A DNA stretch of 64,000 bases from Hansschlegelia quercus (GTDB lineage Bacteria; Pseudomonadota; Alphaproteobacteria; Rhizobiales; Methylopilaceae). Below, in pieces: positions 1 to 64,000 of the stretch; the first letter of the stretch is position 1; each line of letters starts with the position of its first letter. The position numbers were made by a program, and so were the translations under genes. The notes beneath the pieces were generated by a model that worked only from the letters and a program-made list of their open reading frames with translations, was not told the DNA's origin and did not search any database. The DNA is taken from positions 1-64,000 of the forward strand of contig NZ_SIUB01000005.1 of the NCBI RefSeq assembly GCF_004310425.1, read 5' to 3'.

Positions 1-35
1 GAAGGTCACAGGTTCAAATCCTGTCCCCGCAACCA
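1..35 (+). tRNA. Initiator tRNA-Met (fMet), 3' end only
   Basis: Only the last 35 bases are inside the window: the end of the anticodon stem and variable loop, a T arm of 5 bp (8-12 with 20-24) around a TTCAAAT loop, the 3' acceptor strand CCCCGCA at 25-31, discriminator A and an encoded CCA at 33-35. The acceptor and T-arm sequence match the alphaproteobacterial initiator tRNA-Met from memory. The anticodon lies outside the window, so the identity is an inference; that it is a tRNA is clear. Confidence 0.85.
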
Positions 36-42
36 AATAAAC

Positions 43-75
43 AAAAACCCGCCAGCTAAAAGCCGGCGGGTTTTT
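43..75 (+). terminator. Rho-independent terminator of the tRNA
   Basis: CCCGCC at 48-53 pairs with GGCGGG at 65-70. A mismatch and 3 more base pairs follow, around an AAA loop, and five T residues follow at 71-75. The flanking A5 and T5 make it potentially bidirectional. It starts 8 bases after the tRNA CCA. Confidence 0.85.
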
Positions 76-236
76 GCATCTGGGAGGAGCGCGGCGCCAA
101 GCCATGCGCATGCGCAGGATCGATCTTGTCCGCTGGGAGTTCGACCCCGAAGCGGATCAGGCGTATCTCCGCTCAGAACCGACACGTTCCGGGACAGCGC
201 GTTCACGCGGTCTCGTCGAGCAGGAAAGATATCGCT

Positions 237-1349
237 TTGGCCAGTCCCACGCTCTTCAAGCCGATGACCATCGGCAAGCTTGATCTCCCAAATCGCATCG
301 TCATCGCGCCGATGTGCCAGTATTCGGCCGAAGACGGCCGCATGACGGACTGGCACCTGATCCATCTCGGCCAGCTCGCCCTGTCGGGCGCGGCGCTGCT
401 CACCATCGAGGCGACCGCGGTGGTTCCCGAGGGACGGATCACCTACGCCGATGTCGGGCTCTATGACGACGCGACCGAGGCCGCGATGGCCCGGACGCTG
501 GACAGCGTGCGCCGCTGGTCCGACATGCCGATCGGGATCCAGCTCGCCCATGCCGGGCGAAAGGCTTCGACCGAAAAGCCCTGGCTAGGCGGTCATCACA
601 TCCAACCGTCAGCGCCGAACGGCTGGCGAACCGAGGCGCCCTCGCCTATCCCGTTCGCCGACAGCGACGCGCCGCCCCAGGCGCTCGACGCGGACGGGCT
701 GAAGCGCGTGCGCGACGCCTTCGCCGCAGCGGCGGTCCGCGCCGGCAGGCTCGGGATCGACGCCGTGCAGCTCCACGGAGCGCACGGCTATCTCATCCAC
801 CAGTTCCTCTCGCCGCTCTCCAACCGGCGCGAGGACGAGTACGGTGGCTCGATCGAGAACCGGATGCGGTTTCCACTCGAGCTCTACGATGCCGTGCGCG
901 CTGCATTTCCTTCCGACCGGCCAGTGACGATGCGCGTATCCGGAACCGACTGGGTGGAGGGCGGCTGGGACATCGATCAAACGATCGCCTTCGCCAAGGC
1001 GCTCGAGGCGCGTGGTTGCGACGCGATCCATGTGTCGAGCGGCGGACTGCATCCGACACAGCAGATTCCGGTCGCTCCGGGCTATCAGGTACCGCTGGCG
1101 CGTGCCGTGAAGGCCGAGGTCTCGATTCCGGTCGTCGCGGTCGGCCTGATCACCGGCTACGAGCAGGCCGAGGCGATCGTCGCGACCGGCGACGCCGACA
1201 TGATCGCGCTCGCCCGCACCATCCTCTACGATCCGCGCTGGCCTTGGCATGCGGCGGCGGAACTCGGCGGGCAGATCCGCGCGGCCGATCAATACCTGCG
1301 CTGCCAGCCCGCGCGGCTGAGGGACCTGTTCGTGAAGAAGGCGGGCTGA
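237..1349 (+). CDS. NADH:flavin oxidoreductase, Old Yellow Enzyme family (YqjM-like)
   Basis: FMN-dependent ene-reductase of the YqjM-type branch, expected to reduce activated C=C bonds in the cytoplasm with NAD(P)H. The TIM barrel starts with the family pattern PNRIV..PMCQYSA, which holds the redox-tuning Cys and the Tyr two residues later. The substrate- and FMN-binding block HGAHGYLIHQF and the LSNRREDEYGGS segment follow. A TTG at 237 is chosen as start because AGGAAAG ends 8 bases upstream and the protein then begins like other YqjM proteins (370 aa). The open frame extends to an ATG at 126, which would add a 37-residue tail unlike the family. Monocistronic and convergent with the phosphoribosyltransferase gene. 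The physiological substrate is unknown. Confidence 0.9.
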   Translation: MASPTLFKPMTIGKLDLPNRIVIAPMCQYSAEDGRMTDWHLIHLGQLALSGAALLTIEATAVVPEGRITYADVGLYDDATEAAMARTLDSVRRWSDMPIGIQLAHAGRKASTEKPWLGGHHIQPSAPNGWRTEAPSPIPFADSDAPPQALDADGLKRVRDAFAAAAVRAGRLGIDAVQLHGAHGYLIHQFLSPLSNRREDEYGGSIENRMRFPLELYDAVRAAFPSDRPVTMRVSGTDWVEGGWDIDQTIAFAKALEARGCDAIHVSSGGLHPTQQIPVAPGYQVPLARAVKAEVSIPVVAVGLITGYEQAEAIVATGDADMIALARTILYDPRWPWHAAAELGGQIRAADQYLRCQPARLRDLFVKKAG

Positions 1350-1398
1350 GAGCGGACCGGGATTGCGGGGGTATCCGCCCTGCCCTGCGGGATCGCCG

Positions 1399-2031
1399 TC
1401 AGGTTCCGGAGATCGGACGCCATACGCCGCCCTCGGGCGCGAATTGCGGAATGTGGGCGAGGCTTCGGATCAGCGACGCGTCGGCCCCGAGCGCCTCCTC
1501 CCAGTCGTGCGCTTCGGTGAGGATCACCCCCGCCCCGACGACCTCGGCGCCCGCCCGCCGGCAAAGCGCGATCGCGCCGCCGAGGCTGCCGCCCGAGGCG
1601 ACGACGTCATCGACCACGACCACCCGCCTGCCCTCGAGCAGCGGCATGGCCTGCCTGTCCAGCAGCAGGCGCTGCTCGCCGGCCGAGGTGATGGACTGGA
1701 TCGTCTGGACCAGCGCGTCGCCGAGGTGGATCTTCGGCGACTTCTGCAGGATCACGTAATCATCGAGCCCGAGAGCGCGCGTGACCTCGATCGCGACCGG
1801 GATCCCGAGCGTGGCGGCCCCCACAACCACATCGGGCTTCAGCGGCGCGAGGCGCTCCGCGAGCCGCTCGCCGCAATGCGCGCCGAAGCGCACGCCGAGA
1901 TCGATCACCATCATCAGCGAGATCGCGAAATCCGGCTTGATCGCGACGATCGGCAGATCGAGCCGCCAGCCGGCGACGTCGACGGGCCAGGTCTGACCGG
2001 TGAGCTTCGACACTTGTTCGGGAGCGGTCAT
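1399..2031 (-). CDS. Phosphoribosyltransferase linked to an ECF transporter
   Basis: Type I phosphoribosyltransferase of 210 aa, expected to couple a base to PRPP in the cytoplasm. The PRPP loop is plain: VVVVDDVVASGGS, about residues 125-137. The upstream segment VVVGAATLGIPVA fits the adenine/xanthine-type fold. ATG at 2031 has GGAGGA 3 bases upstream and overlaps the stop of the EcfT gene by 4 nt (ATGA). A much longer open frame reaches 2625 but lies inside the EcfT gene. Last gene of a four-gene ECF operon, so it probably traps the imported compound as a nucleotide. This is an inference: the base (purine, pyrimidine or another) cannot be read from the sequence. Confidence 0.85.
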   Translation of the reverse strand: MTAPEQVSKLTGQTWPVDVAGWRLDLPIVAIKPDFAISLMMVIDLGVRFGAHCGERLAERLAPLKPDVVVGAATLGIPVAIEVTRALGLDDYVILQKSPKIHLGDALVQTIQSITSAGEQRLLLDRQAMPLLEGRRVVVVDDVVASGGSLGGAIALCRRAGAEVVGAGVILTEAHDWEEALGADASLIRSLAHIPQFAPEGGVWRPISGT

Positions 2032-2693
2032 TTGTCCTCCGGGATGCGATCGTCGACGAAAAGGCCCACGCGCCGCCACGTCGTGCGCTTGACGGATGGA
2101 TCGAAGCCCGACGTCGCGAACGAAACCGAGATCGCATGGGCCATGCGCACGGCCTGCACCAGGAGCGGAACGCCGCGGGCGAGCGCATAGCGCAGCTTCA
2201 CGTGGATCGGCGCGCGGTCGATCTCGAGGCCACGGGCGCGCTGGGCGTCGGCGATGCGCTCGAACTCCTCGCGCAGCATGGGCACCAATCCGAAGGTCAG
2301 CGACAAAGCGAGCGTCGCCATCGCTGGCAGCCGCGCGGCGCTCGCCGCCGCCATGATGGCGCCTGGCGTCGAGGTCTCCATCACGAAGAAGAACGCGCCC
2401 GTGGTCGCCACCAGCCGCGCAGCCATCCGGATCGCGATCGGCAGAGCTTCGCCGAGCGCCATCCCCTGGATCGAGAGGTTCAGCAGCCAGGAGGCGACGA
2501 CCAGCGCGACGAGGATGAGCGCGCCCTTGAGATAGGCCCTCAATCCCGGAGTGCGCGTCACAGCGAGCCCCGCGATGACGAGCCCCGCGGCGAGCGCGCT
2601 CCAGTACGGCCCTGGCGCGGCCCACGCGAGCGCCATCACCAAAGTCGCGCCGGCGAGCTTCACGAAGAAGTTGAGGCGATGGGCTGCGCTCAT
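2028..2693 (-). CDS. ECF transporter transmembrane protein (EcfT/CbiQ family)
   Basis: Membrane scaffold of an energy-coupling-factor importer, 221 aa, linking the substrate-binding S protein to the ATPase. Four to five hydrophobic segments lie in the first 130 residues and the coupling region follows. The first coupling motif is intact (AQRARGLEI). Where a second A-R-G motif usually sits the sequence is FATSGFDP, so the Arg is missing. ATG at 2693 overlaps the ATPase stop by 4 nt and the stop overlaps the phosphoribosyltransferase start by 4 nt, so all three are translationally coupled. A start at 2759 would run into the ATPase gene. Confidence 0.88.
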   Translation of the reverse strand: MSAAHRLNFFVKLAGATLVMALAWAAPGPYWSALAAGLVIAGLAVTRTPGLRAYLKGALILVALVVASWLLNLSIQGMALGEALPIAIRMAARLVATTGAFFFVMETSTPGAIMAAASAARLPAMATLALSLTFGLVPMLREEFERIADAQRARGLEIDRAPIHVKLRYALARGVPLLVQAVRMAHAISVSFATSGFDPSVKRTTWRRVGLFVDDRIPEDK

Positions 2694-4216
2694 GCCGCGC
2701 GCGCCTCCTGCGCGTAAGGCTTCGGCCAGCCGAGCGCCTCGAAGGCGCCCGAGTCCCAAACCGCCCCAGTCGGGCCGTCGAAGGCGAGCCGTCCGTCGGC
2801 CAGAACCATCGCGCGGGCGCAGACGTCGTCGACGAGCTCGAGATCGTGGGAGATGAGGATGACCGCCCTTCCCTGCGCCTCGCTCGCGTCGAGGAAGCGG
2901 CCGAGCAGCGCCCTCCCCGCGCGGTCGCGCGCGATCAGAGGCTCGTCGAGGATCGCGACGGCGCAGCCCCCCGCCTCGACGCAGGCGAGGCCGAGAAGCC
3001 CCTGCTCACGCGCCGACAACGCGAAGGGGTTGACCTCGGCCTTGTCCGCCAGCCCGTAAGGTTCCAGCGCGGCGAGCGCCTCCGCGCGGATCACAGGATC
3101 CGCGACGCGGCGCGTATCGGTCGCCATCGCGAAGACGACCTCCTCCAGCACCGTCATGTTGAACAGCACGCGGCGCATGTTCTGCGGGAGATAGCCGATG
3201 CGGCGTGCGCGCTGGGCCGGGCTCCAGGAGGCCGCGTCGGCGTCGTCGAGCGCGACCGAGCCGGCGGCGGCCTTGAGCAGGCCGAGCAGGGTCTGGAACA
3301 GCGTCGTCTTGCCGGCGCCGTTCGCCCCGACAAGGCCCACGATCTCGCCTGCTGAAAGCGCGAACGAGACATCCTGCAGCACGGGCGCTCCGCCCGGCCG
3401 GACGAGGCTCGAGCGCAATCCGGAGACGGCTAGCCGCGTCGGACCGACTGCGCCCGGCCGGCGCCGGCGCAGCGCTTCTCCCGGCGCGATGACGCCTGCG
3501 GTTCTCCAGATCTCGTTGTTCCGCGCAGCGTCTGAGATCGATGTCTGGCCGACCAGCCTTCCGCCCGCGAGAAACAGCGCGCGTTCCGTCACCTGCGCGA
3601 GCGAGGCGGCGTCCTGCTCGGCGATCAGCATCGTGCAACCGGGCCGCGCCGCGCGGGCCTCCCCGAGCGCGGATGCGAGGCGGCCACGAGCCTGCGGATC
3701 GAGGCCGGTGGTGGGCTCGTCAAGAACGAGCAGATCGGGCTCTGCGGCGAACGCCGCTGCGAGCGCGACCATGCGGCGTTCGCCCCCGGAGAGCGTCAGC
3801 GCCTGGCGGCCGGCAAGCCGCCGGATGCCGAACCGGTCGATTACTTTCGACACCTCCCGGCGAACCTCATCGCGCGGGGTGCGCCGGTTCTCCAGCGGGA
3901 ACGCGATCATATCCTCGACCGAGAGGTTCCAGAGCTGGTCGTCGAGGTTCTGGAACACGAAGCCGACGGCCGAGAAAAGCTCGGGCGTCGGCCATTCGCG
4001 CATAAGCCTGCCGCCGAGCCGGATCTCGCCCGAAAACTCCTGCGCGCGGACGAGGCGCGGCACGATCCCGCCCGCGGCTGCGAGCAGGGTCGACTTGCCG
4101 GCCCCGCCGGCGCCGCAGATGACCGCCGCCTCGCCCGGCGCAAGCCTGAACGAGACGTCGGCCACCGCAGGCTCCGGCGCGCCGAAACCGACGGTGAGAC
4201 TGTCGAGAACGAGCAT
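2690..4216 (-). CDS. ECF transporter ATPase, two ABC domains fused
   Basis: 508-aa cytoplasmic ATPase that carries both nucleotide-binding halves of an ECF transporter in one chain (EcfA1-EcfA2 equivalents). Domain 1: Walker A GAGGAGKST near residue 36, signature LSGGE, Walker B LLVLDEPTTGLD. Domain 2: Walker A GANGAGKTT near 300, Walker B VAILDEP, but the signature reads LSAREQ instead of LSGGQ. One of the two composite ATP sites therefore looks degenerate, as in several fused ABC proteins. It lies 16 nt after the S component and overlaps EcfT by 4 nt. A dedicated ATPase marks this as a group I-type ECF system with its own energising module. Confidence 0.92.
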   Translation of the reverse strand: MLVLDSLTVGFGAPEPAVADVSFRLAPGEAAVICGAGGAGKSTLLAAAGGIVPRLVRAQEFSGEIRLGGRLMREWPTPELFSAVGFVFQNLDDQLWNLSVEDMIAFPLENRRTPRDEVRREVSKVIDRFGIRRLAGRQALTLSGGERRMVALAAAFAAEPDLLVLDEPTTGLDPQARGRLASALGEARAARPGCTMLIAEQDAASLAQVTERALFLAGGRLVGQTSISDAARNNEIWRTAGVIAPGEALRRRRPGAVGPTRLAVSGLRSSLVRPGGAPVLQDVSFALSAGEIVGLVGANGAGKTTLFQTLLGLLKAAAGSVALDDADAASWSPAQRARRIGYLPQNMRRVLFNMTVLEEVVFAMATDTRRVADPVIRAEALAALEPYGLADKAEVNPFALSAREQGLLGLACVEAGGCAVAILDEPLIARDRAGRALLGRFLDASEAQGRAVILISHDLELVDDVCARAMVLADGRLAFDGPTGAVWDSGAFEALGWPKPYAQEARAA

Positions 4217-4232
4217 GCGTTACGGCGGCCCT

Positions 4233-4802
4233 TCAGAAGCGCGAGACACCGCCGGCATGCGCGCTCTTCAGGATTTTCAGCGCGGGCAGCAGGAGCAGCG
4301 GCGTGCCCAGCACCATCGGCACGATGTCGGACAGGCCGAGATAGCCGACGGCCCACCAGAACGGGAAGATGCCGAGATAAGCGAGGCTCGCCGAGACCGC
4401 GACGACCATGACGAGGCCGACGACGGCGCAGACCAGCGCGATCTTGATCAGCGCCTTCCTATCCGTGGCGTCGCGCGCCGGGTTGAACAGCAGGCCGGGA
4501 ACGAACCCCGTCAGCCCGACCATGATTCCGTCGACGATTAGCGAGTGGAACGGAATGAAGGTCCCCGCCAGCAGCGACCATAGGACCGTGCCCAGATAGC
4601 CGCAGATGAACCCGCTCTTCGGACCGAGCAGGATGCCGACCAGAGGCGGCAGGAAGGCGAAGATGCGCCACTGGATGACGCCGGGCACGAGCTGGATCGG
4701 GTTCGCGTAGGCCCAAAGCACGCCCGTCGCGGCGGCCGCCACCAGAGAGAGAATGATCGGAAAGAGCGGGTTGCCCTCCGTCTCGTGCGTCGTCGAACTC
4801 AT
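4233..4802 (-). CDS. ECF transporter S component (substrate-binding membrane protein)
   Basis: 189-aa integral membrane protein with about five to six hydrophobic helices (near residues 10-30, 38-55, 60-85, 95-112, 130-152, 155-178), the size of ECF S components. It heads the operon S-ATPase-EcfT-phosphoribosyltransferase. ATG at 4802 is preceded by GGAGG with 9 bases between. The upstream in-frame ATG at 4943 would add a basic tail without family features. Substrate specificity cannot be read from the sequence; the downstream phosphoribosyltransferase suggests a nucleobase or a related ring compound (inference). Confidence 0.82.
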   Translation of the reverse strand: MSSTTHETEGNPLFPIILSLVAAAATGVLWAYANPIQLVPGVIQWRIFAFLPPLVGILLGPKSGFICGYLGTVLWSLLAGTFIPFHSLIVDGIMVGLTGFVPGLLFNPARDATDRKALIKIALVCAVVGLVMVVAVSASLAYLGIFPFWWAVGYLGLSDIVPMVLGTPLLLLPALKILKSAHAGGVSRF

Positions 4803-4965
4803 AGCGTTACGCCTCCACTTCGTCGGCGACGCGAAGCAAGCCTCAGGCCATTGCCGGCGTTTCCTGCGCGCGGCGAGATGACTGGCGGATGACGTGCCTC
4901 TGAGGGCGGCAAGATTTCGGGTGATGCACGATATCGGGCACATCGCGGACGAACCAGTCGCAGGA

Positions 4966-5029
4966 GCGCCGGGTTCCTTTCTCCGTGCGATGGACGCTTT
5001 TGCGTCGTCTCAGGCGCCGCCCCCGGCGC
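4966..5029 (-). promoter_or_regulatory. Potential structured leader RNA upstream of the ECF operon
   Basis: Read on the minus strand, GCGCCGGG (5029-5022) can pair with CCCGGCGC (4973-4966), enclosing a perfect hairpin GACGC-AAAA-GCGTC (5006-4993). The strands between the two helices are unequal: about 15 nt on the 5' side and 19 nt on the 3' side. It lies about 160 nt before the S-component ATG in a 446-nt stretch without a convincing gene. This resembles a ligand-binding leader, but I do not recognise a known riboswitch consensus. The pairing could be a product of high GC content. Confidence 0.35.
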
Positions 5030-5248
5030 GTGAGAGACGGAAAGCGACGGGGGCGACTAGACGACGTCGGGGCCCGGTGGGGGCAGACGACCCCGGATCG
5101 CCTTCTCGCCATACGCTGATACCGCGTTGACGGTTTGATAAGACGCGCCGACTTTGGCTTGTCGAGGAGATCTCGTTCTCGATAGAGCCAAAATCCTGGC
5201 GCACCGACCGCTTAGGCGGACGTCCAACCATCGTTCGCGGAAACGATA

Positions 5249-5578
5249 ATGCATTCTGAAAGAAGGCGTAGCACGGCCGCTCTCTATGCAGTGCCGCTCG
5301 TCGTCATCTGCTGGTCGGGGATCGCAGCCGCTCAAAATCTGCAGTCGAGCGACGCCTCGCATCCAGCGGCTTCCGAGATCGGAGGACCGGCGGTCGGTCT
5401 GCGGGGTTCTCTCGACGGAGCGCCTAGATCGACCGGGTCGATCTCCGCTACGGCTGAGGCTGACCATGAGGCGAGGCTCTCCGATCTCGAGCGAAAAGCT
5501 GAAGCCGCCAGCCGCATCTCGGATTTCAGCCTCCAATTTCCGCCGGAGCCGAAACGAGCCGCGCGCAAGCCGCGGTAG
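5249..5578 (+). CDS. Small exported hypothetical protein
   Basis: 109 aa. The N terminus reads as a signal peptide: basic ERRR, a hydrophobic stretch to about residue 25, then a likely cleavage at GIAAA-QN. The mature part is polar, Ala/Ser-rich, with a short charged helix-like segment (EADHEARLSDLERKAEA) and a basic C terminus. No domain is recognised. It stands alone between the ECF leader and a LysR gene. Longer frames on the other strand lack starts or family features, so this is the most plausible coding frame, but small size limits certainty. Confidence 0.5.
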   Translation: MHSERRRSTAALYAVPLVVICWSGIAAAQNLQSSDASHPAASEIGGPAVGLRGSLDGAPRSTGSISATAEADHEARLSDLERKAEAASRISDFSLQFPPEPKRAARKPR

Positions 5579-5723
5579 CGGATGGCTCCCAGCGGCGTTC
5601 GCCTCGCTTTCGCGCTCCGCATGTTCGGCCGCCACTGTGGCTTGGTTACGTAAGCAGCGACAGCGCCCTCTTCGTGCGAACGGAAGATGCCGCTCACTGC
5701 ATTGCATGGAGCCGAGTTCCGCC

Positions 5724-6617
5724 TCACGCGTCGATATAGGCGGCGAGTTCATGCGGCTCTCCCGTCGGGAAGGTGGCTCTGAGGTGGTCGAGGAACGCCG
5801 AGACGCGCGCGCTCAGCAAGCGGCGCGACGGGTAGAGGGTCCATAAGGCGATTTCCGGCGCATCCACATCGCCCCAATGCACAAGGGAGCCTGCCGCCAG
5901 GTCGTGGCTGACGAGCGAGATCGGGAGGCGCGCTGCTCCCACCCCCGCCCGAACCGCGTCACGAACCATCATCATCGATGATAGGCTGAGGACCGGATTG
6001 ATCGCGATGGTCGAACCTCCGGCCTGAGCCGTGATCTTCCATAGCTCCGAGCGCTCCACCGGACCGCGCACCACAGCGGGCGCGGGCGAACCGTCTCTTG
6101 GCCGCGTCAAAGCGGGGCTCGCCACCACCACCAATCGATCTCGCAGAAATGCGCGCCCGACGAGGGTCTCGTCCGGATCCGGATTCACGCGGATCACCAG
6201 GTCGTAGCCTTCCTCGATCATATCGACCGCTCGATCCTCGGTCGTGACCTCAAGGCGAACGTCTGGGAATTTCATGGCGAACCCGGCCGCCAGCTTGCCC
6301 ATCGCAGTCTGCGAAAACAGCAACGGCGCGCTGATCCGCAGGCGGCCGCGAGGGGTGTGTCCACCAGACGCAATCGCGGTTGCAGTCTCGTCGAGCTCGG
6401 CGAGCAGCGCTGCCGTCCGCTCATAGAGCGCGTGTCCTTCCTGAGTGAGCTTCAGCGCTCTCCCGCCTCGCTCGAACAATCGCAGGTCCAGATCCGCCTC
6501 GAGCTCCGCGACCCTTCGGGACAAGGTGGCCTTGGGCCGACCGGTGGCGCGAGCCGCGCGCCCGAGGCCTGCGTGGCGGGCGACCAGGTTGAAGTCTGCA
6601 AGGGCCAACAGGTCCAT
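5724..6617 (-). CDS. LysR-family transcriptional regulator
   Basis: 297 aa: winged helix-turn-helix in residues 1-60 (DFNLVARHAGLGRAARATGR followed by the recognition helix KATLSRRVAELE), then the LysR substrate domain from about residue 90. ATG at 6617 starts the HTH in the usual place; the ATG at 6719 would run through the promoter region of the neighbour. It is divergent from the NmrA-type reductase with about 100 nt between, the typical layout for a LysR protein controlling its neighbour. The effector is unknown. Confidence 0.9.
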   Translation of the reverse strand: MDLLALADFNLVARHAGLGRAARATGRPKATLSRRVAELEADLDLRLFERGGRALKLTQEGHALYERTAALLAELDETATAIASGGHTPRGRLRISAPLLFSQTAMGKLAAGFAMKFPDVRLEVTTEDRAVDMIEEGYDLVIRVNPDPDETLVGRAFLRDRLVVVASPALTRPRDGSPAPAVVRGPVERSELWKITAQAGGSTIAINPVLSLSSMMMVRDAVRAGVGAARLPISLVSHDLAAGSLVHWGDVDAPEIALWTLYPSRRLLSARVSAFLDHLRATFPTGEPHELAAYIDA

Positions 6618-6718
6618 GTGTTCCACCTGAGAGACGGTATGTCTAAATAGAACGGCTATCGGGCGGAATATGGATCTCTCATTCTCCTTGTGTCCACTGA
6701 GACCCACGGAGATTTCCA

Positions 6719-7597
6719 ATGACCATCCTCGTCACCGGCGCTACCGGCCGCGTCGGCCGCCATGTCGTCGATCAACTCGTCAAGCGCGGCGCGGCCGTGC
6801 GTGTGCTCACTCGCGACGCCTCGAAGGCCGACTTCCCCGCCGGCGTCAACGTCGCCCAGGGCGAACTGCTCGACATCGACTCTCTGCGCAGCGCTTTCGA
6901 CGGCGTCAGCACGCTGTTCCTGCTGAACGCGGTCACGGGCGACGAATTCACCCAGGCGATCATCGCTCTCAACGTCGCCCGTGAATCAGGCGTCGAGCGG
7001 GTCGTCTATCTATCGGTGATCCACGCCGACCGGTTCCCGAACGTGCCCCACTTCGCGGTGAAGTCGGGCGCGGAGCGGATGCTCGAGCAGATGGGCTTTA
7101 GCGCCACGATCCTGCGTCCGTCCTACTTCATCGACAACGAGGTCATGATCAAGGACGTCATCGTGAACCATGGCGTCTATCCGATGCCGATCGGTTTCAA
7201 AGGCGTCGCCATGGTCGACGCTCGAGACATCGCAGAAGTCGCGGCGATCGAGTTGATCCGTCGAGATGAGGCCGTGGGCAAACTGCCGATTGAGACCATC
7301 AACCTTGTCGGTCCGGACACCCTGACCGGCCCGGACGCGGCCGCGATCTGGTCGGACGTCCTCGGCCGCCCGATCGTGTACGGCGGCGATGATCCCACCG
7401 GCTTCGAGCAGAACATGGCCAGCTTCATGCCCAAGTGGATGGCCTACGAGATGCGGCTGATGGCCGAGCGCTATGTCAGCGACGGCATGATCCCGGACGA
7501 AGGCGACGTCGAGCGGCTGACCGAGATCCTGGGCCGTCCGCTGCGCTCCTACCGCGACTTCGCGACCCAACTCGCCGCCGCAGCCACGGAAGCCTGA
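6719..7597 (+). CDS. NAD(P)-binding protein, NmrA/atypical SDR family
   Basis: 292-aa Rossmann protein. The glycine-rich motif VTGATGRVGRHVV occupies residues 4-16, followed by an acidic or basic dinucleotide selector region and VVYLSVIHAD near residue 100. The YxxxK catalytic pair of classical short-chain dehydrogenases is not evident, which fits the NmrA-like atypical group that includes NADPH sensors and quinone reductases. GGAG lies 8 bases before the ATG. Probably regulated by the divergent LysR gene. Substrate unknown. Confidence 0.85.
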   Translation: MTILVTGATGRVGRHVVDQLVKRGAAVRVLTRDASKADFPAGVNVAQGELLDIDSLRSAFDGVSTLFLLNAVTGDEFTQAIIALNVARESGVERVVYLSVIHADRFPNVPHFAVKSGAERMLEQMGFSATILRPSYFIDNEVMIKDVIVNHGVYPMPIGFKGVAMVDARDIAEVAAIELIRRDEAVGKLPIETINLVGPDTLTGPDAAAIWSDVLGRPIVYGGDDPTGFEQNMASFMPKWMAYEMRLMAERYVSDGMIPDEGDVERLTEILGRPLRSYRDFATQLAAAATEA

Positions 7598-7600
7598 CGC

Positions 7601-7880
7601 TTAAACGCGCTTCTCCTGCCAGCTCGCGCCGCGTGGCGAATGGCCTGCAGTCCCCTCTCGCCGCCAGCGGCGCGCCCACGCGTAGAGGCAACCGAGCGGC
7701 TGCGGCGCGCCGATCAGCTCGACCGGCGCGCCGCGGGAGAGCGCAGCCCGGTCGCCTCCTCCCCTCCAGGCCGAAGCAAACGATCACATCCGGCTTCAGA
7801 TATTCCAGGAACTCGAGACTGGATCGCTGGATCGTTCGGCCGCTTGAAGCGCCACCAGAACCAGAGGCCTCAGCTACAGC
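7601..7880 (-). pseudogene. Possible frameshifted gene remnant
   Basis: On the minus strand one frame gives SLEFLEYLKPDVIVCFG and then, after a +1 shift near 7770, another gives APVELIGAPQPLGCLYAW and ends at a TAA at 7603-7601. Both pieces read like folded protein and neither continues in its own frame. I do not recognise the family. High GC content produces open frames readily, so this is a tentative call for an otherwise gene-free gap between the NmrA gene and the mxa cluster. Confidence 0.25.
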
Positions 7881-7883
7881 GGC

Positions 7884-8444
7884 TCATCGCGCGGCGGAGG
7901 CCGGCGTGTTGTCCAGAGCGGCCACGAGCTTGCCGATGGAGGCGTCGCGGAGCTTCAGCGCGTTCTGTTCGGATTTGGTCAGCACCTGAACCGAGATCAT
8001 GCCGGGTCGGTCGACGTCGAAGATAGTGCTCATCACCGCGGCCGCGCCTTCTCCGCAGGCGCCCTTGCTTTGGTATTTGATCCGGCGCTCACTAAGACGC
8101 TGGATTTCGTAGGTCTTGAACTCGCAACCCGAAGGCCGCATTGATTCGTCGGTGGCGTAGCGGTAGCTCTTCAGCGTCTTTTCCGGATCCGCCACCACCT
8201 CTTTGACATAGTCGGGCGAAGCCTTCGCCTGGCCGATGCCGACCACGCCCCGGCCGCCACAGGCGTCGCTCTCGCAGACATAGGTGACGCCTTCCTCGCC
8301 GGTCGTCTTCTTGACCCACCCGGCGCCGATATCGCTGACGACGGTTCCGACATCGATCGGCGGGAGGTCGCCGGCGCGCTGGGCGCTTGCCGGCACGATG
8401 GTCGCGGCGAGCGTCGCGAGGGCGAGAATCTGCATCTTCCGCAT
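7884..8444 (-). CDS. mxaH: Periplasmic methanol-oxidation protein, MxaH by position
   Basis: 186-aa exported protein with signal peptide (cleavage near PASA-QR, residue 21). Mature part has four Cys (CESDACGG, SGCEF, KGACGEG) that could form two disulfides. No domain recognised. It is the last gene of the mxa cluster, 51 nt after the beta-propeller gene, exactly where mxaH follows mxaE in the known order mxaFJGIRSACKLDEH. The name rests on gene order, not on a motif. Role in methanol oxidation is not defined even for known homologues. Confidence 0.6.
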   Translation of the reverse strand: MRKMQILALATLAATIVPASAQRAGDLPPIDVGTVVSDIGAGWVKKTTGEEGVTYVCESDACGGRGVVGIGQAKASPDYVKEVVADPEKTLKSYRYATDESMRPSGCEFKTYEIQRLSERRIKYQSKGACGEGAAAVMSTIFDVDRPGMISVQVLTKSEQNALKLRDASIGKLVAALDNTPASAAR

Positions 8445-8495
8445 TGTTCTTCTCCGTTTTTCAGAGGTTGTTGGTCGCGGCGGTCGCGGGCGCTT

Positions 8496-9434
8496 TCATT
8501 GTCCGAGCGCTAAAAGGTTGCGCGGGCCGCCGGCGGCCCGCAGCGTCGTCGTCACGCGTGCGGCGTCGAGGTAGATCAGCGAGACGGTGTCCTCGAACCA
8601 ATTCGCGACCGCCGCGTACTGGCCGTCCGGCGTGATCGCGACCCCTTCCGGGTAGCTCCCGACCCCTACGCGCGCCGTGACCTCAAGCGATACGGCGTCG
8701 ACGATTGCAACTGCGTCGTCGTGCTGGAGCGTGACGACGATGCGCCCGCCGTCCTTCGAGGCCGCCACGCCGTAGGGCATCTTGCCGATCGGGAGCCGCT
8801 TGAGTTCCTGTCCGCCGTCGACGTCGATAACGGATAGATCGCCGCTTTGGACGTTCGCGACGTAGAGCCGCGCGCCGTCGCCTGACAGCGCAAGGGCGAA
8901 CGGCGCCTTGCCGACGGCGATCCGGCTGATTTCAGCGCCCGCCATGAGGTCGATGACGCTGACCGCATTGCTTTCGCGGGCGGCCACATAGGCCCGACGT
9001 CCGTCACGGCTGAGGACGATCGCAGCCGGGGATTTGCCGGTCGGGATTTCGCCGAGCGTCGCGCCCGTCAAAACGTCGATCTTCAGCACCAGGCTGCGGG
9101 TCCAGTCGGTGACGTAGAGGAACTCGTCGGTCGCGGCGGCGCCGAACGGCTGTCCCTTGACGGAGAAGGAGGCCGTGGTCCGCTTCGTCACGGCGTCGAG
9201 CACCGTGACGCGGCCGCGGTCGGGATGGGTGACGTAGAGCGTGCGCCCGTCCGAGCCGACTGCGACGCCCGCTGGAAGCTCGGCGACCTCGATGGCTTCG
9301 GGCTTATTCTCGCCGAGCGGCAACAGCCGGACCACGTTTCCGGTCTGCCCGACGACCGCGAGCAACGGCTCGTCGGCGTGAGCGCAGAATGGAGCCGAAA
9401 GGGCGGCGAGGAGGACAAGGGCGCGGAGCGTCAT
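8496..9434 (-). CDS. mxaE: YVTN-type beta-propeller protein, MxaE by position
   Basis: 312 aa with signal peptide (cleavage near AHA-DE, residue 21) and about seven repeats of the type PxGVAVSxDGxxLYVT / VSVIDLxxGxExxRI, giving a predicted seven-bladed periplasmic propeller. The start overlaps the mxaD stop by 4 nt. Position between mxaD and the presumed mxaH matches mxaE in the methylotroph cluster. Such propellers often accompany PQQ/cytochrome systems; a role in methanol dehydrogenase assembly is inferred. Confidence 0.7.
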   Translation of the reverse strand: MTLRALVLLAALSAPFCAHADEPLLAVVGQTGNVVRLLPLGENKPEAIEVAELPAGVAVGSDGRTLYVTHPDRGRVTVLDAVTKRTTASFSVKGQPFGAAATDEFLYVTDWTRSLVLKIDVLTGATLGEIPTGKSPAAIVLSRDGRRAYVAARESNAVSVIDLMAGAEISRIAVGKAPFALALSGDGARLYVANVQSGDLSVIDVDGGQELKRLPIGKMPYGVAASKDGGRIVVTLQHDDAVAIVDAVSLEVTARVGVGSYPEGVAITPDGQYAAVANWFEDTVSLIYLDAARVTTTLRAAGGPRNLLALGQ

Positions 9435-9952
9435 CCCGCGCCGCCTTCCGCCTTCTTCTTCAGCCCTTCGAGGCCGGTCCTGAAGAAGTCGGACATCGCC
9501 TTCACCGCGGAGGCGTCGTCCTTGCCCTCCGGCGGCTCGTTCGAGGTGTCGAGGCGGTAGGCGCGGCCCTGCCAGGCGATCTCGGCGCTGCCGTCCTTCG
9601 CGCTCACCACCATCGTCGCGGAGTAGGAGCCGACCGGGAACGCGTCGCTTCCCTCATTGGACAGGCGGTAGCCGAGCCGCATCGCCCCGTCGTCGACCTC
9701 GTCCAGCGATTCTACGAGCTCGGCGCCGTTCTTCAGTTTCAGCGTGCGCTCCCCGTCCTTGAAGGAGACGCTCTCGACGTCCGGATGCCAGTTCTTGATC
9801 CCGGCGAAATCCTTCACCAGCGCCCACGCCTTGGCGGGTTCGGCCTTGATCTCGATCTTCTCGTCGATCTTCTGCGGAGTCGGGCCGTGAGCGAGCGCGA
9901 CGGACGACGCAAGCGCCAGAACAGCCGCGGCGAGCAGTCGGAAACGCATCAT
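9431..9952 (-). CDS. mxaD: Methanol dehydrogenase accessory protein MxaD (SRPBCC fold)
   Basis: 173-aa periplasmic protein. Signal peptide to about residue 21 (VALA-HG), then a START/SRPBCC-like domain with the typical AEPAKAWALVKDFAGIKNWHP opening. MxaD is known to aid electron transfer between methanol dehydrogenase and cytochrome cL. It starts 4 nt inside the end of mxaL and overlaps the next gene by 4 nt. Confidence 0.92.
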   Translation of the reverse strand: MMRFRLLAAAVLALASSVALAHGPTPQKIDEKIEIKAEPAKAWALVKDFAGIKNWHPDVESVSFKDGERTLKLKNGAELVESLDEVDDGAMRLGYRLSNEGSDAFPVGSYSATMVVSAKDGSAEIAWQGRAYRLDTSNEPPEGKDDASAVKAMSDFFRTGLEGLKKKAEGGAG

Positions 9953-10929
9953 GAAACTCCTTGTTGTAAGACCCGCCGACTTCTCAGGGAGGCCGCGAGC
10001 GGCGCGCCATAGAGGAGTCCAAGCGCCAGAAGCGCGAGAGCGGCGGGAAGCGGGGACAGGTCGACCGGAACCGGGATCGGCCGCGGCTTCGCGTTGGTCT
10101 CGATCGCGGCGGCGAGCGCATCCGGCTCGACCAGCCTGACGTAGCCGAGGCCGGTCGCGTCGGCGATCTGGCGGAGATACGGCTCTTTCACCGAGGTGAG
10201 GTGCTCGTCGCCTTCAGGCATGTCGCCGAACGGGGCGTTGCGGGCGTTGTAGCCGGCGCGCGCCTCGGCGCCGTCGGGCGGCGGGCCGACATGGGACGCC
10301 TGCGGCACGTCCCTCATGGAAAAGAAGCCGGACTCCCGGCCAAAGTCGTCATATTTCGGGATTGGCACGAGCTCCGCTCCGCCGACGCCGACCACGAGGC
10401 CCTTCACCTTTCCCTTCTCGATTTCAAAGGTCAGGGGAAGGTCGGCGCGGAGCGGTGGGGCTTCATGTCCGTCGGTCAGGAAGACGACGTCGGCGCCGAC
10501 CGGCTCGGCCATCTCGATCGCGCGCTCGAGTCCGTTCGCGATGCGGCTGTCGCCCTCCCAGGCCATTCGCCAGTCGAGGCCATGGATCGCGCCCGTGATC
10601 GCGCCGAAGTTGCGGCAGGTCTCCATCGGCTCGAACAACAGGAAAACCCGTCGCTCGCTGAACACGCCAAGCCCGAACCGGGAGCCGCAGGGCAGGCGGC
10701 CGATCGCCGCCGGCAGGCGCTGTTTGATGGCGTCGAGCCGGCTCTGCGGCGACCCTTGCGCGCTATAGTCGCGGGCGTTCATCGAGCCGGTGATGTCCAC
10801 GAAACCGATGACGTCATAGGTCGCGCGCGTCGCCTGGATCTCGGGCTGCGCAGCCGCCGCGAGCGCGAGCGCGAGCGCCGAGCCGAGGGCGAGGCTTCGC
10901 CAATCGGGCCGCATCGAGCGCGCGCTCAC
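9949..10929 (-). CDS. mxaL: MxaL, von Willebrand factor A domain protein
   Basis: 326 aa with the GTG start at 10929, which overlaps the mxaK stop by 4 nt. Hydrophobic N-terminal segment, then a VWA domain with a MIDAS-like site (DITGSM) near residue 45 and the metal-site element VVFLTDGHE, then a C-terminal membrane helix (PAALALLALGLLYGA). It works with MxaA, MxaC, MxaK and the MoxR-type ATPase MxaR in calcium insertion and maturation of methanol dehydrogenase in the periplasm (known for the family). Confidence 0.9.
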   Translation of the reverse strand: MSARSMRPDWRSLALGSALALALAAAAQPEIQATRATYDVIGFVDITGSMNARDYSAQGSPQSRLDAIKQRLPAAIGRLPCGSRFGLGVFSERRVFLLFEPMETCRNFGAITGAIHGLDWRMAWEGDSRIANGLERAIEMAEPVGADVVFLTDGHEAPPLRADLPLTFEIEKGKVKGLVVGVGGAELVPIPKYDDFGRESGFFSMRDVPQASHVGPPPDGAEARAGYNARNAPFGDMPEGDEHLTSVKEPYLRQIADATGLGYVRLVEPDALAAAIETNAKPRPIPVPVDLSPLPAALALLALGLLYGAPLAASLRSRRVLQQGVS

Positions 10930-11483
10930 GGTAAGCCCCGGGGTCGCCCCGGAAGGTCGGTCCAGAGCTTCTTCGGTTGCGCCTTGGTTTCCTCCTCGGC
11001 CGTCTCGATCTCGGGGAAGTCGCGGACCAGCCGCATGACGACGTCGAGATTGTAGCGGGCGTCCCAAAGCGTTGGATCGGCCCTCAACGCGGCGCGGTAC
11101 GCCTCCTTGGCGAGGCGAACCTCAGGAATGGCCTTGTCGATCTGGCTCGCCTCGATCGCGCCGACTGCGCGCCGCGCGCGCGCGTTGCCGACGTCGTAGT
11201 GGAACCGTGCGGCGACCTCTGGTTCGCCGCGCTCCACGATCTGCCCGGCCAGCGACTGCGCCTCGTCGAGGCTGTCGCGCACGAGCAGGAAGTGAGCGCG
11301 GGCGAAGACGAGTTCGCCGCTCGCGTCGTCCGGCGGACGGACGTCGTGATTGGAAGCCAGGGCCTGGGCCACGGCGCGCTCGGACCGCTTGCCCTGCAGC
11401 GTCCAGGCCGACTGTGCGAGCCAGAGCGTCGTCGCGAGCAGCAGCAGCGGCGGAAGCACTGCTCTGATCCGGCCGAGACTCAT
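10926..11483 (-). CDS. mxaK: MxaK, methanol dehydrogenase maturation protein
   Basis: 185 aa: one N-terminal membrane helix (residues 10-28) and a tetratricopeptide-like region ending in the DARYNL motif, typical of BatB/BatC-associated TPR proteins. Required with MxaA and MxaL for calcium insertion into methanol dehydrogenase in Methylobacterium. Starts 4 nt inside mxaC and ends 4 nt inside mxaL. Confidence 0.9.
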   Translation of the reverse strand: MSLGRIRAVLPPLLLLATTLWLAQSAWTLQGKRSERAVAQALASNHDVRPPDDASGELVFARAHFLLVRDSLDEAQSLAGQIVERGEPEVAARFHYDVGNARARRAVGAIEASQIDKAIPEVRLAKEAYRAALRADPTLWDARYNLDVVMRLVRDFPEIETAEEETKAQPKKLWTDLPGRPRGLP

Positions 11484-12502
11484 GACGCGGTCCTCGCCGG
11501 CCGGGCGAGTTCGGGCTCATCGAGCCGCCGCTCCATCAGCTTCGCGCCGAGCAGCAGCGCCGTCGCGAAGGCGGCGACAAGATAGGCGATCCAGTCGAGG
11601 TTCTGTTGGGGAATGGTCTCCTTGTAGGCCGTCGGCCGCTGCTCGAGCTGGTCGATCTCGCGGATCGCCGCGGAGACGTCCGCGGCGCTCTTCGCCTCGA
11701 AAGCGCGGTAGGGTAGGCCTAGGCTTTTGAGAAACACGTCGAGGTGGCGCTCGGGATAGATCTGCGGCGTGTCCGGCTCGCCCGGAGGCGGCCGGTCGTA
11801 GATGCCCTTGGACCCCTGAGTTCGCAGGAACAGCCAGTAGAGCCTCACGGGATCGCGTCGCGCGGCGTCGCGAAGGGCGTCCTGCACACGCCGGTCTATT
11901 ACCGCGGCGCCGTCGGAGACGAGCACCAGCGCGCGTGAGGTTTCGCTCGACGTGTCGTCGAACATCGAGAAGGCGAGCGTTAGCCCGCGCCCGACATCGG
12001 TGTGCGCGAGCCCCGGCCGGTCGATCGCGGCGATTGCGGCGCTCACCGCATCATGATGATCGGTCATCGGCACGAGCGGCATCGGCGCGGTCGAGAATGC
12101 CGCGACGGCGACGCGGTCCGCCGGCCGGCGAGCCGCGAAATCCGTTAGGAGGCGCCGTGCCGCGACCGATTTGGACTCTTCCTTTCCTTCCGGCGAGCGG
12201 TTGGCAAAGGTCGAGTCCATGCTCGACGACCGATCGATCAGCAGCACGACATTGGCGCCCGCCCCGCGCCGCTCCACCGCCTGATCGCGGCGGTGGAGTC
12301 CGGACAAACCGAGCACGAGCGCCGCGATTGCCAGCGCGCCGAGGCAGGACAGGGCGACGCCGATCGCGGCTGAAAGCGCATCCTCCGGCACGACTGCGCT
12401 CGACGGCACGGCAGAGAGCCGCAGTGGCGAGGCTAAGAACGGCAGCGCCGCCAGCGGCAGCAGCAGAAGCGCCAGGGGATGGTCGAAGCCGATGGCGTTC
12501 AC
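11480..12502 (-). CDS. mxaC: MxaC, von Willebrand factor A domain membrane protein
   Basis: 340 aa from the GTG at 12502, coupled to mxaA by a 4-nt overlap. Layout: two N-terminal helices (LALLLLPLAALPFLA and a second near residues 50-70), VWA domain with a canonical MIDAS DRSSSM near residue 90 and TDVGRG / VLVSDG elements, then a C-terminal helix (WIAYLVAAFATALLLGA). Part of the MoxR-VWA chaperone module for methanol dehydrogenase maturation. A longer frame to 12829 overlaps mxaA and is ignored. Confidence 0.9.
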   Translation of the reverse strand: MNAIGFDHPLALLLLPLAALPFLASPLRLSAVPSSAVVPEDALSAAIGVALSCLGALAIAALVLGLSGLHRRDQAVERRGAGANVVLLIDRSSSMDSTFANRSPEGKEESKSVAARRLLTDFAARRPADRVAVAAFSTAPMPLVPMTDHHDAVSAAIAAIDRPGLAHTDVGRGLTLAFSMFDDTSSETSRALVLVSDGAAVIDRRVQDALRDAARRDPVRLYWLFLRTQGSKGIYDRPPPGEPDTPQIYPERHLDVFLKSLGLPYRAFEAKSAADVSAAIREIDQLEQRPTAYKETIPQQNLDWIAYLVAAFATALLLGAKLMERRLDEPELARPARTAS

Positions 12503-13401
12503 GCGGCCCGCTCCGCAGCCGCGAGATTTCTGGCAAGCCGCTTCAGGTCTTCGGCGGGCAGGGCGACGCGCCCGCCGCCGAAGAACGCCGCGCGTGAGGC
12601 GTCGAAGAAGGCCTTTATCGACGCTTCGTAGGAGCGGAACGCCGGCCGCGCCGACAGAAAGGCGCCGAGATCGTCGCCGAGCAGCCGCTTGCCGGCCGAG
12701 ATGTCGAAGGCCCGGTGAAGCGCGAGAGCAGCTGCCCGCCATCCGTCTTCGCCGGACCGCGCGACCTTCGCGACGGCGCGGGCGGCTTGCGCAAAGGGCC
12801 TCGAAGGCCTGCGGTGGAACGGCGGCCAAGCCCGGCTCCAGGCGAGCAGCAGCAGCGCGAGCAAGGTCGCGCCGAGGGCGACGCCGGTCTGGATCTCGGC
12901 TGGCCGAAGGCTTTTGGCGATCGGCGCCGCGTCCGGCTGCAGCGCGAAGGCGGTCGCGCCGCCGCCAGCCGTCGCGACGATCGGCCGGAGCGGCGAAGTC
13001 AGATAGGTCCAGCTCGCGCTCTTGGCCTCGACACGTTCGCCGGAGGCGCCAACCACCGCGAGCGTAAACGGCGGAACCGTCTGCTCGATCGCTTCGAGCG
13101 CCGCATAGAAGGTCTGGTATTCCGCCGCCATTTCGTAGCGGGTCGCCCCGTCCGGCCCCGAGCGCTCGTCGACTTTCAGGCTTCGGAGATCAAGCGAATA
13201 GGTCACGGGACCGGGCTTCGGCAGCGCCGCTGGATCGAGCTTGAAGGGTTTCGCGACGTCGAACTGGGTCGTCAGGGTGAAGACGTCGCCGAGCAGTAGT
13301 CCGAACGGCCGAGGGCCGGACATCTGCAGTCCGCTCACCTGAGCGGCGGCGGGATGGACTAACGCGACCAGCGCCGTCGCCGCGAGCAGGACGCGCATCA
13401 A
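12499..13401 (-). CDS. mxaA: MxaA, methanol dehydrogenase maturation protein
   Basis: 300 aa. Signal peptide (residues 1-20, AAA-QV), a periplasmic beta-rich part, one membrane helix at about residues 175-195 (GVALGATLLALLLLAW) and a cytoplasmic C-terminal domain of about 100 residues. MxaA homologues are needed for calcium insertion into MxaF. Coupled at both ends by 4-nt overlaps. Confidence 0.9.
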   Translation of the reverse strand: MMRVLLAATALVALVHPAAAQVSGLQMSGPRPFGLLLGDVFTLTTQFDVAKPFKLDPAALPKPGPVTYSLDLRSLKVDERSGPDGATRYEMAAEYQTFYAALEAIEQTVPPFTLAVVGASGERVEAKSASWTYLTSPLRPIVATAGGGATAFALQPDAAPIAKSLRPAEIQTGVALGATLLALLLLAWSRAWPPFHRRPSRPFAQAARAVAKVARSGEDGWRAAALALHRAFDISAGKRLLGDDLGAFLSARPAFRSYEASIKAFFDASRAAFFGGGRVALPAEDLKRLARNLAAAERAA

Positions 13402-14276
13402 ACGCCCCCCGACAGGAGGTGGTCAGCGAAGGCGTCGGCGTCGAAGCGGTCGACCAGATCGAATGCTGGGCGGCCGTGGCGTCGGAAGACACGATCGAGC
13501 GCGGCGCGGCGAGCGCGCGCGTCCGCGAGCCATTTTTCGCGCAGCGAGCGGCGCATCACGACGAGGCGCCTCCGCCCCGTCTCTAAGTCGCGAGTCTCGA
13601 TCAGGCCGAAGCGCGGCAGGCGCGTCTCGACCGCGCTCGATTGCGAGACGATCGGCGCGACGTCGTGGCGCCAGAGCCGGCCGAGCAGTTCGTCGACGTC
13701 CCCCTCGGGCATCAGGAAATCCGAGACCACGAAGACGAGCGATCGCCGCTGTGGCAGCTCATCCAGCGCCGCGATGAGACCGCCGACGCCCGCGCCTTGG
13801 CCGGAGTTCGCCGAGACCCGGCGCCAAACGTCTTCATCGACGCCCGCGCGGCGCGTAGCGCGAATCGCGAGGTCCGCGCGCTCGGTCGGCCCGGCCGCGA
13901 TCATCCCGAAGCGGTCCTGGCCTCTGACCGCGGCATGAGCGATCGCGCCGCAGAGCTCCGCCACAGCGTCGCCCGCCTCGCCGTCGCGGCCGAACGTCAT
14001 CGAGCCGGAAAGGTCGAGCACGACGAAGACGTCGATCCTGGCGCGGTTCTCGAAGCGGCGGACCTTCAGGCCACCGAATGGATCGGTGATCGAGGCGCGG
14101 ACGTCGATCCGCCGCGCATCCGAGGTCTCGAGGATCGAGGCATGGCGCAGGAAGGCGCCGTTGGCGCCTGCGCCGACCGCACGATGCGCGCCCGGCGCGA
14201 CGCCGCGCGCGCGGCCGAACAGCCGGTAGGGCAGGTCGACCCGAGGCGCGCCGTCCGGCGCGTGAGCAGGGTTCAC
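13398..14276 (-). CDS. mxaS: MxaS, DUF58/VWA-like protein
   Basis: 292 aa starting at a GTG that overlaps the mxaR stop by 4 nt. No signal peptide. A DUF58-type VWA domain carries DLSGSMTFG near residue 93 and VFVVSDFLMP near 185. DUF58 proteins pair with MoxR ATPases, and here the two are adjacent and coupled. Cytoplasmic partner in the methanol dehydrogenase maturation machinery. Confidence 0.9.
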   Translation of the reverse strand: MNPAHAPDGAPRVDLPYRLFGRARGVAPGAHRAVGAGANGAFLRHASILETSDARRIDVRASITDPFGGLKVRRFENRARIDVFVVLDLSGSMTFGRDGEAGDAVAELCGAIAHAAVRGQDRFGMIAAGPTERADLAIRATRRAGVDEDVWRRVSANSGQGAGVGGLIAALDELPQRRSLVFVVSDFLMPEGDVDELLGRLWRHDVAPIVSQSSAVETRLPRFGLIETRDLETGRRRLVVMRRSLREKWLADARARRAALDRVFRRHGRPAFDLVDRFDADAFADHLLSGGV

Positions 14277-15322
14277 GGCGCCGGGACCCGCTCGAACACC
14301 TGGGCGCAGAGATCGCGGACGATCCTGTCGCGGCGCAGTTCATAGATCGGGTCGAGGAAGATGCGGTGCGCCATCACCGGCGCGAAGACGGCGCGCAGGT
14401 CTTCCGGCAGCACCATGTCGCGGCCTTCAAGCCAGGCGCGGACGCGCGCGCAGCGCACGAGCGCGCTCACGCCGCGCGGGCTGCCGCCTCCCAGGATCAG
14501 CCGGCCCATGTCGACGCCCTCGATCGCGACGTCGACCGAGGCCGGCAAGCGCAGCGCATCCCACAGACCGAGCACGTATTGTTCGAGCGTGCGGCTGGTC
14601 TTCACCGAAGCCTGAATGGCGCGGCCGGCGTCGTTCAGGCCGCGATGGTCGAGCACGCCGGTCTTGAGGCCGCCGATGAGGCCGTCGACGTCGTGGAAGC
14701 GGGGGTCAAAGACGAGTTCCCGCCTGACCTCGGGATCGGCGGGCGTGTCGACGCCGATCTCCATGACGAAGCGGTCGCGGGCGGCCGCCGGCAGTTCGAA
14801 GGTCTCTTCCTTCTCGACGCGATTACGGTCCGCGAACACCTGGAGGTGCGGGAACGACCATTCCTTGCCGAACGCGGTCACGCTGCGCTCCGCCATGAGC
14901 CTGAGCAGCAGCGAATGCACCTGCGGGCGCGCGCGGTTGATCTCGTTGAAGAAGAAAACGGCGAGGTCTTCGCCGTGGCGAAGCACCGGGCCGGGCTCGA
15001 CGCGCGGCTTGCCGTCGTCGTCGACGAAGGCGGTGTAGAGCATGTCGGTCGGCATCAGGTCGACCGTGCCCTCGATGCGTTCGAACGGACCGCCGAGCGC
15101 CTGCGCCACCGAGCGCAGGATGGTGGTCTTGCCGACGCCGACGTCGCCCTCCAGCAGCACATGGCCCCGCGCGAACAGCGCGATGGTCAGCAGCCGCACG
15201 ACATGGGGCTGTCCGATGACGGCGCGGGAGATCTCGGCCTCGAAGGCCAGCGCGCGCGTCCGCCAGCCCTCAAGCGAACCGTCGGCCTCGGCGCGCCGCT
15301 CGGCGATCGACGTGGACGCCAT
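14273..15322 (-). CDS. mxaR: MxaR, MoxR-family AAA ATPase
   Basis: 349 aa. Walker A GDVGVGKTT (about residues 59-67), Walker B AVFFFNEI (near 127), then the lid domain. MoxR-family ATPases act as chaperones for metal-cofactor enzymes; MxaR is the founding example, serving methanol dehydrogenase. It begins 219 nt after mxaI and opens the block of eight genes joined by 4-nt overlaps. Confidence 0.93.
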   Translation of the reverse strand: MASTSIAERRAEADGSLEGWRTRALAFEAEISRAVIGQPHVVRLLTIALFARGHVLLEGDVGVGKTTILRSVAQALGGPFERIEGTVDLMPTDMLYTAFVDDDGKPRVEPGPVLRHGEDLAVFFFNEINRARPQVHSLLLRLMAERSVTAFGKEWSFPHLQVFADRNRVEKEETFELPAAARDRFVMEIGVDTPADPEVRRELVFDPRFHDVDGLIGGLKTGVLDHRGLNDAGRAIQASVKTSRTLEQYVLGLWDALRLPASVDVAIEGVDMGRLILGGGSPRGVSALVRCARVRAWLEGRDMVLPEDLRAVFAPVMAHRIFLDPIYELRRDRIVRDLCAQVFERVPAP

Positions 15323-15507
15323 CTGGAAGCACCTTCTTCTACGGGCAAAAGGCGGCCGCCGCGCCGGGCCACTTGGATCTTGAGCGACCCGGACGCCGGC
15401 GACCGTCAGGTGCGTGTCGTCATCCCATGGGACGGCCGGAAGAGCCCGCCCCGACGACGAGAGGGAGCGGCTCGAACGCGAACGTCGAACCGCAAGGGAT
15501 TGGCCAA

Positions 15508-15528
15508 CTCCGGCGCTTGGCGCCGGAG
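15508..15528 (-). terminator. Perfect hairpin just after mxaI
   Basis: Stem of 9 bp (15508-15516 with 15520-15528) around a 3-base loop, beginning 14 nt beyond the mxaI stop codon. No T run follows on the minus strand, so it is more likely a transcript stabiliser or partial attenuator at the end of the mxaFJGI segment than a full terminator. Confidence 0.5.
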
Positions 15529-15541
15529 CGAACGACGGTGA

Positions 15542-15850
15542 TCAGTTGGCGCCGATCTTGGAGACGTCGTATTGGAACTTGCCGGTCTTCGCGAAGTTCT
15601 CGGAGCGCTTCTTGTTACGATCCTCCATCTCCTTGATGGAGTCCCCCTGCTTCTGGACCTGTTTGGGGTCATGCTTCGGATCGTACTTCGAGCCGGTGAT
15701 CTTGGTCTTTTCTGGATAGCCCGGCTTCGGCTCCCAGCACACGCCGGGCTCCTTGCAGTTGGTGCCGTCATAAGCGAGCGCCGGGGCGACCAACGTGACG
15801 GTCAGCGCGGCGGCGAGCGCGGTGTGGGGAAGGCAGGACATGATCGACAT
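15542..15850 (-). CDS. mxaI: Methanol dehydrogenase small (beta) subunit MxaI
   Basis: 102-aa precursor. Signal peptide to residue 26 (PALA-YD), mature protein with the characteristic start YDGTNCKEPGVCWEPKPGYP (one disulfide) followed by a long Lys/Glu-rich helix (EMEDRNKKRSENF). It wraps around MxaF in the periplasmic alpha2beta2 enzyme. Start at 15850 has AGGA about 10 bases upstream; ATG at 15841 is an alternative. The known beta subunit is about 72 residues after cleavage, in agreement. Confidence 0.95.
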   Translation of the reverse strand: MSIMSCLPHTALAAALTVTLVAPALAYDGTNCKEPGVCWEPKPGYPEKTKITGSKYDPKHDPKQVQKQGDSIKEMEDRNKKRSENFAKTGKFQYDVSKIGAN

Positions 15851-15895
15851 CTGGCGTTTCCTCTTTCGGAGTTCTTGCTTGGTGCTTGCAGTCGC

Positions 15896-15918
15896 CTGAG
15901 CGCGACGCGCGCGCTCAG
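15896..15918 (-). other. Hairpin between mxaG and mxaI
   Basis: CTGAGCGCG at 15896-15904 pairs perfectly with CGCGCTCAG at 15910-15918 around a 5-base loop, in the 95-nt spacer. No T run. Possible mRNA processing or stability element, one of three in the mxaFJGI segment. Confidence 0.4.
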
Positions 15919-15945
15919 CCCCCGCGCCGCTCCCGGCGCAGATCG

Positions 15946-16515
15946 TCATCCGCCCATCCGGCATTCCTGCGGGGCGTCCGGTCCCGGCGCCGGTGGCTTC
16001 GATCCGTCGTATGGCTTCAGCGCCTTTCGAGCGTCGGCCTCCAGCCATTCGGCCTTGGACGGATCGTCTTTGTAGAGATGCCGCACCCAGGCCATGGTGA
16101 TCAGCATCTCGTCGACGTTGACCGAGTTGTACATCGGCCCCATCTGGCCGCTCGCTCCGCCGAACACGGTCTCGAACATGCCTTTGTCTGTGGCGTTTCC
16201 CGGATAGGTCCAATAGGCGTCGTTGAGGCCGGGTCCGATCTTGCCTTCGGCAAGATGTCCGTGGCAGCCGGAACAGGCGCCGTTGAACAGCTCTTCGCCC
16301 TTCGCCAGACAGTCCTTGTTGCCGACATAGGGGTTCTTGCCCGTCTGCATGAACTCCTTGAATCCGGCGACGTCCCTGCCGTCCGGCGGCGCGTCGTCGA
16401 GGTTCAGCGGTTCGCCAGTGATGGTGTTGTTCAGCGTGATGTCGGCATACGCGGCGGGCGCTGAGGCCAGGAACGCGACGGCCGCGACGGCTGCTTTCAG
16501 TCGATGCTTGATCAT
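15946..16515 (-). CDS. mxaG: Cytochrome cL (MxaG), electron acceptor of methanol dehydrogenase
   Basis: 189-aa periplasmic class I cytochrome c. Signal peptide to residue 24 (AYA-DI), heme site CSGCH near residue 82, and several C-terminal Met residues (GQMGPMYNS) that can provide the sixth ligand. It accepts electrons from PQQ in MxaF and passes them to cytochrome cH or an oxidase. Third gene of the structural segment, 55 nt after mxaJ. Confidence 0.95.
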   Translation of the reverse strand: MIKHRLKAAVAAVAFLASAPAAYADITLNNTITGEPLNLDDAPPDGRDVAGFKEFMQTGKNPYVGNKDCLAKGEELFNGACSGCHGHLAEGKIGPGLNDAYWTYPGNATDKGMFETVFGGASGQMGPMYNSVNVDEMLITMAWVRHLYKDDPSKAEWLEADARKALKPYDGSKPPAPGPDAPQECRMGG

Positions 16516-16570
16516 CAGGACTCACTTGCAGAGGTAATCAGGACGCCGAAGAGCGCGACGCCCGGGCGTT

Positions 16571-17422
16571 TCAGCTGTTCGGCTTGAGGGTCGGCACGCC
16601 TTCGTCGGCCAGCGCCTTCTCGATCTCGGGCGCCGCCTTGACGAGCGCCTCGTCGAGGGCCGTCGCCAGCTTCGCGTCGTCCTTTCGGACGCCGATCGCC
16701 TGATCGAAATGAAGCGGAATCTTCGGCCCATCGGCGGGCGTGAAACTGTCGTCCAGCATCGTCATCTTCAGCGGCGTCTGGGACGCCTTCACGAAGCGCG
16801 CGACGTCGGAAGCGAAGGCGATCGAAGCGTCGGCGTCGCCATTCGCGACCTCGCTGACGAGCCTGTCGGCTGCAACCTGCGTGTAGCGGTTGCGCTTGTC
16901 CTCGAAGTTCACGAGCGACAGCCCGTAGGAGACGTTCTCCTCGTACTTGCCGGCGGCTTTGAGGATCAGCTCGGCGGGCGTGGAGAAGCGCACCGCGAAC
17001 TTGGTGGCGTTGGACGTCTCCACGTCCTTCCAGCTCGAGCCGAGCTCCGGGCCGCCGCTCGCCTTCGTGACGTAGACATAGCCGGTTCGGAAATAAGGTT
17101 TGGTCGCGAGGACGCGCTCGTCGTCGGCGTCGACGCCGAACACGACGTCGCACAGCTTCTTGTCGAGCCCGTCGCGTACCAGGAAGATCGCGGCCTTGTC
17201 GAACCAGACATAGTCGACCTCGCGGTCCATGGCCTTGGCCACGATCTTCGCGATCCTGTTCTCGAGCCCGTCCGCCTTAGCGGTCGAATAGGGCGCCTCG
17301 ATCTTGGAGGCGCAAACCTTGAGCGTTTCGACCGCTCGCGCGGCGCCGGACGCCAGCGCAAGGGCGAGGATCGCGGCGCCGAGCAGTGCGCTGTGCGCTG
17401 GCTTGCTGGATGAGAATGTCAT
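16571..17422 (-). CDS. mxaJ: MxaJ, periplasmic solute-binding-like protein
   Basis: 283 aa. Signal peptide (residues 1-30, ARA-VE) then a family 3 solute-binding fold (LKVCASKIEAPYS, YVWFDKAAIFLVRDGL). Essential for active methanol dehydrogenase in methylotrophs but not an ABC transporter partner. Lies 158 nt after mxaF and 55 nt before mxaG. Confidence 0.95.
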   Translation of the reverse strand: MTFSSSKPAHSALLGAAILALALASGAARAVETLKVCASKIEAPYSTAKADGLENRIAKIVAKAMDREVDYVWFDKAAIFLVRDGLDKKLCDVVFGVDADDERVLATKPYFRTGYVYVTKASGGPELGSSWKDVETSNATKFAVRFSTPAELILKAAGKYEENVSYGLSLVNFEDKRNRYTQVAADRLVSEVANGDADASIAFASDVARFVKASQTPLKMTMLDDSFTPADGPKIPLHFDQAIGVRKDDAKLATALDEALVKAAPEIEKALADEGVPTLKPNS

Positions 17423-17526
17423 TGGGTTTCGTCTCCCTGGAGGCCGCGGCGCTTCTCGGCCGACCGGCGGTCGGCGGGCTGCCGTCTGGCGTCAAACCCG
17501 GTCGTCTGGCTCTTGTCTCTGTAAGT

Positions 17527-17559
17527 CTCCCGCCGGCGGAGCAAGCCGTCCGGCGGGAG
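17527..17559 (-). other. Hairpin in the mxaF-mxaJ spacer
   Basis: CTCCCGCCGG (17527-17536) pairs with CCGGCGGGAG (17550-17559), a 10-bp perfect stem, starting 22 nt beyond the mxaF stop. No T run. In this position a hairpin could protect the mxaF message from 3' decay and give more mxaF than mxaJ (inference). Confidence 0.5.
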
Positions 17560-17580
17560 CGTCTTGGAGGCGTCAGGCGG

Positions 17581-19473
17581 TCAATTCGCCTTGCCGGTCC
17601 ACTCGCCGATATTGACGTCGTCGTAGGGGTTCTTGCCGTTCAGCGCGAAGACCTGAACGCCGCCGCCCATCTGGGTGTAGTTGGCGAGGTTCTTGAACGC
17701 GCCGACCGCGCCAAGACCGGCCGTCGGGTCGTTCAGGTCGAACACCAAGCCCACGCCCGGCCAACCGCCCACGCCGTAATAGATGGCGACGTACTGCGTC
17801 CCCTTGTGCGTGTAGGTCATCGGGTGACCGATCACGCCAGACGGCAGGCGGTACTTCCAGAGCAGTTCGCCGGTCTTCGAGTTGCGCGCCTTGATGAAGC
17901 CATCGAGCGTTCCGTAGAACACGAGATCGCCGGCGGTCGCGAGCGTGCCGCCCCAGACGGAGAACTTCTCCATCTTCTCCCAGGCGTACTTGCCGGAGAT
18001 GGCGTTGTACGCCTTGATCTGGCCGAGACCCTCGTAGTTCTGGCGATCGCCCTTCGGGCCAGGGTACATCCACAGCGTCGCGCCGACGAAGAACTGACCA
18101 GCCCGATACGGCAGCTGGAACGGCTCCCAGTCCATGCAGATGTGGTTGATGCCCATGAAGAAGAGCTTCTTCTCGGGATCGTAGCTGTCGTGGCCCTGGT
18201 TGTGGTAGCCCATCGCCGACGGGCAGATCTCCGTCGCCTTGTGGTCCATTCGGGTCGCGAACTCGGGATCGCGGACCGGGATGCCGGTCTTCAGGTCCAC
18301 CTGCTTCACCCAGTTCACGGTGTCGTCGAGCTTGTCGGCGGAGACGAGCGTGCCGTCCTCACGGTCGAGCGTGTAGACGATGCCGTTGCGGTCGGGATGA
18401 GTCAGAAGCTTGCGCATCTTGCCCGTTTTGTCTTCCTGCTCCGACAGCATCATCACGTTGACGCCGGCGTAGTCCCACTCGTCATGCGGCGTCTTCTGGT
18501 AGCCGAACTTGGCCTCGCCAGTGTCGATGTCGCGGCCCCAGATCGTCATGGTCCACTTGTTGTCGCCAGGACGCATCGTCTCGTTCCACGGCGCCGGGTT
18601 GCCCGAGCCGTAGTAGAAGAGGTTCGTGTCCGGATCGAAGGCGTACCAGCCCCAGTTCGTGCCGCCGCCGATCTTCCAAGCGTCGCCTTCCCAGGTCTTG
18701 TTGGTGCCGAGGCCCTTCTGCCCGTAATGCGGGTTCGCCATGTTGAAGTCCTTGGCGAGCTTAATGTCCTCGTCCGGACCCGTGGCGTAGGCGCGCCACT
18801 TCTGGGCGCCGGTCTTGACGTCGTAGGCGGTCACATAGCCGCGCACGCCGAGCTCGGCGCCGGATGAGCCGACCAGCACCGTGTCCTTGATGACGTAAGG
18901 CGCGATCGTCAGGGTGGAGCCGACCTTGATGTCGGAGTTCTCCATCTTCCAGAACTCCTCGCCGGTGTCGGCGTTGAGCGCCACGATGTGGCCGTCGAGC
19001 TGTGTCTTGAGGATCAGCGAAGGCGTCTTGCCGTCGCCCGGCCAATAGGCGAGGCCGCGGTTGACGACGTCGCAGCACGCGACGGCGCGGGCCGTCGGAG
19101 CCTGCTTCGGCTTGTGCTGCCACAGAATCTTGCCGGGCTCGTTGAGATCGAGCGCGAAGGTCGGGTTCGGAAACGCGGCATGGACGTACATGCGGTCGCC
19201 GATCACGAGCGGCGTGCCCTCATGGCCATGCAGCACGCCCGTCGAGAACGCCCAGGCCGGACGGAGGTTCTTGACGTTCTCCGTGTTGATCTGGGTGGCC
19301 TTCGAGTAGTTCTGAGCCTTGTAGCTCTTGCCGGTCATCGGCCAGTTTTCTTCGCTCTGCGACAGCTCGACCAGCTTGTCGTTGGCGAAGGCCGGGAGCG
19401 TGGCTCCCACGACGCTCAGCGCCGTCGAAGCCGCCAGCGTGAACGCCGAAGCGGACGTTCGAAATCTTTTCAT
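17581..19473 (-). CDS. mxaF: Methanol dehydrogenase large (alpha) subunit MxaF, calcium type
   Basis: 630-aa PQQ-dependent periplasmic quinoprotein oxidising methanol to formaldehyde. Signal peptide of about 30 residues (PAFA-ND). The vicinal Cys pair (C133-C134, ACCDVVNRG) forms the eight-membered disulfide ring stacked on PQQ. Calcium/PQQ ligands are visible in [12 protein letters not shown] and GSGNPAPWN, and the catalytic Asp in [10 protein letters not shown]. The Ala two residues after that Asp is the MxaF signature; lanthanide-dependent XoxF has Asp there, so this is the calcium enzyme. Repeated W motifs of an eight-bladed propeller are present. AAGGGG lies 7 bases before the ATG. First gene of the mxa cluster. 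Confidence 0.97.
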
Positions 19474-19624
19474 CCTAAAACCCCTTGCGTTTCCCAGTCT
19501 TCCTCCGCGGCGCCGGCCCGGCTTGGGTCCGGACCCGTCGGCGCGCTGCGTCTTGCGACCCGATTTGGGCGGATCGTTTATTACTTCTTACCCAGCGGGA
19601 TTATTGCGCTTCGCAGCCCGCAAA

Positions 19625-19652
19625 GACTTACCGGATAGGTTTCAGGTGTCTT
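19625..19652 (-). promoter_or_regulatory. mxaF: Candidate mxaF promoter
   Basis: On the minus strand AAGACA (19652-19647), 16 bases, then TAAGTC (19630-19625). From memory, methylotroph mxaF promoters have AAGACA at -35 and a TAGAAA-like -10. It would start transcription near 19618, giving a leader of about 145 nt, similar to the long leader known for mxaF in Methylobacterium. The -10 match is partial. Confidence 0.4.
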
Positions 19653-19878
19653 TGGCGAAAGTGGAAAATCAGGGCGGGAACATTTGGCATGGCGACTGCC
19701 AATCTGCAGCAGTATGATCGCCGATGCCTGATGATCTTATAAATCACAAATGTATAGAAGATGCGGGAGGTTCTCTGTCTAGCGGAGCCTTGGACTGCGC
19801 GAGCCGCCACTGGCGGATGACGTTGAAGCGGCTGTCGAGTAATAAGAAGACAATGGTCTAATGACCGAAGGCAATAGA

Positions 19879-20427
19879 ATGACGCTCTCTAAATATTGGA
19901 TTATTAATAGACCCACTCGCATGGCGCTGTCTGGAGTTATCCTTGCGCTCTGCGCCTGCGACGACCCCGCGCCGACGCGGTCTCCTGCAGCTGTTTCGGC
20001 TCCCGCGCCGAGCGCGTTCTCGATGGCGTCACGAAGCTGGATCGACGTCGACGAAAAGCTCTCGCCCGCCCTCTGGCTCGCGAGCCGCGAGGCTGGCCGC
20101 GACGTCGGCGCTGACGATCCGGCGGCCGCGTCGCTCAGGACGTTGCTGCATGAGGCTGATATCCGGTTCACCGAAGGGCCGCGGATGGTCGCTAACCGTG
20201 CGGTCCAGGTCGAAACCATGCTCGCCGAACGCGGAGTGAAGGAGAGCCCCCGCAACGTCATCGAGGCGCTGGTTTCGATCGCGGATGTCGGCGAACGCGC
20301 CGGCTTCGGCGAGACCTGCCAGCATTATGTAATCGCGCGCGCCGCGAGCCCCGACCAGGCGACGGCGCTCGCCGGATTGCGTCGCCAGCCGCTCCCCGCT
20401 TCGGCGGCGGGAGAGAGCGAAAAGTGA
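19879..20427 (+). CDS. Lipoprotein in the position of MxaZ
   Basis: 182 aa. The N terminus has a hydrophobic stretch followed by LCAC, a likely lipobox, then a Pro/Ala/Ser-rich linker and an alpha-helical part with two Cys. ATG at 19879 is preferred (GAAGG 7 bases upstream) over 19861. The gene overlaps the sensor-kinase start by 4 nt and is divergent from mxaF. In Paracoccus denitrificans three genes, mxaZ, mxaY and mxaX, lie in this place and orientation. No domain known to me; it might modulate the kinase. Confidence 0.65.
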   Translation: MTLSKYWIINRPTRMALSGVILALCACDDPAPTRSPAAVSAPAPSAFSMASRSWIDVDEKLSPALWLASREAGRDVGADDPAAASLRTLLHEADIRFTEGPRMVANRAVQVETMLAERGVKESPRNVIEALVSIADVGERAGFGETCQHYVIARAASPDQATALAGLRRQPLPASAAGESEK

Positions 20428-21893
20428 CGATCGGGCTCGCTCCCGACTTGGCTCACCCGTTCGAGCGGGCGCGGGTCGCCACCAGATCGGTGGGCGGCGC
20501 CTCGCTGCGCGTGCGCATCCTTGTCCTGTTCGTCGGCGTCAACTTCGCCTGCGCCTGCGCGGCCGGGATCGTGACGATCCTGAACGCCCGCCAGGCGACC
20601 GAGGTCGAGATCGCCTCTTCGCTCGACACCGCCGGCCGCCTCGCGCGCGAGACGGTCACCCGGCTCGAGCGTGACGTCGGGCGCCTGAGGGTGATCTCCG
20701 ACCTTCAGGCCGCGCTGCCTATGGTTCGGCACGCGCGGATCGTCGTCGAGGATCGCTTCGGCGCGGCGATCGCGTCGCGCGAGCCAAGCAGGCGCCATGG
20801 CGCCGACGAGCGGGATGGGGTGCCGGACTGGTTCGCGCGCCTGATCGAGCCGCCACCCTCATCGCTGGCCATCCCGGTGGTGATCGGGGGAGAACCCGCC
20901 GGGTCGGTGGTCGTCCATGGCGACCCCGCCGACGAAATCGCCGAAGTCTGGGACGACATGCTGTCCCTGATGGCGCTGTTCATCGTGCTGAACGTGATGA
21001 CGGTCGCGATCTTCGCGCTGCTGCTCGGCCGCGAGCTGGCGCCGCTTGGCGCGCTTGCGGAGGGCATGGCGGATCTGAGGCTCGGCCGCCTGAATCGACG
21101 CATCGACGCGCCGAAGAGCCGCGAACTTTCCGCCATCGTGGAGCGCTTCAACGCGCTCGGACAGGCGCTCGCCGCGGAGCGCGCGAAGAACGGCCGCATG
21201 TCGTGGCGCATGGTCTCGCTGCAGGACGACGAAAGGCGCCAGATCGCGAAGGAGCTCCACGACGAGCTCGGCCCCTGCCTGTTCGGCCTGCGCGCCAATC
21301 TCGAATCGCTCGAGCGGGCGATCGACGCGCCCCCCGTCAAAGCGAGCGGCGAGGCGAAGGAGCGCCTCGCGACCGTCGCGGATCTGTCGGCCCGCCTATC
21401 CGACATGAACCGGCGGCTCCTCACGCGCCTGCGGCCCATGGCGCTCGGCGCGGCGCCGCTGCCCGACGTGCTTGCCGGACTGCTCGCGGATTTCCAGCGG
21501 CACCATCCGGAGTGCCGCTTCGACCTCTCGGCATCGGACATCGGGCACGGCTATGGCGAGCCTGTCGATCTGACGGTGTATCGCGCGGTGCAGGAGGGCG
21601 TGACGAACGCCGTCCGGCACGCCGCCTGCTCGCGCGTCGCCGTCACCGTTGCTCACGACCGCGACGAAGGCGGCGCGGAGGCCCTTCGGGTCCGGGTGCT
21701 CGACGATGGCGGAGGGGTCGCCGATCCGGCCCCCGCGGGCTTCGGCCTCGTCGGGCTCGGGGAACGGCTGAGGGCGCTCGGCGGCTCGTTCCATCTGCAC
21801 AATGCGCCCGGGGGCGCGGCGCTCGACGTCGTCGTGCCGCTCACCCATGCGACAGACGGCGCCAAGGCTAAGATGAAGGACTTTTCGCAATGA
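20424..21893 (+). CDS. mxaY: Sensor histidine kinase (NarL-type), MxaY-like
   Basis: 489 aa from a GTG overlapping the lipoprotein stop. Two membrane helices (about residues 30-52 and 190-212) flank a periplasmic sensor region; a HAMP segment follows (LGRELAPLGALAEGM..). The HisKA_3 site is QIAKELHDELGP near residue 278, with His as phospho-acceptor. The ATPase domain has QEGVTNAVRHA (N box) and GFGLVGLGERL (G box). Divergent from mxaF and coupled to a response regulator, matching Paracoccus MxaY, which controls methanol dehydrogenase synthesis. Likely signal is methanol or an oxidation product (inference). Confidence 0.85.
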   Translation: MTIGLAPDLAHPFERARVATRSVGGASLRVRILVLFVGVNFACACAAGIVTILNARQATEVEIASSLDTAGRLARETVTRLERDVGRLRVISDLQAALPMVRHARIVVEDRFGAAIASREPSRRHGADERDGVPDWFARLIEPPPSSLAIPVVIGGEPAGSVVVHGDPADEIAEVWDDMLSLMALFIVLNVMTVAIFALLLGRELAPLGALAEGMADLRLGRLNRRIDAPKSRELSAIVERFNALGQALAAERAKNGRMSWRMVSLQDDERRQIAKELHDELGPCLFGLRANLESLERAIDAPPVKASGEAKERLATVADLSARLSDMNRRLLTRLRPMALGAAPLPDVLAGLLADFQRHHPECRFDLSASDIGHGYGEPVDLTVYRAVQEGVTNAVRHAACSRVAVTVAHDRDEGGAEALRVRVLDDGGGVADPAPAGFGLVGLGERLRALGGSFHLHNAPGGAALDVVVPLTHATDGAKAKMKDFSQ

Positions 21894-22513
21894 GCGTCGC
21901 GCTTGTCATTGATGACCACCCAATCGTGCTGGAGGGCTGCCGACGCGTGCTGCTCGACGCCGGGTTCGACGAAGTGGTCGAGGCAGCGGCGCCGCTCGCC
22001 GGCTTCAAGCTCTTCAGGCGCGTGAGGCCCGACCTCGTGATTGTCGACCTCTCGATACGCGGGTCCGGCCTCGCCGGCCTGTCGCTGATCCGACGTCTGA
22101 GGCTCGCCGACCAGCGCACGCCGATCCTCGTCTTCTCCATGCATGGTGACCCCGTGATCGCCCGCCGCGCGCTGAAGGCCGGGGCCACCGGCTTTGTCGT
22201 GAAGGATAGCGGCCCCAAGACGCTGCTGGAGGCGATCGAGAAGGTGCGACGCAACCAACCTTATATCGCGCACGACATGGCGATTCAGGTGGCGCTTCTC
22301 GGTTCGCGCTCCCGGGCGGAGCAGGCGGACCTCACGACCCGCGAACTCCAGACCCTGTCCCTGCTTGGGGAGGGGCGCTCCTACACGCAGATCGCAGGCT
22401 CGCTCGGCGTCAGCTACAAGACCGTCGCCAACACCTGCTCGAACCTGAAGGACAAGCTGAACGCCGGCAGCCTTCAGGATCTCGTCCGCGTGGCGGTTAT
22501 GCACCACGTTTAG
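21890..22513 (+). CDS. mxaX: LuxR/NarL-family response regulator, MxaX-like
   Basis: 207 aa. Receiver domain: DDH near residue 8-10, phospho-acceptor Asp in LVIVDLSI (about 52), Lys in FVVKDSG. LuxR-type HTH at about 145-200 (LTTRELQTLSLLGEGRS, QIAGSLGVSYKTVANT). Overlaps the kinase gene by 4 nt. By position and family it is the counterpart of Paracoccus MxaX, the activator of mxaF. Its target should lie in the 405-nt region between mxaF and the lipoprotein gene. Confidence 0.87.
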   Translation: MSVALVIDDHPIVLEGCRRVLLDAGFDEVVEAAAPLAGFKLFRRVRPDLVIVDLSIRGSGLAGLSLIRRLRLADQRTPILVFSMHGDPVIARRALKAGATGFVVKDSGPKTLLEAIEKVRRNQPYIAHDMAIQVALLGSRSRAEQADLTTRELQTLSLLGEGRSYTQIAGSLGVSYKTVANTCSNLKDKLNAGSLQDLVRVAVMHHV

Positions 22514-22588
22514 CGCGCGGCGGCTATGTATTGAATAAGAGGATCGGCGCGCCCAGACTGGCCTTGTCTCTACCTGACGAGGCAACAC

Positions 22589-23842
22589 TTGGCGATGATG
22601 CCGGCGAACAGAGGCGTATTAGCGGCCGTTGCGCTCGGCTTCGTTGCGGTCGCGCTTACTGGCGGCGAGTTGGTAGGGGAAGCCAGTCCAGGACCGCATC
22701 TGGCCAGCCGGTTTGTTCAATCTGAAGCCGAGACTGCAGCTCGCGCGGCATGCGCGTCGGCGGCGCCCTTTGTCGTCCTGGACACCTTTGCGCATTTCAA
22801 GCCGGCGAACATCGACGACGATCCGGCTGAGCAGCCGTCCCAAGTGCGCCATGGCGACATTGTCGCCGCTATCGTGGAGGCTTCGCATCCCGAGCCGATC
22901 GCGTATCAGACGAACCCGATCTTCAACGTGCGCACGCTCGCGACCGACTTCCAGCGGCTCGCAAGCGACATCGAATCCGGCAGGATTCCAAGGCCTGCCG
23001 GGATTGTCTCGTCGATCGTCCTTCCGGTCGATCTCGGAGACCTGAACCGGCTTGTGTCCGCCGATGCGCAGATCGGGCCCGCTCGGATAGCCGAGCGGCG
23101 CGCCGATCTGCTGAAAATCCTGACCAACGACTTCGATCCAACAAATCCCTACACCGAGATCGACCGGCAACTCATGAGGTTGCGAAAGGCCGGGGTTTCG
23201 GTGTTCGTCGCCGCCGGCAACAGCGGCCCCGACGATACGTTGAACGCCCTAGCGCTTTCAGCGGGCGTATCCGCGGTCGGCGCTCTCGGTCGAGACGGGA
23301 CGCCCGCATCCTACACCAGCGCGCCGGGCCTGGTCTCCATCTGGAGCCCGGGGTACGTTGTGTTGACCGAGGCGTCGGGCGGCGTGAGCGTCAGCGGCGG
23401 ACGGAAGGTCGAGCTGAGGGGGGTCGACTTTTCGGAACAGAAGGCCGTGATCACGGCCTACACGGGCCGTGTCGCCACCGAGGTGGTCCGCAAGACGCCG
23501 CGAGCGCTGCAGCACCTTGAAGACCTAGGTCCTTCGCGGCAGCGAAATTACTACCTGACCATGGCGATGACGCCCGGCATCTATCGGACCGCGGACGTGA
23601 TGGCCGCCTACGGCTATTCGCCGACCCTGGGCACCTTTGTGCGCGCGATCGCCGAGGGCGCATACATTCACTTTCCGACAGATACGATCTTCAAGGAGGA
23701 CGCCGCCGGACGGCTCGTCTTCGACCCGATCGGAGATCTTTCGGAGGGCCAGCTTCAGCTCGCCGACGCCACCTCGTTCGCCGCCCCGAACATCTGCGCC
23801 GCCCGGCTGTTCCCTGGACGGGTCGCCTCGGGCGGCGAATAG
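22589..23842 (+). CDS. Exported subtilisin-like (S8) serine peptidase
   Basis: 417 aa from TTG at 22589 (GAGG 6 bases upstream; ATG at 22595 is an alternative). N-terminal signal or anchor (residues 8-28). Elements of the S8 triad are in order: Asp in FVVLDTF (about 64), His in VRHGDIVAAIV (about 88), oxyanion Asn in VFVAAGNSGPD (about 211), Ser in ATSFAAPNI (about 395). The surrounding residues are unusual (HGD instead of HGT), and the domain has no obvious propeptide. It lies 75 nt after mxaX in the same direction, so it may be in that transcription unit. Function in methylotrophy is unknown. Confidence 0.75.
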   Translation: MAMMPANRGVLAAVALGFVAVALTGGELVGEASPGPHLASRFVQSEAETAARAACASAAPFVVLDTFAHFKPANIDDDPAEQPSQVRHGDIVAAIVEASHPEPIAYQTNPIFNVRTLATDFQRLASDIESGRIPRPAGIVSSIVLPVDLGDLNRLVSADAQIGPARIAERRADLLKILTNDFDPTNPYTEIDRQLMRLRKAGVSVFVAAGNSGPDDTLNALALSAGVSAVGALGRDGTPASYTSAPGLVSIWSPGYVVLTEASGGVSVSGGRKVELRGVDFSEQKAVITAYTGRVATEVVRKTPRALQHLEDLGPSRQRNYYLTMAMTPGIYRTADVMAAYGYSPTLGTFVRAIAEGAYIHFPTDTIFKEDAAGRLVFDPIGDLSEGQLQLADATSFAAPNICAARLFPGRVASGGE

Positions 23843-23947
23843 TTCCGGCGGTTGCGAGCCTGGAGCTCCGCCCCAGACCAGCGCCCGCTTCGTGACGCGA
23901 TCCCGTCGGCGCGACTTGCGCCTTCCGCCGCCTCCAAGCCGACGTCT

Positions 23948-24844
23948 TCAACGTGAAGCGGGCGACCTCAGGAAATCAATAAACGCCCTCAGCGGAGGAG
24001 GCACCTGCCGACGCCCCGAGTAGAACAGAAAGAACCGCGGCGATGTCGGGCACCAGTCATCGAGGAATCGTATGAGGCGACCTGCGGCGAGATGTTCGGC
24101 GACAAGCTCCTCGAACATGAAGGCGAGCCCGACGCCGTCGAGCGCCGCCCGCAACATCAGGCGGGTGTCGTCGACGATGAGCGGTCCTGACACCTCGACT
24201 TCAAGCGTCTCGCCATCTTTCGCGAGCTCCCACGAATAGTGGGACCCGTTGGGAAACCGGCGTTCGATGCAGGCGTGCGCGTGAATGTCAGACGGAGAGT
24301 AGGGCGGCGTGCGGCCCGTCATGTAGGAGGGGGCGCCGACAACGGCGAAACGGCGCGGCGGTCCGACAGGAACCGCGATCATGCCGGGCGCAAGGCGGCG
24401 GTCGCGCCGAATGCCGGCGTCGAAGCCCTCGGCGACGATGTCGACGAGGCCGTCGGTCGTGACGACCTCCATCCGGATCTCGGGGTAGGCGAAAAGAAAC
24501 CGCGCGACGATCGGTTCGAACACGAGCTCCCCCGCGATCCGCGGAGCGTTGATGCGCAGAAGCCCGGCGGGCCGATCGCGCAAGGCGCCTACGTCACTGA
24601 GCGCTTGCCCGACATCGTCGAGAGGCGGCCCGATCCGCTCCAGAAGCAAACGTCCGGCCTCGGTTAGAGCGACGGAACGGCTCGTGCGGTGGAACAGCCG
24701 GACGCCGAGACCGTCCTCCAATCCCCGCATGACGTGACTGAGCGCCGAAGGGCTCACCCCGCGCTCCACGGCGGCGCGTCGAAAGCTGCCGAACCGGGCG
24801 ACAGCGAGAAAAACCTCCAGACCCTGAAGACTGAGACGAGCCAG
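23948..24844 (-). CDS. LysR-family transcriptional regulator with apparent CTG start
   Basis: 298 aa if translation starts at CTG 24844. The full LysR HTH then appears: LQGLEVFLAVARFGSFRRAA followed by the recognition helix SPSALSHVMRGLE. A strong GGGAGG lies 6 bases before this CTG, and a TGA closes the frame two codons before that ribosome site. The first ATG in frame (24769) would remove half of the HTH. No ATG, GTG or TTG lies between. The substrate domain (residues 90-295) is normal. Divergent from a Gfo/Idh/MocA gene, probably its target. A sequencing error at the start is the alternative. Confidence 0.85.
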   Translation of the reverse strand: MARLSLQGLEVFLAVARFGSFRRAAVERGVSPSALSHVMRGLEDGLGVRLFHRTSRSVALTEAGRLLLERIGPPLDDVGQALSDVGALRDRPAGLLRINAPRIAGELVFEPIVARFLFAYPEIRMEVVTTDGLVDIVAEGFDAGIRRDRRLAPGMIAVPVGPPRRFAVVGAPSYMTGRTPPYSPSDIHAHACIERRFPNGSHYSWELAKDGETLEVEVSGPLIVDDTRLMLRAALDGVGLAFMFEELVAEHLAAGRLIRFLDDWCPTSPRFFLFYSGRRQVPPPLRAFIDFLRSPASR

Positions 24845-24949
24845 GGTGAGCCTCCCTCATCGGTTCGATGACGACTGTAGCGATTACCTCACCGGACGAA
24901 CAGCGCCAGACTCCGCCCAGAGAAGACGAGATTGGCGCCAGGAGTGACG

Positions 24950-26044
24950 ATGGTTGAAACCTTAGGAGTTGGGATTGTCGGGGCGAACCCCGAGCGCGGC
25001 TGGGCGAGGATTTCCCACGTCCCCGCTGTGCAGAGGCTCGGCGGCCTTCGCCTCGCCGCTGTTCTCGGCGGCTCGCAGGCTTCCGCGGAAGCGTCCAAGG
25101 TAGCGTTTGGAGCAGAGCGGGCCTATGCCGACCCCGACGACCTGTTCCGCGACCCGGCCGTGAACATCGTGACCATCGCGGTCAGGGTTCCGGCCCATCG
25201 GGACTTGGCGCTCGGCGCCCTTTGGTCGGGCAAGCACGTCTACTGCGAATGGCCTCTCGGTCGTGATCTGGCCGAGGCCGAAGAGCTGGCGCACGCCGCT
25301 CGCCGCGCCGGTCGACTGGCCGTGATCGGTTTACAGGGACGCTCGAGCCCTTCGTTGCAGCGCGCGGCGGAGATGATCCGGTCCGGCGCGATCGGACGGG
25401 TGCTGAGCGGCCGGATGGAGTCCGGAACGGCGGCGTTCGGACCCTCGACGGCAAAAGCCGAGACCTACCTCGAAGATCCCGCGAACGGGGCGACTCTTGT
25501 GACCATCCACGCCGGGCATGCTCTCGACGCGGCGATCGCGGTGCTCGGCCCGTTGTCCAACCTCCAGGCGATGACGACCTGCCAATTCGGCGAAGTCGCC
25601 ATCACTGGCGAAACGGAGACGATCGCAAGAACGATCCCCGACTTCTGCGTGACGCAATCCTGGTTGGAGAGCGGCGCCGGGCTTTCGGTGGAGGTCGCGG
25701 GCGGTAGGACCGAAGCCGCGAAGTTCCGCTTCGAAGTCGTAGGGGACAGAGGTGCGCTGACGCTGGAGAGCGCCGCGCCGCGCGGTTTCCAGTCGGGCCG
25801 CCTCGCTCTGACTGTGAACGGCGAGCAGCAGCGCGTCGACGAAGGCGAACTCGCCCCCCTTCCGAACGAGGCGGTCAATGTAGGCGCGGTCTACGCCGCC
25901 CTCCGCGACGACATCCGGCGAGGATCGACGACCCTCCCCGGTTTCGATCACGCGGCCCGATTGACGCGGCTCCTCGCCGACCTGAGCGCGTCCTCCGACA
26001 GCGCCACGCGCCGATCTGCCGAAACTTGGCCCGAAGGCATCTGA
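24950..26044 (+). CDS. Gfo/Idh/MocA-family oxidoreductase
   Basis: 364 aa. N-terminal Rossmann domain (VGIVGANPERGW, residues 5-16, a variant of GxGxxG), the family motif HVYCEWPL near residue 95 in place of CEKP, and a C-terminal alpha/beta domain. ATG at 24950 has AGGAG 5 bases upstream. Family members oxidise or isomerise sugars and cyclitols with NAD(P). The Glu-Trp-Pro variant and lack of neighbours in a pathway leave the substrate open. Probably controlled by the divergent LysR gene. Confidence 0.85.
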   Translation: MVETLGVGIVGANPERGWARISHVPAVQRLGGLRLAAVLGGSQASAEASKVAFGAERAYADPDDLFRDPAVNIVTIAVRVPAHRDLALGALWSGKHVYCEWPLGRDLAEAEELAHAARRAGRLAVIGLQGRSSPSLQRAAEMIRSGAIGRVLSGRMESGTAAFGPSTAKAETYLEDPANGATLVTIHAGHALDAAIAVLGPLSNLQAMTTCQFGEVAITGETETIARTIPDFCVTQSWLESGAGLSVEVAGGRTEAAKFRFEVVGDRGALTLESAAPRGFQSGRLALTVNGEQQRVDEGELAPLPNEAVNVGAVYAALRDDIRRGSTTLPGFDHAARLTRLLADLSASSDSATRRSAETWPEGI

Positions 26045-26730
26045 CGGAAACATCGGGTAAGAGCAGACCGGACGCACGATCTTGTGGCTCTTTGCGAAGG
26101 CCATGCAAGACAAGAATTCGAGAGAGACACGGAGGCGTCAGTCGCACAGTCGGCGAGAGGAGCCTGATCGGCGAGTTCGGCGATCCAGGCTCAAGCAGCT
26201 CGACAAGAAGGCTGGGGCGTGAACACGCGTCGGCGCATTCAGCAGACGAGTCCGACTCGAAAAAACAAGATTTCGCCGCCCTTCACTCGTGACAGCTTTT
26301 TGAACTGCGACCCAAGAACATCAATCCGGTCGCGACGGCGCGATCGGAGGAGCCGTGCTTAAGTAGCTACGCGAACTAGACTAAACATGCTCGGAACGGT
26401 TCATCGCGCCTCGGAGGCGCGCATGGCTTGCAAACTGATCTGGGATCCGGCGCATGCACAAAGCGCCGCGGGCACTGAAACGGTGCGTGAGGCGTTCGTC
26501 ATAGTTCGCGAGCCACACTCTTTTGGAGCGATCCGACCTCGCAATTTTCAGTTGCGACGGAAGTCATATCTCCATCGCCGAACTTCGAGAGGTCGCGAGC
26601 GCAGCCGAACAATCCGCGGCCCCGCCGAAATCGTAAGACACGACGCCCGCGATTGAACCGTCTGAATTTGCAGATGGCGTTCGACGTCGTATGAGCGAGA
26701 CCGGGATACCGCAGCGCTTCGGAAACGTGT
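26045..26730 (+). other. Gene-free stretch
   Basis: About 690 bases without a frame that looks like protein: short frames here are basic and Arg-rich, typical of chance reading. Base composition is less GC-rich than the neighbours in places (for example 26270-26400). No terminator, tRNA or repeat was seen. Probably decayed DNA. Confidence 0.5.
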
Positions 26731-27048
26731 GTGAACAACACCACTGTGCGACAGGCTGAAACGACAGCCGAAGCGTCCTGGAGTTTGCCAGGAAAAACCG
26801 GCGCTGAGATCTGCGCCTTCGATTGGTCCGGCCATGTTCTTGGGCCCCGGCGAAACTGGCCCGAGACCCTTAAATCCGCGTTGCGCCTCGTTTTGGGCAC
26901 CCCGCAGCCCGCCTGTATCTGGTGGGGTCCGGATCTCGTCAGTCTCCACAATGACGGATTTATCCCTATCCTCGGGCGAAGAGCCGATTACGCGCTCGGT
27001 CAGCCCTTTCCCCACCTAGCTTGCGGGATAGCGGAGCCGATCTTGTAG
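26731..27048 (+). pseudogene. Truncated sensor-kinase fragment (PAS-type N-terminal domain)
   Basis: The 105-residue frame from a GTG at 26731 contains a clear domain: FDWSGHVLGPRRNWPETLKS, IWWGPDLVSLHNDGFIPILG and ALGQPFP. This is the N-terminal sensor domain found in HWE-type histidine kinases and diguanylate-cyclase relatives, where the text runs LGPxxxWPxxLR...WGPDLxxLYNDAYxPILGxKHPxALGxP. The frame stops just after the ALGQP motif and no kinase domain follows. The end overlaps the DUF930 gene on the other strand. Read as a 3'-truncated remnant. Confidence 0.6.
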
Positions 27049-27395
27049 CTGAGCTCAAGGACCTGAAGTCTCTCGGCAGAGGCGCGACATCGGAAGGACA
27101 GCCGGTACCACTGACCACCGCTGCGGACAGCTCCGCCTGTTCCTGCCAAGACGTCGCGCCGAAGCACGGCTGGCGATTCCGCGTCCATCACCAATCGATC
27201 GGGGTGCAGCGGCCCATGCTCGGCCTCTATTCTGCGCATCATCTCGATGTCGCAGAGCTGATGAAGCCGGTTTTCTGGATCTAAGCGGCGAAGGCTTGTT
27301 CCGAGAGCGTCATCAAGAGCGACCGCCGGCGCTGCTGAAAGGCAGGCATAGATCACTAGGGCCGTAAGTCGTACGACTGGTGCTGTTTTTTGCAC
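27000..27395 (-). CDS. Exported DUF930 protein
   Basis: 131 aa. Signal peptide (residues 1-26, AVA-LD), then the DUF930 pattern LDPENRLHQLCDIEMMRRI, a second Cys in YRLSFRCRAS, and the hydrophobic end LSYKIGSAIP. DUF930 proteins are small periplasmic proteins common in Rhizobiales; the function is unknown. The C-terminal 50 bases overlap the kinase remnant on the other strand. Confidence 0.75.
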   Translation of the reverse strand: MQKTAPVVRLTALVIYACLSAAPAVALDDALGTSLRRLDPENRLHQLCDIEMMRRIEAEHGPLHPDRLVMDAESPAVLRRDVLAGTGGAVRSGGQWYRLSFRCRASAERLQVLELSYKIGSAIPQARWGKG

Positions 27396-27691
27396 GAGCT
27401 GTCATCCTCCGATTCCTTCGGGATCCCGCATACAGCAGTCCTCGCGCCTCAGCACTTTTCCGGATCGAGAGGTTGTATGGGAGCCGCCACGCTCGCGATC
27501 TCTGGAGGCAACGATGAAGGGCGCATCCATCTCTCTCTCGTGTGACAGAGCAGCCGGTCATGGGCGCGATCAGACGACGATGGATGATGCGGCAAACGGA
27601 TAGCTTGGGGACCAGAGCGGCCCCAATCCGATTTCGGAACGCAAGCAGCCGACGGGGGTTAGAGGAGATCACCTAGCCAAGGAGCGAAGCT

Positions 27692-27988
27692 ATGGATCAC
27701 AGCAAGCACGTCCGACTGGCGAGCGACGAACTCACGGGGTCGACGCTTGAGAGCGCCACGATCTACGGTCCAGGCGACGAAAAAATTGGCTCCGTCGCTC
27801 ACGTCCACGGTTCCGGCGCGACGGCCAAGGTCGTGATCGATGTGGGTGGCTTCCTCGGGATCGGCGCGAAGCCGGTCGCCGTTTCGGCGACTGACCTTCA
27901 GTTCATGCGCGATGAAGACGGCGATGTTCATGCCGTCACGACGTGGACGAAAGACCAGCTGAAGGACATGCCCGAGCACCACGACTAA
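27692..27988 (+). CDS. PRC-barrel domain protein
   Basis: 98 aa. A single PRC-barrel-like domain: TLESATIYGPGDEKIGSVAH (residues 18-37), then VVIDVGGFLGIGAKPVAVS with the usual FLGIG turn. Small proteins of this kind are abundant in Rhizobiales and are often stress-induced; some are exported, but no signal peptide is visible here. AAGGAG lies 7 bases before the ATG. No operon partner. Confidence 0.85.
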   Translation: MDHSKHVRLASDELTGSTLESATIYGPGDEKIGSVAHVHGSGATAKVVIDVGGFLGIGAKPVAVSATDLQFMRDEDGDVHAVTTWTKDQLKDMPEHHD

Positions 27989-28192
27989 GAGGTCGGACCT
28001 TCTCGAGCGATTAGGCGCAGCCTGTCCCGATGCAGACAGCGTGTCGTTGGCGACTTCCCTGCGCTGAGAGCCTCGAGGGTTCGCAGCAAGCGGTGACGCG
28101 CTACTGGTGGTGAGAACGAGATGAGAAGGGAGCCTCGCTCGAAGTGGCGTTCGCCTATTTCTCGCTTCGCAAGTCGCGGCCGATGGATACGA

Positions 28193-28225
28193 AAACGCCC
28201 GGCAGCGGGTCTCCCCGGCCGGGCG
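28193..28225 (-). terminator. Rho-independent terminator downstream of the chemotaxis receptor
   Basis: CGCCCGGC (28197-28204) pairs with GCCGGGCG (28218-28225). On the minus strand the stem is followed by TTTTC (28196-28192 region), so it can end transcripts of the receptor gene, whose stop is 55 nt upstream. Confidence 0.65.
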
Positions 28226-28257
28226 GAACTCAAGAACAGGTATCTTTGATCATCACG

Positions 28258-28280
28258 GGCGGCGCAGAAGCTGCGCCGCC
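28258..28280 (-). other. 10-bp perfect hairpin at the receptor stop codon
   Basis: GGCGGCGCAG (28258-28267) and CTGCGCCGCC (28271-28280) pair around an AAG loop. The stem begins at the last base of the receptor stop codon. No T run follows, so it probably backs up the terminator at 28193 or stabilises the message. Confidence 0.45.
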
Positions 28281-29962
28281 TACGCAGCTCTGACAGACGC
28301 CAGAAAGTCGCCCACTTCTTTGCGAAGACGTTCGGACTGCACGGAAAGATCAGAAGCCGCGCCGAGCACCTGAGAGGACGCGGCGCCCGTCTCTTCGACC
28401 GCGCGGGCGACGCCCGTAATGTTGGTAGTGACTTCGCCCGTTCCCAATGCCGCCTGGTGCACGGAGTGCACAATTTCGCGCGTCGCAGCGCCCTGCTCTT
28501 CAACGGCCGCAGAGATCGCAGCAGCGGTGGCGCTGATCTCGTGAATTCGGCTGCCGATGCTGTCGACGGCCCTGACGGCCTGCGACGTAGCGCTCTGAAT
28601 GCCGGCGATCTGCTCGCTGATCTCCGCCGTCGCCTTGGCGGTCTGCTCTGCGAGGCCCTTCACCTCGGCGGCGACGACTGCAAAGCCGCGCCCGGCCTCA
28701 CCTGCCCTCGCGGCTTCGATCGTGGCGTTGAGCGCCAGCAGATTGGTCTGGCCGGCAATGGTCGAGATCATGTCGACGACAGCGCCAATCCGGTTTGCGG
28801 ACTGGCTGAGGCTGTGGATAACCTCTGCAGAAGCCTTCGCCTCTGCGACGGCCTCGTTCGCCATGCCGGCCGAGCGGCTTACCTGCTGGCCGATCTCGGA
28901 AACCGAGGCTCCGAGCTCCTCCGCAGCCCCCGCGACGGAGTTCACGTTCGCTCCGGCCTCCTCCGCCGCCGCAGCCACCGTCGCCGATTGGCCTGCGGTC
29001 GATTGCGCCCCAGCCGAAAGCTGAGAGGCGGTCGCCTGAAGTTCTGTGGCGGCAGCAGAGACCGTCTCAACGATACCGCCAACGGCGTTTTCGAAGCGGC
29101 TCGCAAGCTCCTGCATCATGCGTTTGCGCTGGATCTCGGCAGCCTCGCGGCCCTGCCTTGTTTCTTCCTCCAAATCACGAGCGCGGATCATGCTGTCGCG
29201 AAACACGCCGACGGCCGCAGCCATCTCACCGATCTCATTCCGCTCGCCTGAATTCGGGATCACCAGGGCGGTGTCGCCATCAGCCAGACGCCTCATGGCG
29301 GCGCCCATGCGGATGATCGGGGAAGAGACGGTGCTTATGCACATCCAGCCGACCACAATTGCGATCGCGGCGGCGAGACCAAGAACCCCGAGGATGACCA
29401 GCTTGGCGTTGTCGCCGAGCGACGCGGCGCTGTGGGCCGCATCCGTTCCGCCCTTTGCGTTGAATTCGCGATCAGTCTCGATGCTTTTCCGGACCCCGTC
29501 GGCGAGAGATCTCATCTCTCCCATCAGGAGGGCCGCAGCGGCCTCTGCATGCCCCCCATCCGTCTCCTTCATGAAGTCGTTGTGCAACGACAGATATTGC
29601 CGCAATCCGACCTTCAAGCTGTTCGCGAACTGTGTCTCTTCGCCTTCGGAAATAAGGGGCTCGTAAGCGCCCAGATCCTGGGCGATTGAGTCGACCGTTC
29701 CTCTAACCTTCTCAGTGAACGCGCGCTTCTGGTCCTCCGGCAGCAGGATGAGTTGCGCCTCGCGACCCCGGAGGCGCTCGAAATCCTGAGAGAGATCGCC
29801 GAGGATGCGCGTGCTCGGCAGCCAATTGCCTCCGAGATCGTCACTTGCGCCGTTCAGATCCGAGAGACGCAGATAAGAGAGGCCGCCCAGCCCGCAGATC
29901 ACGGCGAACAACAGGGCAAGCGACGCAATAAGGCGCACGCGAACGGTTACGTTTGTGAGCAT
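28280..29962 (-). CDS. Methyl-accepting chemotaxis protein
   Basis: 560 aa. First membrane helix at about 10-30, periplasmic four-helix-type sensor region to about 185, second helix at about 190-212 ([19 protein letters not shown]), HAMP at 212-265, and a cytoplasmic signalling domain from about 300. The hairpin tip is conserved ([17 protein letters not shown]). No C-terminal CheR-binding pentapeptide. It stands alone, away from any che operon, so it feeds a chemotaxis system elsewhere. The ligand is unknown. Confidence 0.93.
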
Positions 29963-30393
29963 TGGGGGAATGTCCGAATGGATCGCGGCCGGGGGGTGAG
30001 CCGCGGAGACATTCAGCTATCAAATGGTAAATGATCCGCTCACAGACCCGTTAGAATGAGTTTTTATATTGCCGATTTTATGATAACTACAATTAAGAGT
30101 AAGTTGGATGCCGTCACAAAAGGATCGCCGACTAATTATCGTTCGATAACACGCCAGTTCGCCTCTAGACTTCGATCGAGAGAGCTACACGATCCGCCCG
30201 CGCGTCCTCCACAATGTCCCTGTCATAGGCTTTTGTGGCGCCCTGTCTAAGGCGCTAGCCATCTCGGCATAGCGTGAAGCGAGCGGCAGACGAGAATTGG
30301 AGCTCGCGTGAGATCGCTGGGTTGCTGAACAAGGAAGGCGCGCCGCCGCTGCCGGGCATGCTCTGGAACGTTTCGACTGATACGGGTTTGAAA
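29963..30393 (-). other. Intergenic region upstream of the chemotaxis receptor
   Basis: About 430 bases with an AT-rich centre (30030-30150: runs of TTTTTATATT, TTTTATGATAACTACAATTAA) that probably holds the receptor promoter. No gene-like frame and no convincing hairpin seen. Confidence 0.45.
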
Positions 30394-30470
30394 TGGTAGC
30401 GGAGGAGGGACTCGAACCCCCGACACGCGGATTATGATTCCGCTGCTCTAACCAGCTGAGCTACTCCGCC
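30394..30470 (-). tRNA. tRNA-Met (elongator), anticodon CAT
   Basis: Complete 77-nt cloverleaf on the minus strand: acceptor GGCGGAG (30470-30464) with CTCCGCT, D arm, anticodon stem GCGGA/TCCGC with loop ATCATAA and anticodon CAT, T arm GGGGG-TTCGAGT-CCCTC, and an encoded CCA at 30396-30394. CAT could also be tRNA-Ile2 if lysidine-modified, but the sequence agrees with Rhizobiales elongator tRNA-Met. Confidence 0.93.
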
Positions 30471-30562
30471 ACGAGGTTCAAGCCCGACGAAGCGGGGAAC
30501 CTGAGCGGGCGGGATATACGGATGGGGCGGAGACGGTGTCAAGCGGTGGGGACGTCCGCGGC

Positions 30563-31201
30563 TCAGCGCTTGCGCTGGCCGCCCGCGCCCGCCTTCGCGC
30601 CGACCGGATCGTAGCCGACGAGGATGCGCCAGCCCCGGAATCGGTTGCTCGGGATCGGAACGACGATGTTGTCCTCGACATGGGTGAAGTCGGCCGTTCC
30701 CTGCCCCGCGGGCACGGTCACCTCCACGAGCCGGCTTTCGGAATAGACCGGCTTGTCGGTCTCGTCGACGACCGCGATCCGGAGCGGCACGCGGAACGTG
30801 CCGGGCGCGCCCTTAGGTCCGAGGATCACGCGGCCGACGACGCCGACGCGGATACCGGCCTCGACGCCGAGATTGGAGCATTCGCGCGCGGTGTCGGCGA
30901 GCCGGGCCTGATAACGCAGGGAGAACGGGTCAGTCGTGCCGGGCTGGTCGTAGACGGGATAGGAGGACGCGCCCTCCAGCACGTCCACACGCGGGCACTG
31001 GCGCTTGAGCTCCATGTCCTCCGGCGTGGCCGCCGCGGGCGGAGCACCGCCGCCTCCGCCGAGCAGGCGGGTCGCGAAGCTCTCGCGCGGGCCGTCGGCG
31101 TCGGCGCCAGCCCCGCCCACCGTGCTGCAGCCGCCGATGGAGAGAAGCGCGGCGAGTGCGGCGGCTGCCGCGATCGGCCGATTCGGGCGGACGGAACACA
31201 T
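30563..31201 (-). CDS. Putative lipoprotein of unknown function
   Basis: 212 aa from ATG 31201 (GGGGG 8 bases upstream; a GTG at 31210 is an alternative). Signal sequence ending in the lipobox SIGGC near residue 25, then a Gly/Ala/Pro-rich linker, and a beta-rich domain with two Cys (KRQCPRV, ARECSNL) and VGVVGRVILGPKGAPG. The C-terminal region VEDNIVVPIPSNRFRGW reads like an envelope protein. No family name recognised. Divergent from ispH. Confidence 0.75.
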   Translation of the reverse strand: MCSVRPNRPIAAAAALAALLSIGGCSTVGGAGADADGPRESFATRLLGGGGGAPPAAATPEDMELKRQCPRVDVLEGASSYPVYDQPGTTDPFSLRYQARLADTARECSNLGVEAGIRVGVVGRVILGPKGAPGTFRVPLRIAVVDETDKPVYSESRLVEVTVPAGQGTADFTHVEDNIVVPIPSNRFRGWRILVGYDPVGAKAGAGGQRKR

Positions 31202-31395
31202 ACGCTGCACCCCCGGGCCTCAACGCCGCTTCAGGCGGCGGGCGCAGGCGTTATAACAATGGCCCGAGCGGCTTGGGAAGGCCGGCCGCTTCGCCGTCCA
31301 CGGCTTGACAGGGCTGATCCCCGGCCTCCATCTGCCAAGGCTCCAGGCGGGGCGGGTTCGACCCTGAGCCCGCTCGCGACATCTGCGACCAAGCC

Positions 31396-32358
31396 GTGAC
31401 CGACACCAAGCCGCCTTTGAAGATCCTGCTCTGTGCGCCGCGCGGTTTCTGCGCGGGCGTGGTCCGGGCGATCGACGTGGTGGAGGCGGCCCTGAAACGC
31501 TTCGGCCCGCCGGTCTATGTCCGTCACGAGATCGTGCACAACCGCTATGTCGTCGACGCGCTGAAGCGCAAAGGCGCGGTGTTCGTCGAGGAGCTCGACG
31601 AGGCGCCGGACGGCGATGCGCCGGTGGTGTTCTCGGCGCATGGCGTCGCGAAGTCGGTGCCGGCGGCGGCGCGGGCCAGGAACCTGATCGCGATCGACGC
31701 CACCTGCCCGCTGGTGACCAAGGTGCACCGCGAGGCGGAGATCCACCACAGGCGCGGCCGCTTGATCGTGCTGATCGGCCATGCCGGGCACCCCGAGGTC
31801 GTCGGCACGATGGGTCAGTTGCCCGACGACGCCGTGCTGCTGGTCGAGACCGAGGCGGACGTGGCGAGGCTCGACGTTCCGGAGGGCCGCGAGCTCGCTT
31901 ACGTCACGCAAACCACGCTCTCGGTCGACGACACCGCTGCGGTGGTCTCGGCGTTGAAGACGCGGTTTCCGGCGATCGCGAGCCCGCACAAGGAAGACAT
32001 CTGCTACGCGACCACCAACCGTCAGGAGGCGGTGAAGCGCGTCGCTCCCGATTGCGACGCGCTGATCGTGGTCGGGGCCGCGAACTCCTCGAACTCGCAG
32101 CGACTGCGCGAAGTCGCGGAGCGCGCCGGCTGCAGGGTGGCGCGTCTGGTGGCGCGCGCGACCGACATCGAGTGGAACGAGTTCTCAGGCATCCGCACGC
32201 TCGGCGTCACCGCGGGCGCATCGGCGCCGGAGGTGTTGGTCGACGAGATCATCGACGCTTTCGGCGAGCGCTACGCCGTCGAGGTGGAGACGGTCTCGAC
32301 CGCCGACGAGAGCGTGTTCTTCCCGCTGCCGCGTGAGCTCCGAGAGGCGGCGGAGTGA
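31396..32358 (+). CDS. ispH: 4-hydroxy-3-methylbut-2-enyl diphosphate reductase (IspH)
   Basis: 320-aa iron-sulfur enzyme that makes IPP and DMAPP from HMBPP in the last step of the MEP pathway. The three cluster Cys are in RGFCAGV (about residue 19), DATCPLV (about 103) and EDICYAT (about 204). HMBPP-binding elements are present: [54 protein letters not shown] start at 31396. Cytoplasmic. Confidence 0.96.
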
Positions 32359-32367
32359 GGTCATAGC

Positions 32368-32476
32368 ATCATCCCGGCCGAAGCGGCGAAGCGCGGAGAG
32401 CCGCGATCGGGCACCGGATCGAGCGCCCAGTCCGATGAACGATCCCGGCTCTCGCTTCGCTCGGCCGGGATGACGG
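32368..32476. repeat. Long imperfect palindrome, Rhizobiales-type intergenic repeat
   Basis: The left arm (from CATCATCCCGGCCGAAGCG at 32368) and the right arm (ending GCTTCGCTCGGCCGGGATGA at about 32473) are near-perfect inverted copies; inner parts GGAGAGCCGCGATC and GATCCCGGCTCTC also pair. Total span about 109 bases between ispH and thrB. It resembles the dispersed palindromic units found in Rhizobiales genomes. No second copy was seen in this window. Confidence 0.65.
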
Positions 32477-32555
32477 CCCTTCCCGAGATTGCCGGACGGC
32501 GCGCAAGCCCCTAAGGGAGCGCGTCCCCTCTCTCACCTCTCCCGGGTTCCTCCGC

Positions 32556-33524
32556 ATGGCCGTCTACACCGAAGTACCGGACGACGAGCTCGCAGCCTTC
32601 GTCGTGGCCTATGACATCGGCGAGGTCGTCTCCTTCAAGGGGATCGCGGAGGGCGTCGAGAATTCGAACTACCTGCTGGCGACGACCGGCGGGCGCTTCA
32701 TCCTCACCCTCTACGAGAAGCGCGTGGACCCGGCGGACCTGCCGTTCTTCCTCGAGCTGCTGCAGCATCTCTCGGCGAACGGACTGACCTGCCCGCAGCC
32801 GGTGGCTGGGCGCGACGGCGAGGCGCTGCGCAAATTGTGCGGCCGGCCCGCGGCGCTCGTCACCTTCCTTGACGGCGTCTCGGTCCGGCGGCCGACAGCC
32901 GCGCAATGCGCCGCGCTGGGCTCGGCGCTCGCGAACCTTCACGAGGCCGGCAAGGGTTTTGGGCTGAAGCGGCCGAACGCGCTCTCTGTCTCCGGCTGGC
33001 GTCCGCTGGCCGAGGCCGCACGCGGGCGCAGCCATGTGGTGGCGCCCGGGCTCGACGAGACGATCGCAGCCGAACTCGACGCGCTGGAGGCCGGATTCGC
33101 GACGCTTTCGCTGCCCGAGGGCGTCATCCACGCCGACCTCTTCCCCAACAACGTGTTCTTCCTCGGCGAGGAGCTGTCGGGGCTGATCGACTTCTACTTC
33201 GCCTGCGACGACTGGCTGGCCTACGACCTCGCGATCTGCCTGAACGCCTGGTGCTTCGAGCCCGATCAGTCGTTCAACGTGACCAAGGGCCGGGCGATGA
33301 TCGAGGCATATCACGCCGCAAGGCCGCTCCTCCCGGAAGAGATCGAGGCCCTGCCGCTGCTCGCGCGCGGGGCTGCGCTGCGCTTCCTGCTGACGCGGCT
33401 GGTCGATTGGCTGGACACGCCGCCCGGCGCGCTGGTGAAGAAGCTCGACCCGCTCGAATATCTTAAGAAGCTGCGCTTCCATCAACAGGCCGCCGACGCG
33501 ACCGCCTTCGGCTGGCGCGCATGA
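32556..33524 (+). CDS. thrB: Homoserine kinase, ThrB (aminoglycoside-phosphotransferase fold)
   Basis: 322 aa. Phosphorylates homoserine in threonine biosynthesis, cytoplasmic. N-terminal lobe: [24 protein letters not shown]. Catalytic loop [13 protein letters not shown] (Asp near residue 194) and metal site LIDFYFA (Asp near 211). This is the choline-kinase-like ThrB type usual in alphaproteobacteria rather than the GHMP type. Overlaps rnhA by 4 nt, the common alphaproteobacterial ispH-thrB-rnhA order. Confidence 0.95.
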
Positions 33525-34009
33525 GCGCTGCGCCGCACGAAGCGCCCGAGGGCGTCGCCACGACTCCCGGTGCGGTGGAGATCTTCACCGACGGCGCCTG
33601 CTCGGGAAATCCCGGCCCCGGCGGCTGGGGCGCCATTATGCGCTTTGGAATGGCCGAGAAGGAGCTCTCCGGAGGCGAGGCGCTCACCACCAACAACCGC
33701 ATGGAGCTGCTCGCCGCGATCTCCGCGCTGGAAGCCTTGAAGAAGGCATGCGCGGTCGTCGTCCACACCGACAGCCAATATCTGCGCGACGGCGTGACGA
33801 AGTGGATTTCTGGCTGGAAGCGCAACGGCTGGAAGACCGCGGACAAGAAACAGGTGAAGAACCAGGACCTCTGGATGCGGCTGGACGAGCTGCTGAAGGT
33901 CCACAAGATCGAGTGGCGCTGGGTGAAGGGCCACGCTGGGCACCCCGAAAACGAACGCGCCGACGAACTGGCGCGCGGCGGAATGGCGCCGTTCAAGACG
34001 AAGAGGTGA
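33521..34009 (+). CDS. rnhA: Ribonuclease HI
   Basis: 162 aa. Degrades RNA in RNA-DNA hybrids. The four catalytic acids are visible: Asp in [17 protein letters not shown] (about 24), Glu in NNRMELLAA (about 62), Asp in VVHTDSQYL (about 85) and Asp in ERADELAR (about 149), with the active-site His in [10 protein letters not shown]. Coupled to thrB by ATGA. Confidence 0.96.
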
Positions 34010-34169
34010 GGCCGAGAGCGCGCGCCGGTCGCCGGCGCCTGGGGCGCTCTCTCCTCCTCGCTTTCACTGCTGCGCCGCATCGCCGCGCTCCCGAAAGTGC
34101 GCTTTGTCATCGGGCCTGCGAAGGCGCACCTTATGCTTCCGACTCCGAAGCGGAAGGAGGGCCGCGGTC

Positions 34170-35543
34170 ATGAGCGAAGCGAGCTTCTTCGGCGACCTGC
34201 TGCAGACCATCGCCGAGCGCGGGCGCCGGCTGCTGGCGCGCGGCGGGGAGGACGAGCCCGGCCGCAGGGGCGATCTCCGCAAGCTATCCGAAGCGCTGCT
34301 CTCGAACCGCGGCGAGGCCTCCGGCATCGCGCTGGCCAAAGCCGTGCTTGACCGTTGGACGACAGCCTCCGAGGCGGAGCGCCGTGCCTTCATGACGCTG
34401 CTGCTGGAGCGCTACGGGCCGGACGAGAAGCGGCTCGGCGCGGCGGTCGCTGCCTATTCCGCGGACCCCTCCGCCCGCGCGGCGCAGGCGCTGCACGCGG
34501 CGTCGGAATCGCGCCGGCTGGAGCTGATGCGCCGCCTCAACCTCGCGCCCGGAGGCACCTCCACGCTGGTGCGCATGCGCGAGAGCCTACTGGACATGAA
34601 GGGCGACGACCCGGCGCTCTCCCTCGTCGACGACGATTTCGCGCATCTCTTCGCGAGCTGGTTCAATCGCGGCTTCCTCGTGCTCAAGCCGATCGATTGG
34701 GCGAGCCCGGCGAACGTGCTCGAAAAGATCATCCGCTACGAGGCGGTGCACGAGATCCGCGACTGGGGGGAGCTGCGCCGCCGCGTCGAGCCCGCAGACC
34801 GCCGCTGTTACGCGTTCTTCCACCCTACGCTGGTCGACGAGCCGCTGATCTTCGTCGAGGTCGCGCTCACCACCACGATGCCGGCCTCCGTCGACGAGGT
34901 GCTCGACCCCGCCCGCGCCCCGATCCGCGCGGAAGAGGCGAACGCCGCGGTGTTCTATTCGATTTCGAACTGCCAGGACGGCCTGCGCGGCGTCTCCTTC
35001 GGCAATTTCCTGATCAAGCAGGTGGTCGAGGATCTTCGCCGCGACCTGCCGGATCTCTCGACCTTCGTCACGCTGTCGCCCGTTCCGGGCTTCGCCGCAT
35101 GGCTCGCCCGCGAGACCGCGGACGAAGCCTCGCTTTGGCTGACGAACGAGGACCGCGCAACGCTGGAGCCGCTCGCCGAGCGCGGCTGGATGGACGATGC
35201 GGAGGTCGCCGAGCGCCTGAAGCCGATCCTCCCCCGCCTTTGCGCAGCTTATCTGCTCCATGGCCGCGACCGGCGCGGCGGGCCGGCGGACCCCGTCGCG
35301 CGCTTCCATCTCGGCAACGGCGCCCGGCTCGAGCGGGTCAATTTCATGGGCGACCGTTCGGCGCGCGCCGAAAGGCAGGCCCATAGCATGATGGTCAACT
35401 ACCTCTATGAACTCGACGAGATCGAAGCAAACCACGAGGCGTTCTTCGCCCGCGGCGAGGTCGCAGCCTCCTCCTCCGTCAGGCGGCTCGCGCCCAAATC
35501 CCGGAGCCTGGCGTCCGCCAGGGAGGTCACGCCAGCGAAGTGA
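34170..35543 (+). CDS. Malonyl-CoA decarboxylase
   Basis: 457 aa. Converts malonyl-CoA to acetyl-CoA and CO2. N-terminal helical domain (residues 1-150), then the GNAT-like catalytic domain with LSPVPGFAAWL (catalytic Ser region, near residue 305) and the C-terminal His/Tyr block ARFHLGNGARLERVNF. ATG at 34170 has AAGGAGG 9 bases upstream; the frame extends to 34104 without family residues. No mat operon partner (malonyl-CoA synthetase) is adjacent. Divergent functions include malonate use or control of malonyl-CoA level. Confidence 0.9.
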   Translation: MSEASFFGDLLQTIAERGRRLLARGGEDEPGRRGDLRKLSEALLSNRGEASGIALAKAVLDRWTTASEAERRAFMTLLLERYGPDEKRLGAAVAAYSADPSARAAQALHAASESRRLELMRRLNLAPGGTSTLVRMRESLLDMKGDDPALSLVDDDFAHLFASWFNRGFLVLKPIDWASPANVLEKIIRYEAVHEIRDWGELRRRVEPADRRCYAFFHPTLVDEPLIFVEVALTTTMPASVDEVLDPARAPIRAEEANAAVFYSISNCQDGLRGVSFGNFLIKQVVEDLRRDLPDLSTFVTLSPVPGFAAWLARETADEASLWLTNEDRATLEPLAERGWMDDAEVAERLKPILPRLCAAYLLHGRDRRGGPADPVARFHLGNGARLERVNFMGDRSARAERQAHSMMVNYLYELDEIEANHEAFFARGEVAASSSVRRLAPKSRSLASAREVTPAK

Positions 35544-35627
35544 GCCGCGCTCGAATGCGCCTGCGCAAGCGGTCTCCCGCGCGGCCGGGCCATGGACGAA
35601 GCGGGGCCCGACCTCTATCTCGCGGCC

Positions 35628-36550
<923 letters not shown>

Positions 36551-36554
<4 letters not shown>

Positions 36555-37312
36555 ACTGGCGCGCGATCTACGCGATCTACTATTTCGAAATGGCGCGCGC
36601 CTGGCGCACCGTGATGCAGTCGATCATCTCTCCTGTAATTTCGACCTCGCTTTATTTCGTGGTGTTCGGCGCGGCCATTGGCTCACGCATCCAGCAGGTC
36701 GATAACGTCTCCTATGGCGCGTACATCGTTCCGGGCCTGATCATGCTGACGCTGCTGACGCAGTCGATCGCAAACGCTTCGTTCGGCATCTACTTTCCGC
36801 GCTTCGCGGGCACGATCTACGAGATCCTGTCGGCCCCGATCTCGTTTATCGAGATCACGGTCGCCTATGTCGGCGCGGCCGCGACCAAGTCGATCCTGAT
36901 CGGACTAATCATGCTGGCGACGGCCTCGCTGTTCGTGCCGTTGCAGATCCAGCATCCGGTATGGATGGTCGGCTTCCTCGTGCTCACCGCCGTCACCTTC
37001 TCGCTGTTCGGCTTCATCATCGGCATCTGGGCCGACGGCTTCGAGAAGCTGCAACTCGTGCCGCTGCTGATCGTGACGCCGCTGACATTTCTCGGCGGGG
37101 CGTTCTACTCGATCGATATGCTCCCGCCGTTCTGGCGCGGCGTGTCACTGTTCAACCCTGTCGTCTATCTGATCTCGGGCTTCCGCTGGAGCTTCTTCGG
37201 CCAGTCCGACGTCGGCGTGGAGATCAGCCTCGCGATGACGCTGGTCTTCCTCGCGATTTGCCTGACCGCCGTCTGGTACGTGTTCAAGACAGGGTACCGG
37301 CTGAAGGCGTGA
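36551..37312 (+). CDS. ABC-2 type exporter permease (YadH-like)
   Basis: 253 aa with six predicted membrane helices and the ABC-2 pattern [13 protein letters not shown] near residue 25 and [12 protein letters not shown] near 185, followed by [16 protein letters not shown]. Pairs with the overlapping ATPase to form a half-size exporter as in YadGH. Cargo unknown. Confidence 0.92.
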
Positions 37313-37328
37313 CTGCGGTACGCTCGCG

Positions 37329-38180
37329 TCACCAAGGGTCCGTCACCTCCGGCGCCGCCAGGCCGCGCTCCTTGCGCGCTTCGCGCTGCTGGGCGAACAG
37401 CTTCTTCACATAGGCGCCGGGATCGTCGGGCAGGGTCTCCAGCCACTGGCGGGAGGCGTAGACCGTCGTCGTCAGCACCACGTCGCTGCGCAGCGCGGGC
37501 TGCTCGTAGGGCTTGGCCACATTCGTGTTGCTGTCGCCGGTGCGGCCGATGCCCGCCGACGAGCCGATCGAACCGCTCGCCTGCTTGCTCTTGTTCGGGT
37601 CGTTGGTCGGGTTCGCCCGGCCGGTGCGCAGCACTTTGCTCGGTCCCGCCGAATTGGCCTCGCGGCCGGAATCGCGGTCGCCGGCCGCGCCAAGGCCCGT
37701 CGAGCTGATCTCGTTCTCGGCGTCGCTCGGGGCTTCGCCGCCGCGCTTGTTCTGGTTTGCGCTGGCGTTCGCCGGGTTCTTCGCATCGGCGCCGGGCGTC
37801 GGCACCTTGGCGAGCATGGCCTCGACGACGGCCAGATTGTAGCGCGCGTCCTCGTCGTTCGGGTCGCGCTCGAGCGCATCGTCGAAGGCTTCGGACGCTT
37901 CCTTGAGCCGGCCTTCGCGCGCCAGCGCCGTGCCGAGATCATAGAGCCGGCCGGGAAACTCGTCCTCACGGAAGGCGGCCGATGCTTGCGGATAACGCCC
38001 GGCCTCGTAATGCGCGACGCCCCGCCAGGCCGGCCCGCCGATCAGCAGCGCCGCGACGCGCGGAGAACCGGCCTCGTAGGCCACATGCGCAAGCCGCCCG
38101 CGGCCGTCAGTGAAGCCGAGCGCGGCGACGATCAGGAGGACGACGAAGGCGATGCGAAGCACGATGCTTGTTCCAGCCAC
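37329..38180 (-). CDS. TPR protein of the BatE/aerotolerance type
   Basis: 283 aa from GTG 38180, which has AGAGG 5 bases upstream (a TTG at 38198 is the other option). One N-terminal membrane helix, a TPR region (residues 55-115) with the motif DARYNLAVV, then a low-complexity Asn/Gly/Ser-rich stretch and a C-terminal block with VYASRQWLETLPDDPGAYVKK. Such TPR proteins normally follow VWA genes in Bat operons; here no VWA gene is adjacent. It resembles MxaK of this window in the DARYNL motif. Convergent with the ABC exporter genes. Confidence 0.75.
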   Translation of the reverse strand: MAGTSIVLRIAFVVLLIVAALGFTDGRGRLAHVAYEAGSPRVAALLIGGPAWRGVAHYEAGRYPQASAAFREDEFPGRLYDLGTALAREGRLKEASEAFDDALERDPNDEDARYNLAVVEAMLAKVPTPGADAKNPANASANQNKRGGEAPSDAENEISSTGLGAAGDRDSGREANSAGPSKVLRTGRANPTNDPNKSKQASGSIGSSAGIGRTGDSNTNVAKPYEQPALRSDVVLTTTVYASRQWLETLPDDPGAYVKKLFAQQREARKERGLAAPEVTDPW

Positions 38181-38244
38181 GGTCGCCTCTTGGCCCAAGA
38201 TGCCGGGCGCCGCATTGTCTGGCGATCTTCACCGGGCAGCTTCG

Positions 38245-38427
38245 ATGATGCAATGGGCGCGACGCGCGGGCGTACTGGTCGGAGCGCTGCTCCTGATGGC
38301 GCTGATCGGCGGCGTCGCCACGATCCTCATGCGCACGTCGCCCGGGATCCATCCCGCCTGGTTCTTCGTCGGCTCCGGCGTCATCTACACGATGCTCGTG
38401 CTGCTCGCCCTGCACCGCTTCGGCTGA
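38245..38427 (+). CDS. Small two-helix membrane protein
   Basis: 60 aa from the first of two tandem ATGs. Two hydrophobic segments, residues 9-30 (VLVGALLLMALIGGVATILM) and 38-57 (FFVGSGVIYTMLVLLAL), form a helical hairpin. No strong ribosome site and no known family. It lies head to head with the TPR gene and tail to tail with the flavin reductase gene. Confidence 0.5.
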   Translation: MMQWARRAGVLVGALLLMALIGGVATILMRTSPGIHPAWFFVGSGVIYTMLVLLALHRFG

Positions 38428-38431
38428 AGCG

Positions 38432-39169
38432 TCAGCCGCCGTAGCGCTCGGTCCGGATGATCTTGGAGTCGAGGCCAGCTTCGATGAAGGCCGAGGTCGC
38501 GGCCTCGACGAAGGCGTTCGATCCACAGACGAAGGCGAAGGTCGGCGGCGAAGGGAGCCGCGCCAATGCGGCGGCGGCCAGCGCCTGATCGATTCGCCCG
38601 CCATGGTCGCGGTCGCGCCGCACCGCCTCCCGCGACAAAGCGAAGACGAGTTCGAAGCCGTCCGTCCGCGCCTCCAGAGCCAGAAGTTCGTCGCGGAACA
38701 GGATGTTGTCCCAGCCTCGCGCGGCGAGCACCAGCAATGCGGGCACGGCCGAGCCTTGGCCTGCGCGCTCGCGGATCATCGCCATCAGCGGCGCAACGCC
38801 GGAGCCCGCGCCGATCAGCAGCAGCGGCCCGCCATCATCGGAATCCCAGACGAAGTGCCCCCCGATCGGTCCGCGCAGCTCAATTGCGTCGCCGACCTCG
38901 GCGGCCTCATGGAAAAAAGACGACACCTCGCCGTCGTCGAGCCGCTCGATGGCGAGCTCGATCGTCCCGTCAGCCGACGGCGCAGAGGCGATCGAATAGC
39001 TCCGCCGGGCCTGGTAGCCGTCGGGCGCGGTGAGCCTGAGATCGACATGCTGCCCAGGGCGGAACCGGAACGGCGTTTCGGGCGCAAACGTGAAGCTCTT
39101 GACCCGTGGCGTCAGGTCCGAGATCGCGCTGATCGTAGCCCGCTCCCAGGGCGAAGGGCTAGCGCTCAC
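38432..39169 (-). CDS. FAD/NAD(P)-binding ferredoxin-reductase-type protein
   Basis: 245 aa from GTG 39169, overlapping the preceding gene by 4 nt. FAD site RRSYSIASAP (about residue 57), NAD(P) site LLIGAGSGVAPLMAM (about 115), C-terminal FVCGSNAFVEA. There is no 2Fe-2S domain. It is the likely electron donor of the coupled sulfite-oxidase-like protein. Cytoplasmic, since no signal peptide is seen. Confidence 0.88.
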   Translation of the reverse strand: MSASPSPWERATISAISDLTPRVKSFTFAPETPFRFRPGQHVDLRLTAPDGYQARRSYSIASAPSADGTIELAIERLDDGEVSSFFHEAAEVGDAIELRGPIGGHFVWDSDDGGPLLLIGAGSGVAPLMAMIRERAGQGSAVPALLVLAARGWDNILFRDELLALEARTDGFELVFALSREAVRRDRDHGGRIDQALAAAALARLPSPPTFAFVCGSNAFVEAATSAFIEAGLDSKIIRTERYGG

Positions 39170-39774
39170 GGGTCGTCGTGGTAGCGCTGCTCGCGCCAGG
39201 GATCGCCAACCATGTGGTAGCCGCGGAGCTCCCAGAAGCCGGCCGTGTCGACCTCTGTGAACTGCAGTCCGCTGACCCACTTCGCGGACTTCCAGAGATA
39301 GAGATGCGGCACCAGCAGCCTCGCCGGGCCGCCATGGTCCGGCGTCAGCGGCTTGCCGTCATAGGTGGTGGCGATCATCGCCTTCGATCCCGCGAGATCA
39401 GCGGTCGGCACGTTTGTGGAATAGCCGTCGAAGCCGTGCGCGAGCACGAAGGGCGTCGCGGCCTCCATCCCCGCCGCTGCGAGCAGATCGTCGATCGTCA
39501 CGCCCTCCCATTTGGTGTCGAGCTTCGACCACGTGGTGACGCAATGGATGTCGCGGGTGAACGCCGTCTTCGGCAGGGCGTCGAACGTCTTCCAATCCCA
39601 GGCGAACACCGGCCGTGGCCCGACTTTGAGCGTGAACTTCCAGTCCTCGAGCTTGATCCGCGGCGTGGGGCCAGCGGAGAGGACTGGGAAGTCCGTCGTC
39701 AGCGCCTGGCCCGGAGGGGTGCGCGCGGCGTGGTCTTCGGGTGTCCGCCGTCCGATGAAGCCGCGGGTCGCCAT
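39166..39774 (-). CDS. Molybdopterin-dependent oxidoreductase, sulfite oxidase family
   Basis: 202 aa. Sulfite-oxidase molybdopterin fold with the Mo-ligand Cys in DIHCVTTWSKLD (about residue 78), followed by WEGVTIDDLL and PDHGGPARLLVPHLYLWKSAKW. ATG at 39774 has AGGA 9 bases upstream. No Tat or Sec signal, unlike MsrP. It lacks the heme and dimerisation domains. Paired with the overlapping reductase gene, it may form a soluble NAD(P)H-linked reductase. Substrate unknown. Confidence 0.87.
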   Translation of the reverse strand: MATRGFIGRRTPEDHAARTPPGQALTTDFPVLSAGPTPRIKLEDWKFTLKVGPRPVFAWDWKTFDALPKTAFTRDIHCVTTWSKLDTKWEGVTIDDLLAAAGMEAATPFVLAHGFDGYSTNVPTADLAGSKAMIATTYDGKPLTPDHGGPARLLVPHLYLWKSAKWVSGLQFTEVDTAGFWELRGYHMVGDPWREQRYHDDP

Positions 39775-39943
39775 GGGGGTTCGTCCTGGTGATGAGCGCA
39801 GAGTAGCGGGGGCGCGAGAAGAGGCGCAAGCGGGACGCGGCGACGATGACGGGGCCGGGGCCAACCAGCTGATCGCACCCTTGACGTGGCGAATTGTTCG
39901 CGAGTAAACATTTACTCACATACTTGAACGCGAGATTTCGGCC

Positions 39944-42900
39944 ATGTTCGAACTGCTCCGCTCCCGCCGCTTCGCGCCGCTGTTCGGCTGCCAGCTGTTC
40001 GCCGCGTTCAACGACAATTTCATCAAGAACGCGCTTGTCATCCTGCTGCTGTTCCGGCTTGGCGGGACAAGCGGGCCGATGCTGGTGACGCTGGCGGGGG
40101 GCATGTTCATCCTGCCGTTCTTCCTGCTCTCGGCGCTCGGCGGCGAGCTCGCCGACCGCTACGACAAGGCCCGCGTCGCGCGTTGGACCAAAGCCGGTGA
40201 GATCGGCGTCGCGATCATCGCTTCGATCGGTTTCCTGATCCCATCCGCCTTCCTGCTGTTCGTCGCGCTGTTCCTCACGGGCGTGCTGTCCTCCCTGTTC
40301 GGGCCCGTGAAGTACGGCATCCTGCCCGATCATCTCCGCCGCGAGGAGCTCGTCGCCGGCAACGCGCTGATCGAGACCGCGACCTTCATCGCCATCCTCG
40401 CCGGCACGGTCGGCGGCGGCATCATGGTCGCGGAGGCGAGCCCCTGGGCAGTCGCGGGGGTGACCATCGCGATCTCTCTCCTCGCCTTCCTCAGCGCTTG
40501 CGCTATCCCGCCGACCGGCGAAAGCGCGCCAGGCCTGAAGATCGAGCGCAACATCTTCAAGAGCGCGTTCGGGCTGCTTAAGGACCTTAAGCGTCAGCCG
40601 CGCCAATGGATCGCGGCGATCGCCGTGAGCTGCTTCTGGCTTACCGGCGGCATCATCCTCGCGCTCGTGCCGCAGCTGGTGAAGACCTCAATCGGCGGCG
40701 CGGAGAGCGTCGTCACCCTGTTCCTGATCGTCTTCACCGTCGGCATCGCGCTTGGCTCGCTGCTCGCGGCAAGGCTCAGCGAACGTCGCGTGCTGCTCGC
40801 GCTGACCCCGATCGCCGGCGTGATCGTCGGCCTGTTCGCGCTCGACCTCGCCTTCGCGACCTACGGTCTGATCCCGGCGGAGCCTGCGATCGGCTGGAGC
40901 GAATTCCTGCGCGGCCCCGGCGACCTCCGCATCGCCATCGACCTCATGGGCATGGCGGCCGCCGGCGGGCTGTTCGTCGTGCCGGTGTTCGCCTTCCTGC
41001 AGGGCGAAGCGGACGAGGACCGCCGCGCCCGCGTGATCGCCGCGAACAACGTCCTCAACGCCGCCTTCATGGTCGCCGGCGCCGTAGCGCTGATCGCGCT
41101 GCAGGCAGCGGGCCTCTCGACGTCCACGCTGATCGGCCTGCTGGGCTTGGCCTCGCTGATCGGCGCACCCTTCCTCGGCCGCGCGCTGCCGGGCTCGATC
41201 GCCCGGGACATCGCGCATCTGATCGCGACGCTGATCTTCCGCGTCGAAGTCCGCGGCATGGAGAACCTCGACAAGGTCGGGCCACGCGCCGTGATCGCGG
41301 TCAATCACGTCAGCCTGCTCGACGCGCCGCTGATCATGTCGCTGATGACCAATGACCCGGTCTTCGCGATCAACAGCGGCATGGCCGAACGCTGGTGGGT
41401 GAAGCCGTTCATGCGCCTCGTGCGGGCTTTCCCGATGGACCCCGCGAAGCCGCTCGCGACGCGCGCGCTCATCAACCTCGTGAAATCCGACGAGCGGCTG
41501 GTGATTTTCCCGGAGGGACGGATCACCGTCACCGGCTCGCTGATGAAGGTCTATGACGGCGCGGGGCTGATCGCGGTGCGCGGCGACGCGCCGGTCGTGC
41601 CGGTGCGGATCGAGGGGCTCGACCGCTCGCCATTCTCCTATCTGCTGCCCTCCCAAGTCCGGAAACGCTGGTTTCCGAAGGTGATCGTCACGGTGCTGCC
41701 GCCGGAGCGGCTGGAGATCGACCCCGCCCTTGTCGGCCGCAAGCGCAGGCAGGCCGCGGGCGCGGCGCTGACCGCGCTCATGGAGCGCATGCTGTTTGCG
41801 ACCACCAACGCCGACCGCACGATCCACCAGGCGACAGTCGCGGCGGCGCGGTCGGAAGGGTTCGGCCGTCCGGCGGTGGAGGATCCGTTCGGGACTAAGC
41901 TCACCTATCGCCGGCTGCTGGCGGCCGCCGCCGCGCTCGACGCCAAGATCGACCCGCTGACGAAGCCAGGCGAGGCCGTTGTCGTCTTCCTGCCAAACGC
42001 GGCGGGCGTCGCCGTCGCCTTCCTCGCGCTTCATCGCGGCGGGCGCGTTCCGGCGATGCTGAACTACACGGCGGGCCCGGCGAACCTCGTCGCCGCCTGC
42101 CGCGCGGCGCAGATCGCGACCGTGCTGACGTCACGCGCCTTCATCGAGAAAGGCCGACTGCAGCGCGAGGAGGCGGCGCTCAAGGAGGCGGTGGAGCTCG
42201 TCTATCTCGAGGACGTCCGCGCGACAATCGGGACGCTCGACCGTCTTCGCGGACTTCTTCTCAGCGGCCGGGCCGTCGGCGGCGATCCCGACGCGCCCGC
42301 CGCGATCCTGTTTACCTCGGGCTCGGAGGGCGCGCCTAAGGGCGTCGTGCTCAGCCATCGCAATCTGCTGTCGAACGTCGCGCAGGTGGCCGCCAGGATC
42401 GATTTCGGCCCAGCCGACTTTATCTTCAACGTGCTGCCGGTGTTCCACGCCTTCGGGCTGACAGGCGGCCTGTTGCTGCCGATGGTCTCGGGCGTCAGGA
42501 CCCTGCTCTATCCCTCTCCGCTGCACTACCGGCAGGTGCCGGAGTTGCTCTACGGCCTGAACGCCACCGTGCTGTTCGGCACGGACACTTTCCTCGCGGG
42601 CTATGCGCGCTCCGCGCACCCTTACGACTTCCGCTCTCTTCGGCTCGTGGTCGCGGGCGCCGAGGCCGTGAAGCCGGAGACGCGACGGGTCTGGAGCGAG
42701 AAGTTCGGCCTGAGGATTCTGGAGGGCTACGGCGTCACCGAGGCGAGCCCGGTCGTCGCGGTCAACACGCCAATGTTCAACCAGCCGGGCTCCGTCGGCC
42801 AGCTTCTGCCCGGCGTGGCGCACCGGCTCGATCCGGTCGAAGGCGTCGCTGAGGGCGGCCGGCTCGCGATCAGCGGCCCGAACGTTATGCTCGGCTATCT

Positions 42901-43327
42901 CCGAACGGACAATCCCGGCGTGCTGGAGCCGCCGCCCGGTGGCTGGCACGACACCGGCGACATCGTCACGCTCGACGGTGGCGGCTTCGTCCGCATCAAG
43001 GGCCGCGCCAAGCGCTTCGCCAAGCTCGCGGGCGAGATGGTCTCGCTCGGGGTCGTCGAAGAGGCGGTCGGACGCGTCTGGCCGGATGAGGCGCACGCCG
43101 CGATCGCTGTTCCCGACGAGCGCAAGGGGGAGCGTGTGGTGCTGCTCACCACCCGCCCGCAGCCCGACCGCGGCGAGTTGCGCGCCGCGATGCGCGATGC
43201 GGGTCTCCCCGACCTTGCGGTCCCCGCCGAGATCCGCGTCGTCGAGGCGATCCCGCTGCTGGGCTCTGGCAAGACCGATTACGTCACGATCGCCCGCCTT
43301 GTGGTCGGCGAGGAGAAGGCGGCGTGA
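39944..43327 (+). CDS. aas: Acyl-[ACP]-phospholipid acyltransferase with fused LplT-type transporter
   Basis: 1127 aa, three domains. Residues 1-405: MFS transporter like LplT (FAAFNDNFIKN, GGELADRYDKA), importing lysophospholipid. Residues 420-610: PlsC-type acyltransferase with NHVSLLDAPL (HX4D) and FPEGRITVTG. Residues 650-1127: AMP-forming acyl-ACP synthetase with LFTSGSEGAPKG and GYGVTEASPV. Together they take up lyso-phosphatidylethanolamine, activate a fatty acid and re-acylate the lipid at the inner membrane. The fusion of all three is common in proteobacteria. Overlaps the TetR gene by 4 nt. Confidence 0.93.
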   Translation: MFELLRSRRFAPLFGCQLFAAFNDNFIKNALVILLLFRLGGTSGPMLVTLAGGMFILPFFLLSALGGELADRYDKARVARWTKAGEIGVAIIASIGFLIPSAFLLFVALFLTGVLSSLFGPVKYGILPDHLRREELVAGNALIETATFIAILAGTVGGGIMVAEASPWAVAGVTIAISLLAFLSACAIPPTGESAPGLKIERNIFKSAFGLLKDLKRQPRQWIAAIAVSCFWLTGGIILALVPQLVKTSIGGAESVVTLFLIVFTVGIALGSLLAARLSERRVLLALTPIAGVIVGLFALDLAFATYGLIPAEPAIGWSEFLRGPGDLRIAIDLMGMAAAGGLFVVPVFAFLQGEADEDRRARVIAANNVLNAAFMVAGAVALIALQAAGLSTSTLIGLLGLASLIGAPFLGRALPGSIARDIAHLIATLIFRVEVRGMENLDKVGPRAVIAVNHVSLLDAPLIMSLMTNDPVFAINSGMAERWWVKPFMRLVRAFPMDPAKPLATRALINLVKSDERLVIFPEGRITVTGSLMKVYDGAGLIAVRGDAPVVPVRIEGLDRSPFSYLLPSQVRKRWFPKVIVTVLPPERLEIDPALVGRKRRQAAGAALTALMERMLFATTNADRTIHQATVAAARSEGFGRPAVEDPFGTKLTYRRLLAAAAALDAKIDPLTKPGEAVVVFLPNAAGVAVAFLALHRGGRVPAMLNYTAGPANLVAACRAAQIATVLTSRAFIEKGRLQREEAALKEAVELVYLEDVRATIGTLDRLRGLLLSGRAVGGDPDAPAAILFTSGSEGAPKGVVLSHRNLLSNVAQVAARIDFGPADFIFNVLPVFHAFGLTGGLLLPMVSGVRTLLYPSPLHYRQVPELLYGLNATVLFGTDTFLAGYARSAHPYDFRSLRLVVAGAEAVKPETRRVWSEKFGLRILEGYGVTEASPVVAVNTPMFNQPGSVGQLLPGVAHRLDPVEGVAEGGRLAISGPNVMLGYLRTDNPGVLEPPPGGWHDTGDIVTLDGGGFVRIKGRAKRFAKLAGEMVSLGVVEEAVGRVWPDEAHAAIAVPDERKGERVVLLTTRPQPDRGELRAAMRDAGLPDLAVPAEIRVVEAIPLLGSGKTDYVTIARLVVGEEKAA

Positions 43328-43905
43328 GGTCGGCGTCCGCCTCCGCGGACACGCGCGGCCGCATCGAGGCGGCGGCGATCCGGCTGTTCGCGGCGCGCGG
43401 CGTGGCCGGCACGTCGATCCGCGACATCGCCCAGGCGGTCGGCGTCACCGAGGGCGCGCTCTACCGGCACTTCGCCTCAAAGGAGGAGTTCGCCCGCGCG
43501 CTATTCCTCGACCGCTACGGCGCTCTCGCCCGTGGCGTCGAAGCCGCGCGCGCCGATCATCACGGCTTCGACGCCAGGCTGGACGCGCTGGTCGGATTCT
43601 TCGCGGACACGTTCGACGCCGATCCCGACGGCTTTGCCTATGTGCTCATCGCGCAGCACGAGCACCTGAGGGCGCTCGACCAGTTAGCCCCCGAGAACGC
43701 CGTCGCGGCGCTGGTGCGGGTGTTCGAGGAGGCGATGGCGGAAGGCGAGATCCCTGCGAGCGACCCGGTTCTCGCCGCCGCCATGGCGCTCGGCCTCGTC
43801 GTGCAGCCCGCGATCTTCCACATTTATGGACGGCTGGATCGAGCCCCGTCCGCCTATCGCCGCGAGATCGCCGACGGGATCCGGAGGGCGGTAGGACGAG
43901 GCTGA
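43324..43905 (+). CDS. TetR-family transcriptional regulator
   Basis: 193 aa from GTG 43324. N-terminal TetR HTH: RIEAAAIRLFAARGVAGTSIRDIAQAVGVTEGALYRHF (positions 8-45 in outline), then a helical ligand domain. It is translationally coupled to the acyltransferase gene (4-nt overlap), which suggests feedback control of that gene by a lipid-related signal (inference). Confidence 0.92.
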   Translation: MRSASASADTRGRIEAAAIRLFAARGVAGTSIRDIAQAVGVTEGALYRHFASKEEFARALFLDRYGALARGVEAARADHHGFDARLDALVGFFADTFDADPDGFAYVLIAQHEHLRALDQLAPENAVAALVRVFEEAMAEGEIPASDPVLAAAMALGLVVQPAIFHIYGRLDRAPSAYRREIADGIRRAVGRG

Positions 43906-44051
43906 TTTCAGCACGTATAAGGCCTCTTCGCCTGCTTCAGAGCGCCTAACAAATCCTTACCTTCCGACCCCGATTTAGACGGACCGCCTTTCACCTTCCC
44001 TGAAAACCTTCGCTTTATGGTGGACGTGAACCTCCTCCTGGGACCGACGCC

Positions 44052-45104
44052 ATGGCCAGCGCCCGCGACGCATCCGCAATGAAGCCGCGCCTCGATTGGG
44101 TCGACGTCGCCAAGGGCATCTGCATCGTTCTCGTCGTGATGATGCACTCCACTCTTGGCGTCGAAAAAGCCGCGGGCGAAGAGGGCTTCATGCATTACGT
44201 GGTCACGTTCGCGCGGCCGTTCCGGATGCCGGACTTCTTCATGATCTCGGGGCTTTTTCTCGCGCTGGTGATCGACCGGCCTTGGCGGCTCTATCTCGAC
44301 CGCAAGGTCGTGCATTTCGCCTATTTCTACTTCCTCTGGCTCGTCATCCAGGGCGCCGCCCGCTGGCCGGCGGTGGCGATGGACGAGGGGATCGGCGAGG
44401 TCGTCCACCAGTTCCTTCTGTCGCTGGTCGACCCGTTCGGCACGCTCTGGTTCATCTATTTGCTGCCGATCTTCTTCGTGTTCGCCAAGCTCGTGAAAGG
44501 CTTGCCTCCGCTGCTGGTGCTCGCCTTCGCGGCGGGCCTGGAATCGCTTCGGGTCGAGACCGGCTGGATGGTCCCAGACGAGTTCTGCGCGCGGCTGTTC
44601 TACGTGATGCTCGGGTGGTACGGCGCGCCGCTGATCTTCGCCTTCGCCGAGAACGTGCGGCGGAGATCGGCGCTTGCGCTGACCGGCCTCGCCGCCTGGG
44701 CGTTCATTCACGCCTGGGCAGTGTTCGGCGGCCTTTCCGAACAGATCGGCGTCAGCCTCGTGCTCGGCGTCGCCGGCGCGCTCGCGATCGTCACCACGGC
44801 TGCGCTGCTGGCGGGCTCGAAGGCCTCCGAGCCGCTGCGCTATGCCGGCGAGCGCTCGATCGTCGTCTATCTCGCCTTCTTCCTGCCGATGGTGCTCGCT
44901 CGCGTCATCCTGTTGAACACGGGCGTCATCTCGGACGTCGGCGCGATTTCCGCGATCGTCACGGCGGCCGGCGTGGTCGTCCCCCTTGCTCTGCACTGGG
45001 GGATCGTGAAAACCGGCTGGGGAACCTTCCTGTTCGAACGGCCGCGCGCTTTCCGCATCGATCGGCCCAGAACTGACAACCCGCGGCTGCAGCTCGCGGA
45101 GTGA
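44052..45104 (+). CDS. Acyltransferase 3 family membrane protein
   Basis: 350 aa, about ten predicted membrane helices. The family hallmark is RLDWVDVAKGICIVLVVMMH (start) with the catalytic-type His, FRMPDFFMISGLF, and Arg-rich loops. Such proteins O-acylate surface polysaccharides or other carbohydrates. No polysaccharide genes are adjacent, so the acceptor is unknown. Confidence 0.9.
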   Translation: MASARDASAMKPRLDWVDVAKGICIVLVVMMHSTLGVEKAAGEEGFMHYVVTFARPFRMPDFFMISGLFLALVIDRPWRLYLDRKVVHFAYFYFLWLVIQGAARWPAVAMDEGIGEVVHQFLLSLVDPFGTLWFIYLLPIFFVFAKLVKGLPPLLVLAFAAGLESLRVETGWMVPDEFCARLFYVMLGWYGAPLIFAFAENVRRRSALALTGLAAWAFIHAWAVFGGLSEQIGVSLVLGVAGALAIVTTAALLAGSKASEPLRYAGERSIVVYLAFFLPMVLARVILLNTGVISDVGAISAIVTAAGVVVPLALHWGIVKTGWGTFLFERPRAFRIDRPRTDNPRLQLAE

Positions 45105-45249
45105 CACGCCCCGTGCGTTCACGGTGGCGCGACCAGACGCCGCAATCAGGCTTTGTAACTAGAAAAAGTTTAGGTAGCGCGGGATGACGCTTGGTATGAA
45201 AGCGCCACGTAATGTTGCGTGCGCCTCGTGCGGGTAGGGAGAAACAAAC

Positions 45250-45642
45250 ATGAAGATCCACGGCCTTCTTGCAGCCGCCGCGTTCAGCGCTGCGGCCTTC
45301 GCGGGCTCCGCTTCCGCGGCTGAAGGGCCCTTCACTCAGGACCAGCTCACCAAGGGCACGTCCGAGTACAACACGCATTGCCGCACGTGCCACGCCGCCA
45401 AGGGCAAGGGCGCGCTCGGGCCCGCGCTGATGGGCGACACCTTCAAAGGCCGCTTCGGGGGTCAGTCGGTCACCGACGTGAGCACCTGGATCCACGCCAA
45501 CATGCCGCAGACGGCGCCGGGCTCGCTCACCGACGATCAGCTCTACCCGATCGTCTCCTACATTCTCTCGCTGAACGGCTACACGCCCGGCCAGACGCCG
45601 CTGACGGCCGATAGCGGCAAGTCGGTCACCATCGAGAAGTGA
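45250..45642 (+). CDS. Periplasmic cytochrome c
   Basis: 130 aa. Signal peptide to residue 23 (ASA-AE), heme site CRTCH near residue 46, and a probable Met ligand in ANMPQTAPGS near residue 93. A class I mono-heme cytochrome with a C-terminal extension (TPLTADSGKS). GGGAG lies 8 bases before the ATG. Monocistronic; an upstream AT-rich stretch (45165-45180) may hold its promoter. Role probably in respiration with the methanol or aldehyde oxidation systems (inference). Confidence 0.92.
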   Translation: MKIHGLLAAAAFSAAAFAGSASAAEGPFTQDQLTKGTSEYNTHCRTCHAAKGKGALGPALMGDTFKGRFGGQSVTDVSTWIHANMPQTAPGSLTDDQLYPIVSYILSLNGYTPGQTPLTADSGKSVTIEK

Positions 45643-45645
45643 GCT

Positions 45646-45668
45646 GACGCGGGCTTCGCGCCCGCGTC
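45646..45668 (+). other. Hairpin after the cytochrome c gene
   Basis: GACGCGGGC (45646-45654) and GCCCGCGTC (45660-45668) pair perfectly, 3 bases beyond the stop. No T run; it precedes the stronger terminator at 45682. Confidence 0.5.
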
Positions 45669-45681
45669 GGTCGACAATTCC

Positions 45682-45717
45682 GCGGCGCGCCGAGCAACCG
45701 GCGCGCCGCTTTCGTTT
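45682..45717 (+). terminator. Rho-independent terminator of the cytochrome c gene
   Basis: An 11-bp perfect stem (45682-45692 with 45699-45709, loop AGCAAC) is followed by TTTCGTTT. Confidence 0.8.
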
Positions 45718-45833
45718 GCGACGCGCCGGGACTGGGTCGACGGCGCAGCCTCTCCGCCGCGGCGCCTTCCGTGAGGTTCCTTTCGGACGCCGCACCCTTA
45801 TAGTCCCCGGCCGCACCCCGATGGGACTTCCGC

Positions 45834-48809
45834 ATGCCGAACCGCCCCGTCGCCAAAGGCGACCATCTCGTCCTCGTGGACGGCTCGTCCTACATTTTCC
45901 GCGCCTTCCACGCGCTGCCGCCCCTGACGCGCCCATCCGACGGGCTGCCGGTCGGCGCCGTATCGGGCTTCTGCAACATGCTCTGGAAGCTGCTCCGCGA
46001 CGCCGGCTGGGTCGATCCGACCCATCTCGCGGTGATCTTCGACAAGTCCGAAGTCACCTTCCGCAAGGAGATCCACGAGACCTACAAGGCGAACCGCTCG
46101 GAGCCGCCGGACGATCTGATCCCGCAGTTCCCGCTGATCAGGCGCGCGACCGAGGCGTTTTCGATCCCGGCGATCGAGAAGGGCGGCTACGAAGCGGACG
46201 ACCTGATCGCGACCTATGCGCGGCTGGGCGCCGAGGCTGGCGCGGAGGTGACGATCGTCGGCTCCGACAAGGACCTGTTCCAGCTCGTCGGCGGGCTCGT
46301 CACCATGCTCGACCCCGTCAAGGACAAGCGCATCGGTCCGGACGAGGTGTTCGAAAAGTTTGGGGTTCGGCCGGAGAAGATGATCGACCTGCAGGCGCTC
46401 GCGGGCGACAGCGTCGACAATGTGCCGGGCGTGCCGGGCATCGGCGCGAAGACCGCGGCGCAGCTGCTCGACCAGTATGGCGACCTCGAAACCCTGCTCG
46501 AGCGCGCCCACGAGATCAGCCAGCCCAAGCGCCGCGAGAACCTAATTGCGAACGCCGACCTCGCGCGCGTCTCCAAGCGCCTCGTCACGCTCGAGACCGA
46601 CGTGCCGCTGGACGTGCCTCTCGAGGACCTTGCGGTCCACGAGCCGAACCCGTCGCGGCTCGTCGCATTCCTGAAGGCCATGGAGTTCAACACGTTGACG
46701 CGCCGCGTGGCGGAGGCCACCGGCGTCGACGTCGCGAGCGTGACGCCAAACGCGGAGATGATGTCGACGCGGCGGAATGACGGCGAAGCGCCCCCCTCCG
46801 AGGGCGACGAGCGACGCCCGGCGCAGCCGGCTCATTCTGCGCCGCCTCCTTCCGCGCCCACTCCCCGCAAGGGGAATGGCGGAGAACTCCTCACGCCTCA
46901 AAACCTCGCCGAGCGGCGGCGGCAGGAGGCGGCGACCGGCGCTGTCGACCGCTCGAAATACGAGTGCGTCACCGAGGTCGGCCGGCTCGGAGAATGGCTG
47001 CAGGACGCCTATGAGGATGGCGTGATCGCGCTCGGGCTCGAGATCTCCGGGCCTGACGCGATGCGCGCCGAGCTCGTCGGCATCTCCCTGGCCCTTGGGC
47101 CGAACCGCGCGGCCTATGTGCCGCTCGGCCACATCCAGGCCGCGACCGATCTGCTCTCCGAAGGCGGCGGCGACGTCGGCGGGGTGATCGCCGGCCAGAT
47201 CCCCGCGAACGAAGCGCTGACCCTGCTGAAGGAGCTCGCCGAGGACGACAGCATCCTCAAGGTCGGCCATGACGTGAAGCAGGGGATCACCGTGCTCTCG
47301 CGGCTCGGAATCACGCTTCGCGCCTATGACGACGTCCAGCTCATGGCCTATGCGTTGGAGAGCGGCCTCGGCGGGCTCTCGCTCGACGATCTCGGCCGCC
47401 GCCATCTCGGCCACGCCTCGATGACCGCGGACGACGTCACTGGATCGGGCCGCGCACGCCTCAGCTTCGCGCAGGTCTCGTTCGACAAGGCGGCGCCTTA
47501 CGCCGCCGAAAGGGCGGACGTCGCTTTGCGCCTGTGGAAGCTGTTCAAGGCCCGCCTCGTCGCTGAGCGCATGAACACCGTCTACGAGACGCTGGAGCGG
47601 CCGATGCCCGCCGTGCTCTCCGCGATGGAGAGCGAGGGCGTCTCGATCGACCGGGCGATGCTGTCGAGGCTGAGCGGAGAGCTCGCGCAGCGCATGGGCG
47701 CGCTGGAGGCCTCCGTCTACGAGGCCGCGGGCGAGCCGTTCAATATCGGCTCCCCGAAGCAGCTTGGCGACATCCTGTTCGGCAAGATGCAGCTGCCGGG
47801 CGCCAAGAAGACCAAGACCGGCGCCTGGGGCACCGCCGCCGGCGTGCTCGAGGAGCTCGCGGTTTCGGGCGTCGACCTCGCCCGCCTGATCCTCGACTGG
47901 CGCCAGCTGTCGAAGCTTAAATCCACCTACGCCGACGCTTTACCGACCTATCTTCATCCCGAGACGCGTCGCGTCCACACCACCTACCAGCTCGCGGCGA
48001 CGACGACAGGCCGGCTCTCCTCCACCGAGCCGAATTTGCAGAACATCCCCGTGCGCACGGAAGAGGGCCGCAAAATCCGCCGCGCCTTCGTGGCGGCTCC
48101 GGGCAAGCGGCTGGTCTCGGCGGATTACAGCCAGATCGAGCTTCGCCTGCTCGCGGATATGGCCGACATTCCGCAACTCCGGCAGGCTTTCGCGGATGGG
48201 CTCGACATCCACGCGATGACGGCCTCGGAGATGTTCCGCGTGCCGATCGCGGAGATGGACCCGCACACCCGCCGGCGCGCCAAGGCGATCAATTTCGGCA
48301 TCGTCTACGGCATCTCGGCCTTCGGTCTCGCCAACCAGCTCGGCATCGGCCGCGAGGAGGCGGGCCAATACATCAAGACCTATTTTGAGCGCTTTCCGGG
48401 CATCCGCGACTACATGGAGGCCACCAAGGCCGCCTGCCGCGACCAGGGCTTTGTCACCACGATCTTCGGCCGAAAGTGTCACTACCCGCAGATCAGGACG
48501 AAGAACCCGGCCGAGCGCGCCAATTTCGAACGCGCCGCGATCAACGCCCCGATCCAGGGCTCGGCCGCCGACATCATCCGCCGCGCGATGATCCGCATGC
48601 CCGGCGCGCTGGAGCACGCCAAGCTCGGCGCGAAGATGCTGCTGCAGGTCCACGACGAACTGATTTTCGAGGTCGACGAAGCCGAGATCGAAGCGACGCT
48701 CCCGATCGTCAAGCGCGTGATGGAGGACGCCCCGTTGCCTGCGAGGGCGCTGAAGGTGCCGCTACAGGTGGATGCGAGGGCGGCGGAGAACTGGGAGGAG
48801 GCGCATTGA
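45834..48809 (+). CDS. polA: DNA polymerase I, proofreading site degenerate
   Basis: 991 aa. 5'-3' exonuclease domain (about 1-300), a Pro-rich linker of about 50 residues (320-370), a 3'-5' exonuclease-type domain (375-570) and the polymerase domain (600-991). Polymerase motifs are intact: DYSQIELR near 762, RRRAKAINFGIVYG near 820, QVHDELIFEV near 938. In the exonuclease domain the first catalytic Asp is Gly (LGLE, G401, E403 kept) and the Asp of KYD is Gly (KQG, G484); only D562 remains. The enzyme should keep polymerase and 5' nuclease but probably lacks proofreading. Confidence 0.95.
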   Translation: MPNRPVAKGDHLVLVDGSSYIFRAFHALPPLTRPSDGLPVGAVSGFCNMLWKLLRDAGWVDPTHLAVIFDKSEVTFRKEIHETYKANRSEPPDDLIPQFPLIRRATEAFSIPAIEKGGYEADDLIATYARLGAEAGAEVTIVGSDKDLFQLVGGLVTMLDPVKDKRIGPDEVFEKFGVRPEKMIDLQALAGDSVDNVPGVPGIGAKTAAQLLDQYGDLETLLERAHEISQPKRRENLIANADLARVSKRLVTLETDVPLDVPLEDLAVHEPNPSRLVAFLKAMEFNTLTRRVAEATGVDVASVTPNAEMMSTRRNDGEAPPSEGDERRPAQPAHSAPPPSAPTPRKGNGGELLTPQNLAERRRQEAATGAVDRSKYECVTEVGRLGEWLQDAYEDGVIALGLEISGPDAMRAELVGISLALGPNRAAYVPLGHIQAATDLLSEGGGDVGGVIAGQIPANEALTLLKELAEDDSILKVGHDVKQGITVLSRLGITLRAYDDVQLMAYALESGLGGLSLDDLGRRHLGHASMTADDVTGSGRARLSFAQVSFDKAAPYAAERADVALRLWKLFKARLVAERMNTVYETLERPMPAVLSAMESEGVSIDRAMLSRLSGELAQRMGALEASVYEAAGEPFNIGSPKQLGDILFGKMQLPGAKKTKTGAWGTAAGVLEELAVSGVDLARLILDWRQLSKLKSTYADALPTYLHPETRRVHTTYQLAATTTGRLSSTEPNLQNIPVRTEEGRKIRRAFVAAPGKRLVSADYSQIELRLLADMADIPQLRQAFADGLDIHAMTASEMFRVPIAEMDPHTRRRAKAINFGIVYGISAFGLANQLGIGREEAGQYIKTYFERFPGIRDYMEATKAACRDQGFVTTIFGRKCHYPQIRTKNPAERANFERAAINAPIQGSAADIIRRAMIRMPGALEHAKLGAKMLLQVHDELIFEVDEAEIEATLPIVKRVMEDAPLPARALKVPLQVDARAAENWEEAH

Positions 48810-48966
48810 GGCAACGGCAGTCGAGGGTGTTCGATAGTCGGAAACCGAAAGCTTACTGCGGGAGGCGAGCACCTGGTGACTAACCGCAATATGCCCGTCG
48901 GGCGACGTAGGCCGCAGCCAGCGAAGTCTTATATCTAATGTCCAGCTTAATTCCCGAAATCGCCCT

Positions 48967-49725
48967 CTATCCAAAGCGCTTCGCAATCCCTGCGATGTCG
49001 GCCGCCTTGCTTGCCTTCTGGGTTGAGTCGCCGCTGCGCCAATAAACATCTCCATCGAAGTAGGAGACATCTTTTTGCGCAGGAACCGATATTGCGATAA
49101 CTCCCAAGCCGTAATACGAGTTATAATCGATGCTTGAGAGGATGCTTTTCTTTAAATCCTCCGACAGGCCCGAATTTCCAACTTCTTTTTTGATAAGAGC
49201 GAAGTACTGCTCAATTGTGACGCCGAGAGCTTTAGCCTCCCTCACCACGCCAACCATGTTGATACGGCCAAAGACATCGTCAATGTCTGTTTCAGTTGCG
49301 CCCCTCATGACCGTCCAGGCCATACTATAGTCGAGAATTACGCTCACCTCTTTCTGCGTGAGCTTTGTGTCCCCTACCAAGGGAGTGAAAATACCTTCAT
49401 CAGCGCGACGTTTTGCATTCGCGAAATGATTGAGATCAAAAAGTCTTCCATCTAGCGTTTTAAAAGAGCCTTCGATAAAGGAGACAATGGCGTGAAGCCT
49501 TTGCAGCCCGTCGATAATCTCATAGGTTCCTTTCGCGCTTTCCCGCTCAGCGATCAAGATCGCCGGGATAGGGAAGCTCTTCAGGATTGACTCGATAAGC
49601 CTCTGTTTTTCTTCAAGTGTCCAGACCAACTTGCGCTGGTATCTTCGATTAACGAATAGTTTATCCTCCGCGTACATGCCATACACGGATTGAATCGCTA
49701 AAGGTTGAGATGAAAGCTCAGCCAT
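48967..49725 (-). CDS. DUF262 (ParB/GmrS-like nuclease-fold) protein
   Basis: 252 aa. N-terminal DUF262 features: FVNRRYQRKLVW (about residues 25-36), ILIAERE, and EIIDGLQRLHAI (about 75-85, the DGQQR-type motif). Only this domain is present; the DUF1524 HNH partner of GmrSD-type enzymes is missing. It is clearly richer in A and T than its neighbours. Lies alone between polA and a gene-poor stretch. Many DUF262 proteins act in phage defence, so this could be a mobile defence gene; the role is inference. Confidence 0.85.
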   Translation of the reverse strand: MAELSSQPLAIQSVYGMYAEDKLFVNRRYQRKLVWTLEEKQRLIESILKSFPIPAILIAERESAKGTYEIIDGLQRLHAIVSFIEGSFKTLDGRLFDLNHFANAKRRADEGIFTPLVGDTKLTQKEVSVILDYSMAWTVMRGATETDIDDVFGRINMVGVVREAKALGVTIEQYFALIKKEVGNSGLSEDLKKSILSSIDYNSYYGLGVIAISVPAQKDVSYFDGDVYWRSGDSTQKASKAADIAGIAKRFG

Positions 49726-50127
49726 TACGGGGTCCCTCCGAACGCGACATCAGATATCGCACATTTCGTTGGGCCGCCATCGTCGGACTAGGTGGACCGC
49801 GTCTCATAGCTACCCTCCGCTGATCCCTGCCCACGAGGGAGCGTGTCTTCCGGAGGCGTCTGATTTCGCGGTGAGGGGACGTTTGCGGTGTCTACGCGAA
49901 ATCCTCCCGACGGCTTCGCGTCAGGGTTTTGGACGCGAGCCGTCCGCCCAGCGCTACGACTGGACGCGAGCAGAATCGCACCTCAAGGCCTAGGTGGAGG
50001 CCCTCCTGCGCCCTGATGGAGAGCGGAGACGGAAGGCACGAAACACGCGCGCGAGACGTCGGCGGGCCGCTCCTTACCTGGAGCGGAAGCGCGCTGCAAC
50101 TCCGTAGAAACCTTCGAACCGAGCAGC
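49726..50127. other. Gene-poor stretch
   Basis: About 400 bases. Frames here are Arg/Ser/Pro-rich and have no family features. No RNA gene or repeat was seen. Together with the DUF262 gene it forms an insertion-like pocket between polA and the GntR gene. Confidence 0.45.
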
Positions 50128-50319
50128 CTAACCCCGCGTGTCGCGCCCCGCGGATTTCGCGTGCTGCCAGCACAAATCTTCGTCGACAGCCCGGCGGCGG
50201 CAGCGGTCTGTCTTCACGCCGATCGTATAGCCCCCTCCGCGCCGCGACGTCGCGACCAGATAGCGGACCCGGACCAGGCAGGCGCATTGCGCTTTCGGTT
50301 GATCGGCTCCGGCCGACAT
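50128..50319 (-). CDS. Small Cys/His protein
   Basis: 63 aa from ATG 50319 with GGGGGG 6 bases upstream. It contains QCACLVRV near the start and TDRCRRRAVDEDLCWQHAK near the end, a C-x(8)-C-x-x-H arrangement that could bind zinc. Similar short pieces occur in phage-related proteins. The small size makes this a tentative gene. Confidence 0.4.
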   Translation of the reverse strand: MSAGADQPKAQCACLVRVRYLVATSRRGGGYTIGVKTDRCRRRAVDEDLCWQHAKSAGRDTRG

Positions 50320-50510
50320 CGCGTTCCCCCCGTTCAAGAAGCTCAAGCGCGCAGACGAATTTCAAGAACCATAAAGATACCAAACAGAGACCAAAAAAGA
50401 GTCAAGTGAATGTTTGGCGCCGTTCCGGGATGGGTTGACGCTTCCATACAGCGGCGACCGCCCGCGACCATCCGGCGGCCGACAGAGGCATTGGAAGGGC
50501 GTCGCGGCGG

Positions 50511-51263
50511 CTAGATCGAGAGCTTCAGCCGGTAGGCGTAGCTGTCGCCCCGGAACAGGCCCTCGACATACTCGATGAGCTGGTTGTCCGCGGCGAAGGA
50601 GCGGCGTTTGATGAGCAGGCAGGGGCGCGGCTCGTCGAAGCCGAAGGTTGCGCATTCCTCGGCGTTGGGCTGCGCCGCCTCAATCGTCTGTTCGCAATGC
50701 GTCAGCGCCGCGCCGGATTTCCGCAACAGCTCGTAGACCGATCCCTTGAGATCGTCGGTCTCGAGGGCGGGCGCGGCGCTCAGATTGTACCAGGCGACTT
50801 CGCGCGACATCGGCGTGTCGTCGCCGAACCGCACGCGCACCAGCTTGAGGAAGGAGGCGGTGGAGGGCAGCCCAAACACCGAGGCGACCGACCTGTCGGC
50901 GACGACCGCCCGCTCGATCACCCGCGACGAGGGCGTGCGGCCGATCTCGCGCATCTCCTCGGTAAAGCCCTTGAGGCGCTCGAGGCTCGGCTCGACGCGG
51001 TCGCCGGCGATGACGGTGAAGCCGCGGCGGCCGTCCGCGCTCAGCAGATTGTTGCGCCGGAGCGTGTCGTAGCATTTCTGGATCGTCGTCCGGCTCAAGC
51101 CCAGATCCGAGGCGAGCTTGCGGCTCGGCGGCAGCGTCGTGCCGAGCGGGATCACGCCGGTTTCGATCAGCGCGCCGATCTGTCTCTCCAGCTGAAGATA
51201 ATGCGGCAGCGCGGTATCATTGTTCAACCGCAACTGACTGGAGAGAGTGGCTTGCTTGGTCAC
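50511..51263 (-). CDS. GntR-family regulator with UTRA domain
   Basis: 250 aa from GTG 51263. GntR winged helix in residues 12-80 (LPHYLQLERQIGALIETG, LPPSRKLASDLGLSRTTIQ), then a UTRA ligand domain (VFGLPSTASFLKLVRVR, SYAYRLKLSI end). HutC/FarR type, usually binding sugars or amino acids. The frame extends beyond 51349 into the kinase gene, so a start at 51263 or nearby is needed. Divergent from the PfkB kinase with about 85 nt between; likely its repressor. Confidence 0.88.
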   Translation of the reverse strand: MTKQATLSSQLRLNNDTALPHYLQLERQIGALIETGVIPLGTTLPPSRKLASDLGLSRTTIQKCYDTLRRNNLLSADGRRGFTVIAGDRVEPSLERLKGFTEEMREIGRTPSSRVIERAVVADRSVASVFGLPSTASFLKLVRVRFGDDTPMSREVAWYNLSAAPALETDDLKGSVYELLRKSGAALTHCEQTIEAAQPNAEECATFGFDEPRPCLLIKRRSFAADNQLIEYVEGLFRGDSYAYRLKLSI

Positions 51264-51348
51264 GTCGCCCGTCTTGGAAGCGGATTTGCCAGTCGTCCGG
51301 CGATGAATCGCTTCGCCGCGCGCTGCCGCAAAAGTTAGGGCCGGAGGC

Positions 51349-52284
51349 ATGTCGGACGCAAAGATTTTCGTGATCGGCAGCTTCGTGGTCGCCTCCACCG
51401 TGACCGTGGAGGCCCTGCCGCATCCCGGAGAATCCCTGAGGGGCCACGCCTTCCTGCAGGAGCCCGGCGGCAAGGGTTTTAACCTCGCGATCGCCGCCCG
51501 CAGGCTCGGGGCGTCGGTAGACGGGCTGTTCGCGATCGGTGACGACGCGCTTTCCGCCTTCGCCGCGCCCGCCTTCGCGCGGGAAGGGCTTTCCGTCTCT
51601 ATGCTGCGCCACAAGACCGGCGTGACCGGCGCAGGCATCGGCTTCATCGCCCGCGGCGGTGAAACCTGCCTCGCGGTGGCGCCCGGCGCGAACCATGCGC
51701 TGAGCGCGGGCGACGTGCGGGAGGCCTCGCCGGCGATCGCCGCCGCCGACGTCTGCCTCGCGCAGTTCGAGGTCGAGGAGGCGCCCATCGCGGAAGCCTT
51801 CGCCATCGCGCGCGCGGCGGGCCGCCTGACGATCCTCAACCCCTCCCCTTACCGGCGGCCGAGCGACCCCCTCCTCGCGCTGACATCCGTGCTGTGCGTC
51901 AACGCGCCGGAAGCCGAGGCGCTTGTGCGCGACCTGCTCGGCGACGCACGCGATGCGGATGGCGATCGGTCCGAACGGCTTGCGGAAGTCGTCTTCGGGT
52001 TTGGAGTGGAGGCGCTCATCGTCACAAGCGGGGCTCAGGGCGCGCATCTGTACCGCAGCAGCGCCAAGCCCCACCGCCAGGCGGCGTTCCCCGTCGAGGC
52101 GGTCGACACCCTCGGCGCTGGCGACGCCTTCGCCGCCGGCCTCGCCGTCGGTCTCGCTGAACGCCGCGCGTGGCTCGAAGTGATGCGCATCGCTGCAGCC
52201 TGTGGCGCGCTGACCGCGACCAAGCCAGGCACGTTCGGTGCGCTGCCGGACCGTCGCGCGCTGGAGGCTCTACTGAATGCCTGA
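51349..52284 (+). CDS. PfkB-family carbohydrate kinase (ribokinase-like)
   Basis: 311 aa. PfkB pattern 1 EPGGKGFNLAIAARRLG near residue 38 and pattern 2 VDTLGAGDAFAAGLAVG near 249, with the catalytic Asp in GAGDA. Phosphorylates a sugar or nucleoside in the cytoplasm. GGAGG lies unusually close to the ATG (one base between). No transporter is adjacent. Substrate unknown; ribose is possible. Confidence 0.88.
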   Translation: MSDAKIFVIGSFVVASTVTVEALPHPGESLRGHAFLQEPGGKGFNLAIAARRLGASVDGLFAIGDDALSAFAAPAFAREGLSVSMLRHKTGVTGAGIGFIARGGETCLAVAPGANHALSAGDVREASPAIAAADVCLAQFEVEEAPIAEAFAIARAAGRLTILNPSPYRRPSDPLLALTSVLCVNAPEAEALVRDLLGDARDADGDRSERLAEVVFGFGVEALIVTSGAQGAHLYRSSAKPHRQAAFPVEAVDTLGAGDAFAAGLAVGLAERRAWLEVMRIAAACGALTATKPGTFGALPDRRALEALLNA

Positions 52285-52404
52285 CCGGCGCCGTCGAGAG
52301 TAGCGGCGCTCTTCACGTACGTTTTCTAGCGAGGAGAGGAACCTTCCAACATCCGCGCGGCTTGAGTTTGTGCGTCTCCGATCGAGGACGTGAGGATCAG
52401 GACC

Positions 52405-53034
52405 ATGCCGAACCCATCCGAAACTTCATCCCCGGGAGCTGAAAGCGGATCGTCCGCCGCCGGCGTCGGAGAGCAGGCCCGCCAGTTCGCCGACGAGGTG
52501 AAGCAGGGCGCCCAGACATTCGCCGAAGACGGAAAGGCAAAGGGCGCGGAACGCCTGAAAGGCGTCGCCGACACCGTCGACCGCGTCGCCGATCAGGTCG
52601 CCGAAGAATCGCCGATGATGGCGGAGTGGGTGCGCAAAGCCGCCAATGAGCTCGAGGGCGTCTCGCGGAGCCTCAAGGACAAGAGCATCGGCGATCTCCT
52701 GACGATGGGGAAAGATTTCGCGCGGCGCGAGCCGGCGGCTTTCCTCGCCGCGTCGGCGGTCGCGGGCTTCGCTCTCTCGCGTCTGCTGAAGAGCACGTCG
52801 TCGGCTGCGACCGCGCAACCCGGCCCGGCGGCAGAGCCGGCGCATTCCGTCACGGCGCTGCGCACCGACCGGCCGATCGGCTCCGAAACGGCGCCGCATC
52901 CGGCGAACGTCGTGAAGCCTTTGGCGAACCCGGCGGCGCCCGGCTCGATGGGAGGCTCTCCGACAGGCGCGTCCGATCCCGATGGTCTCTCGACAGGCGA
53001 CCAGCGATTTCGCGAGGGAGCGCGCCCGCTATGA
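52405..53034 (+). CDS. Hypothetical protein of the DUF1469/DUF3618 operon
   Basis: 209 aa. Amphipathic Ala/Glu/Lys helices in the first 95 residues (ARQFADEVKQGAQTF, ERLKGVADTVDRVADQ), one short membrane-type segment (AFLAASAVAGFALSRLL, about 112-130) and a disordered Pro/Gly-rich tail. Similar to nutrient-deprivation-induced proteins of Rhizobiales. ATG at 52405; overlaps the next gene by 4 nt. Confidence 0.75.
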   Translation: MPNPSETSSPGAESGSSAAGVGEQARQFADEVKQGAQTFAEDGKAKGAERLKGVADTVDRVADQVAEESPMMAEWVRKAANELEGVSRSLKDKSIGDLLTMGKDFARREPAAFLAASAVAGFALSRLLKSTSSAATAQPGPAAEPAHSVTALRTDRPIGSETAPHPANVVKPLANPAAPGSMGGSPTGASDPDGLSTGDQRFREGARPL

Positions 53035-53438
53035 CCGATCTTCATGAACAGGCGTCCGCCGGGCGCTCCTTTCCCCATCTGCTGTCCACTCTCGTCGATC
53101 AGGTCACCACGCTCGCGCAGCAGGAAGTGCGGCTCGCCCGATCCGAAGTCGGCGACGCCGTCGCGAAGATCGCTGCGAGCGCGATGACGATCGTCATCGC
53201 CTCGGCGTTGCTCATCGCCGGGCTCGTCGTGCTGCTTCAGGCCGCCGTACTCGGACTGCAGCTCTACGGCGTGACGCCGATCTGGTCCGTCGTCATCGTC
53301 GGCGTCGTCGTCATGATCGTCGGCGGCATCATCCTGTCGTCGGCGATAGCCGCCCTCAAGAAGACCGACATCGTGCCGCGGCGGACGGTCGGCCAGATGC
53401 AGCAGGACATCGCCGTCGCAAAGGAGCAGACGCGATGA
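53031..53438 (+). CDS. Phage-holin-like DUF1469 membrane protein
   Basis: 135 aa. Two adjacent membrane helices (about 50-75 MTIVIASALLIAGLVVLLQ and 85-108 SVVIVGVVVMIVGGIILSS) after an amphipathic N-terminal helix (TLAQQEVRLARSEV). DUF1469, annotated as phage holin superfamily III, is widespread outside phages. Middle gene of an envelope operon with 4-nt overlaps on both sides. Confidence 0.85.
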   Translation: MTDLHEQASAGRSFPHLLSTLVDQVTTLAQQEVRLARSEVGDAVAKIAASAMTIVIASALLIAGLVVLLQAAVLGLQLYGVTPIWSVVIVGVVVMIVGGIILSSAIAALKKTDIVPRRTVGQMQQDIAVAKEQTR

Positions 53439-54184
53439 CTAGAAGCACCAGCGAACTCGAACGCGACGCTGAACGCACCCGCGCCGAACTGTCGTCCACG
53501 CTCGACGAGATCCGCGCCCGGATGGAGCCCGGCCGGGTCGTCGACCAGGCCTTCGCTTACGCTCGCAACAATGGCGGCTCGGACTTCGTACGGAACGCCG
53601 CCACCCAGGCGCGGGACAATCCCCTGCCCGTGCTCCTGATCGGCGCCGGCCTCGCCTGGCTGATGAGCGGCCGCAAGCCCGCCGCCGGCCCGTCGCTGGG
53701 CGCGCTGCATGGCGGCGGTGTCCGAACGGCGCACGATGCGCGCGACCTGACGTCGAGCGCCGCGGCCGCGGTCGGCGACGCAATGTCCTCCGCATCCGCC
53801 GGCATGCGTGACGCTTTGGGCGCCGGGAAATCGGGCGTCGAAGGCGTCGGCGCCAAGGTCGGTTCGCTGGCTTCGTCGGCCGGAGACACGCTGCAGACCG
53901 GCGGCGCCCGGATCGGCGATGCCGTCAGCGAGCTGCAGAGGCTTTGCACCGAAAATCCTATAGCCGTCGGCGCCATCGGCCTCGCGATCGGCGCGGCCCT
54001 CGGCGCCGCGCTTCCGGGCACGGAGACCGAAAACCGGCTGATGGGGTCTGAGGCCGACGAGCTTAAATCGGCTCTGAAGGCCAAAGCCGACGAACAGCTC
54101 GAGCGCGGCGAACGGGCCATGCAGGCCGGCTTGGAGGAGGCGAAGAAGCCGACCGACGAATCCGAGCCGAGGCATAACGAATAA
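53435..54184 (+). CDS. DUF3618 protein
   Basis: 249 aa. N-terminal DUF3618: ELERDAERTRAELSSTLDEI near residue 5-25, then a hydrophobic segment (PLPVLLIGAGLAWLMSG, about 65-82), long Ala/Gly/Ser-rich helices and a second short membrane segment (AIGLAIGAALGAALPG, near 185-200). Common partner of DUF1469 genes in alphaproteobacteria; probable envelope stress role (inference). Confidence 0.85.
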   Translation: MTRSTSELERDAERTRAELSSTLDEIRARMEPGRVVDQAFAYARNNGGSDFVRNAATQARDNPLPVLLIGAGLAWLMSGRKPAAGPSLGALHGGGVRTAHDARDLTSSAAAAVGDAMSSASAGMRDALGAGKSGVEGVGAKVGSLASSAGDTLQTGGARIGDAVSELQRLCTENPIAVGAIGLAIGAALGAALPGTETENRLMGSEADELKSALKAKADEQLERGERAMQAGLEEAKKPTDESEPRHNE

Positions 54185-54612
54185 CGCGGAGCTGCAGACT
54201 TACCGAAATACGCGGCGCTTACCAGCGTCGGATGTGTTTGGCTCAGATCGACGCTAATTCCGTCGACGCCGGGGGCCCCTTGTTGCTGACATGCTCAACG
54301 CGCTCAAGCCGTGGCGTTAGCCACCCTGTTACTCGTCGCTTACCGTCTCCATCCAGTCACAGACCTTGCCGTCAGAGAGCGCCAGACGGCTAGGACAAAG
54401 CGCTTTCGCACGGCGGTTGAGGACGCTCCTCAGGACGTACGGCTCCGCCGCTGCTCATCAGCAGATCTCATAAGCTCAACCATCTTCCCGCGATTAACGC
54501 GAACCGTCGCGATCCTGGATCGTTTCCAAACTTGAGAGGCCGCATGGAGCGGCCTGTTCGTTTGGAAGCGGCGGCGCGAAGATGTTCGGCCCCGCGACGA
54601 CGGGAGCACGAC
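54185..54612 (+). other. Intergenic region upstream of paoABC
   Basis: About 430 bases. No gene-like frame. It should contain the promoter of the aldehyde dehydrogenase operon; no clear sigma-factor boxes or hairpins were identified. Confidence 0.4.
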
Positions 54613-55257
54613 ATGACCGATCCCCAGCATTGGGATCCATCGCGGCGCGACCTGATGGTCAGCGTCGCCGCGGCTGCGGTTCTCGCAGCCGCGCCTGAGC
54701 TGGCGAAGGCCGGCGCTGGGCTCGCCTCCGAGTCGCGGATGCCGACCTATGCGCCGGTCGCCTTCACGGTAAACGGGGAAGCGCGGCAGCTCGAGGTCGA
54801 CACGCGCACGACCCTGCTCGACGCTTTGCGCGAGCGGCTTCATCTCACCGGCACCAAGAAAGGCTGCGATCACGGCCAGTGCGGCGCCTGCACGGTGATC
54901 GTCGACGGCCACCGCATCAATTCCTGCCTGACGCTTGCGGTGATGCACGAGGGGTCGGAGGTCACCACCATCGAGGGCCTCGGCGATCCCGACAACCTGC
55001 ACCCCATGCAGGCCGCCTTCGTGAAGCATGACGGCTATCAGTGCGGCTACTGCACGCCGGGCCAGATCTGCTCCGCGGTCGCGACGCTCGCCGAGATCAA
55101 GGCCGGCGTCCCCAGCCACGTCACCGAAGACCTTTTCGGCGAGATGCTCCCCACCGACGCCGAAATCCGCGAGCGCATGAGCGGCAACATCTGTCGCTGC
55201 GGCGCTTACTCAAACATCGTCGAAGCAATAGCCGAAGTCGCCGGGAGGCGCGCATGA
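54613..55257 (+). CDS. paoA: Aldehyde dehydrogenase iron-sulfur subunit PaoA-like
   Basis: 214 aa. Tat-type N terminus ([18 protein letters not shown]), then a plant-type [2Fe-2S] domain ([12 protein letters not shown] near residue 85-97) and an alpha-helical [2Fe-2S] domain (CGYCTPGQ and [10 protein letters not shown]). Same layout as periplasmic E. coli PaoA (YagT). GGGAG is 6 bases before the ATG at 54613. Passes electrons from the Mo site to FAD. Coupled to paoB by 4 nt. Confidence 0.9.
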
Positions 55258-56204
55258 AAGCCTTCACTTATGAGCGCGTCGCAACCCCGGCCGAGGCCGC
55301 CGCTGCGGCCGCCAAGAACGACGGCGCCAAGTTCATCGCCGGCGGCACCAACCTCCTCGACCTGATGAAGCTCGAGATCGAAACGCCGACCCACCTGATC
55401 GACGTGAACCGGCTCGCTCTCGACAAGATCGAAGCGACGCCCGAGGGCGGACTGCGCATCGGCGCGCTTGTCCGCAACACCGACCTCGCCGCCCACGAGG
55501 GCGTCAGGCGCGACTATGCGCTTCTTGCCCGCGCGCTGCTCGCGGGCGCCTCAGGGCAGCTCCGCAACAGGGCGACCACCGCCGGCAACCTGCTCCAGCG
55601 CACGCGGTGCCCGTACTTCTACGATACGGCGCAGCCCTGCAATAAGCGGACGCCCGGCTCTGGCTGCTCAGCGATCGGCGGGTTCAGCCGGCAGCTCGCC
55701 GTTGTCGGCGTATCCGACGCCTGCATCGCCACCCACCCGAGCGACATGGCCGTCGCTATGCGCGCGCTGGACGCCGTGGTGGAGACGGTGAAGCCCGGCG
55801 GCGAAGCGCGAACCATCTCGATCGCCGACTTCCACCGCCTACCGGGAAACACGCCGCACGTCGAGACGGCGCTTGAGAAGGGCGAGCTCATCGCGGCCGT
55901 GACGCTGCCGCCTCCTGTCGGCGGCAAGCACGTCTACCGGAAGGTGCGGGACCGCGCGTCCTATGCCTTCGCGCTTGTTTCGGTGGCCGCGATCGTGCAG
56001 CCGGACGGCTCCGGCCGCGTCGCGGTTGGCGGCGTCGCTCCGAAGCCGTGGCGTATCGAGGGCGCCGAGGCGGACATGAGGCGCGGCGCCAAGGCCGTCA
56101 CGGACGGCCTGTTCGCCGACGCGAGACCCACCCACGACAACGAGTTCAAGCGGACGCTCGCGCAGCGCACGCTCGGCTCGGTCCTGACGGAGGCGCGAGG
56201 CTGA
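55254..56204 (+). CDS. paoB: Aldehyde dehydrogenase FAD-binding subunit PaoB-like
   Basis: 316 aa. FAD-binding type 2 fold with [17 protein letters not shown] near residue 32-48 and [19 protein letters not shown] near 106-124. The latter segment precedes several Cys ([18 protein letters not shown]) that bind a [4Fe-4S] cluster in E. coli PaoB. Middle subunit, coupled to both neighbours (4-nt and 1-nt overlaps). Confidence 0.92.
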
Positions 56205-58414
56205 TGCCCATGAAGTTCGATACGCCCGCCACGACAAACCCGATCGACCAGCTCAAGGTGGTCGGCAAGCCTTATGACCGCATCGACGGACCGCTCAAAG
56301 TCTGCGGCCGCGCGCCCTACGCCTATGAGCGGCACGACGTCGTCGAGAACCCGGCGATCGGCTACGTCGTCGGCGCGGGGATCGCCAAGGGCCGGATCAA
56401 CAGCTTCGACCTCGCCGCGGCAAAGGCGGCGCCCGGGGTGCTTGCGATCGTCACGCACGAGAGCGCGGGCAAGCTCGGAATCGGCAAGAGGAACATCGCC
56501 AAGCTTCTCGGCGGCCCTGAGATCGATCATTACCACCAGGCCGTCGCCGTGGTGGTCGCTGAAACGTTCGAGCAGGCCCGCGCCGCCGCCAACCTCGTGC
56601 GCGTCGACTACGCGCCGTCGAAAGGCGCTTTCGATCTGCACGCGTCCAAGGACGGAGCCGTCAAGCCGAACATGGGCGAGGATGAGCCGGACTCCGCGAC
56701 GGGCGACTTCTCGGCCGCCTACGAGGCGGCGCCTGTGAAGCTCGACGAGACCTACACGACGCCGGACCAAGCGCACGCGATGATGGAGCCGCACGCCTCC
56801 CTGGCTGCGTGGGACGGCGACAAGGTCACCGTCTGGACCTCCAATCAGATGATCGACTGGGCCGCGTCGGATCTGGCCAAGACGCTCGACATAGGGAAGG
56901 AGAAGGTGCGGATCGTGTCGCCGTTCGTGGGCGGCGGCTTCGGAGGCAAACTGTTCCTGCGCGCTGACGCCGCGCTGGCGGCGCTCGGCGCGAAGGCCTG
57001 CGGCCGGCCAGTGAAGGTCGCGCTGCCGCGGCCTCTCGTCTTCAACAACACCACGCATCGGCCGGCGACCATCCAGCGGGTGCGGATCGGCGCGACGCGC
57101 GACGGCAAGATCTTGGCGATCGCGCACGAGACCTGGTCCGGCAACCTGCCGAAGGGCAGGCCCGAAAACGCCATCAACCAGACCCGGCTGCTCTATGCCG
57201 GCGAGCATCGGATGACCGCGACCCGTCTCGCCACCCTCGATCTTCCGGAGGGGAACGCCATGCGCGCTCCCGGCGAGGCGCCGGGCATGATGGCGCTCGA
57301 GATCGCTATGGACGAGGCGGCGGAGAAGCTCGGCATTGATCCCGTCGAGTTCCGGATCCTCAACGACACGCAGGTCGACCCCGAAAAGCCGGAGCGCCGC
57401 TTCTCGCAGCGTCGCCTAACCGAGTGTTTCAGGATCGGCGCGGAGAAGTTCGGTTGGTCGGCGAGGCCCCAAGTAGGCGCTTGGCGCGACGGCCGCTGGC
57501 TGGTGGGGCTCGGCGTCGCCACCGCCTTCCGGGACAACAAGGTGATGACGTCGGGCGCGCGTATGCGGCTCTCTGCAAACGGGCGCGTCGCGGTCGAGAC
57601 CGACATGACCGACATCGGCACCGGCTCTTACACGATCATCGCGCAGACTGCGGCCGAGATGATGGGCCTGCCCTTGGAGCGAGTGGACGTCCGCCTCGGC
57701 GATTCCTCGTTTCCCGTTTCCGCCGGATCCGGCGGCCAATGGGGCGCGAACTCCGCGACGTCAGGCGTCTACGCTGCCTGCGTGAAGCTGCGCGAGGCGG
57801 TCGCCCGGCAGGTAGGCATTGATCCCGCGACGGCCGAGTTCGCCGACGGCGAGGTCCGCGGCGGCGGCAAGTCCGCTTCGCTCGCAGGCGTCGCCAAGAC
57901 GCAGGACATTGTGGTGGAAGATGCGATCGAGTTCGGCGATCTCGACAAGACCTTCCAGCAATCGACCTTCGGCGCGCATTTCGTGGAGGTCGGCGTCGAC
58001 GCCGCGACCGCGGAAACTCGCATCCGCCGGATGCTGGCCGTCTGCGCTGCGGGGCGGATCCTGAACCCAAAATCCGCCCGCAGTCAGGTCATCGGCGCGA
58101 TGACCATGGGCGCTGGCGCCGCGCTGATGGAGGATCTCGTCGTCGACAAGGAGCGAGGCTTCTTCGTCAACCACGACCTCGCGGGCTACGAGGTGCCGGT
58201 CCACGCCGACATCCCGCACCAGGAGGTCGTATTCCTTGATGAGACCGATCCCTACTCCTCGCCCATGAAGGCGAAAGGCGTGGGTGAGCTGGGCATCTGC
58301 GGCGTGGCGGCGGCGATCGCTAACGCGATCTACAACGCCACCGGCGTGCGCGTGCGAGACTATCCGATCACGCTCGACAAGCTGCTGGACGCGATGCCGG
58401 AAGGACGAGCGTAG
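56204..58414 (+). CDS. paoC: Aldehyde dehydrogenase molybdopterin-binding subunit PaoC-like
   Basis: 736 aa. Xanthine-oxidase-family large subunit. Features: VGKPYDRIDGPLKVCGRAPY at the start, VGGGFGGKLFLRADAAL near 240, RAPGEAPGMMALE near 350, and the C-terminal KAKGVGELGICGVAAAIANA, whose Glu is the catalytic base. Uses a molybdenum cofactor (cytosine dinucleotide in E. coli) to oxidise aldehydes. In a methylotroph it may detoxify aldehydes. The chaperone PaoD is not in the window. Confidence 0.93.
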   Translation: MPMKFDTPATTNPIDQLKVVGKPYDRIDGPLKVCGRAPYAYERHDVVENPAIGYVVGAGIAKGRINSFDLAAAKAAPGVLAIVTHESAGKLGIGKRNIAKLLGGPEIDHYHQAVAVVVAETFEQARAAANLVRVDYAPSKGAFDLHASKDGAVKPNMGEDEPDSATGDFSAAYEAAPVKLDETYTTPDQAHAMMEPHASLAAWDGDKVTVWTSNQMIDWAASDLAKTLDIGKEKVRIVSPFVGGGFGGKLFLRADAALAALGAKACGRPVKVALPRPLVFNNTTHRPATIQRVRIGATRDGKILAIAHETWSGNLPKGRPENAINQTRLLYAGEHRMTATRLATLDLPEGNAMRAPGEAPGMMALEIAMDEAAEKLGIDPVEFRILNDTQVDPEKPERRFSQRRLTECFRIGAEKFGWSARPQVGAWRDGRWLVGLGVATAFRDNKVMTSGARMRLSANGRVAVETDMTDIGTGSYTIIAQTAAEMMGLPLERVDVRLGDSSFPVSAGSGGQWGANSATSGVYAACVKLREAVARQVGIDPATAEFADGEVRGGGKSASLAGVAKTQDIVVEDAIEFGDLDKTFQQSTFGAHFVEVGVDAATAETRIRRMLAVCAAGRILNPKSARSQVIGAMTMGAGAALMEDLVVDKERGFFVNHDLAGYEVPVHADIPHQEVVFLDETDPYSSPMKAKGVGELGICGVAAAIANAIYNATGVRVRDYPITLDKLLDAMPEGRA

Positions 58415-58448
58415 GGTTTATAGAGGAGCCCAATCTACTAGGGGTGCT

Positions 58449-59693
58449 TCATGCCCTCGTCGGGGCGAAGGCTTCGATCGGGATGGATGGCGTTCGGTCA
58501 GCAAGCAGATCCGCCACCACCTCGCCGGTCCTCGCTCCGGACGCCAATCCGATGTGCCCATGCCCGAACGCGTAGATGACGTCAGGCGATCGGCTCGCGC
58601 GGCCGATCACGGGGAGGGAATCCGGCATGCTCGGCCGAAAGCCCATCCACTGAGTGAGGCGCTCCTCGGGATAGGCTCTCCTCAATCCTGGAAACAGCCG
58701 CTGGCCGAGGGTCAGCAGCATGCGGGCGCGCCGCCAGTCCGGTTCTGCGTCAAGACCGGCGAACTCCACGGTGCCGGCCAGGCGCAGGCCCATCTCCATG
58801 GACGTCGCGACGAACTTGCCGGTCGCGTCGAGGATCGATGAGCGCGGTCCGACCTCCGGGTCCTTGATGACGATGTGATAGCCGCGCTCGGTGTCGAGGG
58901 GCACGTCGTCGCCGAGCTCCTTGGCGAGCGGCTTCGACCAGGCGCCGGCGGCGACCACCGCGCGATCGGCCTCCACGCAGCCGTCAGCCGTGCGCACCGC
59001 CTGTAGTCGATCGCCCTCAAGATCGAACCCGATTGCACGAGCGCGCTTGATCGTTCCGCCGTCGCGCACGAACGCGTCGGCGAGCGTCGAGACCAGCCGG
59101 TTGGGGTTCACGGTGTGGCCGTTGTCGGGCACGAAGACGCCGATCCCGTAATCGTGCGAGAGGCTGGGCTCCTGCTGCCAAAGGGCGTCCGACGTGAGCA
59201 CGTCGAAGGCGACGCCGTTGTCGCGCCGCAACCGCCAGCCGAGCGCGTCGCCGTCAAAATCCTTCTTGGAGCGGTAGACGACCAGATGACCCTGGCGCCT
59301 CAACAGTCCTTCCGCGCCGGCGTTTTTCACGAGCGGCTGGTAGGAGCCGTAGCTGTCGCGCAGCAGGCCGGCGAGCGCCTTGGCTTGCGCCTCGACACGA
59401 TCACGAGATCCCGCCTTGAGGAACCGGTAGATCCACGGCGCGATCTTCGGCGCGTAACCCCAGCGGATCGACAGCGGTCCGAGCGGGTCGACCAGCCATC
59501 CGGGAACCTTGGGCAGGTTGCCTGGCATCGACATCGGCACGACCGAAGAGGCGTTTAGGCAGCCGGCGTTGCCGAAGGTCGCCCCCTCGGCGATCTCGCC
59601 GGGCTCGATCAGCGTGACTTCGTGGCCCTCTCTTAGCGCGAAGCTTGCCGAAGCCACGCCGACGGCGCCGCCCCCGATCACCACGACCTTCAT
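58449..59693 (-). CDS. FAD-dependent D-amino acid dehydrogenase-like protein (DadA family)
   Basis: 414 aa. N-terminal GxGxxG FAD motif VVIGGGAVGVASASFAL (residues 4-20), the DadA element GNAGCLNASSVVP (48-60) and a C-terminal FGHGHIGLASGARTG. DAO-family enzymes oxidatively deaminate D-amino acids, sarcosine or similar amines; the substrate here is unknown. First of two minus-strand genes next to the monooxygenase cluster, 28 nt from the flavin reductase. Confidence 0.88.
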   Translation of the reverse strand: MKVVVIGGGAVGVASASFALREGHEVTLIEPGEIAEGATFGNAGCLNASSVVPMSMPGNLPKVPGWLVDPLGPLSIRWGYAPKIAPWIYRFLKAGSRDRVEAQAKALAGLLRDSYGSYQPLVKNAGAEGLLRRQGHLVVYRSKKDFDGDALGWRLRRDNGVAFDVLTSDALWQQEPSLSHDYGIGVFVPDNGHTVNPNRLVSTLADAFVRDGGTIKRARAIGFDLEGDRLQAVRTADGCVEADRAVVAAGAWSKPLAKELGDDVPLDTERGYHIVIKDPEVGPRSSILDATGKFVATSMEMGLRLAGTVEFAGLDAEPDWRRARMLLTLGQRLFPGLRRAYPEERLTQWMGFRPSMPDSLPVIGRASRSPDVIYAFGHGHIGLASGARTGEVVADLLADRTPSIPIEAFAPTRA

Positions 59694-59721
59694 GACGGCC
59701 GCTCTCCGCCGCTTTGCGCGA

Positions 59722-60222
59722 TCATGCCGGCGCTACGGCCGAGCGCAGCGCGTCGAAGCGGCCGCCCGCGTAGAGAAGCGGGCGGGCCTCGTCGCTGCGC
59801 ATCGCGATGTCGACGACAGTCGCGATGAATACGGTGTGGCTCTGGACCGGGACCGCCTCTGCGATCGTGCAATCAAAGCTCGCGAGGGCGCCGGCGAGCG
59901 CCGGCGCTCCCGTCGACAGCGGTCGCCAAGCGGTCTCGGCGAAGCGGCGGTGGCGGTGCTCCGACCCGCTGAACAGTTGCGCGGTCTCCATGTCGTCTTC
60001 GGCGAGCAGGTTCACGCAGAACAGGCCCGCGCGGCCGATCACGTCGTGGCAGGAGACCTGGCGATTCACGCAGATCAGCAGCGTCGGCCGGGGTTCGGCC
60101 GCGACGGAGGTCACGGCCGTCGCGGCGAAGCCGTGCGGTTGACCGTCTTCGATCGTCGTGATCACCGATACGCCGGAGGCGAGCCGCCGCATGCCGCGCT
60201 TGAACTCTGAAGGATCAGTCAT
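59722..60222 (-). CDS. Flavin reductase (FMN-binding split barrel)
   Basis: 166 aa. Flavin reductase pattern: RRLASGVSVITT near residue 11-22, GFAATAVTSVAAEPRPTLLI near 32, and C-terminal GRFDAL. Provides reduced flavin to two-component monooxygenases. The divergent LLM-type monooxygenase at 60533 is the natural partner (inference). Precedes the DadA-like gene on the same strand. Confidence 0.9.
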   Translation of the reverse strand: MTDPSEFKRGMRRLASGVSVITTIEDGQPHGFAATAVTSVAAEPRPTLLICVNRQVSCHDVIGRAGLFCVNLLAEDDMETAQLFSGSEHRHRRFAETAWRPLSTGAPALAGALASFDCTIAEAVPVQSHTVFIATVVDIAMRSDEARPLLYAGGRFDALRSAVAPA

Positions 60223-60532
60223 CGAAAGCTCCTGTGCCGGCTTTCGCCGCAGCTCTCAGTCGGCAAGCGTCATGCCACCGTGGTGGTCCGTCGCCGACGA
60301 GGCGCCAAGGCGCGGCCCGTCTCGACGCTGAGGCGACGGATGTCGCTGATCTGAGACGTGATGTCCCTGGGACGCCCCGCGCCGCGCCATCTACCGTTCA
60401 AGCCTTCGATGGGCAGGGCCGGGAACTCAGCAGAACCAACGGTTTGGTGGCCTCGAAGCGGCCTCCTCGCTTCTGCTGGCATGTCTCTTGCGGCAACGTC
60501 GGGAGCCCCTTCCTAAGCAATGAGGCGCCGCC
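60223..60532. promoter_or_regulatory. Divergent control region
   Basis: About 310 bases between the flavin reductase and the monooxygenase, facing both ways. No coding frame. It must hold promoters for both units. I saw no clear operator repeat. Confidence 0.45.
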
Positions 60533-61654
60533 TTGAAGCTCTCACTGTTCATGATGCCCATGCATGCGATGAACCGGGACTATCCGGAAACGCTGGATGA
60601 AGACGTTGAGGCCTTCAAGCTTGCCGATGAACTCGGCTTTGAGGAGGGCTGGATCGGCGAGCATTACTCGTCCGAGATCGAGCAAATCTCTTCACCGCTC
60701 ATCTTTCTTGCGCATATTGCCGCGCAGACGAAGAACATGAAGCTCGGCACCGGCGTCGTCTCGCTGCCGATCTATCATCCCGCGCAATTGTCGTCCCATG
60801 TCGCGCTGCTCGATCACCTGACCAAGGGCAGGCTGATCCTGGGCATCGGCACCGGAGGATTGGGTTCGGACTTCGAGGTCTTCGATCTCGTCGAGGCCGA
60901 CCGCACCGCAATGATGTTGGACTCTCTCTCGATCATGAAGACGATCTGGGCGTCCGATCCGCCCTACGACGTCGAGGGCAAGTTCTGGAAGGTCCGGCTG
61001 AAGGACATGATCTGGCCGGATCTGGGCGTCGGACCCCTCCCAAAAACACTGCAGAAGCCGCATCCCAAGCTCGCAGTGTCCGTCAGCAGCCCGAATTCCG
61101 GCTCGATCCGGGTGGCGGCTCGGGAAGACCTGATGCCGATCTCGGCGAATTTCGTCGCCTCCTGGGTCGTGAAGACCCACTGGGAGACCTATTGCGACGA
61201 GCTCACGAAGCTCGGCAAGACGCCCGACGGCGCGAACTGGCGGGTGGCGCGCAGCATCTTCGTGGCGCCGACGGACGCGGAGGCCGAGGCCTACGTCAAG
61301 ACGCCGGGCGGGGCCTATGACTGGTACTACGACTACATGTTCCAGGTTTACGCCCGCATGGGCGCGGCGGCCCTGCTGGCGCCATTCGCCGACACGCCGC
61401 CGGAGACCATCACCCACGAGCTCGTCCGCGACAATTTCGTGATCTACGGAAGCCCGGAGACGGTGGCGGAGAAGATCCTGGCGTTGCGCGAGGAGGTCGG
61501 CCCGTTCGAGACGCTGATGATGACCTCGCATGACTGGACCGACAAAGCGGTGATGCGGCGCTCCATGGAGCTGCTCGCCAAAGAGGTCATGCCGCGCGTC
61601 AACGCCGCGCTCGACGCCGAGCCTTTTGAATTGAAGCGCGCGGCGGGAGCCTGA
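60533..61654 (+). CDS. LLM-class flavin-dependent monooxygenase
   Basis: 373 aa from TTG 60533 with GAGG 7 bases upstream. Bacterial-luciferase fold: EAFKLADELGFEEGWIGEH near 23-40, LKLGTG-type strand (MKLGTGVVSLP), LLDHLTKGRLILGIGTGG near 95-112. Such enzymes use reduced FMN from a separate reductase to oxygenate an organic substrate. The N-terminal part resembles limonene- and alkane-type monooxygenases, but this cannot fix the substrate. Two bases separate it from the next gene. Confidence 0.9.
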   Translation: MKLSLFMMPMHAMNRDYPETLDEDVEAFKLADELGFEEGWIGEHYSSEIEQISSPLIFLAHIAAQTKNMKLGTGVVSLPIYHPAQLSSHVALLDHLTKGRLILGIGTGGLGSDFEVFDLVEADRTAMMLDSLSIMKTIWASDPPYDVEGKFWKVRLKDMIWPDLGVGPLPKTLQKPHPKLAVSVSSPNSGSIRVAAREDLMPISANFVASWVVKTHWETYCDELTKLGKTPDGANWRVARSIFVAPTDAEAEAYVKTPGGAYDWYYDYMFQVYARMGAAALLAPFADTPPETITHELVRDNFVIYGSPETVAEKILALREEVGPFETLMMTSHDWTDKAVMRRSMELLAKEVMPRVNAALDAEPFELKRAAGA

Positions 61655-61656
61655 GC

Positions 61657-62925
61657 ATGCTGAGCACGGATACGGGTCTGCTCGAACCGGGCAAGCTCTG
61701 GGTCAACTGGTTCGGCGAGCAGTACTTCGTGCCGGCCTACACTGCCCGGCCGCGGTCCGAGGAGGACGTGCGCGCGGTCGTGCTCGCCGCGCGCAAGCTC
61801 GGCCTCGCCATCCGCGCGAGCGGCGCCGGGCACTCCAATCCCGCCGTTGTGCCGACGCCGGGCGTCCATGTCGATTTCGACGGCTTCAACGAGGTCATCT
61901 CGGTCGACCGCGAAAAGCTCCAGGTCACAGTGCAGCCGGGCATCCGGGTCGGCGAGCTCAGCCGCTACCTACGCACGGTCGGCATGTCGCTCAACAATCA
62001 GGGCGACATCGACACGCAGAGCGTGACCGGCGCGATCATGACCGCGACCCATGGCGCTGGGGTCACGCTGCCTTGCATGTCCATGCAGATGATCGCGGCG
62101 CGGATCATCACCGCGGAGGGCGACTTCCTCGATCTGTCGCAGGAGAAGGACGGCGAGCTGTTCAAGGCGTTCCGCGCCTCGATCGGCCTGTTCGGGCTGA
62201 TCGTGTCGCTCACCATCCAGGCCGTACCGTCCTACAACATCCACAAGCGCTCCTGGAACACGGACGTCGAGGATTGCATCGGCGGCCTGCACCAGCGGCT
62301 CGCAGATAACCGGACGTTCTGGTTCTTCTGGCTGCCACGCAAGGAGTCCGCCGAGCTCTACGTGTTGCCGGGCGGCGTCGTGCCGTCCCAGGCGACCCGC
62401 GACCACGACATCTGCCACATGCGCACCTACAACGCAGTCCCCGTGGACGAGCCGGCCCCCGAGCTGCAGCCCGGCGAGCAGTTCGGGCACAGCTCGATGA
62501 TCTTTCCTAATCCCTACATCCCGAACTTCCGCGAGATCGAATACGCGGTGCCGTTCGATCGGTTCGAGGAGGCGTTCGCGGAGGTGCGCGAGCGCTTTAT
62601 CGCCAAATACCCGCAGGCGATCTATCCGGTCGAATGTCGCCCGGTGAAGGCCGACGACAGCTATCTCAGCGCCTATGCCGAGCGCGCGGGCTACGCGCTG
62701 TCGATCTCCGGCCCGCTTGAGCATTGGACCTGGGCCATGCTGCAGGAGATGGACGAGATCCTCGACCGCTACGAGGCGCGTCCGCACTGGGGCAAGCACC
62801 ACTTCATGTCGCCGCAGCGGCTCGAGCGGCTCTACCCGCGCTACGACGCCTTCAAGAAGATCCGTCGTGAGATCGATCCCGACGGCATGTTCTTGAACGA
62901 CCACCTCCGGGCGCTCTTCGCCTGA
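61657..62925 (+). CDS. FAD-binding oxidase, aldonolactone oxidase (ALO) type
   Basis: 422 aa. N-terminal FAD-binding type 4 domain: RSEEDVRAVVLAARK, RASGAGHSN (His-like FAD site near 56-62), GDIDTQSVTGAIMTATHGAG near 115-135. C-terminal ALO domain ends HWGKHHF...RLYPRYDAFKK, the pattern of gulono- and arabinonolactone oxidases (FAD and O2 or cytochrome acceptor). Two nt after the monooxygenase. Probably oxidises a hydroxyl or lactone in the same pathway (inference). Confidence 0.9.
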   Translation: MLSTDTGLLEPGKLWVNWFGEQYFVPAYTARPRSEEDVRAVVLAARKLGLAIRASGAGHSNPAVVPTPGVHVDFDGFNEVISVDREKLQVTVQPGIRVGELSRYLRTVGMSLNNQGDIDTQSVTGAIMTATHGAGVTLPCMSMQMIAARIITAEGDFLDLSQEKDGELFKAFRASIGLFGLIVSLTIQAVPSYNIHKRSWNTDVEDCIGGLHQRLADNRTFWFFWLPRKESAELYVLPGGVVPSQATRDHDICHMRTYNAVPVDEPAPELQPGEQFGHSSMIFPNPYIPNFREIEYAVPFDRFEEAFAEVRERFIAKYPQAIYPVECRPVKADDSYLSAYAERAGYALSISGPLEHWTWAMLQEMDEILDRYEARPHWGKHHFMSPQRLERLYPRYDAFKKIRREIDPDGMFLNDHLRALFA

Positions 62926-62928
62926 CCC

Positions 62929-62956
62929 GCATGCCGTCGCATCAGCGACGGCATGC
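62929..62956 (+). other. 12-bp perfect inverted repeat between two cluster genes
   Basis: GCATGCCGTCGC (62929-62940), loop ATCA, GCGACGGCATGC (62945-62956). It begins 3 bases after the ALO gene stop and ends 25 bases before the aldehyde dehydrogenase start. No T run. Could be a partial attenuator, an mRNA processing site or an operator. Confidence 0.55.
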
Positions 62957-62981
62957 GCCTGAACCGACTGGAACAACGCCA

Positions 62982-64000
62982 ATGACCATGAGCCTCAGCA
63001 TCGCGGCGGCCGAGCCCGCTGACGCGCCGATCAAGCAGCTGATCATCGACGGCAAATTCGTCGACGCGCAGTCCGGCCGCACCTTCGAAACCCGCAATCC
63101 CGCGACCGGCGAGCTTCTCGCCAATGTCGCCGAAGGAGACGCGGCCGATATCGAGATCGCCGTCGCCGCCGCGCGGCGCGCCTTCGAAGGACCGTGGAGC
63201 CGCTTCACCCCGTTCCAGCGGCAGGAATGCCTGCTGAAGTTCGCCGACCTCGTGGAGAAGCACTTCGAGGAGCTTACGCGCACCGACGTGCTCGACATGG
63301 GCATGCCGATCACCTCCGCGCTCGCCCGCAAGACCCGCGCGCTCGGCATGATCCGCTTCTACGCCGGGATGTGCACGACCATCCACGGCGAGACGCTGCC
63401 GAACTCGTTTCCCGGCGAGGTCTTCAGCTACACGCTGAAGGAGCCGATCGGCGTCGTGGGCGCGATCACCCCGTGGAACGCGCCTCTGACTTCGACGATG
63501 TGGAAGCTCGGCCCAGTGCTCGCGACCGGCTGCACGATGGTGCTGAAGCCCGCGGAGGACGCGCCGCTGACGGCGCTTCGGCTCGGCGAACTGCTGCTCG
63601 AGGCCGGCGTGCCGGCCGGCGTCGTCAACGTCGTGCCGGGCTTCGGCCACACCGCGGGCGCGGCGCTCGCCGCCCATATGGACGTCGACAAGATCGCCTT
63701 CACCGGCTCCGACGTCACCGGCCGCAGGATCATCGAAGCGTCCAAAGGCAACATCAAGCGCGTAACTCTGGAGCTCGGCGGCAAGTCGCCGGACGTGATC
63801 TTCGCCGACTGCGACATGGATCTCGCGGTTCCAGGCGCGGGGATGGGCGTGTTCGCTAACACCGGCCAGATCTGCTGCGCGGGCACGCGGCTGCTGATCG
63901 AGCGGCCGATCTACGAGGAGTTTGTTGCGCGCGTGTCGGCCTACGCCAAGTCGTTGAAGGTCGGCGACGGCATGGACCCGGCGACGCAGATCGGGCCGGT
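62982..64000 (+). CDS. Aldehyde dehydrogenase, 3' end beyond the window
   Basis: At least 339 aa, open to the window edge. NAD(P)-dependent ALDH superfamily: ITPWNAP near 160-168, LKPAEDAPLTAL near 183-195, FTGSDVTGRRI near 236, catalytic Glu in LELGGKSPD near 260 and catalytic Cys in GQICCAGTR near 294. About 150 residues of the C terminus are missing. Start ATG at 62982 (ATG at 62988 is an alternative). Next step of the flavin-enzyme pathway: oxidation of an aldehyde to an acid (inference). Confidence 0.93.
   Translation, partial: MTMSLSIAAAEPADAPIKQLIIDGKFVDAQSGRTFETRNPATGELLANVAEGDAADIEIAVAAARRAFEGPWSRFTPFQRQECLLKFADLVEKHFEELTRTDVLDMGMPITSALARKTRALGMIRFYAGMCTTIHGETLPNSFPGEVFSYTLKEPIGVVGAITPWNAPLTSTMWKLGPVLATGCTMVLKPAEDAPLTALRLGELLLEAGVPAGVVNVVPGFGHTAGAALAAHMDVDKIAFTGSDVTGRRIIEASKGNIKRVTLELGGKSPDVIFADCDMDLAVPGAGMGVFANTGQICCAGTRLLIERPIYEEFVARVSAYAKSLKVGDGMDPATQIGP

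Follow-up and report, generated by a model that had tools for sequence, protein, structure and literature searches.

Four minus-strand open reading frames are packed at positions 1399-4802 of the window, by which we mean the whole 64,000-nucleotide stretch of Hansschlegelia quercus DNA that was analysed (contig NZ_SIUB01000005.1). They encode a predicted ECF S component (S), a fused ATPase, the coupling subunit EcfT (T), and a phosphoribosyltransferase (PRT), which is the operon described in the initial annotation, and the 4-nt overlaps that it placed between the last three genes are present at both junctions (Table 1). The S and ATPase genes are separated by 16 nt. Across 73 loci with S, the ATPase and T genes overlap in all 68 measurable pairs (by exactly 4 nt in 53), and the T and PRT genes overlap or abut in 60 of 71; gene starts were picked by script here, and individual values may be off, as is the case for locus L048. 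Because this geometry recurs across the 73 loci, its occurrence in the window is not due to chance. EcfT (PF02361, 49.3 bits, cut-off 25) is the sole CbiQ/EcfT-family match in the whole genome, and the importer can therefore be called self-contained, as had been claimed.

Table 1 Features of the S-ATPase-EcfT-PRT operon in window coordinates.
Feature	Position	Strand	Details
S component (predicted)	4233..4802	-	189 aa, six predicted helices; below all Pfam/NCBIfam cut-offs
S residues 26-46 TGVLWAYANPIQLVPGVIQWR, helix 1 end and loop L1	4665..4727	-	alignment of 36 sequences
Fused ATPase, two ABC domains, single chain	2690..4216	-	508 aa, two PF00005 stretches
Switch (H-loop) position, first ABC domain, Gln for His	3614..3616	-	alphaproteobacterial alignment
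Degenerate ABC signature LSARE, second ABC domain	3005..3019	-	alphaproteobacterial alignment
ATPase-EcfT stop/start overlap, 4 nt	2690..2693	-	
EcfT transmembrane coupling subunit, CbiQ family	2028..2693	-	221 aa, PF02361
Second coupling-helix motif region of EcfT (by motif), SFATSGFDP, without Arg	2097..2123	-	EcfT alignment
EcfT-PRT stop/start overlap, 4 nt	2028..2031	-	
Type I phosphoribosyltransferase (predicted), APRT2/XPRT/PurR-like	1399..2031	-	210 aa, PF00156
PRPP-binding motif VVVVDDVVASGGS, PRT residues 137-149	1585..1623	-	sequence

The first gene product is predicted by structural modeling to have the ECF S-component fold. Its Pfam scores (22.3 and 21.4 bits) are below the respective cut-offs (26.7 and 30.7), and its identity therefore rests on the fold and the operon context. 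A sequence search of the PDB with the window S matched no chain, and a profile of S gave a single chance-like match among PDB sequences (E 1.2). The AF2 model has a mean pLDDT of 84.0, and its top VIA match is 4hzu_S (Z 16.1, rmsd 3.8, 161 aligned), which we take to be HmpT. ThiT (Z 14.7, rmsd 3.2, 163 aligned), RibU (Z 14.2, 3.4, 160), and FolT (Z 14.2, 3.3, 161) follow, and the best match that is not an S component reaches Z 9.9. Foldseek E-values are weak (best 9.7e-3), the identity of S to its fold matches is 10-20%, and the fold ranking does not separate S families. The initial annotation had asked whether S belongs to a known vitamin group. No vitamin-family NCBIfam cut-off is reached by the window S (FolT TIGR04518, 20.1 bits, cut-off 60; RibU-type PRK13661, 15.1 bits, cut-off 99) and the 36 family members show weak matches only. 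Helix 1 carries a small-x3-small (AxxxA-like) motif, with S/A at position 19, A/G at 23, and G at 27 in 36/36 sequences; the role of this motif in S components is treated in the available part of PMC4820897. The adjoining stretch TGVLWAYANPIQLVPGVIQWR is invariant at 19 of 21 positions among the 36 aligned sequences, and loop L1 within it is modeled with low confidence. Two annotated records name the S-family gene "hypothetical protein" or "aminotriazole resistance protein", the latter for Rhizobium etli 8C-3. This label was given no weight as a functional lead because no bacterial origin of the name turned up in the literature search.

The energising module is asymmetric. Among 67 alphaproteobacterial ATPases, the second ABC signature has Arg at the second-Gly position in every copy, and the switch His of the first domain is lost, with Gln in 65 copies and Glu in two. 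The first coupling motif of EcfT carries Arg in 68/68 sequences; in the second, the equivalent column is Gly in all 68 alphaproteobacterial copies and Arg in all four cyanobacterial ones. Judged by motif, coupling helices 2 and 3 would end at these two places. The lost coupling Arg is accompanied, in domain 2 of the ATPase, by a difference from an acidic residue to Arg. The usual symmetric ECF type, in which both ATP sites are complete, with each signature and each switch His present, and both coupling helices end in an Arg, is matched on neither count, and this asymmetry, found in all 67-68 aligned alphaproteobacterial copies, was unexpected.

The last gene product is, by its sequence, a predicted type I phosphoribosyltransferase (PF00156, Pribosyltran, 60.4 bits, cut-off 26.3). 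The two aspartates, D141 and D142, of its VVVVDD-type PRPP loop VVVVDDVVASGGS are invariant in 30/30 sequences. When the conserved residues were checked, as the initial annotation had suggested, the PRPP-binding motif proved to be kept, but the acidic EYGT motif of canonical APRTs (as in E. coli Apt) is absent from the window PRT, so that its residues do not fix the base. The protein scores below the cut-offs of apt (TIGR01090, 34.7 bits, cut-off 185.85), PRK06031 (107.4 bits, cut-off 175), and PRK07322 (116 bits, cut-off 143). By sequence and fold, its relatives are APRT2, XPRT, and PurR first, with orotate PRTs lower. The nearest solved sequences are those of T. thermophilus APRT2, 5zgo (2.1e-21) and 6fsp (8.6e-21), which are also matched in fold (Z 21.9, rmsd 2.2, 177 aligned and Z 20.9, rmsd 1.9, 169 aligned, respectively). 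These PRK07322-like proteins share with the window PRT the fold, the PRPP motif, and, in the printed alignment, SIT[ST] where the EYGT region would be; the window PRT differs in being 33-34% identical to them, tied to a transporter, and short of the PRK07322 model. The 6fsp protein is presumably the T. thermophilus APRT for which enzyme data exist. The available part of PMC6317416 gives adenine, 2-chloroadenine, and allopurinol as substrates of that APRT, and guanine as a non-substrate in the text and as 25.6% converted in a table.

The linkage of S to a PRT recurs in two phyla. In 71 of the 73 loci, from Alphaproteobacteria and Cyanobacteria, a PRT match lies behind S, and the other two contain PRT pieces. 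Based on tblastn with the window proteins, the order S-ATPase-T-PRT is found in 68 loci and S-T-PRT in three cyanobacterial ones; the ATPase forms a cluster of its own in four of the five cyanobacterial loci. S and the PRT are the most conserved parts relative to the window copy: identity in most alphaproteobacteria is about 74-83% for S and 67-79% for the PRT, against 57-65% for T and 48-55% for the ATPase. The first PRT tree could not show two PRT lineages because it was unrooted, and the claim was moved to a tree with three PDB relatives. In the latter, the cyanobacterial operon PRTs, one of which (L079) passes PRK06031 at 212.3 bits, join non-operon PRTs with a support of 100/100. Constraining all operon-type PRTs together was rejected (p-AU 0.0143, with long branches flagged and the group picked after the first tree). 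The cyanobacterial operon PRTs thus lie on a different branch, which suggests that S stays tied to PRT activity though the PRT lineage differs. S is missing from the nine other genomes of the genus in the sample, and only this absence suggests that the operon was acquired.

Two of the four close PRT relatives without S adjoin nucleoside hydrolases and ABC importers. One (L096) has an inosine-uridine nucleoside hydrolase and an ABC importer of BMP/PnrA type as neighbours; in the other (L100), the PRT overlaps an NMT1-type binding protein, and ABC parts lie nearby together with genes for a nucleoside hydrolase and DHODH. The other two, with ALDH, GMC oxidoreductase, and MalK-type ABC genes (L097) or an aldo/keto reductase (L098), are not clear salvage loci. 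Two distant relatives (L101 and L103) are accompanied by a nucleoside hydrolase and an adenine-deaminase-like gene, all below curated cut-offs. In the host genome, nothing passes TIGR01090 (apt), for which the operon PRT is the best match (34.5 bits). Inspection by eye assigned five of the six further PF00156 matches to hpt, upp, pyrE, purF, and comF, the sixth being another protein, and no other adenine-PRT-like gene was found. This elimination is a weak one because the cut-off is strict (passed in six of 14 control genomes though 13 show a match) and is passed in 0 of 13 genomes of the genus, most of them without the operon as far as sampled.

The surroundings of the operon were also searched for RNA elements, an island, and a regulator. 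The sole Rfam match in the window is a tRNA far from the operon, with no riboswitch, and positions 4700-5400 gave nothing at E up to 1. Scans of 28 related loci found no purine or preQ1 riboswitch and no substrate-telling RNA near S. Their eight gathering-score matches are three tRNAs, terC, two ar14 sRNAs (L030 and L032, on the strand opposite to S and roughly 220 bases upstream of it), one TPP riboswitch, and one cobalamin riboswitch (L069, about 7 kb from S). Cis-RNA was consequently dropped as a substrate clue. A genomic island at the tRNA end (window 1-34) was rejected, as the 25-base tRNA end is not repeated in the window; the G+C content is 0.70 in the operon and 0.667 in the window. 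The LysR gene at 5724-6719 was set aside as a regulator, being outside the operon-linked LysR cluster and about 920 bases from S.

The best explanation, to which we assign a probability of about 0.58, is an ECF importer dedicated to a base of purine type and coupled to PRPP-dependent trapping; adenine or a closely related 6-aminopurine is the likeliest such base. S would bind the base outside and dock on EcfT, and turnover of the fused ATPase would release the base into the cell. The PRT, being co-translated, would join the base to PRPP; the resulting nucleotide could not leave, and uptake would be pulled forward. We infer that the substrate of S is the acceptor of the PRT, and this acceptor is probably adenine-like. 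The choice of adenine rests on relatives and elimination, because the EYGT motif is missing and the apt score is far below its cut-off. Base import followed by PRPP-dependent capture, as the initial annotation put it, appears to be the best-supported reading, given the S-PRT linkage in two phyla with PRTs of two branches. Its description as base salvage likewise gains from the nucleoside hydrolases and ABC importers beside two S-less PRT relatives and from the adenine/purine PRTs that are nearest among solved proteins.

It is unlikely that S imports a vitamin-like compound (of HMP, pyridoxamine, or thiamine type) and that the PRT is base-sensing, regulatory, or serving an adjacent pathway. The structural ranking of 4hzu_S and then ThiT points that way, and PurR is an example of a regulator with a PRT fold; however, the ranking reflects fold only, the sole TPP riboswitch among the 28 loci is roughly 9.4 kb away from S (in L056), and the window PRT keeps its PRPP motif and has no DNA-binding domain in a Pfam search. 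Rather improbable, too, is the import of a pyrimidine, be it uracil, thymine, cytosine, or one of their catabolic relatives. Such a base would suit L100, where DHODH and M20-type hydrolase genes lie near the PRT and the NMT1-type binding protein overlaps it, and also L101 and L103, whose nucleoside hydrolases match RihC and RihA models below cut-offs. Against it stand the order of the PRT relatives, the score of 12.0 bits for UPRTase (Pfam, cut-off 27), and the host's own upp-like and pyrE-like genes.

Many host genera of the operon are plant-associated, which would suit a modified adenine such as a cytokinin, with the PRT and a LOG-type enzyme interconverting base and nucleotide. A SLOG/LOG-superfamily gene (PF18306) lies just upstream in L024, and a gene of the same cluster occupies in L069 the place of a second PRT in other loci. 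We consider this very doubtful, since the SLOG/LOG gene was seen in 2 of 73 loci, the operon also occurs in marine Rhodobacterales and cyanobacteria, and N6-benzyladenine is poorly converted by the T. thermophilus APRT (1.87%, available part of PMC6317416). Very little credence is given to the PRT as a working fifth part of the importer on the cytoplasmic EcfT/ATPase face, taking the base directly from S, with phosphoribosylation (PRPP splitting) supplying part of the drive. Such an arrangement would fit because the S-PRT linkage is tight and the ATPase half-degenerate, and, if it were true, an ABC-type machine would be carrying out nucleobase group translocation. Queuosine-precursor bases are used by tRNA-guanine transglycosylase and are not known to be used by a PRT. 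An importer of these precursors is highly improbable: QueT and QrtT are ECF S components for 7-deazapurine bases (available parts of PMC11130926 and PMC5372724), but inspection by eye of the first 70 residues of the 45 neighbour clusters that recur most revealed no queuosine gene, the 28 loci contain no preQ1 riboswitch, and the T. thermophilus APRT does not use 7-deazapurines according to the available part of PMC6317416.

The system proposed here shares with QueT/QrtT the ECF import of a purine-like base and differs in its coupling to a PRT, and neither a queuosine gene nor a preQ1 riboswitch was recognised in the vicinity of S. BioMNY and CbiMNQO exemplify ECF transporters whose S, T, and ATPases are encoded by a single operon. 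The S fold, the helix-1 small-x3-small motif, the CbiQ-family T, the two ABC domains, and the single operon are common to them and the system of the window; here, in contrast, a PRT is the co-translated fourth gene, the ATPases are fused, and the second ABC signature, the first switch His, and the second coupling-helix Arg are lost. Import with PRPP trapping is otherwise achieved by a base permease and a separate salvage PRT (PurP or UraA with Apt or Upp). The same principle, proposed here from the genes, would use ATP-driven ECF uptake in place of a proton symporter, and the genes are tightly linked.

To our knowledge, nucleobases are not a substrate class known for ECF importers, and a search of the openly accessible PMC literature gave no publication describing a PRT-linked ECF transporter. 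Unassigned ECF families were reportedly listed by Rodionov et al. in 2009. The conserved asymmetry of the energising module provides a natural test of the share of each ATP site and each coupling helix in ECF transport. If nucleobase import with trapping is true, ordinary nucleobases would join vitamins, metals, and queuosine precursors among the substrates of ECF importers, trapping would be part of the operon, and the S family now annotated under the two labels above is offered a candidate function.

The S component, fused double-domain ATPase, EcfT and type I phosphoribosyltransferase (PRT) genes follow one another in the window, all on its minus strand. The initial annotation described a four-gene set with overlaps between the last three genes, and the minus-strand coordinates together with the Pfam matches bear this out, with 4-nt overlaps at the ATPase-EcfT and EcfT-PRT junctions and a 16-nt gap between the S and ATPase genes. 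The window EcfT is the only CbiQ-family match in the host genome, H. quercus. No second copy of the 25-base tRNA end at the window edge was found within the window.

Coordinates of the operon genes and of features in the window and in related loci of other genomes (L-numbers)
Feature	Location	Coordinates	Strand	Remark
S component gene	window	4233-4802	minus	first in gene order; Pfam match below cut-off only
Fused ATPase gene	window	2690-4216	minus	second in order; Pfam above cut-off
EcfT gene	window	2028-2693	minus	third in order; Pfam above cut-off
PRT gene	window	1399-2031	minus	fourth in order; Pfam above cut-off
tRNA gene, 3' end	window	1-34		read by eye
Second PRT gene	L021	8819-9532		upstream of S
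SLOG/LOG-superfamily gene	L024	8628-9230		between oppositely directed LysR gene and S; Pfam run on L024 copy only
S gene	L076, Brucella oryzae	9995-10566		in two pieces that overlap, through a frameshift or an error in the sequence
S gene	L082, Rhizobium etli 8C-3	7980-8552		RefSeq name "aminotriazole resistance protein"
Different ECF set (S, EcfT, ATPase)	L096	11013-13748		about 2.4 kb from PRT

Gene order was called by tblastn with the window proteins as queries in 73 loci (70 from the S scan, L010, L011 and the window). The order S-ATPase-EcfT-PRT occurs in 41 loci and PRT-S-ATPase-EcfT-PRT in 26, and in one locus an S gene split in two precedes ATPase-EcfT-PRT. The remaining five, all cyanobacterial, have S-EcfT-PRT (3), S-EcfT (1) or S only (1); PRT pieces were recovered by profile search in the latter two, and four of the five have an ATPase that falls in its own sequence cluster. 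The ATPase and EcfT genes overlap in 68/68 pairs, and the EcfT and PRT genes overlap or abut in 60/71. The ATPase match of L076 is partial.

An alignment of four S proteins, scanned against genome_contigs (a set of 84,980 species genomes), gave 70 loci with S, a lower bound because the scan was seeded with two exact peptides. By genus name, these are predominantly Hyphomicrobiales, with some Rhodobacterales, Inquilinus and Geminicoccus and five cyanobacterial loci; one locus labelled Mycobacterium carries an S almost the same as that of Inquilinus limosus. S was found in 4/297 genomes of the order sample and in none of the nine other genus members within it, in 1/398 genomes of the phylum sample (the host), and on 6/72,556 plasmid records. 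Its presence across genomes is patchy.

The AF2 model of S (mean pLDDT 84.0; around 61 for residues 31-40 in a conserved loop) was compared by VIA with 4hzu_S (Z 16.1, rmsd 3.8, 161 aligned), ThiT (14.7, 3.2, 163), RibU (14.2, 3.4, 160), FolT (14.2, 3.3, 161), PanT (13.0, 3.9, 166) and BioY (12.4, 3.7, 170); the top non-S protein was Lnt (Z 9.9). Q37, Q44, W45, R46, H86, D91 and D159 are invariant in 36 S proteins. A literature search for the aminotriazole resistance name of S turned up no source.

The solved sequences closest to the window PRT are T. thermophilus APRT2 (5zgo and 6fsp), adenine phosphopsicosyltransferase (7f06) and a PRT-related protein (1vch). Its AF2 model (mean pLDDT 91.9) aligned with 7f06 (Z 23.2, rmsd 2.6, 179 aligned), 5zgo (21.9, 2.2, 177), XPRT 2fxv (20.6, 2.7, 179) and human APRT (19.8, 2.3, 167). 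The PRPP loop is complete, and the window PRT has equivalents of the lysines in the E. coli Apt region KPGKLP, whereas nothing in it corresponds to the EYGT of Apt. The protein falls below the NCBIfam cut-offs of PRK07322 (116/143 bits), PRK06031 (107.4/175) and apt (34.7/185.85). For apt in the host, there was no TIGR01090 match above the cut-off, the best being the window PRT at 34.5 bits; none of 13 genus genomes exceeded this strict cut-off, which 6 of 14 control genomes passed while 13 matched. Seven host proteins match PF00156, namely the window PRT, hpt, upp, pyrE, purF and comF (these five by eye) and one further protein, and the xanthine/uracil permease family has one member.

In 26 of the 73 loci a second PRT gene, whose product shares 53-62% identity with the window copy, lies upstream of S. 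Each of these 26 also has an upstream LysR gene in the opposite direction that belongs to one cluster. The 27th LysR of this operon-linked cluster is in L069, where a SLOG-cluster gene occupies the second-PRT place, likewise upstream of S and between it and the oppositely directed LysR gene; L024 has the SLOG gene, the second PRT and the operon. The window operon has neither a second PRT nor a LysR of this cluster. In Brucella/Ochrobactrum-type loci (L036, L042-L044, L046, L050 and, in part, L060), ALDH, SDR and peptide-type ABC genes lie nearby, with a gene resembling cytidine deaminase on the opposite flank.

In a second PRT tree of 50 rows including 5zgo, 7f06 and 1vch, three cyanobacterial operon PRTs group with four distant S-less alphaproteobacterial PRTs, one a PRK06031 member (support 100/100); the operon PRTs of alphaproteobacteria branch elsewhere. 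Constraining all operon-type PRTs to one group gave a tree that was rejected (p-AU 0.0143), in a test where long branches meet and the group was picked after the first tree. That a single S family occurs with PRTs of two branches could reflect replacement or separate recruitment.

Close PRT relatives also occur without S. The PRT was found at E 1e-20 or better in at least 19/297 order-sample genomes, a lower bound given that the 10 best first-look candidates per genome were scored. Seven of the 19 reach at least 58% identity, four in S-carrying genomes and three in genomes with no S in the order-sample scan or in 16 kb around the PRT. The class sample yielded one further S-less relative among 385 genomes, with no S match in 17 kb, and the family samples no additional ones (1/28 and 1/20, both already known). 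Nucleoside hydrolase and ABC importer genes lie beside the PRT in two of these four, L096 and L100; no such setting was found around the PRT in L097 and L098. The four are scattered in the first, unrooted tree, where starred branches force 3 changes and shuffles give the same, so the PRT may have switched between transporter partners on more than one occasion. The different ECF set of L096 has an S near the CD3073 family (125.5/180 bits) and adjoins a PCC-domain gene.

Alignments of 67 alphaproteobacterial ATPases, 68 alphaproteobacterial EcfT proteins and 4 cyanobacterial copies revealed an asymmetric energising module. In 67/67 alphaproteobacterial ATPases, Arg replaces the second Gly of the second ABC signature, and the first switch His is lost (Gln 65, Glu 2); the first signature, the Walker B glutamate of each domain and the switch His of the second are intact in 67/67 each. 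Arg is kept in the first XRX motif of EcfT (68/68), and the second XRX column is Gly in 68/68 alphaproteobacterial versus Arg in 4/4 cyanobacterial copies; the second-domain Q-loop position is Arg (67/67) versus Asp (4/4). Of these changes only the missing first switch His recurs in the cyanobacterial copies (Pro 2, Gln 2), whose second signature retains its second Gly (4/4). PMC4820897 describes contacts between ATPase aspartates and arginines conserved in coupling helices 2 and 3, and we infer from the alignment that our columns correspond to these contact residues. From these changes we predict weak or no activity at one of the composite ATP sites. We treat this asymmetry as more unexpected than the base-salvage reading.

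ECF importers for queuosine precursors are described in PMC11130926, PMC5372724 and PMC6593275, and T. thermophilus APRT specificity in PMC6317416. A term search of PMC11109136, on the S fold, returned no phosphoribosyl, purine or nucleobase, and no publication on an ECF-PRT system was found in the open PMC literature, judged by listings and abstracts. Import followed by PRPP-dependent capture had been read as base salvage, a reading we retain, with the substrate a deduction of ours. Overall, we lean, with a probability of roughly 0.58, towards an operon that serves the salvage of a purine-type base, probably adenine.
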